A program made the position numbers and the translations under genes. A DNA stretch of 64,000 nucleotides from Ceratodon purpureus (lineage: Eukaryota; Streptophyta; Bryopsida; Pseudoditrichales; Ditrichaceae): assembly GCA_014871385.1 (NCBI GenBank), contig CM026421.1, forward strand, positions 10,785,644 through 10,849,643, in the 5' to 3' direction. The notes under the pieces were generated by a model. That model was given only the letters and a program-made list of their open reading frames with translations, searched no databases and was not told the DNA's origin. Positions 1 to 64,000 of this stretch are shown in pieces; within the stretch, counting starts at the first letter, position 1, and every line of letters begins with the position of its first letter.

Positions 1-1082
1 TTTGTTGAGGCAGGCCCGAGCAGTTGCAAATGCGCGAACACAAGGCAACGACTTGTACAAAGCAGGAAAGATACTTGAGGCTTCTGTCGCATATAGCGAG
101 GGACTTCAGTACAATCCAACCAATGCCATTTTGCTGTGTAATCGAGCCGCTTGCAGACTGAAGCTGGGTCATTATGAGAAGGCTGTGGAAGACTGCACAT
201 CTGCATTAGAAGCTCAACCCAATTATCTTAAAGCACTTTTGCGGCGTGCTAACTGTTATGTCAAGGTAACCATCCAAACTAGAAGTGTTATGTCAAGGTT
301 TCCATCTAGAATTTGTTGATATGCACATGTTGAGCCTTGTTTGGTTTCAGCTTGCTGATTATTTGGTTGTCTTCCAAACAGATGGAAAGGTGGGATAAAG
401 CAATGAGGGATTATGAAACTTTAAAGAAGGAAATGCCAGGGGACTTGGACATAGCGAAAACATTATTTCAAGTGCAAGTTGCACATAAGAAGTCGAAGGG
501 CGAGAAGGTGGTTGAATCGCAACATGGAGGCAAAGTTGAAGACATTTCTAGTAGCGATCGATTAAGAGAAGCTATCTCACAGCCAGGTACTTATTCAAAA
601 TCTTTTATTTCAGGATTCGGAATAGATACAAGGTTTAAATCTGAAATCTCTTAAGTTTTCTCTTCATGATAAGATTTTCCTCCAATTTCTGATTTAGAAT
701 CCTTGTCTCCTCAGGTGTTTCGGTGGTTCAGTTTAACACAAAATGGAGCGATAAATGTAGACAAATGGCAACCTATGTTGACCAACTTTGCAAGTTGCAT
801 CCTTCAGTCAATTTCCTGAAGGTATATCATTCTCCTTTCCTGCACCCTCATTCTGGATTTCTTTCCGTAGACACCGTTTTTACATAAACCATGAATGGAG
901 GTCTAACCAACTACTTGAAAATCCTGCAGGTGGACGTGGAAGAAAATCCCTATTTAGCTAAGGCAGAGGGTGTGAGCTTCGTACCCACATTTAAAATCTA
1001 CAAAAACGGCTTTAAAGTGAAGGACATAGTGGGACCAACACACCAAGCTCTAGAGACGACCATCAGCCATTTTAGTCTATAG
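1..1082 (+). CDS. TTL: TPR-thioredoxin-like (TTL) protein, 3' part
   Basis: This is the C-terminal part of a TTL-family protein; the 5' part lies left of the window. Exons are about 2..265, 382..586, 715..821 and 930..1082 (stop TAG), and all joins keep frame. The first exon encodes TPR units (NRAACRLKLGHYEKAVEDC, then ALEAQPNYLKALLRRANCY). The second continues the TPR helix (MERWDKAMRDYETLKKE). The last two encode a thioredoxin-like fold (VSVVQFNTKWSDKCRQM ... FVPTFKIYKNGFKVKDIVG). The usual CxxC active site is absent: only one Cys lies in WSDKCRQM, as is known for plant TTL proteins. The domain is therefore probably a scaffold and not a redox enzyme. Arabidopsis TTL proteins are linked to osmotic stress, brassinosteroid signalling and cellulose synthase. 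That role is carried over by family only. Confidence 0.88.
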
Positions 1083-4000
1083 TCTGCCTCAATATTTGCC
1101 AAATAAAACTGGAGCGTAAACGACTGCACATCAATCAACCTAAACCGACTTGAGTATATCGGAACTTAACCCATTTGTTTGAGGGGTCAGGCACCTAAAC
1201 AACGCTCTCCCAGATCGACCTACTGAGCTACTCCAAGTGGTCCATTCTCCCGCAATTTTTCTTGCGAGTTAGCTACTCTTCTCTCTGTTGAACATAACAC
1301 CATTCCCATCTCGGGTGATGCTATTCTATGGGCAACGTTAGGCCGGAGAAGATTGAGATATAACAGGCGAAAGATACATCCCCATGTACCTCTTCGCTCT
1401 TGTGTGTATAGATGAGGCGTAGCTACTATCAGTGTCGCTCACAGCGTGTATCAAGAGGAAAACCAAAAGTATTTTTACTTTCTGACCTTGTTGTCTGGAC
1501 ACCAGTTTTAGGAGAGATTTAATATCTATATCATAGCTCACAAGAAATTGTTGCTCTTGCAACACTGGCTCTTCCTGGTGGAAGCGCGTTGTATATACAT
1601 ATGGGTGATTGAGTGCCCATTGCGAGAATAAACTCCTGCGCTCACTTTCACTTTACTCCTTTCCTGTTCCTCATGGAATCCGTAGGTTGATTCTCCCTAA
1701 TAATTCTAACCCTTTAATAAGGTGGTACCAACTGTTTGAATAACTTTGCCTGTGACCATCTCGTGAAGATCAACTTTGCACTTTGCAATACTTTCGTGGA
1801 GAGGAAATGTCGTAGAGCTCTTTCGCCAAGTGTAGGACAGAGAAAACCAATCATGGATTCGTGCCACTTTGCAACCAGTGTAGGTGAATCTAAGGAAGTT
1901 GGTTTCGGAAACAAAGTGGTATGAGTGTTTCTACCATATGAATACTGCATTATTGCATGTTTTTGAGAGACTCGGTCACTTTCTTCTTGTCTTGCATGCT
2001 GAAGAGTCACAGCTGACTTGGCCACCGAGAGAGTCCAAGGGCTTGAAAGTTGATACGGTTGACCCCAGATATGAGCATGTGGTTGAGCAGGAGCACAGTC
2101 GATCGAAACGGTGCGGTTCGTCGATGCATGTTGTGGGACTCGTGGGAGTGGAATATAAGTTACTCAATGGTCCCAATTCCTCTCGAAAGGAGTTGTCCTG
2201 TCTGAGTGGCGGTGATGAGCTTGCTTCAGGTCACACGAGATGTTGAGTGGACTAATAAGTCACTTCACTGTTGAACATTGTGTTCCGAATTTGTGATTGA
2301 CCGGAGCTTATAAGGACGAGGAAATGGATCAACTCGTTGCACGTGAGTTACACGCACAGATGATTATGTGCCTTGTTCCCTCAAAAACAAGGAGGCATTG
2401 AGGACGAAGGAATTTTTCGGTGGAGCCTTTTATATTTATAAAAATAAAATAAAATAAAATAAATTAGATACATCCATAAGATATAACAATCAGTTTGCAG
2501 TCCCAGGGGAGGGCACCCACGTTGATCAGTGATTTTTTTTCTGGCTGCTAGCAGCCAGATTAAGACGAAAATTTCCCCCCAGAAACCGCCTTTGTTAATT
2601 TTAAGGGGAAAAATTGGATGAAGAAGCCAACTTTGGAAACAAATGTTCCCAAAGATGCCAGATTTTTGGATGAGATCAATAATAAATGGATGAAAGATCA
2701 TTTAATGTTCAAAAACTGAATGAATATAGATAAATTTAGTGACACATCAAAATTCTATGTTGCCAGTTGAGTATTTGCAGAAAATGAAATAAAAAACCCT
2801 GACGTTGATCAGTGGCTGCGACTGAGTTAGTCCGTTTCTGAGTGCGTTCAAAAGTAGGCTTTTCTGTAGGCTCCCTGCTCCTGTTGGGGAGGATATGTGA
2901 ACGCATTCTTTGCTATGCTACAACAACTGCTTGGTTAGGTTGCGGCTACCAAAGCTGTAGACTCCATCCAAGGTCTATCGCATCTATACCAAAGAAGGGC
3001 AACATTTTTATGGCCAACTGTATCAGAGGCTCTCTTTGGAACTGCTTCTCTCAAAGGAAGGTATTGTGTCTATTCCATAGGGCTACAAAGACACTACTAG
3101 AAAACCTATCGTTTTTCATTTGAAAAGTGTTGCTTCTTATTCACGAGAAATACAGAAAAGCGCTCTTTTTCTTGTTTTGTGTGACCGACTCCACTCAACA
3201 GTGACATAATCCTCCAAATAGTAAATGAAAAACAACAATGTTTCAATAATGAGAGCTTGTTTGGGTGGTCATCACCAAAGGCCTCATCGAGGTCATTGCA
3301 TATAATCCTACTACACTGATTGAAGAGAACAGACCCTGCTAGCAAATCTAACAAATTTAATTTGTGTTTTGAGCCATTGCAAAAGCTTGTGAGTTAGAAG
3401 GGACACAATAGACAAGGAAAAATGACTTTTTTTACATTTTTAGTTAGTAACAAGGGACAACTTGACTGTAAAAAACGATTGGTTTACTATCTGTAAGACT
3501 TCAAGTTTGGATGTATGGCATTGTGCATGCATTGCATCTTTCTTGGGATTTAGAAGTTTGGCGCTAGAAGCAATAGGGCCAAAAAAGCAATTGCAATTTT
3601 TTTGCTACTCTACCAAGTGAGGGTATAAAGTTACTCTTTTTCAAATCAGACCGTATTTTCTTCATGAGCAACAGCTGAGGAGTCTTTGCTTCATAGATGA
3701 TCAGGAAGCTCGTCTATTATCTCGTTGACGTTTATAGAAGAGTGTCTATTGAAAAATGGCGGTATAAGGCAGTTTGAAAAAACAATTGCATGGTGTGTCC
3801 TTCATTTGTTGTTGAAACCGCTGATATACCCTGATAGTTTGTCCAATTGTCTCTTCTACACTGCAATTTTATATTTTTCTTTAGACCAAAGCTAGGTTAT
3901 CAAAGGATTGTACTAGTTAGCACTACATCCTTCATTATTCTTTGCTCCCGCATGGCTGCTCTAACATTTAAGAGGACAAGGTTTGATATAATTTTAGTAA

Positions 4001-5235
4001 TTGCCATATTATGACAAACACTGCATGAAATATTTTAAGGGTTGATATTATTTAGAATTTGAAGGATGCAAAATTACTACTAGAAACTTAATGATATTAA
4101 AGTGTGTTAAAGTATTTCTTATATACTTTGTATATTTTGGCTTTTTTTCTTTTGAGCAAAATTGAGGACAATAGTATAATATGGCAATTCTTGTGTATTT
4201 GTGAATAATCACAAATTACACAACATTACATATTAATCTTAAGATTGTATTGCAATATACTAGATTGATGTCTTTTTGACATTTCAAATCAAGGCTAATA
4301 ATACTATGAATATAATAAGTTTAATGTATTTAGTGTAGGATGACACTTCATCCCTTCAAGGTTATTCAATACCAATGCCTTGTTGTTCAACATCTACTTG
4401 TGGTCTTTGGCCTAGTCTCACAACATTGACATCACATAAAATCCTTAAAATTGCACATCATACCCCATTTTATTATATTAACGTTTAAGGTTTATTCAAC
4501 TTTATTAATTAAATGATATTTATCATTACTTTAGGAATTTCAAAAGCATTAAATGTTGACAAGTCAAAAGATCATACCCTAAAAAATTAATTATATGTAA
4601 AATTTGGAGGTTTTAATTTAAAGATTATGATGACTTATGAAGTCCATCAATTATTAAGAATGACTTTTGTTTAATAAATGCTTTTGTACAATATTATTAT
4701 TTATAATGCTCCTCTCATGAAAAATATTCTTTATTATTACATATTTGAAATCTTATTTGATTTAAAAAGATAATGCAACTTTATTGCATATTAGCAAAGT
4801 TTGTGACAATTTCATGGAGAAATTATTACTTTGTATTAAAGTACCGTATCACTTCACCGTAAAGACCCAACTCGGATTTTATTGAATGAGTATATGGTGT
4901 CTTACGAGATATCGCAAGATGCGAATGGTCCTCCTTGTTGAATTTTTCTTTTCTTTTCAACTCTCTAATTCTTTCTAGTATGAAAGATTTTCAATTTGCA
5001 AGATTCCAAGTTCACCGAATACAACTATTATTCAAGTCACAACCTTTGAAGTGGCATTTACGAGCCAACTCTCTCACATATTGCATCTGATCTTTGAGGG
5101 TAGTTGGTTTTATGCATCTCAATATGTGACATTCTTGATAGTATTAACATTCTTGATCATAACATTCTATTTCTTGTTATACTCATGCTCATTCCTTGAA
5201 ATTGGTAGCAATTTACAAATTAGTGAAGTTCTTTA
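1083..5235. other. Intergenic, no supported gene
   Basis: Only short ORFs without recognisable domains are present. From about 3,900 on the DNA is very AT-rich. Small items include a degenerate tRNA-like segment on the minus strand (about 1153-1241), a run of aaaat pentamers near 2441-2462, and a 13-bp word (acgttgatcagtg) repeated near 2519 and 2801. A lone CACTA-like end (cactactagaaaacc) lies near 3092 with no partner found. The first part probably holds the TTL 3' UTR. Confidence 0.6.
1153..1241 (-). other. Degenerate tRNA-like / SINE-head-like segment
   Basis: Read on the minus strand, positions 1230-1219 give TAGCTCAGTAGG, a perfect match to the pol III A-box consensus TRGCNNAGYNGG. 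Positions 1171-1161 give GGTTAAGTTCC, which resembles a B box (GGTTCGANTCC) with three mismatches. The spacing between them is about 47 bases. A 6-bp stem (TTGTTT/AAACAA) lies where an anticodon arm would be, but its loop is too long. This could be a tRNA pseudogene or the head of a SINE. No working tRNA can be folded. Confidence 0.35.
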
Positions 5236-5262
5236 GAGTATCGCCACTGGTGGCTCCTTAGC
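5236..5262. repeat. Orphan Harbinger-like terminal repeat
   Basis: The sequence gagtatcgccactggtgg directly follows TTA (5233-5235). It resembles the left end of the Harbinger element at 9474 (gagcatcaacactagtgg, also after TTA). No matching right end was found, so this may be a relic of another copy cut by later insertions. Confidence 0.35.
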
Positions 5263-6857
5263 AATGATCGGGGAGATCCGGCAGCCAATTGTAAATCAAC
5301 CAAATGAAAATGTGAAATTACCGGTTATTTAAGAGAATTTTCGGCCGTATGACTAACGTTAATTGGAGGAGTATAGGAAATCAACGGAATAATGCATAGG
5401 AAAGGAGGAAATTTGGCTTCTATGGTTTTAAAAGAGGTGGAAATTGGCTGGTTCCCGCTAGAGTATCCCTGGTTATTAGCCGGTTCCCACGAGGGTATTT
5501 TCGGATATTGGATATAGGCCGGTTCCCAGGCTTGCCGTAATGCCGTTGCCTAGAGGTCGGCAACCGTTACTGAACGAGGATTGCCTTAGCTGTAAGCTTG
5601 CCCTAGCCGTCTGGTCGCAGCGCCCTCCCGTCAGAGGCTTAGACCCTCATTCGTTGCTCACTTGCAGTCCCTCTCTCACTCACGCTCTCATCGCCGCTTC
5701 TCTGTATTCCTCGCAACTACTGCACTACTGTTGCTGCGACTGCTGTCTGTGTCCTTGCGATTGTGTTTAGGTTGTGCTCCTTCGACTGCTGCCGCCGTAG
5801 CTAAAGGTGTGTCTGAAGGTGCTTGGCAACGTTGTACTTGCAGGTAGTTCATTTACAACCATTGGGTGATGACGGGGTGCTAGTATTAGCAAGCAACACA
5901 ATTTGTGGATTCACATCTGTAGATCAGGTGCTGCTATGCTAGGCTGTTATTACCTTGAACTTATTGGGATACGGTTGATGTGGCATTGTAGTTTTTGTAG
6001 TGTTTATTCCTATTTTCTTGCATGTCAATGTAGTCATGGTAGATATATCGACCTATGCTGTCGTACATATATCTTTTGTGAGGTACTTCTCCGTGCAAGC
6101 TTGGTTAGGAACTATTGTAGAGAAAGTTGACACCACATTGCAAGATTGGATTGGTAGTTCTACTGCAACATTTGAGGACCAAACTTCACTACGACCTGTT
6201 TCTAGTGCATATTTCAAGCTTGTGAGAGTTGAATCGAAGCGCCATTTCACTCTTTGGTTCATGTTCTGCTTTTGTCCTGCTCCTCGAATGTTGCTGGGGT
6301 TAGAAGTTCTTTCTCCTTCAGCATTGTTATGCTGTACTTAACAAGGTCAATATTACTATGCATAAATCTTTAAATCTGGTTTTTGTATTGAATCCTTTCC
6401 CTTGTTTGAATGATTAGTATTTGTGTTTAGTATGTCTGTTTTCCATTACATGTAGTTGATTCATTTCCAGCTTCGCACAAAGTTTAGGTTTCATGCAAAT
6501 CTGCAAATCTGTAAAGTTACTAGTTGCATATATTGTGTGTGATTGCATGCTCATATGTTTGATTGCTTGTTGTTTGTAGAGTTTGTTTTGTCCTTGCAAT
6601 GCATGGTTTTTTATTTGAATGATTGTTGAATGTTTTGGTTGAGTATTTGTTGACTTCATTGCATGTTTTTTGGTTTTTGTGGATGTAATCATCTTCTGCT
6701 AATACGTTGGTGAGCTTGTTTTACTACTAGTCTGCTTGTTTCTCCTGGTCTTTGTTTAGGGTGTCTGATTTTCTATCGATTGTAGGTGTCCTTAGTTTTT
6801 GCTTTTAGTTGTTTTTGTTTTCAGTTTATACTTTGTTTTAATTGAGATCAATAAATT
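5263..6857. other. Non-coding stretch before the hAT relic
   Basis: No gene is supported. Three copies of GGTTCCC spaced by about 40 bp lie at 5450-5535. A GC- and CT-rich block at 5535-5850 could be the 5' untranslated leader of the hAT element. From 6000 to 6850 the plus strand is T/G-rich without a convincing reading frame. The hAT terminal repeats were not identified. Confidence 0.4.
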
Positions 6858-8961
6858 ATGGCCAAAAGACTAAGAACAATGAGGGATATGCTTCTAAGAA
6901 ATGAAAGAAACCTTGAGATTTGTCCTACAACAGTAACATCATCATCCCAATCTGTAAACAAAGAACTCAGCCAAGTTGAGGCTGCTAGATTAGCTTGGAA
7001 AGATGCATGGTATGTCTAATTTCACTAGATTGATATAAACTCTGATTTGGGTAGGGTTTTTGCAAGCTTTGTAGATAGAAGCAAGCTAGGAATGTGTTTG
7101 CTAGATTTGGTTCTGTGAACATTAAAGTTTTAACTTTTTAGGATCACAACATGTCTCAAAAACATAAAAAACTTGAGTGGGCAGCTAATCATGGTGAGAA
7201 GGTAATGAAAAATATTGTAGAAAAAACAATTTCAACATGTGATGAAGCTTTGATCAATTTGTTTAGGTGTGCTTATTTTTAGGCTGAGGAAACTGTTCCT
7301 TTAACCAAATTTCCATCTTTGTGCAATTTGATGTTGAAGTCCAAGTCTACTATTACTAAGAGCTTATATCATGATGAATAGTCAGGGGCAAAAATGGTAT
7401 TTTGCATCTCTACTGTGATTCAAAAAAAGAACTTAGATAGAGTAAGAGATTCATTTTTTTTTTGCTTGATAATTGATGAGTCCACAGATGTAAGTGTGAT
7501 TGGACATGTAATTGTTTTTGCTACATTTGTTGAAGAATGATTACTTGTAGCTGTTTTCTTAGGTTTGCTTGAGATTGCTAATGGGAGAAAAGCTGGTAAA
7601 GAGATATTCCAAAAATTATTGAATTCACCCAAAGAATGGGTTGTAAGTAAATGAGTTGCATTTGGGTCAGATGGTTGTTCAACTATGGTAGGAAGTAAAA
7701 GTGGTTTATTAACCAGACTTAAGTAAGTCAGTCCTTTGTGATTTCAGTACATTTCATTGCACATAGAACTAACTTGGCTACGTTACAAGCAACTGAGTCT
7801 AGTGAATGTAAGTTTTTGTCATCTAAAATTGATAAGACAATTAACCTATTGACAGTTCAATTCAAAAAATCAGGTAAGAAAAAAACTATTTTATATGTAA
7901 TTAAAAAGGAAATAAATGATGCGCAAAAAACACTCCAGAGGTTTCACAAGATTAGATGGCTCTCTAGGTTTGAGACAATCTATACATTGTGTGATTCTCT
8001 TGAGTCTTTTTTGGTTTTCTGTAGGATGTCCCAAAGGACAAGGGTGATGGTACAGTCCATTTGTTGTATGAGAAGTTGAGATCTTTTAAATTTATTTATA
8101 TTCTATATTTTTTGGCTGATTTGTTGCATGGCTTGTCCATCTTGTACAAGATTTTTCAGCAGAAGTATCTTGATGTGACCACTCTTGGTTCAATTGTGAG
8201 GACAAAAATTGAAAGTATTTGAATATTGTACATTGTGGAGAGTACTGATTTGAATGAATGTACTTTTAATGAGAGTACAAGGTATCATGTTATTCCAAGT
8301 TTTGGCCCCTCTAATGGATACCTCATGAGGCTGTCTAGTGAAATTATGGGAGCTAAGTTTCACTCTGTCAAAGATGATTAGAGATAGGACATGAGCTGAA
8401 TTTCGAAGAAGCTCGTAATTTTCAAAAAATGTATGCTGAAGTTGTATGTAGGGCTTTGGAGGCTAGGTTTAGTGATAATGACATCATTTCAGCATTTAAT
8501 GTTTTTAATCCTTCTAATATGCCTTCAATCAGAGTTGGATTAAATTCTTGGGGTGTAATAGAGTTGAAGCTTCTTTTGAAGGTATATGGTGTTCAAAAAA
8601 ACCTTGAAGGTAAAACTTTCTCTCCTCTTGTTGATTCAGATGCATGTAGAAGAGAATTCTTCAATTTTAAATTGCAAGCAAGTCTAGATTGGAGTAATAA
8701 AACTTTTAAAGACCTTTGGGCTATGGTAACTTCGAATGAACGTTTGCAAATTAAGTATGCTAATATTCTTTCGCCAATGTGTAAGTACAACTACTTGTAA
8801 GAGGGTTTTTTCGGTTAAAAATGTCATTAAAACAAAGCATAGAAATAGGTTAGGCACAAAACACCTTGATGCTATTTTGAGGGTTGCTTTAGAAGGGCCA
8901 CAAGATGATTATGATTACATTTTAGTTGAGGCCATAGACTTGTGGAGAAGTAGTGCCAAAT
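6858..8961 (+). pseudogene. Decayed hAT-family transposase (KIAA1586-like)
   Basis: A broken transposase can be read from the ATG at 6858 (MAKRLRTMRDMLLRNER) to the TAA at 8961. Family landmarks appear in order: LIIDESTDVSVIGHVIVF (about 7465), AFGSDGCSTMVGSKSGLLTR (about 7660), HFIAHRTNLATLQA (about 7750), RFHKIRWLSRFETI (about 7940), and the C-terminal hAT dimerisation segment VFSVKNVIKTKHRNRLGTKH (about 8810). In-frame stops interrupt it near 7279, 7378, 7538, 7652, 7721 and 8218, and there is a frameshift near 8775. One intron is likely after 7011. The layout matches hAT transposases of the KIAA1586/zf-862 type. It cannot make a full-length protein. Confidence 0.75.
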
Positions 8962-9470
8962 AAAGGTATTTATATTCTCACTCTGAAAAATATCTTGTTG
9001 ATTCCGCTTCTCAAATTGGTTGAAATGATGATTTCCATGATATTTGATGTTAAATTTTATATTTTTCATGGTATCATGTTGCAATTTTTCCATTCTTTAT
9101 TTTTTTAAGATCTTACTTCATTATGAATTGATGAAGGGGAATCCTTGGCCTTCAAATGAGAAAGGTTAGGCCAAGTTCAAATCCTGCCAAGGATTAATTG
9201 TTTTTTCATAGTTAATTTCAATTATTTACTACTGCTGATTTTAAGTTTTTATTGCAGCTGAATTGAAATTGCTTAAGTCAGTTTTTCAACCGAATGGTTT
9301 CAAAAAAAATAAGGAAATTTAACCGGAAAGAATTTTTTGGCAAAGATAACGAACGAGATGGTTTGGATAAATAGCACTTACAACCGAGTGACATCCAAAA
9401 ATTAGTGAATGCATAGAGATAAAGGAGGAAAATTATCTACTTTCTCTAAAAACTTCCCAAATACTACTAC
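8962..9470. other. Spacer between the two transposon relics
   Basis: No gene is seen. The stretch shares short words with 5300-5430 (an atgcatag word followed by aaaggaggaaa). This suggests that similar DNA flanks the hAT relic on both sides. A tRNA T-arm-like string (gttcaaatcctgcc) lies near 9175. Confidence 0.4.
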
Positions 9471-9753
9471 TTAGAGCATCAACACTAGTGGTTCTCAACG
9501 CCACCGGTGATGATCCCTTTGGCGGGGCTATTTACAGCCCGTGCAGCACTTGCCCCGCCCATTCCCCCGCCCAACCCCGGCCCTTCCAAACTCCCTCACT
9601 GATTTTTGGTCCAATTTAGCCTATGGTCTCCACTGGCTTTTACCTCGAAATTGCCTTGCTTTGTACTTAATCTCTCCCATCTGAACTGCATCTCCCTTCA
9701 CCCTCACAGTTTTCAAGTTTTGCTTGGGACAATCCTTTGGTAATAGTTTTGCA

Positions 9754-10959
9754 ATGGAAGCTTGGAGAGCTAGATTAACAAATGCACGTGGAACTTTCCT
9801 TGAGGACGATGAGAATGATGACATTAGCATTGCGATGGCTTTGGGTCAGTTAGAGAGCACCGTTCATGAGGAGTTACCACCATTAAGGAGTGTTTTTGGA
9901 GGATGACATGTGGGGAAGCTTATGAACATTGAGAGGTGTAGAGTGATCAAGGATGATCAAACGTACAAGGATTATTTTTGTAATGAGCCGGTGTGGGGTA
10001 TTTCTTTTTTTCGGCGGCAAATATATATGAGGAGATCGTTGTTTCTCACCATTTTAGAAAGAATTTGTATCCGTGATCCTTACTTTGTTCAGAGGAGAGA
10101 TGCTATGAACGACTATTGTCGGACAAGTGAATCAATCGCTATGGAGTGCATGAAGCGTTTTTGTTTAGCTATCCGTCGTGATTTTGGAGAGCACTACCGC
10201 CGACAACCCCCTAGACCTGATTTCGAGTAACAATTGGCAATCAATGTGGCTCACGGTTTTTGTGGTATGTTTGGATCATTGGATTGCATGCATTGCATGC
10301 ATTATGAATGGAAAAATTGTCCAGTGGCATGGCAGGGAGATTTTGGGGATAGGAAGGGAAAGCGGTCAATTATTTTGGAGGCCGTTGCTAATTAGAATTT
10401 GCACATCCGACATATTTTTTTTGGTTTGCCGAGGTCAAATAATGACCTCAATGTGCTTGACCGCTCTCCCTAGATTCATAACATGCTCACTAGCAAGGCT
10501 AATGAATTTACCTTCGAGGTGAATGGAAAAGAGTACAACCGGTACTACTTGTTGGCAGATGAAAAATATCCACAATGGAGTTGCTTTGTTCAAAGCATCC
10601 ATGAGCCCGGTGATGAGAAGCGCAAACATTTTGCAAAAAGATAAGAGGCGTGCCGCAATAATGTTGAGCGGTGCTTTTAGGTGTTGCAAGCGCGTTTTAG
10701 CATCATTCAAAATCCATGTCGGCAATGGAGCATGGACATTATTTCTGACATCATGTTTGTATGTTGCATTCTCTACAACATGATTTTAGATGACGAACTC
10801 AATGTGCCGAGCATTGAAAACCTTATTGCCGGGCATATTTGTGATAATGTGCCATTGCATAGAGGCTTATCATTTGAAGCGCTTATAAATGATACAATGG
10901 AGATAGAAAATGAGGATTTGCATTATAGTTTGAGAGGTGATTTGATTGAATATTTGTAG
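9754..10959 (+). pseudogene. Harbinger DDE transposase (plant transposon type), inactivated
   Basis: A single reading frame from the ATG at 9754 to the TAG at 10957 aligns throughout with plant Harbinger transposases (DDE_Tnp_4 / Plant_tran type). Visible blocks are WGISFFRRQIYMRRSLFLTI, GFCGMFGSLDC (first Asp), FFGLPRSNNDLNVL (second Asp), and VERCF...VLQARFSIIQNP (Glu). The frame is broken by stops at 9904 (TGA), 10228 (TAA), after VAN (TAG), after RSP (TAG), after FAKR (TAA) and after RCF (TAG). A 9-bp tandem duplication turns the canonical DCMH into DCMHCMH next to the catalytic Asp. Several stops sit where relatives have Gln (CAA or CAG), so C-to-T change explains them. It is not functional. 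Confidence 0.82.
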
Positions 10960-11767
10960 GCCTTGAAAGGTACCAACACACATGCCTAGTAACTTCTTAT
11001 CAATATCTATGCCCATAGAGGTTCAATCCTACATTAACACTAGGATGTGTATCCAAATCAATTGATTGTGACATGTCTTGAGATTAAGAATTTCAATGAG
11101 TGGCCCAATTAATAGGTTAGTGACTATCAACATGCACTACACCATCCCACTCAACCCCTCTCTCTACATAATTTTATGCAAAATTTTCAATACCCCCACC
11201 CCAACTCTTTCCCTCCTACCTAGGAATTAATTTCCCTCCCTCCCCCACTGTCACAGTTTCCCTCCTTCTCCCCACAGCAAACAGTCTTTCTCCCTTCCTT
11301 CACCCCCAATGCCCGTGCAGTGCTCCATCACCCCTCCATTCCCTAATGCACCCTCCCAGTTCCAGTTGTGAACTCTTTACTCTCTCGCTCCCTACTCTGA
11401 AACCCCCGCTCCCGCCTCTGTTAGCCCCGCTCCCTTGTAGCCTGCTGCCGCGCCCCCCTTGGCGGTGGAACCCTCGCCCCATGTCGCCGCACGACTCCAT
11501 CGGCCGCCCCCCTTCGCCGTCTCACTCCCCCTCCATCGCCATGCGACTCCTCTCGCCGCCCCCCTTCTCTGTGTCTGTGCACAGGCCCATGCAAATCGAT
11601 GTCGACCTCCTCATCGACAAGTGATCGAACCTACAGCCCATCGCTATAGAGTTGCGATTCCAATCCTATCTGATCTTGATTTTCTTCTTCTTCATGATCG
11701 GCCTCTGGTTGTGGCTCTACAGCTGTTGCACCCACATGCACCCCTCTACCTGCACCTGATCTTTTTT

Positions 11768-13156
11768 TCACCCTCTCAGCTTCTCGAAGGAGCTCCTGTT
11801 CATCTTCTTCTTGTGCCATTCTTTGTTGAGTTTCTTCAGTTCTTGAACTCTCCTAAGTTGCACGTACTCTTTGGCCTTTGCATTCATCAACGTTGAATCA
11901 TTAGTTGTCATGAGGAGGAGGAGGTTTTGATCAGCAAGTCTGATGGCCTTGAGCATCTACGCCTTCGCCATCTTGTCTATGGCTGCGGCTTGTGTGTACA
12001 GCCCTCCCTCCTTTAGCTTTGCACGAAGTTGCTCATCCTTTGCAGCCTTTGTTCTGCTCAGCCTTTCCTTGAACTAACGTGTGCGTGCCACCACCTCTGA
12101 TTCTGTGGTCCCTTTAGCTCCTATGGTCAGTTTAGCTCCATGTTCTGGTGTCCCCTGCTCACTGCTCTCTCAACGTGACCGAGTTGGTGTGGATGGCTGC
12201 TCCTGCGACCACCCAAGTGCCCATCTGGAGTTGTCTCTCACCAAAAGCCATCAATGCTCATATACGAAATCACAACCTTTTGCATCCTTCTATCGATACA
12301 AGTCGTGGGCTCTCTTCAAATTGTCTACAACGCTTGAATCCCTTCTAGCCAACTTCGGCACCTGCGAGTACACCTCAATCCACTTGCTCACGTCGTGCTT
12401 CATAGTGCCCCACTTCGTCTCCAAAGATCTTTGAGGCCTCAAACGAACATGTCTATTGTCATCATAATGCTCTAAAATCATGGTTACCGGAGTACAAAGA
12501 ATATGCTATATTTGTTCCAGGAATCTTTCACATATATACAAATTTTTTGTACTTCTAAAGTATTTAGAAATTTCTAATAATGGATATTTATAAGTACAAA
12601 AAATAATACGTAAGTATGTATAAATCTAGCCAGAAGTAAGTAGCCAAAATTTGAAAATATAGGAATATTCTTGTACTCCAATATCCTTGTCTGAGGTGCG
12701 CTTCCTAAAGATTCCAGCTCTTTTTCGATTCCCAACAATACGATCCTAAGGCACATGCATCACCAAACGACACAACTGCTGCTCCTCCTCACGTGTATAG
12801 ACCTTCCCCTTCCCTCCTACACGCACTGGACCACCCTCATGTACAGCTCTGGGAGCTGGCCTCCTTCTAGTTCCTCCAACCATGACGACGTCAACACAAG
12901 AAGTCAACCATAAAAAAAGAACAATCGCAGAAAATGAAGCGCCCTGTGAGGAGAGGAGAGGCACGGCAGGCTGGCGGGTTGGAGCACTTGAGGGCCGTGG
13001 CCGGAGAGGCACGGTCCGTTGAACGCTCAATAGTGGGTTGTGGGGAGGCTCTGGAGCTAGCCATGGTGCCGGTGCCGTGACCGTTTCCCATGACGGTGGC
13101 GATGCTCTTGCCCTACACAAAAGATGCCACCGTGTGAAAAGATTGTCAACATCCAT
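11768..13156 (-). pseudogene. Harbinger ORF1, SANT/Myb-like (NAM-associated type), inactivated
   Basis: On the minus strand a broken protein resembles the plant SANT/'no apical meristem-associated' proteins that accompany Harbinger transposases. The N-terminal part has YTREEEQQLCRLVMHVP (about 12795-12745) and then a stop where relatives usually have Gln. The middle part is VRLRPQRSLETKWGTMKHDV (about 12455-12395). The C-terminal part is LNKEWHKKKMNRSSFEKLRG near 11770. In between are further stops, including a TGA where EHWW is expected, and about 200 bp of extra sequence that may be an intron or an insertion. It lies tail-to-tail with the transposase relic. Confidence 0.68.
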
Positions 13157-13807
13157 TTTCTAATAAACAAATAATTTAATAAAACTATACATTTTCGTAC
13201 AGATTTTTTTTTAATCTACAACCTAAAATACACCATTTTACAACGATTTCAAATGATCCTTTCAAACTACACAGTGCTGGGCTTTCAGATGCCGCTGGAA
13301 GAACAACCTGAACTGGCACCAAGCTGGCAAATGATTGGAGCCCAATTTCAAAACACATCCCAAAAAGAAAAAAAAACCAAATCATTATCATTTTTTAAAC
13401 GCCCCTCCCATCCAAACAACAATAATCAATTGTGGATCCCACCATAGTCCCAAATGAAACCGCAACAAAGCACTCTCAAAACCATTTCCAGAACCCATTT
13501 AGCACAGGACGCTACCCCCACATAAATGTCAGCCACTTTCGCTACACTACACACAATAACTCACGATACCCTACGATAACCTGGAGATACTACCGTAATA
13601 CTAACATGATAATACGATGATACTATGATGATATCCGTGAAGATCGTATCACAAAGATGCTGATCAATCATAAACATGGTGTAAACTTCAGTATTTTTTC
13701 ATTATTTCCCGTGGTAGATTTAGCAGCCCCGTTAAATTTAGCCCACTTTTGGGGGCCATGGAACCACAGCAGAGTACAGTCCCGGGCAACCCCACCGTTG
13801 GAATTTC

Positions 13808-14758
13808 AAAAGGGAATTGACTTAGCCCCGAAGACAACAAACAGGACAACAGGGGACTATTTGAAACGCGAGCTCGCTCCCACTTCCCGCTGCCATCATC
13901 CGACCCCAACTCCGTCACAGGACCTAAATCTACTCCATCCACAAAAACAGAAGAACCTCATTTCAAAATGTTCCGATGATTAGATGATGGCGGTTTTTGG
14001 AGCAGTGACGTGTTTTGGGTGTGAGTCTCCTCTTACCGTTGCGGAAGGCAGCGATGGCAGAGAGGGGGGCAGAGAGGTTGCGCCATTGCGATTGCGGCTT
14101 GGGGTTTAGGAGGGAGACGTCGACGCTGGTTTTGGTTTCGATCGCATCTGCACTGTCGGCCGGAGTGGCGCATGCCGTTGCCGTGATCTGGTGCTCCGGG
14201 AGGTAGCTGAGGACGCGATCCGGTTGGAGAATGTGAGTTTTCGTGGAAATCTTCTCGTTGTGGAATCTGTCTGGTGTTGTTTTTTTTCGTTCCTAGTGTT
14301 GAGGTCTAAGGTTGGGAGAGGGAGAGAGAGAGATGGAGGGAGGAGGGAGGAGGAGGGAGGGAGAGAGAGAGAGAGAGTGATTGTACGGTTGTTGTTGTGT
14401 TCCTGGTTTTTGATGTTTTGCTGTTTTTTGATCATGCGACTGTCTATCTTGGTTAGGTTTCGGTTTGTTCTACTCGGGGATTCTAAGTTGTAGTAGGAGG
14501 TGTTTGGTTTTGGTGGATGTGAAGGTTTAGAAAATAAATAAATTATGATTGTTTTTGGTTGGATTTTGAGTATGATTTCGAGATTATTGGTGAATGAGCT
14601 ACTAGTGGAGTGGTTTGTGTGTTGATTGGTACTGGTTTTTGAGGGGATGAGTGCGTTGTGGGATATGGAGTGAATGTGGCTTTTGGTTGTGTGTTTGATG
14701 TGTACAGGCTTGGTGCTCTCGTGAGGTTGGGACGGATATTTTGTAGGATGAGCTGAGA
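13808..14758. other. Upstream and probable 5' UTR region of gene A
   Basis: No coding gene is seen. A leader with an intron is plausible, with a donor near 14230 (aat|gtgagt) and an acceptor at about 14707 (gtacag). A purine microsatellite (GA/GGA) fills 14313-14377. The long open frame on the minus strand here is Ser/Thr/Pro-rich because of this simple sequence and is not taken as a gene. Confidence 0.45.
14313..14377 (+). repeat. GA/GGA purine microsatellite
   Basis: A run of GA and GGA units about 65 bp long lies in the putative leader intron of coiled-coil gene A. Such purine runs near transcription starts are common in plants. No role can be read from the sequence. Confidence 0.8.
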
Positions 14759-17700
14759 ATGGCAGCGGATCTGGGATTGAAGTCGCCGTTATTGCATAAT
14801 ACTGCTGCACAGCTAGCTTCTCCTCAGCAGGACGTCGGTGTCCCGTCCACAATGGCGTCCGAGGGTGTTGATGATCAAGTGGTGGCCAATTTGGAGAGTT
14901 CCTCAACGAAGAAGGAGGAGCGCGTTTCGCTGGCTCAGGTTGAGCTCTTGAAAGTACAAGTAGAGAATCTGAAGAAGAACTTACTTAATGTTGAGAACAA
15001 GCTCAGTGAAGAGAGTTCATTGAGGCTAAAGGCAGAGAGTGCACTGGATGAGTATAAAACGAGAGAGAAGAGCCTGTTGGTGTTAGAGCAGGAGGGCAAG
15101 GCCTTGAAAGAGGAGGTCAAGTGGAGGAATGAGCAGTTCGAGTCTCTACAAGAAGCGCACAACAGGATGAGGGATCAGTTTCACGAAGGTCAGAGTGGGT
15201 GGGCATCAGAGAAGGCAGCTATGCTTAGAAATATTGAGGCGTTGACAGAGAACGCGGCAGAGTTGGAGAAACTGCAGGCGGTTGTAAATGATGTTCGCGA
15301 ATGCAATTCCAAAGCAGAACGCAGAATTCTACTCCTGGAGGACAGGCTCCGTGATTCTCAAAAAGAGCTTGAAGCGAAGAACAACCTTGGCCATAACCTC
15401 TTGAGTTTTGAGGAGCACGAGGAAGTTGTCCTTGCAATGCGATCGGAATGTGAGGTTCTGCAACGGCAGTTGAGCACTTGTGACGCAGAAAGGTATGAGC
15501 TGGAAAAGGAGCGTGATAAGCTTCTGGCAGAGTCGAGAGAAAAGAAGCCGCATCAAAGAGGAAGAGAGGAACTGGTTGGCAATGCGGAGGTGGAAGGACG
15601 GAAGGATCGTTCTTCATTGCCACCTGGCCAGCGAGTAAATACTAGGCGGCAGCTGGAAGACTTCGCGAAACAGGTTAAGTCGTTGAACACAGAGTTGCAG
15701 AAATGGAAAGACATGGCAACGGAATCTAGTGAGGGGTCGTCGAAGTTACAGACCTTACTCGAGAGTGTGCGAAATGAGAACGAAGAACTGAGAGTGCAGC
15801 TAAATGATTGGATGCAGAAAGCATCAGAGAACAGTGACTCCATCAAGGAATTGGAAGCAGATGTTCTGAAGTGGAAGTGCAGTGCAACTAGTAATAGTGA
15901 TGAGAATCGACTGAGGATAGAAGAGCTTGAGCACTTGCGCGCAGAGGTGGAGAAATGGAAAAACGTTGCAGTGGCTCAGGAGGGAGATGGGAACTCGGCG
16001 AAAATGAAACCACTTGATAGCATTGGCATGGTTGAGGATCAAATGGAGGTGATTAGCAGGAACACCACTGGGGAATTGCTAGAGACTTCTCTGCATGTGG
16101 AGGTGGAAGAATGGAAGAAGCGAGTTGTATGTGCGGAGAAGGAGCAGGAGGATATGAGACAGTATTACGAGACGGCGGTGAAGGAGTTGCACGAGGAGTT
16201 GGAGAAGAAGTTGAAAGAGTTCCAAGTCAAGAGCAGAGATGCCGCAGATCACGTTGCTGAGGAACGTCAGAGAAGTGCGCTAGAGCTGGCGGAGCTTCAG
16301 GTAGAGCTGCAGAAATGGAGGGCAAGCGCAGCAGTTGCTGCAGAGGAGTGCTCATCTCTCCGTGTCGCACATGATAATGTCATCAAGGAGCTTCAGGTAT
16401 GCAAAGAGAACGCAGAAACCGCTACTGCGAAGGGTAAGTCCATGAGAGCGAATCTGGAAAAGGAGGTGCAGGATTTGGAAAACCAGGTACATGTGTGGAA
16501 ACAGAAGGCCGAGGAAGCACTGGAAGGTGTCGCGAAAAATCAAGAGTACCGAGATATGATAAATTTTCTGGATCAGGAGCGTGTATCCGCGGAACATCAG
16601 TTGGAAAAGGTTAGGTTGGAAATGGAAGAGAAAGCAGCCGCCGCCGCTTCGGACTCGCAGGTCTTGAAGGATGAATTCGACTCTGTAATTGCAGGAAAGA
16701 GTGCCGAGATTAATCAACTTTGCAGCGTCATCACCGGACTTAAATCAGAGCTTTCAGAGCTGAAGAGGAAGGCTGACGAGAACCACTCTTTAGAGCTTCT
16801 TCAGCTTCAAAGCTCATTGACAGAGACACAGTCACAGCTTCAAGAATGGCAAGAGAAAGCTACAGTTGCTTTTCAGGCGGAAGTCGAACTACGTCATGCT
16901 ATTGAAGAAATTAGGTTGCAGACAGAGGAACTCCATAACCTCATCAGATCTCTCAAGGATGAGCTCCTTGAATGGAAGGAGAAAGCCGAGCACCTTCAAA
17001 CGTTGCAGCTACAGCTGACATCCTCACTCGCATCATCACAGGAGGAGCTTCAATCATGGAAACAGAAAGCTATGGATGCCGCAAAGGCCTCAGATCTAGA
17101 AGTCAGAAACTCGGTCAGCCACTTGGAAGCAGAGCTTTCGCAATGGAAAGACAAGGCTCAAGAAGGTGAACTCCTTCACCAGCAGATGAGAAGCTCATTC
17201 ACAGAGACGCAAATGGAGCTCCAAGACCTGAAGGAGAAGATTGCCTCCTTCACCTTGTCCACAGAGTCTCTCAAGGATGAGCTCAGCAGTGCGACCGAAC
17301 TGGCAAGCGTGTTGTCGACCCAGCTGAGTACCCAGAAGCAGAATGCATCGTCGTTGCAGAAGCTGAATCGCCAGTTGGAGACTGAACTTGCACTAGTACG
17401 AGAAGAGGCTCTGTCCAGAAAAGAGTGGATGACTCAGATCCTTACACAGCTTGAAGGTACGGTTAGTTTGAGCCAGAGGGAGCTGCAGAATAAGTTGCAT
17501 TTTGCTCAACATCGGCTCTTTGGAAACGAGAATGTAAATTCCAGGGTTGGAGAGGAAGTTGCCGCAAAGGTGTGTCTCTGATGAATGCTCGTTCTTCAAG
17601 TTGGGAACTGGGTAATGTGCTAGAGAATTTTCAAGATTATACAGTAATTCCTGAGCGTAGCATGTACATGTAGTAAGTCTACAAGTGGGAATCAATTTGA

Positions 17701-18677
17701 GGATCTACAGCAGTGTGCAAATCATTGCTTGCAGGCATCTCCTGTTGGATCGAATAATACCCACGACGTCGTGAACCAGGGACATATTGAAGATTGTTCA
17801 ATATTTTCTGATTGGAACATGTACTTGTTATAAGTCTCGAAGTGGCATTACTGCTTGCAGGCATTTCCTGTTGGATCGGATAGTGCCCACGATGTTGTGA
17901 ACGGCAATTTATCTCCGGAGACAGCCGCTCGTTCCTTGTTGCATCATCAAGGCTCCATGAGCCAATCTCCAGATCTCAAGTCGGACATCTTCAGAGGATC
18001 ATTTATGGATCCTGCTGTCGGCAAACTGCGGCAAGAGCTCTCTTCACTGGATTCTTTCGTGAGCAAGCTTGAGCATGTCCGGAGTAGTGATGGCGATCAA
18101 TCCCAAGCACCCAGTCCTGGCGTTGAAGAGAAGATGTAAGTGGCTGAAGAAATCAAACCTCGTGCATGTATGTGGGATACAACTTACAATGCTTCGTCAC
18201 ATGTTTTTTAGTAATCTGAACTGCATCTTGGTCATTTTCTGAATTGTTTCCACTGTTTACGATCTTTTGTTGATTGCTTTGGTTTCTTACGGTAGATGCA
18301 AGGGGATCTTTGATCAGTTTCTGTTTGTCTTGTCCAAAGTGGACTCGGCTGTTCTTTACCTTGACATACGTAATCTTCAAATAGTTTTCTAACTCGGGTG
18401 CTGGACATTTCTTTGCAGGCGCGACGTCCTTTTGCAAGTGGAGAGCTCGAAAGCGACTAACGAGATTGTGCAGCCACAGAGAAACCAGTTTGATTCTCTA
18501 AACAGATCCCAGGGACAGAGTGGTGCCAGGTTCAAAGTCCTTGCAGAAGTGGATGGAAATTCGCTACGCGTACCTGTAAATTACGACAAGCTGCTTCAAC
18601 CCGAAGCTCCTTGTCTGCCTGTGGCTCCAGGCAACAACCCGTATCCTCGGTTGCGATGCACTGCAAGTGGTGTGTAG
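14759..18677 (+). CDS. Coiled-coil protein A with recurrent Trp motif
   Basis: Exons are 14759..17569, 17861..18135 and 18419..18677 (phases 0 and 2), giving 1,114 residues. I do not recognise a named family. Almost the whole of exon 1 is charged heptad sequence, predicted to form long coiled coils. About a dozen copies of a motif close to LQxWKxKA recur (for example LQKWKDMATE, LQEWQEKATVA, LQSWKQKAMDA, LSQWKDKAQEG). There are no signal or membrane segments. The N-terminal ~50 residues are less structured. The C-terminal ~180 residues are Ser/Pro-rich, with the conserved strings LRQELSS, VSKLEHVR and RFKVLAEVDGNS, and end in LRCTASGV. Gene B at 58411-64000 is a paralogue with the same gene ends. 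A scaffold or cytoskeletal role is only a guess from the coiled coil. Confidence 0.85.
17660..17908 (+). repeat. Tandem duplication of an intron-exon boundary in gene A
   Basis: The end of intron 1 plus the start of exon 2 is present twice. Copy 1 (about 17660-17783) carries cttgcaggcatctcctgttg and copy 2 (about 17818-17908) carries cttgcaggcatttcctgttg. Both continue into a version of ATCGxATAxTxCCCACGA. Copy 2 joins the open frame used by exon 2. Copy 1 has an intact acceptor but reaches a stop after about 30 codons. Gene B has a single copy that matches copy 2. Confidence 0.75.
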
Positions 18678-20912
18678 ATTAAAGCAAAATCCCCGCCTAG
18701 GGCCCCTCATCCCATTTTAGCTCTCAAACTTGGTTGGCTTTCTGCCCAGCAGCGTTCCATTCCGGGTTAGCATCCGGCCGCTCGGGCCAGATCCTGTACA
18801 TCGTCATGTATGTAGTACTAGAGTGTGCAACGAAGCCAGAGAACATGGCTGCCCGTTATCTTTGCAGATCTTCAGCTTCTTCACGTAGTCGCTCGTGGAT
18901 TTCGAACGTCGTCAACGAATCACGATTCTTTAGGTGTCAAGTTTCTTTACGAAGGTGCTGCTGCTGGAATTCAAAGAGTCATTGAAGCAGAATCAGCAGA
19001 AAGCGCAAGAATATTAGACACACAACTGCTGGTTGAAATGTCCGGCTATTTTTCTAGATTTTGTACGGACATCTATTCAAGACAGTTCATTGCTGTAAAG
19101 ATTGACATTCCTCATCAAATCTTGTGTTGTTACCTAAGTTCTCCACAATTACTGAAGTGATGTAAACATGGTTGAGCTGGCTCTTTACACTCACCGTTAC
19201 CCTATCCTCCTCATCCACATCAAATCTTTTGATGCTGTAGAACCGTACCTGGGTCGTCCAAAAATGTTTTTTAGAGATGAATCAAGTTTTCTAAGATAAC
19301 AAAAAAATTGGGAATTTCTGTCTAATGCAATTAAAGTTGTTTTTGTGGCCATAATTGATGAAAAATCTTAAGATTCATAATATATTGTGGTGAATCCGTT
19401 TGATGACTTACTTTTCAATTAGAATTCTATATAATCTTAAACGATCCTTGCTAGCGCAAAATAAAACAAATGCTTCTACTAATGGACCTTGAGAAGGGCG
19501 AGATTCAAACCATATTGGCCATTTGACATAAGAAATTTATGTAAGGTAAAGATATCTTAAAGCAACCAAACATGATAGAAAACTAATCAGTAGATGTATC
19601 TTGCAACCAACCATCACTTGACTCATGTTTGACAATTCTTCAAAATAATACTATTCACAGAGGAGCAACCCACTAATCATTAATGGCATTCAAGTATTGG
19701 AAATTCTTGAGAAAATTTTAATGATCAACTTAAAATCCTATATCATGAGTGAAAATTAGTTCTACATATATTTCAACATGAGGAAGTCTATTGACCATAA
19801 TAAGCTCCAAAATTTGTACATATTTTAATATCAAAAAATAAAAAACAACTCGAAAAATTGCATTCTTCATAAGATCTAACTTCCAATCCATGAAAAATCA
19901 TCACCCTATCAATAGCTACTCCAAAAATAGTGTAGATAGCTTAAGTTATCAGAATAAGGCATTGGAGTATAAACATATTCATACTGCGATCAATCCGGAT
20001 AGCATCTCGAAGATATACCAAAATCCAGCCTGGTAAATTTTACCGTTTGTCATGGAATCACATATTTTACCACGTAAACCAAACTGTACAACCACTGTAC
20101 ATAATGCAACTCTTCAACAACGTTCTTTACAGTTCTTCTACTGTTTACCGACCCAAACAAAATTATGAAATTACGAGGCCACTCGCGCCCAAATTCTAAT
20201 ATCAGATAGCACTAAATAAGTTGCAGATTTTAAGACAAGAGTCAAGGCCAGTTACTGTATTCTGTAATGACAGCGTTATGGAGTTCTATAACGGAGGCGG
20301 TAAGTGTGTCACGTGGTGCCCAACACGTTACACGTTGAATCTCAAGCGTTCTTATAATGTTTTCACTACAGTCCATCATTGTAAATGGTGAAGGTCGGAA
20401 GAGTTGGAATTTTTGAGTAGAAACTTTTGAGTAATTCGTAATTCGTGCCAGTGGACAACTCTTGTTTAGATGGTGAAATTCTTTCTTCTATTTTCAAAAT
20501 AGAAAAAAAGAAAACAAGAAATTAAGAAATGGTAATGATCTTGATATAAAACATCTCATGAGGCCACTGTGGCCTCTTGCAAGTGTGCACTCTTTGTTGG
20601 CACTCACCGTCCTGGACCTTCACTGTGGTTGCAGCAACCTGCAGAGGAGCGTCCTGAAACTTGAACGATATCGACCAAGACTGTCAGAGACTTGCTCATC
20701 TATCGACTCTTTCCTGTTTGAAACTGTATGTGCACGGAGATCTTTCATTTTCTAATGCATTTGGAGCTTGATTGTCTTATCAGAACTGCCGGCCTTTTTC
20801 TTTCTCCACGTTGCAGCTGATCATTTCTTTGTATTCATTTCATGAGTATGTGAATTTTTTGAATTGCAGAGCGGGGTGCCGGACGGTGAAGATCGTCCTT
20901 CGAAGCGTTGCA
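18678..20912. other. 3' UTR of gene A, intergenic DNA and phytocyanin leader
   Basis: 18678-18810 is the gene A 3' UTR and is strongly similar to the region behind gene B (see findings). 19160-20500 is AT-rich with no gene seen. A TATA-like box (tataaa, 20545-20550) and a probable leader intron ending in an acceptor at about 20870 (gaattgcag) precede the phytocyanin ATG. Confidence 0.5.
20545..20550 (+). promoter_or_regulatory. Candidate TATA box of the phytocyanin gene
   Basis: The string gatataaaac is the clearest TATA-like motif ahead of the phytocyanin, about 365 bp before the ATG. The distance fits if the leader contains an intron ending near 20870. Confidence 0.35.
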
Positions 20913-21616
20913 ATGACCCCAATGATGCAGGGAAGAGGCAGTGCTTCATTGAGCTATATTGTCACGGTGTTTGTGGTGGCCATGTCAACGTTTCTGGGCG
21001 TGTCTCACGCCGTCCAACATGTTGTTGGTGGAGACGTTCAAAAGTGGGCATTTCTTCAGGCCAACAGTCCGATCACCTTCTACAACGATTGGGCTGCTAA
21101 TCAGACTTTCACAACCGGAGACACAATGCGTAAGCTGCTACTGAACTAGAATTGATTTATGGCACCTCTGTTATTCAACAACTAATATTGGGATTATTAT
21201 ATAGACAGTTTGCAACTTGCAAAGAGCTGAATATTAGTCCTTGCACTGCAGTGTTTACGTACAACAACAATACCCACAGCGTGGTGGAGGTGGCGACCCA
21301 AGCGGACTTCGACGCATGCAACTTGCAGGCCAATATCAGCAAATATTACTCTGGAGCAGACTCAGTATTTATTTCCAAGGCCGGGACATCCTTCTTCATT
21401 TGCGGGACTCCAACTCACTGCGGGCAAGGCATGAAAGTCTCCATCGTTGCAACAGGAGCTACTGTTGCCGCTCCCCCATCGCCAGTTGTGCAAGGGCCTG
21501 CTCCAGCTCAAAGTGTCATCAACGCTTCACCGCCAGCAGCCTTCTACTCTGGTGTCACGTCACTCGCACTTGCTATTTTACTGACTGCAACCCACGCTGC
21601 CGTTTTCTTGGGTTGA
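20913..21616 (+). CDS. Phytocyanin (uclacyanin/early nodulin-like), GPI-anchored
   Basis: Exons are 20913..21129 and 21252..21616; the join c|tg restores GDTMLFTYNNNTHSVVEV. The product has 193 residues. It is a blue-copper domain protein of the cell surface. Residues 1-33 form a signal peptide (hydrophobic core YIVTVFVVAM, likely cleavage after SHA). The plastocyanin-like domain keeps all four copper ligands: His81, Cys123 (FICG), His128 (THC) and Met133 (GQGMK). A Met axial ligand points to the uclacyanin/plantacyanin type and not to stellacyanin, which uses Gln. Cys95 and Cys129 would form the disulfide. A short Pro/Ala linker (PPSPVVQGPAPAQ) suits arabinogalactan glycosylation. The hydrophobic tail LALAILLTATHAAVFLG suggests a GPI signal. 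An ATG four codons in (Met4 or Met5) could also be the start. Confidence 0.9.
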
Positions 21617-24570
21617 TTAATTTGATTAGGAGTATATTGACAAGGGTTTATGAGCCCAGGTGTGACTAGAGAAGTTTTCAAATTTAGTAATGTGGTTTTA
21701 ACTGCAATCTAAACAAGACTTCATGCTTTGAATCCAAGCAGCTTCGGAGCATCTGTGACAGTGGGCTAAAATCTAGACTTGCTAGATGATTTTATATGGA
21801 AACAATATTTGATACTTAGTTTCTACAGAGATTGACAGACGCATTCAAGTAAACATAGGGATTTTTTTAGAGTACATAGTTTAGAGAGTATTTCTCCCCC
21901 ATTGGGATCGATAATATTTAGTTGCTTACATCATTCTTTCCGCTTCTGCGTGGCATGGACAAAGAAAAGCTTCAGCTCAAATGTATGCCTCTTTTTTAAT
22001 TACAAAAAGTTGACTCAGTGCTGATACACATTTGTATTGAATTAGCAGTTAAATTTTGGTTTATCTTTGATGAGAGATGCGAATGAATTGCCTAGTATCA
22101 TGAAGCACTAGTGAATAGAAAGCATCATCAGAACTTCAGAGTATATATACATTGGGTCCTGTTGGTTGCGGCGTTGGTGAACACTGTCACCTTTAACAGA
22201 CTTTGCAATTTTAAGGCCAAGCTAGAAACTCCTCGTCCAGTCTCGAAGCGAGCTCTTCACGATGAAGTTCTTGGTATTCTTGACCTGGTTGAAGGATATC
22301 AAAAGAATGAACCTTGACAGACAGAGAAAGACTACAGTAAAGCTAGAACACAACGTTAAAACTCTACAATACGGTTTTTGTAATCCAGAGTCTTGCAAGT
22401 TCAGCATAACTAATGACGTATAAAGAGAGTCGGAAGCAGATCAGATTCATGAAGCTCCTTGTCTTGATGGTTTGGTTACAGTTTTGAATTACGAGCAATA
22501 AAATTCCAGGATAATTTGCAGCTCATACAACTTCTCTAGCCTTGGATTACATTCTCTGCTGGTAAATTTTCAATTAAACCGCAAACATTAGTATCATTGA
22601 TAATTGGCAATTCTGGTAGGTTCACTTCATGAGAATTGATTACCTGGTCTTCAGGCACAGATTCTGAAGCATGTGAATTAACGTCTGTTTTCATGGCTTC
22701 AAGCTTCCCTTTCCCTCCCATCAAATTTTTGGATGGCAATTCCTGTGGCTACATGAAACCGGCCTGGCTCTTCATATTCACCAATTAATCCACGAAAGGT
22801 CAACAAACCAATGAGCTGGCTTCCAAGGAACAGGATTAATCACCAAGGGGCAACTACAGCCCGGACCAACAGTATGACCGACTCATCAAATTCGACAAGA
22901 ATTAGGGTGGATATGGTAATCGGTGTCGCAGGGAGGGTTTGAAGGTTACCTTGATTAGGAGTGTTCACGAAGTTGGTAGTAGTGTGGTCTGAGTTGTCCT
23001 CCCCGCGGCTGTATCTGGCCGCGGTGGTATTGTATCCATCAATTTTTTTGCTATTGAACTCGTGTTGATTTGTTCTAAAAAAAAGGGCCACTACTGTTAT
23101 GGATTACACCGACTCACCATTCTTGCATCCCTAGCATGTGTTCAACCATGATTCAAGCTGGGGTGGTACGTGAATCCTTCATGTTGGCGTCAACAAAACG
23201 TTATGGATTCTTAAGTGAATTAGTTCCGTGCAACCGCTGAAACTTAAGAAACCAGCTAGCGAGGTACTATCAGCTTGCCGATGACACGTGCTGAGCTACA
23301 ACTAGTCTGGTGTTACTTCCCAGTGCAGAATAATTGTACCAAGATCCTCATTGCAATTTTGTAATCAATCCACTTGTAGCCGAGATTATGCCTTGGCTTT
23401 AGCTAAGTCCATCGGTTACTGCACAACAACGTGACACCTTGTCGACAATATAGTATTGGGGAAGCGACAATCATACACGTTCTTTAACAAATTCTTCTAC
23501 AGTTCTTGTACTCTGTACCTGGATCAGAAACCGGATCAAAATACATTAAACGAGCAATGACAGCTTGCGGAACCACAGCTCTCAAGGTTTGAAATTATCC
23601 CGCCGAAGCCTCTATTCGCTGATGAAACAATCAATAGTTTTTTTGCAAGCTCATCAGGTCATCGCACTGTCCCATCTCAAGTGTATTAACATCGTTGTCA
23701 CTGTGTATCGTGGTCATCTGGCTCCACCCTCACTTGCTTGAACAATTGGTGTCCTATACGCAATGCTCCGATTCTTGCAATGTATCCTGTTGCTGTTTAT
23801 TCAAAAGAGGTAATAGATATAAAAATGCATACCACCGTACAAGGCTACCCCACTTGCACATTCACGTACTACAGTTCCTCGTAGGTTTATTCATTTTTAG
23901 TTATCGCACGAGATAAGTCCATGAAATTTACTATGTTTGATGTTGATTAAATTTTGGTAAAACTGGTAATTATACACGGAAGGTACTGCCCTTGCAGTCA
24001 ATCGTAGCTTTAATTAGTTCGGAAAATCCTCAAAATTTTACAGCTTCACTGAACCAGGTGATGAAACAAGAAACATGTCGGCAATTGGACGAACTCTGTG
24101 GACTACAGTAGATCGTGGAAGAAGGGATTGGTAACACGTGCAAACAGGAAACGCCGACAAGTAAATTACGGTAGCGAATTGGTGTTTTTGGATTAATGGT
24201 AATCGGTAATTTAGATAGTCTCCTCTACATGGGGACTTTGGACGTGTGCGGCCTCCCGCGCAGCCAATTCTCTTACTCCCTTCATCAAATTTATTTTTGT
24301 AACATCTCCACTAGGATGATATTAGGTTCAAGGTTTGCTATATAGGCGTAACATGCATATCACATTCTCATGTCAAGGTCGTCGTTTCCTTGTCATCGTC
24401 TCCAGCTTGTGGGTGATGCTGCATGGACCAACACTGTGATTGATCAAACCTCCGTTTCTAATCAGTGCTTTATCAGTCGTTTTTCACTAAACCAGTTCAA
24501 GATAAGTCACCGATCTCGATCGCTATTCTCTTTTCGGGTCACCCCTTATCAAATTTGAATTCGGTTCAAG
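21617..24570. other. Intergenic, no supported gene
   Basis: The stretch starts with the phytocyanin 3' UTR. Short ORFs on both strands (for example 22536-22739 on the minus strand) show no domain and no splice partners that I could find. The last ~250 bp hold the peroxidase promoter, including a TATATA at 24339-24344. Confidence 0.5.
24339..24344 (+). promoter_or_regulatory. Candidate TATA box of the peroxidase gene
   Basis: The string gctatatagg lies 227 bp before the ATG at 24571. This would leave a leader of about 195 bp with no need for a leader intron. Confidence 0.4.
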
Positions 24571-26111
24571 ATGAAGACAGCGGTGACGATAGGTTTGATG
24601 ATCTGTGGCTTGTTAGCCATGACAATGCTGGAAGGCTCAGTTGCTGAGCAATGTCCATTTGGCCATGCTACAGGCGGGGGGCGGAAGTTGCAGCAAGTGC
24701 AAGGTCCAACGCCTGCACCCATGACGGCTCCTGCACCTGCTTTGGTCCAGACTCCAGCGTTGTCGCCGCTGCCTAACTCGCATCTCACGGGCCCAGACGT
24801 GCAAGGCAAGCCGCCGCTCTACTTCGGCTTCTACGATACCACATGCCCTTCGTTTCCAGCCATTGTGAAGCGGCAGGTGGCATCCGCCATCGCAGCGGAC
24901 TCGCTCACCCCAGCGCAACTGCTGCGTCTATTCTTCCACGACTGCTTCGTCATGGGATGCGATGCGTCGCTCTTATTAAAGTCCACGGTGTCGAACCTGG
25001 CAGAGCAGGACCACCCCAATAATTTCACTGTGGGGAAGTACTCAGTGATCGATGCCATCAAGGCAGAGCTAGAGACGGCCTGTCCAGGCGTTGTCTCTTG
25101 TGCCGACATACTGGGTGCCGCTGCCGCCGAAGCTGTAGAACAGGTATTGCTACTACAATCTCACATTCTTTAGAGTAGTCATGGTCGATGTCCTTTTCTC
25201 GGTATCCATACCTGATCTTAGATTTTCGTTCCAGAGGTGATAACATGCGACATCTGAGCCTGACGATTATCGTCGAATAACATGATCCTTGTTCATGACA
25301 GGCGGGAGGACCTCACATCGACTTGGCATACGGAAGAAGAGACGGCCTGGACTCGTTTGCGCCTGCTGCCAAGACTAACTTGCCAGGCAGTACACTTCAA
25401 GTGGAGGGACTCATTGAGAATTTCGCAAACGTTGGACTTAACCTCACCGATGTGATTGTCCTCTCAGGTAGTCCAACTCTCTATCATTCCATCGTCCAAT
25501 AAGTTCTACATCTCAACCCTATCAACGCTTCGATGGCACTGAACTGCAGACATGAAGAAAACATCTAACACTAAAAACCTGCGTTCGATCTTTCAGGTGG
25601 TCACACGATCGGCCAAGCGCGCTGCTCGACATTCGCCGACAGATTCTCCCCGACGGCGCCCAATCCGTTCCCAGACACAGCGTTCGGGTCCGCGGTGGAG
25701 TCGTACTGCGCGGAAGGGAACACAGTCGGCCTGGACCGAAGGATGTCCCTCGACGCCAACACCACCACCGCCTTCGACAACGGCTACTTCCAAAGCCTAG
25801 TAAACGGGCGCGGTATCCTGACCTCCGACGACGTCCTATTCAAGGACCCGCAGACGAAGGCGACGGTGACTCTGTTTGCGAATGATCAGAAGGCGTTCTT
25901 CGATGCATTCCAGGAGTCATTCCGCAAGATGGGACGTATCAATGTGCTGACTGGCACGGAGGGCCAGATCCGCACGCAGTGCTCGATCCGCAGGCCCATC
26001 GACTTGACCCTCAATCCCAATGCCAACACCGACTTCGCTCAGAGCCAAGACCAAGTCTGCGTTCCTGCAAGTTGTCCCACACCGCCGACATGCAAAGGCA
26101 CCCAGCAGTGA
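24571..26111 (+). CDS. Secretory class III peroxidase with N- and C-terminal extensions
   Basis: Exons are 24571..25143, 25302..25467 and 25597..26111, giving 417 residues. The enzyme would use H2O2 to oxidise phenolics in the cell wall. A signal peptide covers residues 1 to about 25. The haem-peroxidase domain begins near residue 84 (YFGFYDTTCP). Distal Arg119 and His123 (LLRLFFHDCF) and proximal His249 (SGGHTIGQARC) are present. So are the calcium-site string GCDASLLL and eight Cys in the usual disulfide positions. Unusual parts are about 55 Pro/Ala-rich residues between signal and domain (QGPTPAPMTAPAPALVQ) and a tail with three more Cys (VCVPASCPTPPTCKG). The N-terminal extension also has one extra Cys. 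Typical members are about 320-350 residues. The two introns are at common positions for the family. Confidence 0.93.
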
Positions 26112-26798
26112 GATCGATCGACCAGCTTTGGTTCGGGGAATCAGTCACATACATTTTAGATACATTTGATTATTGTAGACGTTAGACTAGTTATCATCAA
26201 GTTTCAAACAGCTAGGCTCGAACTGGGATTGATTATTTATCTAGAAACTTGTACACTTGGAAGTTGGAATGATGATCTTGTGATGATTGTGAGGATGGTT
26301 CTAGCTTTCTAGATTCGGAAGCGTCATGGTAGAAGAAGATTCAAGAGTAGGGTAGTTTAGGTTGTGATCATGGATTGCACATTTATTGCATCTGTGACAA
26401 GAAACATGAGTTTTTTTGGTTCTGAAGACAGTGATTCATTGAAAGCATCATGCTTTTGATATTGAAGATATGTGGAATCAGTTACGAATAACTTTGAAGT
26501 ACCACTTATTCGTATTGCACTTCGAGTGAATTCTTTTGTGCATTGCTCTTCAGTGAAATATTTCTACATTCCACAGCACCGGAGGAGTAATGGACACTAG
26601 AGTGATTTCAAGTAATTTTCAACTTGCTACTGTTGGATCAGAAATGGTCCAAATCACAAACTGCTAAGTGAATTACCTAGTTAATACCGTGGTTTACTTT
26701 TGAGATGATCATACCAAGTTGTTAGAACAAAGTTGTGAAATTCAAACAACAGTAGAACTTTTATGACACAAAATGTATCATGAAGTGCTGTCAGATTT

Positions 26799-26973
26799 CA
26801 CTAGTAGAAAAGACCTACAAGTTTACAACATCAAACAGTGATCAATTACACCATTTTTTTTTTATTTATTTTTTTTTTTTTTTATTTTTAATTTTTTTTT
26901 TTTGTTGTTGTGTCATTGTTAGTCACTGCTTCGTGTTCATCTTTGGTGTAGTTGTAGGCCTTTTCTACTAATG
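26799..26973. mobile_element. CACTA-type MITE (175 bp)
   Basis: The left end cactagtagaaaagaccta is matched by the right end, whose reverse complement is cattagtagaaaaggccta. These are imperfect inverted repeats of about 22 bp. A TTT lies on each side (26796-26798 and 26974-26976), the 3-bp target duplication expected for CACTA. The interior is A/T-rich and non-coding, with long T runs. Confidence 0.72.
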
Positions 26974-27537
26974 TTTATTACTTGGTATGATTTTCATATG
27001 AAAACAAGTATAAAAACTTGAAAAGATATGTAATAAGTTTATCTTAAAGGACTCTATATCACCATCTTTTTTTGGCAATTGAGTGAATTTAGCCAATTCT
27101 TCTTTTGTGTTTGATTCTAATCATTTAATTATGAGTTTTATTTAAGAATTGAATTAGAACTCTTTTTGTGTTTATAACAAGTTATATGACGTACAAATCT
27201 ATCACTAAATCCCAGTTTAATCTTGCATTGCAAGTTACTATAAGAGAGGACTTTTAATTGTTTTTGATATATTAACTATTGTAGTATTGAATGGCAAGCT
27301 TCATTGTGAACTATATAAGCATTATAGACATTGGAAATCATTGAATAAAGTCCAAGACAGATGATTTAGGGCCAAACAAAAAAGATGAACTAGATAAAAT
27401 TAGTCCATTGTTAGTGAATGATGTTGATATGGAATCCCTTGAAGTTCTTAGTGTTAAAATGTTTATAATATATAATTAAAATTGATGCAAACAAAATTTT
27501 TTAGAAGTTAGAACATTATATGTCATAAAGACATTTA

Positions 27538-27678
27538 CACTAGTAGAAATATGGTCTTTAAGGACTCGTCCGTAATGACTTAAATGGTCCAAAATGACTC
27601 AAATTGAGTGAAAATGAATCATTTTGGACCATTTAAGTCATTACGGACGCGTCCTTAAGGACCATATTTCTACTAGTG
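27538..27678. mobile_element. CACTA-type MITE (141 bp, near-perfect hairpin)
   Basis: The element begins cactagtagaaatatggtc and ends with its reverse complement. The two arms of about 65 bp differ at only a few positions and meet at about 27605. TTA flanks both ends (27535-27537 and 27679-27681), which fits a 3-bp target duplication. The CACTAGTAGAAA ends are those of plant CACTA (En/Spm) elements. There is no coding capacity. Confidence 0.85.
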
Positions 27679-28369
27679 TTATTATTGTATGATTTCATAA
27701 ACTTGTTTTATGAGAATTTTATCATATTAAAGTAAACAATCAACTTTCTAAAACATTATGTAATTTGTGATTTAAACCATATTAATGCTATAGTAATAAG
27801 TTGAAAATTTGAGTCATATGATCACTATAGTGAAGGTAGATAGACTAATGCTTTATTTAAGTTTATTGTATATAATATTCATACTAAGCTTTCATATCTT
27901 AGAATGCAACTCTTCTGAATTATTGTTATGGCAATGATCCATGTATTAATAATTTAATACTCAATATAATATGGATTTTATTTATTTCATTTCCCGATAT
28001 TTTTTTTAAAAATAAAGAACAAAAAGACTTCTGAATTATATAAAAATTTAATAATAGATTATGATTCAAATAACACCACATTACATTCTCATTTGACGAT
28101 GTTTGAAAAAAGAATATTTTACATAGATGGTACACTATAGAATGTACACTTTACAAAATATTAATTATTTCGATTCACATCAAAAATGGACATCAACTTG
28201 TGTAATTAAAGATCGTCATCAATAAGATAAAAATATAAGACAATTCAATGTAGGCCTAAACCTTACGTTAATCTAACAATATAACTCCATCCATTACTCA
28301 AATTTCAAAATTTTCTAGAATTGAATAAAAATGATTATATTTTTATACACTTGATGATAATAATAATAC

Positions 28370-28473
28370 AATCCATCTCTACGATCCATCTCTACGATCC
28401 ATCTCTACGATCCATCTCTACGATCCATCTCTACGATCCATCTCTACAATCCATCTCTACGATCCATCTCTAT
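28370..28473 (+). repeat. 13-bp minisatellite, 8 copies
   Basis: Eight head-to-tail copies of gatccatctctac. Copies 1 and 7 start with a instead of g, and copy 8 ends in t. The remaining copies are identical, so the array is young or homogenised. Confidence 0.95.
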
Positions 28474-28975
28474 ACTTTGACTTAACTGGACAAATTATTA
28501 AAATCTCAAAAGTCTTTAGAAATGAATAAGTGTAATGTTGTAAATCTAAACACCACACTTAAGGATCAACAATAGATATATTGTGTTATTTAGACTTATA
28601 CAAAATTCACAACATCTTCATGTAGTGTTCAAATAATAGAGTTATTTATACTAGTCTTACATCTAATATTCATTTGGATAATATAGATTTTAATTAAATA
28701 TAATCCTATTTTATCATTTTAAATAGCAGATAGACATAGAACAACTTGATGGTCTCTACATTCTTTATGTAAAAGCTTGGTGGTCTTAAAAATCAACAAA
28801 AACTAATTTTCAAAGATAGAATGACAACAAAATTAATTTTCCTTAAATTCCTATACAACCAATATAATAAAACCACCAAACTCTTCTGTGCCTCCCAACT
28901 ATTTGGAGTAAAAATAATATCACAACAAACCAAAATAATACTTTTTCCTCAAAATGGTATTATTGGGAAACAAAA

Positions 28976-29047
28976 AGGTCCCGGCGAGATTTGAACTCGC
29001 GTTACTGGATTCAGAGTCCAATGTCCTGACCGCTAGACTACGGGACC
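28976..29047 (-). tRNA. tRNA-Gln (anticodon CTG)
   Basis: The minus strand folds as a complete 72-nt cloverleaf. The acceptor GGTCCCG pairs with CGGGACC. The D arm contains the A box (TAGTCTAGCGG), the anticodon arm is TTGGACTCTGAATCCAG, and the T arm contains GAGTTCAAATCTC. The anticodon CTG reads CAG (Gln). A run of five T (plus-strand aaaaa, 28972-28976) begins at the last base of the tRNA and can serve as the pol III terminator. No intron is present. Confidence 0.95.
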
Positions 29048-29593
29048 GAAGGAATATTCCAGAATATTCCAAGTCGAGGCCCGGCTCGATACGAACTGCG
29101 GTTCTCATACTGAACCTGTTCCATTGTAATTTCCGACGGTCACAACCCAAACCCGTTGTCTTACCATAAACCATATCATCTACACATTACGCAGATTTCA
29201 GAAACGCGAGTGAACCCGTTTGATAGATATTGATAATTTAGGGTTTGGGGCTCTGTCTCTCTCGGCCCGGTTTGCCTGCAAGTGAGTCTCGTGTGTTGCG
29301 AGGGCAGTGACGATCGTTGTCGACGCTTAGCCTGGCTATGGCGATGGAGCTATTGCCGCTGCAACCCCAATGACATCGCCATTTGGAGTGCAGGACACGT
29401 CTCTTTTACTTGAGGAATTCGGAGTTTATTGTGCAGCTTCCGAGGCAGCTTCTATGGACTAGCTCGAGGAGGGTATGATGTTGGTCGGAGGTGAGGTTTG
29501 CGTGGTGGGAGGAGGAAGTGAAGAGTAGAAAATAGTGAGTTCGGACGTGCTGAAAAGAAACCGTTTTTGGCGGGTTGGGTGGTGGACGAGGCC
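29048..29593. other. Promoter and leader region of SWC6
   Basis: No coding gene is seen. It holds a heat-shock-element-like motif (29052-29069), a tRNA-like relic on the minus strand (about 29085-29175) and the probable SWC6 leader. Confidence 0.5.
29052..29069. promoter_or_regulatory. Heat-shock-element-like motif
   Basis: The plus strand reads gaatattccagaatattc, a perfect GAAnnTTCnnGAAnnTTC array of four alternating units, as bound by heat-shock factors. It lies between the tRNA-Gln gene and the SWC6 start (about 540 bp upstream of the ATG). It may instead be a chance tandem copy of the 10-mer gaatattcca. Confidence 0.45.
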
Positions 29594-31132
29594 ATGGAGG
29601 ATCATGGCGAGGGAGGAGCGGCTCGGAGAGCGTCCAGCCGGGTTCGCAAGGTGGCGCCCAAGGTGGGAGCTGCGCTTCAGGACAGCAATGTGCGCGCACA
29701 GGTATTATTTAAAATTCTTCAGAGGAGGATCGTTTTGGGAGTGGTTTAGGGTTTTGGGGTTTGGCTGAGAGCACACAGTCGTCGCGGGCAGTGTGAGCCT
29801 TCCGCAGTGATTTTCTCAGCTACTTGACTTTTTTGATTCGGCTTCGAGAGAACAGTCTTCTGTTACTCTGACTATTCGCAGCGGGATGTACTCGCGGCTG
29901 CTCTTGCCTGTGCTTAACAGCATGATTAGTATCGCCATAGCTCATATTGGATCATTCGTAGGTTTGTCTTAGTGATGATGTTTCAACATCCATGTGGGCC
30001 GTAAACGAGTCTAGTAGCACTTACTCTTAGGAATGAATATCTTTTGGTGTGGGAAGGTGGAGAGCTGAACTGAAGCATTGCAGGTTGCAGCAGCTCGTCT
30101 GGAAGCTTTGGAGAAGGACACTGTAGTGTATGATGCAGTCGACGTTGACGATGATGACGAAGCATCTATGGACGAGGACGAAAGTAAGTCAGAGTATGTT
30201 TATATTATCTTTTCTTGTATTGCAGCCGGAGATTTTTCTGTGATTCGATTCTATATGTTCCCTTTTCAGAATTTTTTTTGCCTGCTGTGCTATCAGTGTA
30301 TAGCTCTTATGTCAAGCATAATCATGTTTTACCCGCTCTACTGTTTTATGAATATTTGGAATCTAAATCGTTGTGGTGAGCCTGGAGCAGTGGCGTCAGT
30401 GAGTGACACCTTATTTCATAGCTGTGAGTCTAGTGTATCAGTGTCTTGTGATGTTTATCAAGCTAACTTGATGCTGTATCAATGGTGCAATGTATTCCAG
30501 GGCCTACGCAGAAGAAGACACCCAAGGGATCTAAACGAAAAACTAGGCAAGCTAGAGCACTAGAGCAAGTTGCCTCAACTAAGAAGGCTCCGAGAGGCTT
30601 CTTAGACTTATTGCAAGAGGTACGATCTACTCTATACCTCCGCATCAGTCATTCACCTGTTCCATCTTGTACGAATTCTTAACTAATTTTTAAAATCTTG
30701 TTTCTTTGAACCGTTTTTGCATCCTATTTACCTATAGTACGTTACGTGACCCAAAATCAGGGTGCATATGAATACTTCTGTTGCTGTCAAACCTTATATC
30801 GTTCCTCCAAGCATGTTATAATGTCCCTTACGTTGAGTAGGTCGTGTGCAACCAGTAGCTCAATTTCTATGTACTGAAGTTCTGGGATTAGAGATCCAAC
30901 TAATATAGAGAGTTTTGATGATATACAGGCCAACTTGGAGTCATTACCACCCAATGCACCTTCTTACTTACGTGCAGCAGTTGGACCTCCTAGTGTGGGT
31001 GCACGCCGACATTTCTGCAGTGTTTGTGGCTACATTGCCCCATACACATGTCCTCGGTGTGGTGCACGGTTTTGCTGCTCTCGGTGTCAAACATTGCATA
31101 CTGACACTCGTTGTCAAAAGTTTTTAGCGTAG
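29594..31132 (+). CDS. SWC6: SWR1 chromatin-remodelling complex subunit 6, HIT zinc finger
   Basis: Exons are 29594..29701, 30084..30183, 30501..30619 and 30929..31132 (TAG), giving 176 residues. The protein matches plant SWC6/SEF along its length: an N-terminal basic part (RVRKVAPKVGAAL), VAAARLEALEKD, an acidic run (DVDDDDEASMDEDE), KGSKRKTRQARALEQ, FLDLLQEANLESLP, AAVGPP, then the HIT-type zinc finger with FCSVCGYIAPYTCPRCG and RFCCSRCQTLHTDTRC. In Arabidopsis this nuclear protein is part of the SWR1 complex that deposits histone H2A.Z and is needed to restrain flowering through FLC. The chosen ATG gives the expected N-terminus. The upstream frame lacks an ATG. Confidence 0.95.
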
Positions 31133-31569
31133 TTCCTCGCACCATTGTGAAACCGTGGGTCACAGTATATTTCTACTTGGCCTTGTAGATTACTTTTTAT
31201 ACAAGTGCGATTGTCTCATTAGTTAGTTGAGACAGTGAATTAGGCAAACTTCACTCGCACAACATGGTCTGCTAAATGGTAGTGACTATTGTAATTATCT
31301 ACTCGGGGATCTCACCCTTTTGTTATCAAAAGAGTATTTTTAATTGCAAGGCATCTTGTCATGTTCGCAGCGTGTTGTATACTTTCATGTGCTCCTTTGT
31401 TGTTTTATGTTCTATTGGAGGGTGGTAACATTTTTAATCAGGTTTAGCATGGTTACAAACGAGTATTCGCATGCTGGAAGTTTGGATTGGTGAAGGGGGA
31501 ACCTTTCTCTTTAGGTGCATGAGACAGATGACGACAGAGATATGAGAATTGAGTTTCAAAGTCAGGGAC
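31133..31569. other. Convergent 3' ends of SWC6 and the MFS gene
   Basis: A short tail-to-tail spacer that must hold the two 3' UTRs and polyadenylation sites. No other feature is seen. Confidence 0.6.
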
Positions 31570-34500
31570 TTAGCTACGAGGATGTTCTGTCGGTTCTTCA
31601 ATCCTGAGAGTCACACGCTTAGGCTGTGTCAATGCGGGTGGAAGATAAAATGACAATCCGTATGTTGAAACTGACAACAATACTACAAAGTCCCATGCCA
31701 GGAATTGGTGCATGAAGAAATGCTTCCCTGATGCGTAAGACCACACTAGGCCACCAATCGCAGGTCCAATTGCTCGGAAGAAACTGCAACAACTGTGGCT
31801 CAACCCTGTCACAGCACCCATGTTCTCAGGTGATGCTGAGTTGCTGACCAGGATCAAGACTCCTGTGAAGCAAGTGCAAGCAGACACGCTGCGAGCTGCC
31901 ATGCACGCCAGGAGGAGGCACCATTGAAGGAGTGGGGCATTACCAAGAAACGAGCTCACCGGAAAACAGATCCAAAGAGGAACGGTTGACAGGATCCCGA
32001 TTCGGAAGCACTTGAGCGGGCCAAGACGCCGGGAAACCTTTGGGTAAAAGATGAGAGTGTAGAGACAAAGGACGACCCCGCCTTCTCCCAGTATCAGGCC
32101 CAACGCAGACGAGGAGAAGCCAAGGCCACCGACTGATTCTGAGGCCGCTCCGAACATCGGAAATAGCTCATCTGCAAACAGGAAGAATTCATAAATGTCA
32201 CTCAGCTGCCGATGCTCACTTATTTTCATGGAAAATATAAGAAGACAACATGCTTAATATTGTCCTTCGAATGTCCAACAAACAAATCCTGCACCAATTT
32301 GAACATGACCATCAAAGAATCAAATAATTACCAGTGATGATGAAGATCAGGCCTGTCATGGAGTAACACAAGGACGCCATTAATACATTGCGATCAATCC
32401 ACGAAAACCGAGTGCTCTTTGAAACATGGTGCTCATCTGCTTTCCTGCTAAGGCTACCTCCACACTCTGCGCTTGCGCATGCCTCCGAAACCATCAAGTG
32501 CTTCGTTGCAGACCGTTCATCAGCAGCTATGAGAACGATAAGCTTCTGTTTGCAGCTTGGGCTTGTCAGTTCCACCTCTTTGTGATCTTCAGTGCTTTCA
32601 GCTTGTTGTGACTGCCTCTGCTGATCCTCAATTTGGCCAAGATCAGAGATCCTGTTGTAGGATGTCTGGATGTGATACCATGGCTCAAATTAGGGCTTAT
32701 ACTCAGGTCACAAATTGAAAAATGGTTCATAAAAAGAGGAAAATTTGAAGTCATAAAGAAAGAATGTAACATCGTCTTCTGTCATGATGATTGAGATGTG
32801 GATTTGTTACTCACACTTAGAAATTTTGGGTTGGTTTCTTTGAACGAAATCGACGCCAGTACGCCTGCAATGGAGAAAATGGCAGCACCAACGCATGGAA
32901 GCAAAAATGGGTACTCTTTTAGAATGGAGGGACAGTTTCTTATCTTGTACTGTGCACATGGTTGTGCAAGGAGTCCGGAGATCACAGGGCCGGTGACAGA
33001 ACCGATGCCCCACGCCAGATTCAAGATCCCAAATCCTTTGGCTTGATTTGTTCTGCAGAAGATGACCATGTGGCTTCCATCAACGTACAAACTCCAATCC
33101 TCTGTCGCAAGCACATCATTGCCTGATTCATAGTAGATTCTGAAGGATCCTAAAGAACCTCACCGTGTCACAAATCCCTCCTCACCAAATCACTCCCACA
33201 ATATATTTTGCACCTTGATCATTTTCTCGGAGATGAAGATTCTATGAAATTAGGTCTATCAATGCTTGTACAATCGGATGCAAGTCATAGAAAACCTAAG
33301 CACACTGAATACTGATTTTTTTGTGGCAGTGGTGACCTAATTATGCATGTTCTGATAACCATTTCGACCTTTTGAATGAATCACTTTAGAAAAACCAACA
33401 GAACAAACAGTATGGGAGTGATATACCCGTCACAGAGCTCGGCAAGTGCAGATTTAGTCACTGTGAGAGTGCCATTGAGCAGGCCGCCGAAAAATCGAAG
33501 ATAGCAGGCACCTTGGTATGTGGTGCAGATGCCCAGGAGAAGAGCTGAAACTGCACTGACGGAACACCCGAAGGCCAACCATGGCTGCAACTCCCCTCAC
33601 AAAGCCATGAGTTTTTTAATTTCATCAATGCCATAATCTTAAGAGTCCCAAAATAAAACTGAAAAGCACAGAACAGTCAACCTCGAAGTCACATTTTCAA
33701 TTATCATCTTGAGCCATATAATCCTCTAGTCGCACAGACGTTATATGACCCAAAAAAACGGATGCTGTGGATTAGGGCTGCAAACCAATGTTGCATTATG
33801 TGTCTATTAGAAGTTGAAATGCCCGTCTAGATAATGCAACGTTTATTTGAAGCCCTAAAACGGATCGAGTCTTTTATGGAAAATTGATGCATTCTGTTCC
33901 TGGCGGTGCATTGGATGATTCCATAGCCACATAATCAAATGATATGCTCATTTCTATATTAGTGATTCAAGCAGTAGAAGTGAAGATGAGTATTCACCTT
34001 CCGGCCGGTCTTGTCAGAGACGACGCCCCACATCATGGAAGTACAGAATTGTGCTAATGGAAACAGCGATGCCTGTCCTTGACCATGGCAGACATAAAAC
34101 TCCAATAAGAATACATTTCTATGACGGATAGATTCTTTGTCAATGGGAGGGCAAGACGTGAAATTTTCACAAACAAATTAGGCAAAACCAGATATGCGCA
34201 TGCAAATTGAGAAAATGCAAAGGCTCCCTGGTGGTGGCCGTCTCTCACCAAAAGTCCTGCACGCCAACCTATGGCCCTCCCACCAACACCCGGGACGCCA
34301 TATCTCTCCACCATGAACACCAGCTGCCACCATGAACGACAAGAATTACATGCTGTGTTTTGTGATTGATTCTACCCATTAGAGATCAAAGAAGAGACTA
34401 TTTCAACTTTCCAACGCACTTGATATGGGAGAACATGTTAGCCAGCAGGTGGGCAGCAGGTTCACTTACCATGGGAAAAAGCATTGTCGTTTGGAATCCT

Positions 34501-35001
34501 TGGCTTGCATGAATGAGCCTGCAAGACGGAACCGAATTGCTGTCAAGAAAATCTATGAGAAAAAACATCACCACTCCAAATTATCTTTAGACAACTCCAG
34601 CCAACTTGAGCAGGTCGCAGAGTGTAATTTGAATTGCATATAATCGTCCTGCATTAAATAATGTGCTTGCAAAAACAGAATGAACAAAGAGCTGCTCTGA
34701 CTTTCTGCTTCGATTTGCTACCAAGACAGAGCAACAAATTTTTGAAACATCTGTGAGTCGAATTCAGACAGTCATTTTGATTATGTTTTCTGATGTATGC
34801 AGTTTTGGAAAGAAAAAAAAAAAAAAGGTACCAAATCAAGAAGAGCTGTTGTCGGGGCAGAGGATTCGGCTCCACCACAACAATAGAGTCGTTCGCATTC
34901 ACAGCACTGCCGTCCAAGGGTTTCATCACAATGGCCGACGATGCCTGATGGCAGCTCGCATCGCCATCACCGCAGTATCCCGCATGACTCGGCCGGGCCA
35001 T
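31570..35001 (-). CDS. MFS transporter, ZIFL-like (zinc-induced facilitator-like)
   Basis: Exons on the minus strand, 5' to 3', are 35001..34832, 34518..34470, 34323..34249, 34072..33998, 33584..33427, 33052..32815, 32665..32332 and 32171..31570. The joined frame is 566 residues. About 12 hydrophobic segments are expected. MFS signature WGVVSDKTGRK follows helix 2, and LNLAWGIGSVTGPVISGLLA is the antiporter motif after helix 4-5, both as in the ZIFL branch of the DHA1 family. The helix 4 region (YLRFFGGLLNGTLTVTKS) also fits. Arabidopsis ZIFL proteins are proton-coupled carriers for potassium, auxin or zinc chelators at the tonoplast or plasma membrane. The substrate here is unknown. A soluble insert of about 80 residues (around DQQRQSQQAESTEDHK) lies between the two halves. 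The C-terminal half is divergent. Confidence 0.88.
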
Positions 35002-37126
35002 TGTTCTTGCAACTAAATGACCATTGACGACTCACCTTCTCCCTCTTACAAATTCTCCCTGCACATGAATTCCGTCCTGTAATTCATTCTGGATAACATC
35101 CCCAACACGAAACAACAAAGTGATCACCGTATCCTCAAAATTACTCACTACACAAAACATACACTTAAAACTCCAATCAACAATCAACAAAACCTGCAAC
35201 CAATCAAACTGTCATGAAATATTTGCAACATAACCCTGCAACAAAAAAAACAGGGCTCCCATTTCCACCAATTTCCTTCACCGAATCCTTTTCAATCAAA
35301 GACTATCTAGAACCCCAATTTGTGAGTAGTTCTGCAGCCAAACTAAGATCACAAAAAGGTGCAGATTGTTAAAAGCTGACCCATGAACAGCATCAGAGCC
35401 TGAGGCACCGCTTACCGGAGGGAAACAGAACCAATCGTGCATGGTTTATGACAAGCGTGGAACAGAAGAAGTGGCAGGAGCCTGATCGGAGGAGGGAGGC
35501 TCCGGATAATGGAGAAGGAGCAAGACGGTACGTGGTCATGCATGGCGTGCATGGCGGGTGACGTCCAGGATGCGTAACGCATGATGCTGCATCATTCAGT
35601 CACAACGTCTCCATGCTATTCAGATGCAGATTAGATACACTCTATCCGATGAATGAAGGATTAGGTTCTTTCTTTTGTTTTTTGTTTTTTATTTTATTTT
35701 AAATAAAACTAATAATATTTTCAAGATTTTGAATCAAATGAAAGTTTCATTGAATTTTCACTAATAATAATATATAAGAACAGAGCTTTTTGCTTAAGTG
35801 AACATAGGTTTGGTTCACAATTATGATGGTACTGACAAGATTGGAACTATGGTTCTTTCTTATTTAGGATTTGTGTTACGAGGAATCTTACTTTTAGTAC
35901 TTTGTACTATGTGTGGAATAATTATCCTATTTTTGAGTAAGAATATAAATATGAGAAGGATAATTGGATTCAAATATTGAAAATTTTGAATATATGGTGA
36001 TTTGATCCCTAAAGGACCAAGTGTCTGCTCTACAAAAAATTGGGATTTTGGGCTGAATTTTTTTGTGGATATAGGCCAGTTATTAGTTAAGACATTAAAA
36101 TAATATTCATTTTTCTCTTTATACGTAGGATTATTATTTCAATTGAGTATATTTCAAGTGTCCATGTCCCCTGGTAATAAAAATGCATGTTATCACCAAC
36201 TGTAACCTACTTTGATTTATGGAACGTTCTGATATTGACACTTGAAAATAAATAAATAAAAAATTTGCACTTCGATGCTCGTTGCTTACTTGGATTCATT
36301 AGCATGTAATATAGAGTAGATGCCATACTTAGTGTAGGTGATCCTCTACCAATTGCTGCGTGATTTTACATCCATGTGTTTGTTCTATGAGAAGGTTCAC
36401 GAGGAAGGTTTACAGAAACTGTGCACATCTTTTGAGGATTCAATGTTGGAATTTGTTAAACTGTACTGCACAGTGTATAATATATGTCAACTCAATCAAT
36501 CAAATATTGGATGCTACTGCTTTGAATCTATTGCGTGATTCAGCCTCATTCAACCGCAGGTTCCAAATGAAAAACCAACCTTTCTGTACAATTCAAAGCA
36601 CCATTTGTACACAAATTACAGATGGTTTGTAGTGGGAGGATGGACATCATACACCACTCAAACAGGGCGCCCTTTAGGGCTTATCTAATCATTTGACCTG
36701 AAAGTTATCTGAACTCTCCTGTCAACAAATTCCTGGCACAGTTCAGTCCAAGATGATAACGAAGTCAGATCCATCTATTACAGGTTAATTAGGACTAATA
36801 TCAATGATGTCATGGTATATGACTTTTGAGAACCACTTTCACGTATACAGGACAAGAGATCACAGCTGATCTGGTGCTCGAAAAGCTCGGACCGTGTCAT
36901 ACCTGGATACCCAAAAGAATATCAAGAGTTAGAAAGGTTGAAACGATAATCAATAATCTCTTCATAATTTACAGTTTTATGCACAATGTAATTTGATCAT
37001 AGATACATACCGATATACACGGCAGTCCCACTTGTATTCATAGAATCTTCGCTCAGCCGGTTGATGCCGCATTTGAAGAATGGCGCAGGCGTCGTTAATG
37101 TTTGTATGTACTGATGGCGTTGAGTT
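35002..37126. other. Intergenic, no supported gene
   Basis: The ZIFL promoter and leader lie at the left (35002-35600). 35650-36300 is AT-rich. 36600-37126 probably holds the 3' UTR of the next, minus-strand gene. No domain-bearing ORF is found. Confidence 0.5.
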
Positions 37127-40100
37127 CTACGACTGTACAGCGATCATATTTTCCCGTTTTTCGGAGCGATGGCCAACATGAAGGCGGCCTGCCTCAAGAC
37201 GGATTGCTGAGGTATGCCGGCCAGTTCTGTCCTGTCGCCTTTCATGAGCTTTGTGCACAGACAGCTGAGTCCCCTGAGTGTGCAACTTGCAGCCCATCGG
37301 TGGATCGTTTACAGATGTCCTGAGATAGTAGCAACTGTGCTTGTTAGGAATGGTGCCCTCCTCAGATGCCCCTGAGTTCGTGCTCTCGACTTCAGCTTGT
37401 TCGTGGTCTCTTGCAATGAACTTCGCTTCCCCGTTTCGAGTCATGTTGCGAAGACCGCCACGGTTGGGTCCCAGTGCTGTCTTTGGCCGGTTCGGAGATA
37501 TGTAAATACGGGAGCGTCTTCTGGGGGAGAACGTAGTTCTGCTCTTGCCTCTTGGGAAGGTGGGGAACCTGTTTCGAGGTGACTGGCTGCCGCTGTCAGG
37601 TTCAGGATTGACTTGTGGCGTCTGAGTGGGAGGTGAATGGCTGCGCTCACATTGCGTGTCAGCGATGGAGTGAAGCCTAGAAGTTGAGCTGCCGCTGTTA
37701 GATGCTGTTAGCATACGGAACACTTTGACAAGCTCTGCTCCAAGGGCACCGCACTTGCTCTCGGCCAGAGCAGCTCCCTCAACCGCGGATTGCATGCCCA
37801 CGGAAACACGATCTACTTTGCTATCCAAGAGACTGCAAGTTTATTTCAATCAAGGAGACAACAAGGTAAGATAACAGAAAAGCTTGATTAAAAGAGTGAC
37901 ATATCTACTACCAATGAAAAGAACAGATAAAAATATAAGATATCCGCACACCCACCGTAGATTGGTGAATGTTGCTGACGCTACATGCTCAATGCGGCTC
38001 TCCAGTCCAAGCAGGCGAGAGTCAATTGCAGACTCGTGACCACCAACCATTGCACCAGTGTGTTCCGTCATGTACTCCATTTTCCTGCGTTGATTTCTGC
38101 TTCAAATTAGAACAATATTCACCAGTAGGCTCTCTACATAACTTTTTAATGGATTTTTTAATTTTAAAAATATGCAGAAACTTTTGGTCTTAAAAAACTT
38201 CACGAGCAGAAGGAATAGCAAAACCTGAAAAGTTAGATATGACTTTCAAGAACCAGGAAAAAATAAATTGAAGGATAGCAAAAAACCTCTCCAGTGCCTC
38301 AACGCTTTGGCTTAGCGACCCCATTCCTTGCTTACGAGCGTCAGCGCTGTCTGTGTACTCTACCTTCAGAGACAATCCAGGGCTCGGCTGACCAGGCCCA
38401 GGGATATGTTCTAGCTGTGCCACGCGGTTTGCAACCTCTCCGAGAGCCTGGATTTGGACAAACAATAAGCCCCAAATACTCGGTTTAAATGATATAGCAT
38501 CTCCATGTCAATTAACACAGACGGTCGACTTAAAGTTTAGCACCAGGTGTTGCGACAAAAGTTACCAAAGAATGAAGGTGTGTTATTTTTCTTGCATCAT
38601 TGTATTATGCAGGTTGTTGAATTGTAAGTTTACCTGGCAGTGGACGCGGTCACTATTCTCAACGCGCTCATGAAGGTCTCGGAGCTCTTGACCAATGTCC
38701 ACCATAGCTGCATTAGATGCTACGAGCTCTTTCAAGCCTTCTACTTTTGTCTCGGCAATTCGGGAGATGCGCTGTACAAGACCCTCGTCACAGCTGAAGC
38801 CTTCAAACTTTTCCTCTACACGCTCCACTTTGCAAGAGAGGTCGTTGACAATGCGGGCAGCAGCTTCATATCGAGGTAGCCAACTACTGACAGTTTTGGC
38901 AAGCTCGCTTGTGTTCGAGCTCACTTCCTTGACGGTGTGGACCAGGTCCACGTGGGCTCCTTCACACTTTTTGAGTCTTTTCCTCACTTCCGTATAATCT
39001 TCACACGCATCTAGCACTCTCTTCTCCACGACTCGCACAACCTGCGACCATAAAAATTAAGTTTGAGTTGGGTATCATTCTTGTTATTCAATACTCCATT
39101 GTAAGTTGGCGTTATATAAAATATTGTTTCCACAGGATGTTCGTTAATATGTTAACAGAAGTCGTACAAGATAATAATAAGCTTCCAAAATACTTTGATA
39201 CATTATTTACACACACGTGATATCCAAAACTATTGATTGCTTATTCAAAGGCGCAGTGCGTCTGCGAAGAAGTATATATTACCTGATTAATTTGGCTAAT
39301 CTCGCCGTTCCAATGTTGTTCCTTCCGCTCATTCTCTTGCTGCTTAAGAATCATGCGTCTTTTCTTCTCTTCACTAAAACATTCTTTATAATCTTGAAGT
39401 TCCTTCACCATCGCAGCAAGACCACTGATCGATTCCTCTGTCTGTAACGATAAATTATACAATACTTTGTTTAAATGTGCAAGAAAACAAAGCACAATGT
39501 GCTCTATGTACGACTCAAATCATATTATAAGTAAGAGTCCTCCTTAAGCAATGTAATTCTAAGGGTGGGAAAAGTAGAGAGAAAACTGTCAAGTTTCCTA
39601 CATATGTATTTTCTTAGGGGATTAGAGGCGACAGGTTGGCTGCAATTCAAGACATGCACTAAGCAGCTTAAAATCAGCTTAGTTTTGGACCAACTCACCT
39701 TCGATATGAAGTTCTTCAAATCAGACTGCTCTACAAAGCCCGAGGATGACATCTGGAGGTTTGGATGGTCTGGTTCAAATAGAGAGCGCTGGCTTAACTG
39801 CTTTTGCAGTTCATCTGCTACTCCCTTAGCTTTGGAGATTTCGATATTCATGGCTTGCTTCCAACCATCTATGGCAAGCTCAAGTTCTTCACTAAAACGA
39901 TCTTGTGCATTATAACTGTGCTTGATGGCCATTTCTCGGTCACGCTCCAGGCCTTCTTTCTCATTTTCAAGCCCCTCCTACAAATCATTTGGACCTTTTT
40001 GGTAAACACGGAGTGCAAAGAGGGCTTCGAATTGTTAAAGTTGCCATCAAACCAGTCAATGTACTTGGCTCAAAATCTAATCGAGAAGGTTGTAACGTTT

Positions 40101-43100
40101 TTTCTGTTATATTAATATTGGAACAAGTATTTAAATAGAGATAACTTTTACCTGGAGTTGCAAACTCACGTGTCGGAGTTTAGCCATCTCCAAGTTATAT
40201 GTATCTAGTATTTCAGCCAAAACCTCCCTTGCCTTCATGGCCGAGGATGTTGCCTCTGAAGCAGCTTGAGATGCTGAATCACGCTCTTTCTGGACTATCA
40301 TTAAGGTTGTCAATAATCTGGAGCTTTCCCTTTCTAAGTAGTCTTGCAATTCCTTATGCTTTTGTCGTGCTTCTTGGACAATGACAAGAGTGACTTCCTT
40401 CTCCTTCTGTAGTTCCTGGCTCACCTTTTGAGCATCATGCATTGTCGAGGCCAAAATTTCCTTCTCAGCTATCAAATTATCCTGTACTCATAATCAACAC
40501 ACCAATTCCCTCAGATTTTAGTGTAATCTCCAGATTAAGCCTGAGCATGCGCAAGTCTCTGAAAACTTGTATCAAAGTCACTAATTTGTCTTCACCTGAA
40601 ATAGTTTGATCCTACGATGAGCATCTTGCATCTCGCTGTCGATACTTCTAGTCGCGTCCATTAACACGTTACTAGCTTTGGTTGCAGACATGGAGGCATC
40701 GGCGGCAGCAGCTGCGGCCACGTCTCTCTGAATCTCAGCTGCTGTAATTATCTGTATCAGATCCTCAGCTCCTTCCTGGCCAATAGCCATAGCAGACGAG
40801 AACCATCACATCCATTGAAATCCAAAACAATTGTAGACGATATTTCCCCAGATTTTGGATGATTGCTTGATATTACATATTTGATGGTTGCCACTGCCGG
40901 GACTGAATTTTCTCACATCGTCAAGGAACACGATACAAACATCCATACAAACCTTTCTGGGTTACAGCTTCCCATTACGAATTTGAGCAAAGAAAGTACC
41001 TGCGTTCGGCCGAGCTCATTTTTCAAGGTATCCAGATCTTGCTTCAGAGATTCAGTCATAAGAAATACTCTTTCATGGGTACCCTGCAACCACTTCTGAA
41101 CATCAAGTTTCAGAACATTTACAATTTCGCCCTTGCTGCTAACGAACAAGTCCTTCACTTGCCGTTGAATTGCCTCGCTCTCCCGCTCAAATGTCTGCCG
41201 TACAAGGCCGCGCTCGATCTCCACCATCTCTGCAATCTCACGTCGAAAGTGATCCAGCTCGTCTACAAGCATCTGTCATTCCCATCCAAAAACACACCAC
41301 GAACTATGCTTCATTTCCAGGAAAGCACAGACAATGATATACCGCGGAAGAGATTGAAAATGTACACAATAGAATCTAAATTTATCAGGCTCTGGTAGCT
41401 AGTCTTTGCATGTTGATTTTGACTGACCTGTTTGGACGCAAAGTTGGACCCTTCTGGTTTCAGTTTTCTGAATGCATTCCATTGGTTTTCAAACTCCTGA
41501 ATCCGATCTCGACAATGAAATTTCACACTAAATAGATCTGCTTTGACTTCCTCCAAGCCACCTAAGTAGCGCTGTGACAAACTCTCCACTTTCTCCATTA
41601 TCATTATTCGCTCCCGACCAACTTCGACTTGCAATATCCCCCTTTGCTGCTCCAACTCTTGTGTCTCTTCTTGAAACTTTGCTAGTCCTGTTCGAACATT
41701 CTCTAATTCCGCCTGCAAATTACTCACAACAGGGTGAACCTTAATGATCACCTTCAGATTGCAATTGCGTTCATGTGTAAGCACTCCAAAAGTAAATCTT
41801 GCGAACGTCATCCAAGAAACACTTCATTCTGTATCGCTCCAAAGAAAATTCAAAGAAGACAAGTTTTTTAACCCGAGTATCTGCCCAACTTCAAATTCAA
41901 AATTGGTAGAAAGAGGCTTTAGCTGACAAGCAATGTGAAAACCTCAGTTGGAGCTGGCGTGTGATCACCTTAATGAGCTTCTCTACTTTCTTTAGGCTCT
42001 GGATCTCCAATTTCATGTCAGTTCCCTCGACCTTCAGCTTATCCATTGCTAGCCTCAAGTCCTCTCTCTCCATGCGAAAGTCTTCAGTTTCCAATCTAAC
42101 CTGCAGCATGCCAATAAACAGATTCCGCTCTTTCAACTTGATAATGTGGAATGCAAGCAGCAATATAGAAGAATTAAATTAGTAATGGATGAAGATTATG
42201 ATATTTATGTAGTTTGTTAACTATTCTCCTGTGACTACTTGCTCAACGCATACAATGGATGGTTTAATTACTCTGATAATCGTTCAGATACAACTATGGT
42301 TGACAATACTAATCACCGAACTAACCGTCAAACATCATACTAAAATGAGGTCTAGTATGCATTTTCTAGCAATCTCTTGCACTAATTTCCCTTTCTCAAA
42401 CCTACAATAAAACTGAATATCAGTAATAAGGTGGAGGATGGCTAACAGGTGACTAACCTGAACACCCTCATTCTTGAGGGATTGCAGTTGCTTGCGAAGG
42501 TAACCATTCTCCGATTTCAACATTTCATGCTCTCGATTAGCGTGCTCTTGCGCTTTTTGAGCCACAGATGTAAGGTGCTCAACATGACCTTGCATTTCCT
42601 GCCTACTCTTTACAAGAGCGTCCATTTCAGCCCACAAGAGACGAATCTCATCTTTCATGTCTACAGAGGTTCTGTTCTCGGCTTTTAGAGCCTTAAGCTG
42701 CTTCTCTATCCTCTCCTCCACCATCACTTCTACCTGAGTTGTAAGACGCATTTGATTATTGTCGTTAACATACAAAAATACAATCATATTATACACTGCG
42801 GTACATCATATTATCCTGCTCTGCTAGCACAATGCAGCTAGCCAAGAAAATATAAATTAAACCATAAATATACCTCGTCTCTTTCTTGGCGCCGGATTCT
42901 CTCCATCTCCGCCATGAGGTCACCCAGTTTCACCTTCATTTCATTGCGTAGGCTGTGCTTGGCCGCTATGATCTCGTCATCCGCTTCTTCCTTCAAATTC
43001 TCAAGCTCCCTCTCTAATCCCTCTACACGGCCCCGCCAACCTTGTCCGTCTACCTCCAATCGTATTTTCATTCCCTTCACCGACCCCTTCAACTCGCCAA

Positions 43101-45122
43101 GCACGCGCTGTATATTGTTCAGCTTATTGTCTTTGGCTTCCAATGATAAATCATTCTGCAATACATTTATTAAAAATCAGATGTTAATTCATCGGTACAG
43201 ACTTGAAAAATTTATCTGTCGACGCTCATGAAACGTTGAGCTAAAAACAGTAGATGCTGCATTAGTGGTAATCTTAGGAATGTTATAAGCAGCTCAATAA
43301 AAGAGCATATTATTACCTCGGTGTCATTCTGGTATTGAGGATACGAATGCTGGTCATTGAGTGTAGTGACCATTGGTTGAGCCCTGTCCATATCATGATG
43401 GGCTGTCAAGTGAAGCTCAGGATTCGAGTTAAACATTGCAACAGAGCTGGTATCTGGCGGCGATGGTCTCATCCTTGAGTTCCCCATTAGTTGTGTCGGA
43501 TGAGCAAGAGATGTGTAGAGCGCCGACGATGCGGGAGGTACAAATCGATTCTCTACGAGCCGGGGTGATGGCCGAGGAAGTCCATGAGGGCCACCACCTG
43601 GGGAGTTAGTAGGTGCAGGCAAAAAGATTGCTGATGCAGATCCGCCCGCTAACACCGTTGGAAGAAGACCCACTCCATGCCCGCACTCATTCAAAGCTTC
43701 TGTATCCTCAGCTGCAAACTTCTCGGGATGGTCGTGCTGACTAGAGCAATTTCCAACGGCTTTGTTAACATGAGTTAACAACTCTAAATTGGCTGAATTA
43801 AGCTGGGAGTCCGGTGAAAAATTCTTAAGTTTCTGAATGTAATGGGAGAGGGGCAGGGAGGTCAAGGATGATCCGGACGAAGACCCACTTGCGGTAGCGG
43901 ATTGGCTCTGTTGTGATTGTTGTGATGGCTGCGCACAGCCAGGTTCATCTTTATGCCCTCCCCTGAGCCTATTTATTCGAGGTGAGTCTATTACGGTACC
44001 ACGCAGGGTTGAAACCTTCTCCTTATCCTTATGGGTGTTGCTGCGCAAGGTCCTGTCTCTGTCATGTTTATGTTCGTTGGCATCGCATGCAGCCAAGTCC
44101 ATCTCGTCCACCACCCTCCGGTGCAACTTCTCATGAGCCATGCCCTCAAGTTCCGCTTCTCTCAGACTCATTCTAGAGTTATTAGCTTTCTCAGTAAGAA
44201 TCTGCATATCACGACGGAAGTGCTCACAGTCCTCCTTCATTCCTCGATGGAATCCAGGGGCCAAGACTGCTGATTTTTTCTGCTTTGACTCGCTATCATT
44301 GCTTTCTGCCTCATCCAAATTCTCACCAGCTTCTTTTGGTTTGTCCTTCAACACTACACCTTGCATTCTCCGCGGTGCAGATGCTGAGCGACTGTCCACC
44401 CTTCCCTGGACGTTGTGCCTACGCTTTGACTGTAATGCCCTTGTCTCACCCTCATCACAGCCGCCATGTATCCTTTCAGATTTTCTCACAAAATCACCTT
44501 TCCACTCCCGTAATCCATTGCCCCGGGGCCCATGTCGTTGATGCTCCTCCTGCTGTTTCTTCCTTCTATGTTGTATGTGTTTCGTACTCTCGTAAGGACT
44601 GCTTTCATCACCAGTTCTGAGAGTACTACGAGAATTGTCATCACTTGTTTCATTCCAGCTTCGATCTTCCTCATCTTGGTTGGTCGCCACAGTACCCACA
44701 GTGACGCTACTCTCTTGTTCCCGAAGGCCCTCTCGACCCTCAGCCAGCCGCGACGTCTTCGCAGGTGATCTACTTGCAACTGACGAAGCCAGTGGTGGCT
44801 TTGGGTGTCTGCTACTTTGTCTTCCATGTGTTTTGGTGTGTGGACGAGGGCAAATGGGTTCCAAGCAACCCGACTTTTCAAGTTCCCTGATCCGTTTAGC
44901 GGCCTCGGGAAGATAGGCATGCAGCTCTAGAACCTGCTTATCCTCTTGTCGATTGCAGAAATTCGGGTGTGAGGGAATGGTTTCTGAAACCAAGGTAGTG
45001 AAGGTTTTGAGATGCTGCAATTCCTCAGCCGCAAAGCCTGACTTCTGTGCTTCAGTCGCTTTCGCCAAACATAGCTGCGCATTGCGGCAGTAAAACGTCA
45101 AAGGAACAATTGCTCCATCCAT
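37127..45122 (-). CDS. Large coiled-coil protein of unknown function, 14 exons
   Basis: Exons on the minus strand are 45122..43317, 43155..42874, 42733..42458, 42100..41969, 41712..41428, 41272..41000, 40775..40596, 40481..40152, 39977..39699, 39441..39283, 39041..38634, 38447..38287, 38084..37956 and 37832..37127. The joined frame is 1,801 residues. I do not recognise the family. The N-terminal ~100 residues look folded (FYCRNAQLCLAKATEAQKSG). Then comes a long charged, low-complexity segment rich in Arg, Lys, Ser and Glu up to about residue 600. Residues ~600-1,560 are heptad-rich coiled coil. The C-terminal ~200 residues are basic and Ser/Pro-rich (FSPRRRSRIYISPNRPK). There are no signal or membrane segments. 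The shape suggests a structural or cytoskeletal protein; that is inference. The last exon could be longer or spliced. Confidence 0.82.
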
Positions 45123-47242
45123 GCTTCATCAGTACCGATACATTTTCTCTGTGGACATAATGAAAAGGATTGTTTCAGAATTACAGCATCTCCGGTGCAG
45201 AGGATGAACTCTGCATTCGACACAGGTAGCACCACGAAGGTTCAGATATGACGCCGTTTATCAGACAAGAATTAGGGCTTCATTTAAAGTATTGCCGAAT
45301 TGTACCAAGGTGCGCTTTTGTAGAGATTAAGAAGAGAATTTTAGAAGACGAAATTAAACATGATCTTTGGCAAATCGGCTTAAATATAATGAAAAGTAAT
45401 GCTGAGGAGTGCTTACAACACAGAACAGTCACAAGCTGACCGAAGGCGGAGTTCACCTGCCTCTGCCCACCAGAACCAACAGCCACTGAATCACCAAAAG
45501 TCGGCGTAGAGGAATAGAAGACGTGCACCCAAAATATGGAACGCCCCATAAAATACAGAAACCCGCCAATCTGCTGTACGCCATAAACTTCAGCCACCAG
45601 GGACTAACATCTGAACCACCAAGTCTTTCACGAATTTACAACCGGTGGGCGACCTTCTCACACGAGGCAAGCTGCCAGCATGCCCACTCACGACCATCAG
45701 TTCATCACTAACACAAAAATGACACCGCGATTTTAAAACCTAGCATTGTAAGCATTGCTGTGCAGCGAAAGGACTGCAACCCACATATAGTATCCGCAGT
45801 GATGTTCACTCATGCAACTCATACTGAATTTCTTCAATCAGGCAACTTTGGCAGCTACTGCCAATCCTTCATGTAATTCTTGCTGTTTGGCTGACTATTG
45901 CGCGTAGGGAAAAAATCATGAAGGATGGAAATGCGACCATCAGAGAAAATTGCCGCAGAAATTGGATACATCAGTTAAGGAAAATGGTGTCTAAGGCAGC
46001 AATGGTGGGTGAGGAGGAGCATTACAGAGGGGACTGAGAGTCCCGACGCAAGGACAACAGCGAGCTGCCTAACCGTTTTAGTTGCCATCTGGCACAAGTC
46101 GTTAGTTAGCCAGGAATCAGGTCTGCTGATATGGTATTGTAGAGCATAGCATCACATACGACATCCACGTACGGTACTACCACAAAAACAGAGTTTACAA
46201 GACATACCTGTGTGCTTGCTTCGCATCACAGGCGCTCCCAAACATTCAACTGTCATTCTTGAACTTACGGTTCACGCGCCGCTAATGAGGTGAGGTTTGG
46301 GAGAAACCCAACGACACATAGCTGAGAAATTAAAAAGCCCAAGGTTGCGTGAGATCGGACTTCTCCAGACTTGATTCACTAATTGTAGATTAGAATATGC
46401 ACTGAAAATCTAAGAAACCAGTATGCTTCGACGTCTCTCCTAGCCTAGTGTGAAGCAGAGAAAAAGCAGCCAGTAAGTTGACCAGAGTATCGACGTCGAG
46501 CATAGGAACGGTGCCACGTGAAACAATTAATCTACTAAGTGAATGAGTTACACGAGGCACACCTAACACACCTGCAAACAGAAGATACCGCCACATTCAA
46601 ATCGCTTTCTCAATAGGAAGAACGAACTCAAATATCTCCATTGGAAATCGAATATTTGTTCGAGAAACAAAAATCAAAATCGAAATCAAAAGAGACTGCC
46701 ACCAAAACAAACGTGAGAAATATAAAGTGAAGCACATAATTTCGTTGGCTGCTGAGATCCCAAAAACCTCATGTGCACACTGGTTCATCGATCACTAGCA
46801 CAGCTCACTGCTCAAAACTGACCCAGTTTAGGCAGCTGCCGTCAATCCGAGCCAAAGGGCTTCAAACCAAGGCTCTTAAGGCACGTCCTTCACCTCCATC
46901 TTTCACCCCGAGCAAAAATCCAAGGCGGATACACAAGCAAACCAGTAAACAGAAGTCTATACCGGCACAAGGATATTCCAGAGTAGACAAGCAACTCAAT
47001 GTAAAAGTGAAGTAATAGAGTCGCCATGCACATGAATAACGCCTTCTACCAAACCAAAAAAAAGGACGAAGAAAGTTCTTATTGCAATTCAATCAATGAA
47101 CTCAAAACTTTACTCACATGATCTCCGAAATTACAAAATCATTTGAAGTAAATACTGCCTCGACTAGCACCTGCACTCGGAACATATCTCACCCACCCTC
47201 AAAAGCGACTTCCACAACCCCCCAAAAAGGCGCCGGCACTCT
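45123..47242. other. Intergenic, probable leader of the coiled-coil gene
   Basis: No coding gene is seen. The left part should hold the promoter and leader of the minus-strand coiled-coil gene, perhaps with leader introns. The right part holds the 3' UTR of the ubiquitin-S27a gene. ORFs of up to about 100 codons lack any domain. Confidence 0.5.
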
Positions 47243-47845
<603 letters not shown>

Positions 47846-50496
47846 GGCTGCGAGGCCCTTCCTCCGGAGGGCTCAGCAGCAGTGGGGGTGGTGCGTCGTC
47901 GCCGGGAGAGGAGGGAGAGATCTGAGAAGAGCTTCAACTAGGGTTGCCTTCGCTTCTTATGCGTCCGCCGCTCGTTAGGGCTTCCTTTCATCCGCTTTGC
48001 GCATCGCTTTCTCGGGCGGGGCCGTCGATTGCGATTGAGGCGCCGCCGCCGTCCGATCGGGGGGAACTGGAGCTCGGATGTGGACTCGGCTGTTTTTCTC
48101 TCTCCTTACTTTTGTTTTTTCCCGTCTTTGCTTTGTTGTTACTTTTTCCTTTTTCGGGTGTCTTCCTTTTTCTTTCTCTTCTGAGATGTACTGTGTTAGT
48201 GGGTGTTGTGTTAGGACGTTTCACTATTTCGGGTATTTTGGGTGCGTATTTGATACAGTGACTTGTAATATTTCGGTGTTTGAATGTAGGTGTTTGTTAG
48301 ATATGTTGCAATATGTTTAGATGAGGAAAAGATGCAACTTGAAAATCCTGAAAGGTGTTGTTTGATGTATGATCATTAATGAAGTATTCTCTACCAAGAA
48401 TATTAATAAATGTGTTTATTATAAATTTATATTGAAATAGTGTTTCAATGTTTATGTGTGTACTACAAATTTAGCTTTGAAAATTTTTGTATGACTAGAC
48501 AAAAGGATAGATATTTTATAGAGTGTTGCTAAAATAAAAAACTTTTTTGGATACGTAATTGATCTAGGAAGCATTGATATAATGGCATTTCAAGAATTTG
48601 AATTACACCAACACTTTTTTAAAGAAATTAGATTTTTTATTACTTGCGTGTTTATAGTATTCATGTGTTTAACTCTTCTTTATATACTCTTCAAATTACA
48701 TAGCTATATATAGATTTGTCAAATTATATTAAATTCTTTGTAAATTTATGTTTATAGATAGCATTATATAGTAAAATCAACATAAGAGTTTCATTTTTTA
48801 CTTCATGTTTGTAGTTGACTTCATTATTGAGGTTTTACACAAGTTTGTTTTTTATCATTGATGTCTGCATTTATGTTGTTTTGTCTTCATACATAATTTC
48901 TTCAAGCCAATAATTTTCAAATTTTATATACAACTTTAAATATAACCATATTTGAATTAAATTTGGACAAAAATTACATCATCTTAAAAAAGACAATAAG
49001 ACATTCAATTTTTAAAATCTCTAATTAGGATATTCAGCTCTCTAAGGTATATAATAATATATATTTTTTCAAAATTCAAATGTGCTTTATAATGAAGAAG
49101 GGTTTATATACATTTAAGAAAAAACATATAATTAATGTTTATTTCCATAACAAACCATATCTTTAGGCATATTTTTCGATGATTTTTGATGTTTTAACCA
49201 CCTTCAAATTAGATAATCAAGTTTTTTCTTAAATTTCAACTTATAAAAGATCTGTTTATAAATTCCAATACATAATTCTCATCTATAAAGTAGCTCAAAT
49301 TCTACTTTCATAACTATACATATACGAATGAATATGCCATTGATAAAACATTTTGAAGAACAATTTGAATTTAGACTTAAACAAGATAAAATGATTAAAA
49401 AAACTCTTACAAATTTTGCATGATTTATAATTTCTTATCTCCTACCCCCTACCCTCCAATACCCCTCCTCCTTTTTGCCAAACGAAAATTACACCGTAAC
49501 ATGGATACAATAGATACCCGGAGTCTGAAGACACCCGGGAGAAACACATACCCGGACCTCGGCCGAGGAAGATTGAAGCCGAAGCCACCTCTGCGAAGCT
49601 CTCAAACACACATCACAACGCACTTGGCAACTCTCCGACTTAGACCATCCCCATCCCATTCTAAACACTCTCCACTCCCCCAAAATACCACACTTGCTCC
49701 GGAGCTTCAACTCCTCCGTCCGAAATATACCTCGGTGTCTTCTCCACCTCTCTACTCACCATTGTCTGTGAGCATCATCCTCCTCATCAACTTTCTCATC
49801 ATCTTCCTCATCATCAACTTTCTCGTCATCTTCATCATCGTCATCATCGTCACCATGATGATGATTATGATGATGATGTGAGCTTCGGTACGTCGCAAGG
49901 TTTTACTTACTGGTTGTTCATGATTGCTAGCCATGGTGTGGCTTTCTGACCTAATTGAAATCCGGATTACGCAAGTGGTCGCAAGTGGTCTAGGAGGCTC
50001 TGGATTGTGAGCTTGGTGTTGAATTGCAGAGCATTGGTTGTGTTAAGCTGGAAGATCATCATTGTGTGAGGTGCAACAACTGCTGGGTTGGTTGTGTTGT
50101 TTGTGACTGCCAGCCGTGTGAGTTTGTGAGTTCAGTAGAATGCGGATTCAGCTCAGCCCTGCAAGTGGTTGCGTTTTAGGAGGTTCAGAATTTGGAATGG
50201 AGCTCGGTGTTGGTTGGTTTTTCACAATGCAGTGGTTATGTTGATCATGATCACGATCATGTCAGTGAGGTTTCAAGGGGTTTTGCTCACAGCTGCTGAG
50301 GTTTTACTTCTGGGGCGGTTGGGTTTGTGGTTGTCAGCTGTGTGACCTAATCAGGCAATCCGGGTGCAATTCGTTGCGTTTTGGGGGAGGTTTGGAATTT
50401 GGGGAGGGTGGATTTGGCGATCGATGCGCGGAGGGAGTGAATAGTGCTCCAATTGGGGGGTTTAGGCGACTTGGGTTTTAGGCAGAAGCTGCGGAA
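47846..50496. other. Intergenic between divergent RPS27A and XPD
   Basis: Positions 47846-48060 form a GC-rich promoter/leader of the ubiquitin gene. 48300-49430 is very AT-rich with no gene. 49440-49900 contains a pyrimidine-rich stretch and a CAT/ATG inverted simple repeat. 49900-50496 is the XPD upstream region and leader. Confidence 0.55.
49773..49879. repeat. CAT...ATG imperfect inverted simple repeat
   Basis: A run of cat/ctc/gtc triplets (about 49770-49853) meets a run of atg triplets (about 49853-49879). The two can pair to form a hairpin centred near 49853 (strings such as catcatcgtcatc against gatgatgattatgatg). Confidence 0.75.
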
Positions 50497-53400
50497 ATGA
50501 AGTTTAAGATTGACGGGCTTACGGTGTACTTTCCGTATGAGTATATATATCCGGAGCAGTATGATTACATGATGGATCTCAAGAGGACGCTCGATGCGAG
50601 GGGGCATTGCTTGTTGGAGATGCCCACGGGGACCGGCAAGACCATCACTCTGCTGTCCCTGATCACGAGCTACATGCTCGCCAATCCGTCGGTTGGGAAG
50701 CTCATATACTGCACGCGAACTGTGCATGAGATGGAGAAGGTGCTGGAGGAGCTTCGGAAGTTGCAGGCTTACCAGGAGAAGTGTTTGGGTAAAGTTGCGA
50801 AAATGCTTGCTCTTGGGCTGAGCTCCCGGAAGAACCTGTGTGTTCTCCCTGAGGTATGTGTGGATTTGTGTGTTTGTTTCCTCGTACGATGGGAGAATTT
50901 TGCTTATGTGCAATGTTGTTGAAGTTCGTCTTATGTTGTCTTTAGCTTAAGCGTTTCTTCCTTTTCCTCTAGTTTAGGTTTTGAGCTGAAGGCTTTGGAA
51001 ATAAACAAATGATATGGGGAATTGCCACTCAGTTGGGCGGAGGAATGGATGTAGGAAGTATGTTTTGAGTGTTGAGCCTCGAGATTGGTAGAATAAGAAA
51101 ATTTATTCTGGAGCCTTACTGAAGGCGCTGGGTTTGGGTTTGGGGTTTATGTGAGTTTCTTGTAGTCCCCTACAACACGATCTCCTATGATTGTGCTTCG
51201 TTCCAGCAATTGCAGGATGGAGCTTTATGTCTGATCTTTGTTCTGAATCTAGGGTATGTAACTCTATTCCGCTGTCGTCTCACTGAAGGCAGAGGGGGTG
51301 AATTGGTTGGTAATATACTAGGGTTTTTTTTTCTGCAGGTCAGTGGCGAAGGATCGAGGGAGAGTGTAGATGCAGGTTGTAGGAAATTAACAGCCTCCTG
51401 GGTGAGGGCCTTGGCTTTGGACAATCCCAATATTGAATTATGTTCATTCTATGAAGGCTATGAAAAATCGGGAGCTGATGCACTTCTTCCAACGGGCGTG
51501 TATACCTTGCATGATCTGCGGGCTTTTGGACGAGAGAGAGGATGGTGTCCATACTTTCTGGCTCGTCACATGATCCAGTTTGCCAATGTAGTAGTGTACA
51601 ATTACCAATATCTTTTAGATCCTAAAGTGGCTGGAATCATCTCAAAAGAAATGGAAAAGGAGTGCGTGGTCGTATTCGATGAAGCCCATAACATTGACAA
51701 TGTCTGTATTGAGGCCTTAAGCGTGAACATTCGGCAGCAAACTCTCGACGGTGCCACACGTAATCTCAGCCAAGTCACTCAGCTTATTGAGAAGTGAGTT
51801 CTTCAATCTCTCTGATTTTTTCTAAGCGTAAGAATCATGTTGTTGATGCTGTATAATATTTTGTAGCTTGTTTCTGTTTCCTAGGAAATCGTCATCAGCA
51901 TGAATCGATTGGCTTGTTTCGTCGTTGTAGTATAGCATTTTATTTTTAAAAGTTGTACAATGTATCCTGTGAGCTTCCCAATCTTCTAGCTAAGCATTTA
52001 CAGAAAATGGCAACATGCAGGTCTAAGGCTACAGACGCAAATCGACTTCGTCAGGAGTACAACAGATTGGTTGAGGGTTTAGCCCAACGTGGCAATCTAC
52101 CTGGTGCACCTCCTTTCCTTCTTTGGCACATAATGTAGTCTTACAGCAAGTTTGTGCTTCTCTTGATGAATTATTTCGTTTCTCTGATGTTGAATTTTGC
52201 CTCTTCAAAAGCTCAGAGTGTCCGATTGTTTTTGGTCATCGGCAGGAAGTGATACATGGTTAGCGAACCCAGCATTGCCACAAGACATACTGCAAGAAGC
52301 AGTCCCTGGTAACATTCGGCGTGCAGAGCATTTTGTAGCTTTCTTGAAGCGGCTAGTGCAGTACATTAAAGCTCGAATGAATACTGAGCAAGTGGAGAGC
52401 GAGAGCCCAGTTTCTTTTGTGACTTCGCTGCAGGTACTGATCACTTCTTACTTGCATCCTTTGCCTTAAAGGAGTGACATATTATCAATTCTATGCTTTT
52501 GAACTTTCCATTACAGTATTGTGGTATTTGGATTGTTCGGAATTTTTTGGAAGTTTTTGTTATTCCACACATGAGGAAAATTTAAGGATTCCGCACATTT
52601 CTCAAGCCTAGAGATGCCTAAGAAATGCGTGACGCTACGATTTAATGTAATACAACTGTTGCAGAATCAAGCTGGCATCGACCAAAAGAGTTTGAAATTC
52701 TGTTATGATCGACTGCATTCATTGCTGCTAACGCTGGAAGTTACAAACACGGATGAATTCATGCACATTCAAACGATTTGTGATTTTGCCACACTCGTGG
52801 GCACCTACACAAGAGGGTTCACCATCATTATTGAGCCTTATGATGAACGCATGCCCAATATACCTGACCCTGTATTGCAAGTGAGTTCTGCCCCCCATCT
52901 TTCTTGGGTTCTTGTCTCTGACGTTAAGTTCAACGCTTCTGTCGATCACTTCAGCAGTTTTGGCGCTGATGTAACCTGCATTGATGTTATCCTTGGAGTA
53001 TCCAGATGCTGATGTAACCTGCATTGATTTCATTCTCGGTACTTATCAATTATGAAATCTGCTGCCTTTGGTTGCAGCTTAGCTGTTTGGATTCATCCCT
53101 TGCAATTAAGCCAGTATTTGAGAAGTTTCAAAGTGTTGTAATTACATCTGGTACGCTTAGTCCCATCGACCTGTATCCGCGTTTGCTCAACTTCCATCCA
53201 GTTATTTCAAACAGCTACAAGATGACCCTTACTCGCGATTGTCTATGCCCTATGGTACTCACACGAGGGAGGTGAGTAAGGCTCTATGCAAGTTGTATGG
53301 ATTTGTTGTCCTTGCATACGTTGGCAGGAGTGGCAATCAACCTCTTGATTTTGGACATTATTGTGTTGCCACATTAGGCTTATATTTCTCATCTTTCTGT

Positions 53401-55692
53401 GTATATGGCATTGTAAGAGCACTTGACACCGTTTCGTGAATTTGAGTGCGCTGATAAGTTTTAGAACTTTGAAACAGTGACCAGCTGCCGGTGAGTACGA
53501 AGTTTGACATGCGGAGTGATCCTGGAGTTGTTCGTAACTATGGGCGTCTGCTGCTGGAGATGGTCACCGCCGTACCGGATGGGATTGTGTGTTTCTTTGT
53601 TAGTTACTCCTACATGGACGGAATTGTGAACAGTTGGAATGAAATGGGTATATTGCAGGTGACCTCCACGTTCTCTTAAGTCCTCCCTGTTTTTGCACAA
53701 TTCATTATGGTCAGCAAGTGTGCTGCTTGAAATATAATGTGGATTGTAGCATCTAACCGTGTCTAGAAATTATATGGTTAGATGGTGCAATAATACGATG
53801 AATCATTGGCTCGTGCTCTTTTTCAACTCTTTCAATTTCCCATTTTGTCCAACAGGACGTGATGCAACACAAGTTGGTGTTTATTGAGACCCAAGATGTG
53901 GTAGAGACAACACTCGCTCTGGACAATTACAGACGAGCATGTGACTGTGGTCGTGGTGCTGTCTTCTTCTCTGTTGCCAGGTATTGAGTTTTATGTTTTT
54001 TCTAACCGTAGTGGCATTTGTTTCGTCCAATTCAATTCTTTGCAGTATCTTGTAACTTGTTCTCGCGGACTATTTTTCGATAGTTTGGTTGATCAAGTAA
54101 CTATTTTACGATAGACGGTTTTTTGCTTTGGCGACAATATCAGTAACTTCGTTCAGTATAGGGGTCTCATGAATTTTTTGGTCCAGTTCATTTGAAGAGA
54201 TACTGATATTTTTTTATTGCATCATTCTACCACTTTCTTGATGTGGGTGGTGATGCTGAATATGGCAGGGGCAAAGTTGCAGAGGGTATTGATTTCGACC
54301 GACACTATGGCCGCCTTGTGATTATGTATGGTGTACCATTCCAGTATACACTCAGCAGGTGCGTATAGTTTCATTTTACAGTGCTTGCTTGCGTTCGAGA
54401 TTGTGCCTCACGAAGTAGATAGTTGGACAGAGCAAACTTAAGTCACGGTTACTATGTAAGTTCCATGCATTCGTGGTGCAATAGATGTTGATCTCTTCTT
54501 CAGTCCGTGAATTGCGTATACTTGCCATTCCTTGTCACAGCAGTGTCGAGGTTTTGCTGGATGGAATTCAGAGGAGATATATGCTTAGTGTAATATGTTC
54601 ACATGTTGTCCTGGAAGTAACTGGCTTTGTTTTTGCCTTGATGAGTTGCAACACAAATTCTTACTCGGGTGCTTGTTATGGTGGACTACACAGAATATTA
54701 CGAGCACGTTTGGAGTATTTGCGGGAAACTTTTCAGATCAAAGAGAATGACTTTTTGACATTCGATGCCGTGGTATGTTTAGTGGCTGGCTAGGTCTATT
54801 GGCTTGTCACGTTATTTTAAAACCCTCCATCACCTCCAGTTCAAAACAAGGGGTAGGTTTCTGAAATTGTCTTACAGGATTGTCAGTTCGATTGTTCTTG
54901 TAATTGCTCTTCTGCTGATGCAATCCATGTGGGCATTCAAATGAGCCAGCGGCAAGCTGCACAGTGTGTGGGACGCGTTATTCGTTCGAAAGCAGACTAC
55001 GGAATGATGATTTTTGCTGACAAGAGGTATGCTGGCCATACGTGTTCTAATTTTCACCCGTTTTTAGATGGTCAGCGTTCAAAGGCTTTTTGAGTTTGTC
55101 TACAAGTTGTAAGCGAATGATTCATTGGTGCTGTTTGTGTATACGCACATGTGATTTTTTCGAGTCTGTCTAAACTTGGGCTTACTTGGTGGTCTACCTT
55201 ACTATTCTCTTACTTATCTGACATATATATCCGGTGTGAACAGGTATAATCGTCATGACAAGCGATCAAAATTACCAGGCTGGATTTTGTCGCACCTGCG
55301 AGATGCTCACCTCAATCTCAGCACAGATATGTCTGTCCATATTGCACGCGAGGTAACAGAGGTTTTTTTTGTTTCAACTCAATTTTTTTAATTTTGTATA
55401 AATTCGGGTCCGCTGCGTTCCCCCCATGAGTCCAACCTTCAGGACTCCTTACAAGGAAGACGAATTTGCTGTTCACAAAATACCTCTGCTCTATGTGGTT
55501 CTGATACTATTGTAGAGGTGAGTATTATCCTGTATCCTATTGCATTACGGTAGTTACCTTATTTCTAATGTGAGGAACGCTCTGCTTCTGCAGTTTTTGA
55601 GGCGAATGGCTCAGCCCTATGATAAAGCTGGACAAGGAACCAACGCAACACTGCTCTCACAGGCTGACCTGGAGAGAATGGAGAAAAAATGA
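50497..55692 (+). CDS. XPD: XPD/ERCC2-type 5'-3' DNA helicase of TFIIH (UVH6)
   Basis: Thirteen exons: 50497..50853, 51339..51793, 52021..52103, 52246..52433, 52665..52880, 53078..53271, 53478..53658, 53856..53980, 54269..54358, 54694..54772, 54950..55026, 55244..55352 and 55594..55692. The joined frame is 750 residues. It opens DNA in nucleotide excision repair and holds the CAK module in transcription factor TFIIH. Walker A is MPTGTGKT (residues 42-49), and the Walker B/DEAH box is [11 protein letters not shown]. The four iron-sulfur Cys are C115, C133, C154 and C189, each one less than the human numbers. Motifs V and VI are [16 protein letters not shown] and [14 protein letters not shown]. 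Length is close to human (760). The sequence closely follows plant UVH6. The C-terminus ends at LERMEKK, slightly shorter than Arabidopsis. Confidence 0.97.
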
Positions 55693-57058
55693 ACTTGAAT
55701 TCACTGAACTTGCTTGCAATCTTGTGATAAATCGTACTCGCTCTATGTCTCTACAAGGTTAGTTCACTTTATATTCCTTTGCTGTGTAGTGAGTTTCCTT
55801 GTTAGTTTTTGCTGCAAGTATTTGACAGTGATGCCTGCAATAGATTCTGAAGCATCGAAGATTCTGTACTCTTATGCAGGATGAAGGACAGAATATTTCC
55901 AAGGATCTGTTGTGGCATTCTGGTCATGTTTATTAGTTACTCCTGCTAATTATTTTGCTGTCAACAATGTGTGATGTGAACGCGTAAGTATTCATCCTGC
56001 AGTTGACAGGGGTTTAAGCCGCCCTCTTGTCTCCAATTCGTTGAAGAGCTACTCTGTCCTCAACTTCCTCAGTAATTAGCCATAGCAAAAGGTCTGAGAT
56101 TCTTGTTCGTTTTCTCGAGGCAATAGTCCACGAGTTCCTTTTTTTCTACCACATTTCTCCAAATTTGCAGCAAGTACAGAGCTAATTCGGTAATGCTTTG
56201 GGCTTAGTCAACAACGAGCGGAGGGCTTCAGGGTCATTTGTACCAGTCATCAATACAAGAGTTTTGGAGGGTGCCGATCAAGATCACTACCTTCAATGTA
56301 GTATATTTGCCCCGTGTTTCAAGTTCTTTGATTAAAACATTTACTTGCCCCAACTTCGGTGGCAAGAAGCATGTCGAAACAAACTTCAGACACATTTTCA
56401 CCCATCGATTTACAGTCAAGCTTTGTTTTGTCTACTCTTTGAAGAGCCACTGAAATTCGAATGTTTAGTGTATTGTTGCAGTTTGAGACGATAATATTGA
56501 AAGCTAAAAGTGTGTTTAGCTGAGGTTTGCAAGGAAATCAATCCATGGGACGGAAGCAACAAATGATTTATGTTGACATTTTGACAAATGAATTGATAGG
56601 GAACACAATTTGTTGATTGAATTGAGATACCCAATAACATGGGAGAATGGATAAGTATGTAAACTTTGTTGTTTAACCCCTAAAATTCCTTGACTATGTT
56701 TCACCAAAAGACGCTCCAAAATTGCATGGATGACTAAAAAAGCATGGATGACTAAAAAATCATTATTTTCTAATTCTAACTGTAAGATCTTCAATTAGAT
56801 TATTTTAGTAAATAGCTCAATAAATTTCATCATAATAAATTTGAAACAAACTTTTTTAATAGAATTTATGACTAGATCGACACACTTTAACTTTTTTTTA
56901 CTTAGGTTTTTGCATTATAGATTTTGAGGGTATTGGAGCTTGTCAAAGACAAGTAAGTTAGCTAATTGTATAAAAAATACTACACAAAAAAGACAAGTGT
57001 AGCATGTTGAAAACAATATTTTTATTAAGTTGAATATAAAAGAATACTAATTCATATT
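55693..57058. other. Convergent spacer between XPD and the J-domain gene
   Basis: It holds the XPD 3' UTR, then AT-rich DNA without a supported gene. Confidence 0.55.
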
Positions 57059-57781
57059 TCAAGACAAATCATTGTTCCAATAGTCATCATCAAGTCCTAT
57101 GAATCCTTCTTCCGTATTTCCAGACAAATCATTGTTCCAATAGTCATCATCAAGTCCAATGAATCCTTCTTCCGTATTTCCAGACAAATCATTGTTCCAA
57201 TGGTCATCATCAAGTCCAATGAATCCTTCTTCCGTATTTCCAGACAAATCATTGTTCCAATGGTCATCATCAAGTCCAATGAATCCTTCTTCCGTATTTC
57301 CAGACAAATCTTTGTCCCAAAAGTCATAATCAAGTCCAATGAATCCTTGCATTATAAATTGTAGGGCTAACTTTTGAGATGATTCCACATCAGCTTGACT
57401 TTTTATAGCGTCCATATTTCTAGACAAATCATCTACAACCTCCGTTGGTTGAGGTGTAGTTGTATCCATAAGCATCTTGTAAGCTAAGTTAATTTCTCGG
57501 AAATTAGTGGCGCAATTACTGCCCTTGCATACATCAGGGTGATATTCAAGTGCCAAGCGTTTATATGCTTTTTTGATGTCAGCTATGCTAGCTCCAGGAA
57601 CCACGCCCAACACAGTGTGTGGATTTCGTATTGAAGCTCGAACACGTACCATGCCATAACTAGATTTTTGTCTTGGAAATGCTCTGATACTCACAGCTCC
57701 TGCATTTTTGAATGAAGATGATTCTAGCAACTTACGTGGAGATGTACTTTGGAGAGTAGGAATGGTCATGGTGCTATTCAT
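57059..57781 (-). CDS. J-domain (DnaJ-like) protein, probably plastid, with C-terminal 20-residue repeats
   Basis: A single exon of 240 residues starts at the ATG at 57781. The first ~50 residues are rich in Ser, Thr, Arg and Ala with few acids, like a chloroplast transit peptide. The J domain follows at about 53-105 (NPHTVLGVVPGASIADIKKA, then LALEYHPDVCK with the HPD motif that stimulates Hsp70 ATPase, then FREINLAYKML). No zinc finger or substrate-binding domain is present, so it is a small type C J-protein like Arabidopsis J8/J11/J20. The C-terminal ~100 residues are five copies of a unit like GFIGLDDDYWNNDLSGNTEE, encoded by 60-bp repeats. The stop follows directly after DLS in the last unit. 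Confidence 0.88.
   Translation of the reverse strand: MNSTMTIPTLQSTSPRKLLESSSFKNAGAVSIRAFPRQKSSYGMVRVRASIRNPHTVLGVVPGASIADIKKAYKRLALEYHPDVCKGSNCATNFREINLAYKMLMDTTTPQPTEVVDDLSRNMDAIKSQADVESSQKLALQFIMQGFIGLDYDFWDKDLSGNTEEGFIGLDDDHWNNDLSGNTEEGFIGLDDDHWNNDLSGNTEEGFIGLDDDYWNNDLSGNTEEGFIGLDDDYWNNDLS
57061..57360 (-). repeat. 60-bp coding tandem repeat, five units
   Basis: Five adjacent 60-bp units start at 57061, 57121, 57181, 57241 and 57301. Units 3 and 4 (57181-57240, 57241-57300) are identical. Units 1 and 2 differ from them by one to three bases. Unit 5, the first translated, is the most diverged. Each encodes 20 residues in frame, so copy-number change would not disrupt the reading frame. 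Confidence 0.97.
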
Positions 57782-58410
57782 CTTACTATACTTTGAATTT
57801 TTTATAAGGAAATAAAAAAATAAATTCTTAATAGTTAATTGAGTTGATCTTAACCCTCAACTGGATTCAAAGCCTGTTGAAATATATAATCATATATATT
57901 TCAACAATATACAATATAATAATACAAATGAACAATGAGATGGTTGTATTTATACTATGTCAGAATAAAGTAAAACACAAAGAAAAATCAACCCAAAAAT
58001 TAAAAGAAAAGTAAAAGACCGATTCTTTTTGGACATAGGTAACTTGAGTCTTACTCTCAGATAAATGTGAAGATTAGAAGATGTCACTAAAACTGTGTAT
58101 CAGTATTTCAAAAAAATGTTTGTACAATTGGGCAGTCTGACAATGATCTTCCCGAGAATGTAAGCTCTAAAAACTATCTACAGAGTCTTGATATTGGAAT
58201 TTGCGGACAAGCTAGAGATTCAAATAATGTCTAGTGTAACTAATGTCTATTCTCTGCCTCCTCTATTTCTACTTACACGTTGATGATGTACAGGATCTGG
58301 CCCGAGCGGCCCGGATGTTAACAACCCGGACTGGAACGCTGCTGAGCAGAAAACCAAGCAAGTTTGAGATCTATGGTGGGTGGGGCCCTAGTCAGGAATT
58401 TTGTAATAAT
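57782..58410. other. Promoter of the J-domain gene and 3' UTR of gene B
   Basis: A TATA-like box for the J-domain gene lies at 57947-57954. Positions 58282-58410 are the gene B 3' UTR, which resembles that of gene A. No coding gene is seen. Confidence 0.55.
57947..57954 (-). promoter_or_regulatory. Candidate TATA box of the J-domain gene
   Basis: The minus strand reads tagTATAAATAcaacc, about 165 bp before the ATG at 57781, giving a leader of roughly 135 bp. Confidence 0.45.
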
Positions 58411-61400
58411 CTACACACCGCTTGCAGTGCGTCGCAACCGGGAAAACGGGGTGATGTCTGGAGTCCCAGGTGGACAAACACCTTCTTGCTGAACCTTGTC
58501 ATGGTTTGCAGATGCACGCGGTGAGTTTCCATCCACATCTGCAAGTACCTTGAACCTAGCAACGTTATGTGACCGGGATCTGTCAATAGGCTTTCGCTGT
58601 GGATGGACCAACTCATGATTCGCACTAGAGCTCGCTGCTTGTTTCTGCAAAGGAACGTCGCGCCTGCAAAACAGAGCCCAGAAATCGAAGTTAGATGACT
58701 GAAAATATATATGAAGAAAAATGATAACCATGTCCAAGATGAAATGTAAACAAACAGAGAAAATTCCAGACTGTGCAATACCTTCGGGCTCCGTTGACAT
58801 CCATGTCCAGCTCCTCGTTTTCCCTAACATGGTTAACATCACAAAAGTGAGTATCTGACGCTATTCAACGTCTCAGGAAACACGAAAGATGTACATTTTT
58901 CACAACAGGCCATGTGTCAGATAATAACAACCAACCTTTGTAAAGATACACGAGGTTGGAATTCTTCAGCTGCTCCCATCTTCTCCTCATCGCCACGAAC
59001 ACTGGATGCTTGGGATTGTTCACCATCGCTACCCCGGACATGCTCCAGCTTGCTCACTAAGAATTTCATAGAAGAAAGCTCCTGCCGCAGCTGCTCAACA
59101 GCAGGATTCGAAACAGACCCTCTGGATATGTCCGTCTTGTAATCTGGAGACTCGCTCCTGGATTTCTGATGATGCGACATGAAAAGAGGGGGAGTCTCCG
59201 GAGATGAAATGTTATCCGAATCAACAGAGAATGCCTGCAAGAAATGATGCCACTTGGAGACTTAGTACATTCGGAAAAAAATGCGCAATCTTCAAAGTGA
59301 CACTGCTGCACGACCAGGCTCCCAATTTGACTTGGAAAAGAGTATTCATGACATACGCACCAGGTTGGCACTCTCAGCCTGGCTGGGATGACCGTCGTTT
59401 CCAAGGAGGCGGTGTTGAGCCAAATGCAGCTTATTCTGCAGCTCCTTCTGGCTGTTACTGGTACCTTCAAGCTGGGTCAGTATCTGGGTCATCTTGTGCT
59501 TTCTAGACAAAGCCTCTTCTCGTACTAGTACAAGTTCAGCCTCCAACTGGCGATTCAACGTCTGCAATGTCACTTCATTCTGCTTCTGGGTACTTAGCTG
59601 GATGGTCAACATGTTCACCTGTTCGTTCGCTTTGCGGAGCTCATCCTTGAGAGAATGTGTTGTCGAAATGAAGGCGGAAATCTTCTCTTTCATGTCTTGG
59701 AGCTCCGTTTGCGTCTCCGTAAGCGAGTTTCTCATCTGCTGGTGAAGAAGTTCACCTTCTTGGGCCTTCTCTTTCCATTGTGAAAGCTCAGTTTCCAAGT
59801 TGCTGATGGAGTTTCCGAGGTCTGAGTCTGTCACCAACGTTGCGTCCATAGCTTTCTGTTTCCATGATTGAAGCTCCTCCTGTGATGATGCGAGTGAGGA
59901 GGTAAGCCCTAGTTGTAATGTTTCAAGGTCGTCGGCCTTCTTCTTCCACTCAAGGAGCTCATCTTTCAGGGCTCTGCTGAAGTCGTGGAGTTTCTGTGAT
60001 TGGGACCTAATTTCATCAACAGCCTGACGTAGCTCCTCTTCGGCTTGAGAAGCAACGGTAGCTCTCTCTTGCCATTCCTTGAGTTGTGACTGTGTCTCTG
60101 TCAACGAGCTTTGCAGCTGAAGAAGCTGCGGAGAGTTGTCATCGTTAACCTTCCCTTTAAGATCTGAAAGCTCTGCTTCGACTCCGGTGATGGCGGTGCA
60201 GAGTTGTTGTATCTCGGAACTGCTTTCTGTGATCGTAGAGTCGAGCTCGTCCTTCAAAGCTTGCGTTTCCGAAGCAGCGGCAGCTGCTCTCTCTTCCATC
60301 TCGGACATAGCTCTTTCCAGCTCAAGTTGCACGGAAACGCCCTCCTGAGCCCTAGATTTCCATTCGAAGAGCTCTGCTTCCAGTTCATTGATTGTGTTGC
60401 AGAGCTTCTCTTTTTGCAGTCTGTTGTCGCTGAGGATAGAATCGATCTCTTCCTTCAATGATTTCGTTGCAATAGCAACGGCTGCAGCTCTGTCTTTCCA
60501 GGCTTGAAGCTCGGTCTCCGTTTCCAGGAGAGTGCGTTTGAGTTCCGATTGCGTGGACTCACTCTCTGCCACCTTCTCCTTCCAGACAAGGACGGATGCT
60601 TTCAAAGTGCTGATTGAGTTGTAAAATTCCTGCTTCTCCAGTTGTCCTTCTTCAACCGTCAAGTCGAATTCTTCCATCAAAGATCTTGTGGATTGAGTGA
60701 TAGCAGCGGCTTTCTCTTCCCATGTCTGTAGCTGGGATTGTGAAGTCTTCAACTGGGATTGCAGAGACTGGCACTCCTGAGCTCTAACGCATAGCTCCGC
60801 TTCCAACTGGCTATTCGACCGAGATAGTTCCTCTGTTTCAAGCCGACCTTCGTCGATGATGCAGACCAGTTCCTCTTTGAGAGCTTCTGCTATCAGACTA
60901 AACTCGGCGGCTTTATGTTTCCATTCCTGAAGTTCAGTCTCCGTTTCGGCAAGCAAATTTTTCAGCTGCTCCTGCAGGAGCTCCCCATCATTAGCTTTTG
61001 ATTTCCACTTCTGGAGTTGTGATTCAAGTTCAGTGTCAATATCATCATCTTCTTGAAGGGATCGAATAGACGTCGTCACAACTGCAGCTTTGTCTTTCCA
61101 TTTCTGAAGCTCATTTTGGGTCGCTGTGAGTGATTCCTTCAAATGGGCTCGGTCTTTCTCTAGTTGCAGTTGCAAAGCTTTCCCTTCTTCAGTTCGCTGT
61201 GTCCAAAGACACAGCTCCTCCTCCAAAGCTTTGATTAGATCTTCGTACTCTTGACTTTTCACAACGCCTTCCAGTGCTTTCTCGGCCTTTTGCTTCCACA
61301 TGCGAACCTGATGTTCCAAATCCTGTACCACGTTCTCTAGATTCGCCTTCACGACCTTAGCCTCTTCAGCAGCAGCATCTGATTTTTCTTTCCACTGGGC

Positions 61401-64000
61401 AAGCTCCAACTGAAGCTCCTTGATGATATTCTCGTATGTGTCACGAAGAGTTGTGCACTCCTCTGCAGAATCTGCTGCCCTTGCTTTCCAATTCTCTAGC
61501 TCTGCTTTAAGCTCCAACATCTCTGAGGTATCTCTGTCCTTGACTAGAAAACCTTTCAATCTCTTCTCCAACTCAACTCTCTCAAGTCTTCCATCTTCAG
61601 CAATGCACGCTGCGCTCTTCTTCCACGCTTCCACCTCCAAGTGCAACTCCTTCACCGTCGTCTCGTATCGTTCTCTCATGTCTTCTTGCTCCTTTTCTGC
61701 ACATACAACTCTCCTCTTCCAATCTTCCACTTCAGCTTGCAGAGATATCTCCAGCTCAGAAGCCACAGGCCTCCACTCATTTGAAAAACGTCCTGAGGGG
61801 CTTCTCTGCCAGGTACTACAATCCAGCTCCTCTTCTCGTAACGACCTCCCTCCTGCTGAACTGCATTCTCCAATGGAATTGCTACTCATCACCTCCAATT
61901 CATCCTCAAACTTGCCCAAAGTATCAAGTAAATCCATTCTGGCTGACTTCTCCTCTTCCTCTGCTGTTACTGCGGCAGTTTTCCACTTCTCAACTTCCGC
62001 ACGCAGGTGCTCAAGCTCTTCTACCCGGAGTCGATTCTCGTCGTTATGAGTTTCTGCTCTACGCTTCCAATTCTCCACATCCGCCTCCAAGTCTTTGGTT
62101 CTGCAATTGAGCTCTAAAGCTTTCTGCATCCACTCGTTCAGCTCTGTTCTCACTTCTTCATTCTCCTTTTGCACGCTCTCGAGACAGATTTGCAACTTCG
62201 TTGATCCTTCATTCGCTTCCGTCGCCACATCTTTCCATTTCTGCACATCTGCACTCAAAGACTTCACCTGTTTTGCGTAGTCATCAAGCTGCCGCCTCGC
62301 AACGATTCTCTGGCCAGCTGACATAGCTGAGCGGTCTTTCCATCCTTCCACCTCTGCTTTCAGTTTGCTGATAGTCTTCTCCAGGTCTTCCTTCAAGGTT
62401 GCAGTTTCCTGAGCTGCGGACGCTGCCTTGCTCTTCCATTCTGCAAGGTCCGCCTTGACTTCGACAGCCTCTTCTTGCAACGCCCTCACGAGGTCTTCTA
62501 ATCCAGTATCCTCGTGTCGATGAACAAAGGATTCATGCTTCGACATTTTCGGAGCCTGTTTCCGACTCTCTAACTCGAACTGAATATGCTTGAATGAAGC
62601 TCTGAACTGCCGTGTTAGCTTCCGACCCTCTTTCGCCACCGTGGATGACTTGCTTTTCCACCCGTGTAACTGTTGTGCAGCATCGTCATTGTCCGCAGCT
62701 TCTAGACCCGATGAGCAGCCTTCATCCTCCTGATGGAAAGGATTTATCGAATTTGGAGTGAAAACATCAGGTTCGGCCCCGTCTACTCCTACCACTCTTG
62801 CAACTTCTTTTGGAGCAGACTCTACCTTTGTAGATTGCCTCTCCTCACGAGCCAGTGTTTCGAACTGTTTCCAAGTCTTAAGTTCACCCTGTAGGCTCTT
62901 GAGTAACTCCTCAAATTGAACTTTCATATGTAATCCCTCATCGGTAGCCGCTGCTGCTTTCTCCTTCCAAACTTCCACTTCCGCTTGAAGAGCAGTCACA
63001 CAGTCCTCAATCTCAAGCTTTACACGCCTAGCCTCCTTGGCTTCCAACGCTGCAACCTCCTTCAACTCCAGCATCTCGGATTTCGCTTCTTCTACTTCCT
63101 TCCGTAAGTTTTGGAACAACAGTTGAATGTCCAACTTCATGTTCCTTCCTATATCATCTATTGATGATACACCTGATTTGCACTCCAGCAACGAATGCTC
63201 GAAATCCAAGAACGCTTGTTCCAGGATGGCGATAAATGACTCACACTCTTCAGCTCTTTGTCTCCATTCCTTGAGCTGCGATTGTGCTTCCTGTAATGAG
63301 AACTCGGTTGCGGACGAATGCATAGCCTTGGCTTCCCAGGCGCTCAGATCCCTCCGAAGATCTGAAATGACAGCATGCAAGTGCTGTTCTCTTTCCTCCG
63401 TGCCTGTAATAGCATCCAGCGCTTTCTGCTCCTTCAAGGCTTCCACTTGGAGTTGCGAATCCCTGGCAAAGGTCAGAAACTCAGATTTCAAAGCATTCCC
63501 CTCTCTGCATGCCATTGACATCAAATCTTTCGAGTTTGCAAGATCTTCCTGCACACATTGAAATTCTTCATGGACCTGTTTCAGTAAGAAATCCAGATGC
63601 CGTTTCGTTACATCTCCTTCGTCTGCTAAAGAGGTAACAACCTTTTCCCAGCCTGTCACTGACTCTTGAACAGCCTGCATAGACTTTTCAAGCTCTGCAT
63701 TCAGAAACTGGGTATTCTCTGCAATCTCTTTCCACTCCTCCATCTCCACCTTCGACTTTTTGAGTGAGCTTTTAAACTCGGCAGTCATGGTGGCATTGGT
63801 CTCCGTAAGAGAAGCCACTCTCGCCTTCCATGCATCAAGCTCCATCTGGCTTAGATTCTCTGTGTGCTCAGCTATTTCCTTCCATTCCTTCACCTCCGCC
63901 TGCAACCTGCTGATTGAGCTTTCAAACTTGGCGTTGCTCTCTGTGAAAGCAGCAGCCTTAGCTTTCCAAGCATCAAGCTCCGTTTCAATCTCGTTTCTAG
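58411..64000 (-). CDS. Coiled-coil protein B with recurrent Trp motif (5' part outside window)
   Basis: Minus-strand exons are >64000..59361, 59234..58936, 58823..58782 and 58663..58411. At least 1,743 residues are in the window and the frame is open at the right edge. It is a paralogue of gene A: shared blocks include RIVARRQLDDYAKQVKSL (A: RQLEDFAKQVKSL), LRVEELEHLRAEVEKWK, MTQILTQLEGT, LRQELSS, VSKLEHVR, RFKVLADVDGNS, and the last residues RTASGV. More than 30 copies of LxxWKxKA occur (such as LSAWEAKAMHS, LQKWKDKAAVV, LLEWKKKADDL, LQSWKQKAMDA), far more than in A. No membrane or signal segment is seen. One NPF (SINPFHQED) lies in a less charged stretch. A 42-bp exon (58782-58823) has no counterpart found in A. 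Function unknown. Confidence 0.87.

Follow-up and report, generated by a model that had tools for sequence, protein, structure and literature searches.

A tryptophan-unit array in paralogous long coiled-coil proteins of the moss Ceratodon purpureus

Genes and exons at the locus

The window, by which we mean the whole 64,000-nucleotide stretch of C. purpureus DNA that was analysed, carries two genes for long coiled-coil proteins. Gene B lies on the minus strand and is modelled as a protein of 3,272 residues; its 5' exons fall outside the window and, because the assembly cuts the gene, some of them are found on another scaffold, so that the model is joined across two scaffolds. Gene A, on the plus strand (14759-18677), is a shorter paralog of B with 1,114 residues, and a third copy, C, is located elsewhere in the genome. 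Predicted splice models of A and B place the following exons in the window:

14759..17569, plus strand: gene A exon 1 (residues 1-937), head block and Trp-unit rod (open frame, splice model, Trp positions)
17861..18135, plus strand: gene A exon 2, short conserved helix and Ser/Pro-rich tail (splice model; 60% match to the frame downstream in gene B)
18419..18677, plus strand: gene A exon 3, tail with C-terminal RLRCTASGV (splice model; match to the gene B end)
59361..64000, minus strand: gene B exon 4, window part, Trp-unit rod with 33 [LVIFM]xxW units (open frame, genome continuation, splice model, unit count)
58936..59234, minus strand: gene B exon 5, tail with short conserved helix (splice model; match to gene A exon 2)
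58782..58823, minus strand: gene B exon 6 (42 nt), required for the frame in the splice model
58411..58663, minus strand: gene B exon 7, tail with C-terminal RLRRTASGV (splice model; match to gene A exon 3)

Exon 4 of gene B extends to 65648 in window coordinates. Exon 6 is the least certain exon, with no counterpart seen in gene A. An earlier sequence-only reading had described both genes under 58411..64000; the lower boundary is indeed the exact end of the modelled last exon of B, but B continues past 64000 and gene A lies elsewhere in the window, such that this range corresponds to part of gene B only.

Relation to known coiled-coil families

The sequence-only reading regarded the proteins as an unrecognised, lineage-specific family. 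No Pfam or NCBIfam model reached its cut-off on the scanned pieces, which makes the former description partly right, but both are overstated, since the heads of A and B align with a provisional sequence of Arabidopsis At4g38062. With this provisional sequence, BLASTP aligns residues 376-628 of B to residues 162-415 of At4g38062 (27% identity, E 7e-19), and gene A is matched with an E of 6e-9. The corresponding scores of 81.3 bits (B) and 47.0 bits (A) compare with maxima of 32.3 and 27.3, respectively, among 100 heptad-shuffled copies, and a K-W-x-x-E-Q-F block is common to the A/B head and the provisional At4g38062 sequence. At full length, the head alone was aligned at E up to 0.01. Gene B is approximately three times as long as At4g38062, and its Trp array has no match in the provisional sequence. 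That sequence contains one V-W-K segment, which is not supported as an ancestor of the units, scoring 38 against the corresponding stretch of B versus a shuffled mean best of 61. A and B seem to represent an elongated branch of a plant coiled-coil family that has received little study, and not an entirely new type of protein; the Trp array alone looks like an addition. At4g38062 is itself a named, though uncharacterised, long coiled-coil protein; in the literature searched it appears as the annotation name 'Uncharacterized protein At4g38062'.

The best library match was to FPP (PF05911) on exon 1 of gene B, which at 22.7 bits (E 3.5e-5) is below the cut-off of 40. FPP, previously named as a family that might accommodate both proteins, was absent from A exon 1 and the window part of B (Pfam scan, E up to 1), from B exon 3 (C1 part), B exon 4 and copy C (Pfam scan, E up to 0.1), and from six further pieces scanned with Pfam, the scans of B covering exons 1 to 5 and 7. 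PMC1322226 describes FPP proteins as long coiled coils specific to plants, and A and B are likewise plant long coiled coils. Golgins had been named in the same way; however, Pfam scans of the A, B and C pieces gave no match to the GRIP domain, and neither A nor B has a membrane-like segment, the best 19-residue hydropathy being 0.95 in A (residue 643) and 1.21 in B (residue 2559), neither of them C-terminal. In addition, no N-terminal NAB/KIP1 domain of KIP1/NET proteins was matched by Pfam in A exon 1 or in B exons 1 to 5 and 7, and TMF_TATA_bd on B exon 1 (15.2 bits) fell below its cut-off of 29.1, as did CCDC113_CCDC96_CC, DUF1664, ACBP4_C and TPR_MLP1_2 below theirs. NCBIfam matches to SMC/Rad50 proteins (A exon 1, B exons 3 and 4) reached 20.5-81.4 bits against cut-offs of 270-1087; we read them as generic coiled-coil similarity and reject kinship on these exons. 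Searches against PDB sequences returned chance-level matches only, with weak hits to GFAP (E 0.03) and kinesin (E 0.07), and none of the 16 prokaryotic stretches that matched a search pattern was a relative. From their description, rather than their sequence, A and B resemble PICC and PICL, a paralog pair in which one member has an expanded rod, but lack the C-terminal transmembrane segment of that pair, as seen from the hydropathy maxima above; PICC and PICL are reported in vascular plants only (PMC3581476).

The tryptophan unit, its spacing and its heptad register

Residues 1501-3010 of gene B hold 36 Trp, compared with 5 in residues 1-1500. The recurrent Trp units noticed earlier, put at more than 30 in B and about a dozen in A, were recovered as 33 [LVIFM]xxW units in the Trp region of B, all within the window and in the last half of the protein, and as 11 units in A, located in exon 1 between residues 316 and 796. 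Copy C has 22 such units, and an isolated unit at residue 839 brings the total for B to 34. The LxxWKxKA motif describes these units as a consensus, but not as a literal string, for which there are 8 exact matches in B, 3 in A and 7 in C. Across the 34 units of B, Glu is present at -4 in 22, Lys at +1 in 27, Lys or Arg at +3 in 26 and Ala at +4 in 25, the unit amplified in the last half of the rod being L/V-x-x-W-K-x-K/R-A. A W-acidic kinesin-cargo motif was rejected on account of the Lys at +1. Hydrophobic columns are found at -14, -10, -7, -3, 0, +14 and +18, with Ala at +4. Columns -4, +1 and +4 show more agreement from one of the 33 units to the next than the equivalent columns do around the 42 remaining d positions examined.

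A spacing of mostly 28 residues, as first proposed, is not what the 32 motif spacings of B display: 28 and 32 each occur six times, followed by 35 (three), 31 and 46 (two each) and 29 (one), the remaining 12 being scattered. The equal frequency of 28 and 32 rules out a strict 28-residue periodicity. Rather, the regularity is modular, with spacings of 0 or 4 modulo 7 making up 23/32 in B, 17/21 in C and 6/10 in A (binomial p of 5e-7, 1e-6 and 0.04, respectively). Spacings of exactly 28 were seen six times, versus 0.45 expected under random placement (35 spacings, all 36 Trp of B). These computations support a rod in which the units would be linked by heptads and frequent four-residue stutters.

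The Trp is predicted at a specific heptad site. When the Trp residues are masked, the register model still puts them at core position d in 31/33 units of B, 19/22 of C and 11/11 of A, and when the whole motif is masked in 25/33, 19/22 and 9/11, respectively. Within this register, Leu or Val precedes the Trp at a and Ala follows it at a, while the Glu at g and the Lys at the e that follows are positioned to form a cross-strand pair between parallel, in-register chains. Of 192 g-to-e' pairs in the Trp region of B, 52 are attractive and 3 repulsive (shuffled net 5.8 +- 7.0), and without the motif pairs (160 remaining) 31 are attractive and 2 repulsive; E-K pairing inside the motif alone is no better than column make-up (p 0.08), and b-to-g control pairs are also in some excess (28 to 14, p 0.0025). 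In the predicted register, the charge pairs thus fit parallel, in-register strands. All 33 Trp of B meet only when the chains pair in register, the best shifted pairing aligning 6; permuted spacings give the same 6, and the register lock is therefore no evidence of design. AlphaFold2 models of single chains, at low confidence (pLDDT 61 and 70), contain helices of up to 151 residues.

The proposed rod and its alternatives

The Trp ladder had been taken to imply a specific packing or partner site. A partner site is not required: the prediction buries the Trp at d, next to E-K pairs between the chains, which suggests self-pairing rather than ligand binding. We consider it rather likely that A and B form very long, parallel and homotypic rods or tethers whose register is locked by layers of Trp; if fully helical, they would measure about 440 nm for B and about 130 nm for A. 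In keeping with this reading, Trp is retained between the paralogs and dN/dS between A and B, at 0.15-0.49, is below 1. Each unit would act as a clamp, in which a Trp-Trp' d layer is closed by two E-K' bridges and an Ala layer provides the necessary space. The clamps follow one another irregularly, and this would allow two identical chains to pair fully in one register only. The result would be a stiff homodimer, which may serve the cell as a tether, spacer or scaffold, with partners bound by the head and tail. Trp at d is uncommon in dimers, and a trimer or tetramer is therefore possible.

Nebulin and tropomyosin are also rods along which a short motif recurs, at intervals of 30 to 40 residues, but their motif and spacing differ from those of A and B. 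Since nebulin modules bind actin, the Trp units might by analogy be docking sites, the coil opening or being bound by a partner that is repeated along the rod. Recurrence every 4.2 to 5.2 nm (28 to 35 residues) is akin to cytoskeletal subunit spacings and the Trp is flanked by basic residues (Lys at +1, Lys or Arg at +3), but a Trp predicted in the core rather than on the surface, together with an irregular spacing that therefore matches no fixed lattice, makes docking unlikely. It appears highly improbable that each unit forms a short helix of its own and that these helices pack back against one another instead of forming an extended coiled coil. Although Gly, Pro, Asp or Asn make up 24% at +11 (background 12%), there is no conserved turn column, the hydrophobic columns at +14 and +18 are back in heptad phase and residues 36-3066 of B contain only 10 Pro. 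The predicted helices in A, moreover, cover more than one unit. One helix per unit is thus contradicted by the columns and the AlphaFold2 helices, with the caution that all three helix breaks in the B piece lie between units.

We also find it doubtful that the Trp units merely multiplied through successive duplications within an otherwise ordinary coiled coil, without any particular function, and are retained by simple purifying selection on the rod. Units do come and go, since in copy C two units have been duplicated in tandem over 64 residues, at 80% protein identity, and gene A is without some units present in B. However, the Trp and columns -4, +1 and +4 stay alike while others drift, and aligned Trp are kept in 11/12 cases between A and B and 16/16 from C to B, albeit that Trp is conserved in general and that only 4/6 are kept from C to A.

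The register-locked rod could be extended to a moss-specific filament protein, in which amplified Trp-Ala clamps flanked by E-K bridges would provide an address along a rod of ~0.4 micrometre, so that B and A would each pair with their own kind, and clamp number would be adjusted as entire units are gained or lost. We regard this extension as distinctly unlikely, yet, if true, the rods could assemble into filaments that are a plant analogue of intermediate filaments. Because PMC10856949 presents C. purpureus as a model moss, tagging and knock-out look practical. If the Trp clamps set partner and register, they would represent a natural case of repeated core Trp in a long parallel coiled coil and open a way into a plant family that is uncharacterised; if the clamps have no such role, the pair remains a clear example of a coiled coil that grows and shrinks by whole units.

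Gene models and related copies

Gene A (plus strand) and gene B (minus strand) are two paralogous long coiled-coil genes, whose exon structures are modelled from predicted splice sites. The three exons of gene A encode a product of 1,114 aa.

Modelled exons of gene A (predicted splice sites)
14759-17569, plus strand, exon 1
17861-18135, plus strand, exon 2
18419-18677, plus strand, exon 3

The start of exon 2 is present in two near-identical copies, at ~17736 and 17861, each after a possible splice acceptor, and the model uses the second.

The final four modelled exons of gene B finish at 58411. Its large exon extends beyond the window (C1:10785644-10849643) and reaches 65648 when numbered as in the window. 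The preceding exon starts at the exact edge of a 10,000-N gap (C1:10853127), and the missing upstream codons are located on scaffold C10, which reads ...KWRNEQFE before a 10,000-N gap of its own (C10:11506505); the C1 side picks up at SLEEAHNRM.... The codons of the two edges adjoin exactly, and gene A reads KWRNEQFESLQEAHNRM uninterrupted across the corresponding junction. Gene B thus appears to have been split between two scaffolds by the assembly. The far sides of both gaps also carry one and the same open frame. Additional C10 exons supply the start of gene B, MAAS..., resembling MAAD... of gene A, and the joined model of 3,272 aa has its sole stop at the end. The C-termini are RLRCTASGV (A) and RLRRTASGV (B), and stretches of the head (the N-terminal block) and of the Trp-poor rod present in B are missing from A. 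A Pro-containing linker of B carries a single NPF tripeptide (aa 1948-1950; 62744-62736), absent from A; NPF is an EH-domain ligand elsewhere.

The 362.5-Mb assembly comprises 151 contigs, with C1 to C13 large (C6 110.5 Mb, the remaining twelve 16.5-29.0 Mb) and the small contigs inspected (C14, C15 and C20) at most 152 kb each. According to a review, the U and V chromosomes of the moss Ceratodon purpureus each exceed 100 Mb and represent ~30% of the 360-Mb genome (PMC8000587).

Exon 1 of gene A, used as a genome query, has 18 matches, which fall in A, B, the portion of B on C10, copy C (a related open frame on contig C5), a broken fragment of the gene A head with stops (C1:4251504-4251906; 90.6% DNA identity) and a weak C3 match (31 residues, E 7e-4). 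The C1 part of gene B exon 3 gave four, namely B, A (two) and the C1 fragment. More array-only copies may be present in the genome. Copy C (C5:633948-636845) is a 966-codon open frame, of which 937 aa were taken for analysis. In it, two Trp units spanning 64 residues are duplicated in tandem, the duplicates being 80% identical in protein and 79% in DNA. Its end is out of frame relative to B and neither head nor tail was found in the 30 kb examined; copy C is perhaps a pseudogene, or else a gene that has been truncated.

Elsewhere in the window, a DnaJ-like open frame (57059-57781, minus strand) ends with a 60-bp in-frame tandem repeat of ~5 copies, 96% alike. Positions 27537-27679 form a near-perfect palindrome (65-bp arms, 95%; 13-bp loop), and 28367-28472 a tandem repeat of 13-bp period (8.2 copies, 96% alike). 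Outside genes A and B, the 54 nt at 20001-20054 recur in inverted orientation at 55254-55307 (81%); the pair may be what is left of a larger inverted duplication.

The Trp unit and its place in the coiled coil

The recurrent unit, [LVIFM]xxW with a consensus near LxxWKxKA, occurs 33 times in B beyond residue 1500, 11 times in A and 22 times in C, bearing out the sequence-only reading of more than 30 units in B and about a dozen in A. Numbering from Trp as column 0, the 34 B units that include one at aa 839 have Glu at -4 in 22, Lys at +1 in 27, Lys/Arg at +3 in 26 and Ala at +4 in 25, while the hydrophobic residue at -3 is built into the search pattern. Against 42 further d positions from this region, the 33 units are far more alike at columns -4, +1 and +4 (BLOSUM gain 3.5, 2.9 and 2.0), moderately so at -6 and -7 (1.5 each) and barely at +3 (0.2). 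The spacing is not mostly 28 residues, as had been proposed, since 28 and 32 tie at 6/32 each in B. Periodicity is nevertheless present, with spacings of 0 or 4 modulo 7 (23/32 in B, 17/21 in C, 6/10 in A), so that neighbouring units are separated by complete heptads, in some cases plus a stutter of four residues; because the three sequences are paralogous, the tests on them are not independent.

After training on residues 61-1500 of B, a seven-state register model places the motif Trp at heptad position d, which answers where it falls: with Trp hidden, 31/33 in B, 19/22 in C and 11/11 in A, and with the entire motif hidden, 25/33, 19/22 and 9/11. With the register assigned blind to charge, the g-to-e' (i+5) pairs of the B Trp region comprise 52 attractive and 3 repulsive (n=192; net after shuffling 5.8 ± 7.0), as expected of strands that run parallel and in register. 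Control e-to-c pairs are flat (26 vs 22) and b-to-g pairs show a smaller excess (28 vs 14, p 0.0025). Removing motif pairs leaves 31 attractive and 2 repulsive (n=160); for pairs inside the motif, the charge matching does not exceed what the column composition gives (21 attractive and 1 repulsive, n=32, p 0.08). A similar trend is seen in the other half of B (36 vs 16), in A (25 vs 5) and in C (30 vs 5). AlphaFold2 models of single chains reach only low pLDDT values, 61 in A and 70 in a B piece of 279 residues, with 9 helices of 10-151 residues in A and 4 of 44-88 residues in the B piece, all 3 breaks lying between units.

Strand register and selection

Each Trp unit would act as a clamp. All 33 B Trp coincide solely in in-register pairing, the best shifted pairing giving 6, and ungapped A-B pairing aligns at most 5 of the 11 A Trp. 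Permuted spacings likewise give a best shifted pairing of 6, so any irregular spacing yields the same register preference, which is a consequence of irregularity and not evidence of design. If straight and helical, the rods would measure ~444 nm (B) and ~128 nm (A).

Crude Nei-Gojobori estimates, from columns passing a local-identity filter, give an A-B dN/dS of 0.15 in the head (104 codons), 0.30 in the Trp region (538 codons) and 0.49 in the tail, the C-terminal exons (132 codons). The values for C-B (0.24, 615 codons) and C-A (0.20, 232 codons) do not necessarily reflect present constraint on C. Aligned Trp are retained at 11/12 positions from A to B, 16/16 from C to B and 4/6 from C to A.

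Family placement

The suggestion of an unrecognised family holds insofar as no Pfam or NCBIfam model reached cut-off on the pieces scanned (for NCBIfam, only A exon 1 and B exons 3 and 4), but not for the head of B and A, which aligns with a provisional version of the At4g38062 sequence. A V-W-K segment of that provisional sequence was considered as the origin of the Trp unit and is unsupported by comparison. A survey of 22 proteomes counts KIP1-like proteins, FPP and relatives of NMCP1 among plant-specific clusters, and describes the members of these clusters as mostly of unknown function (PMC1322226). The first exon of B matches the FPP model below cut-off (22.7 bits, cut-off 40, E 3.5e-5), and this is the strongest plant-family lead against the present filing, in which A and B are placed as an extended variant, bearing a Trp array, of a function-unknown plant coiled-coil family, and not as an unrelated new family.
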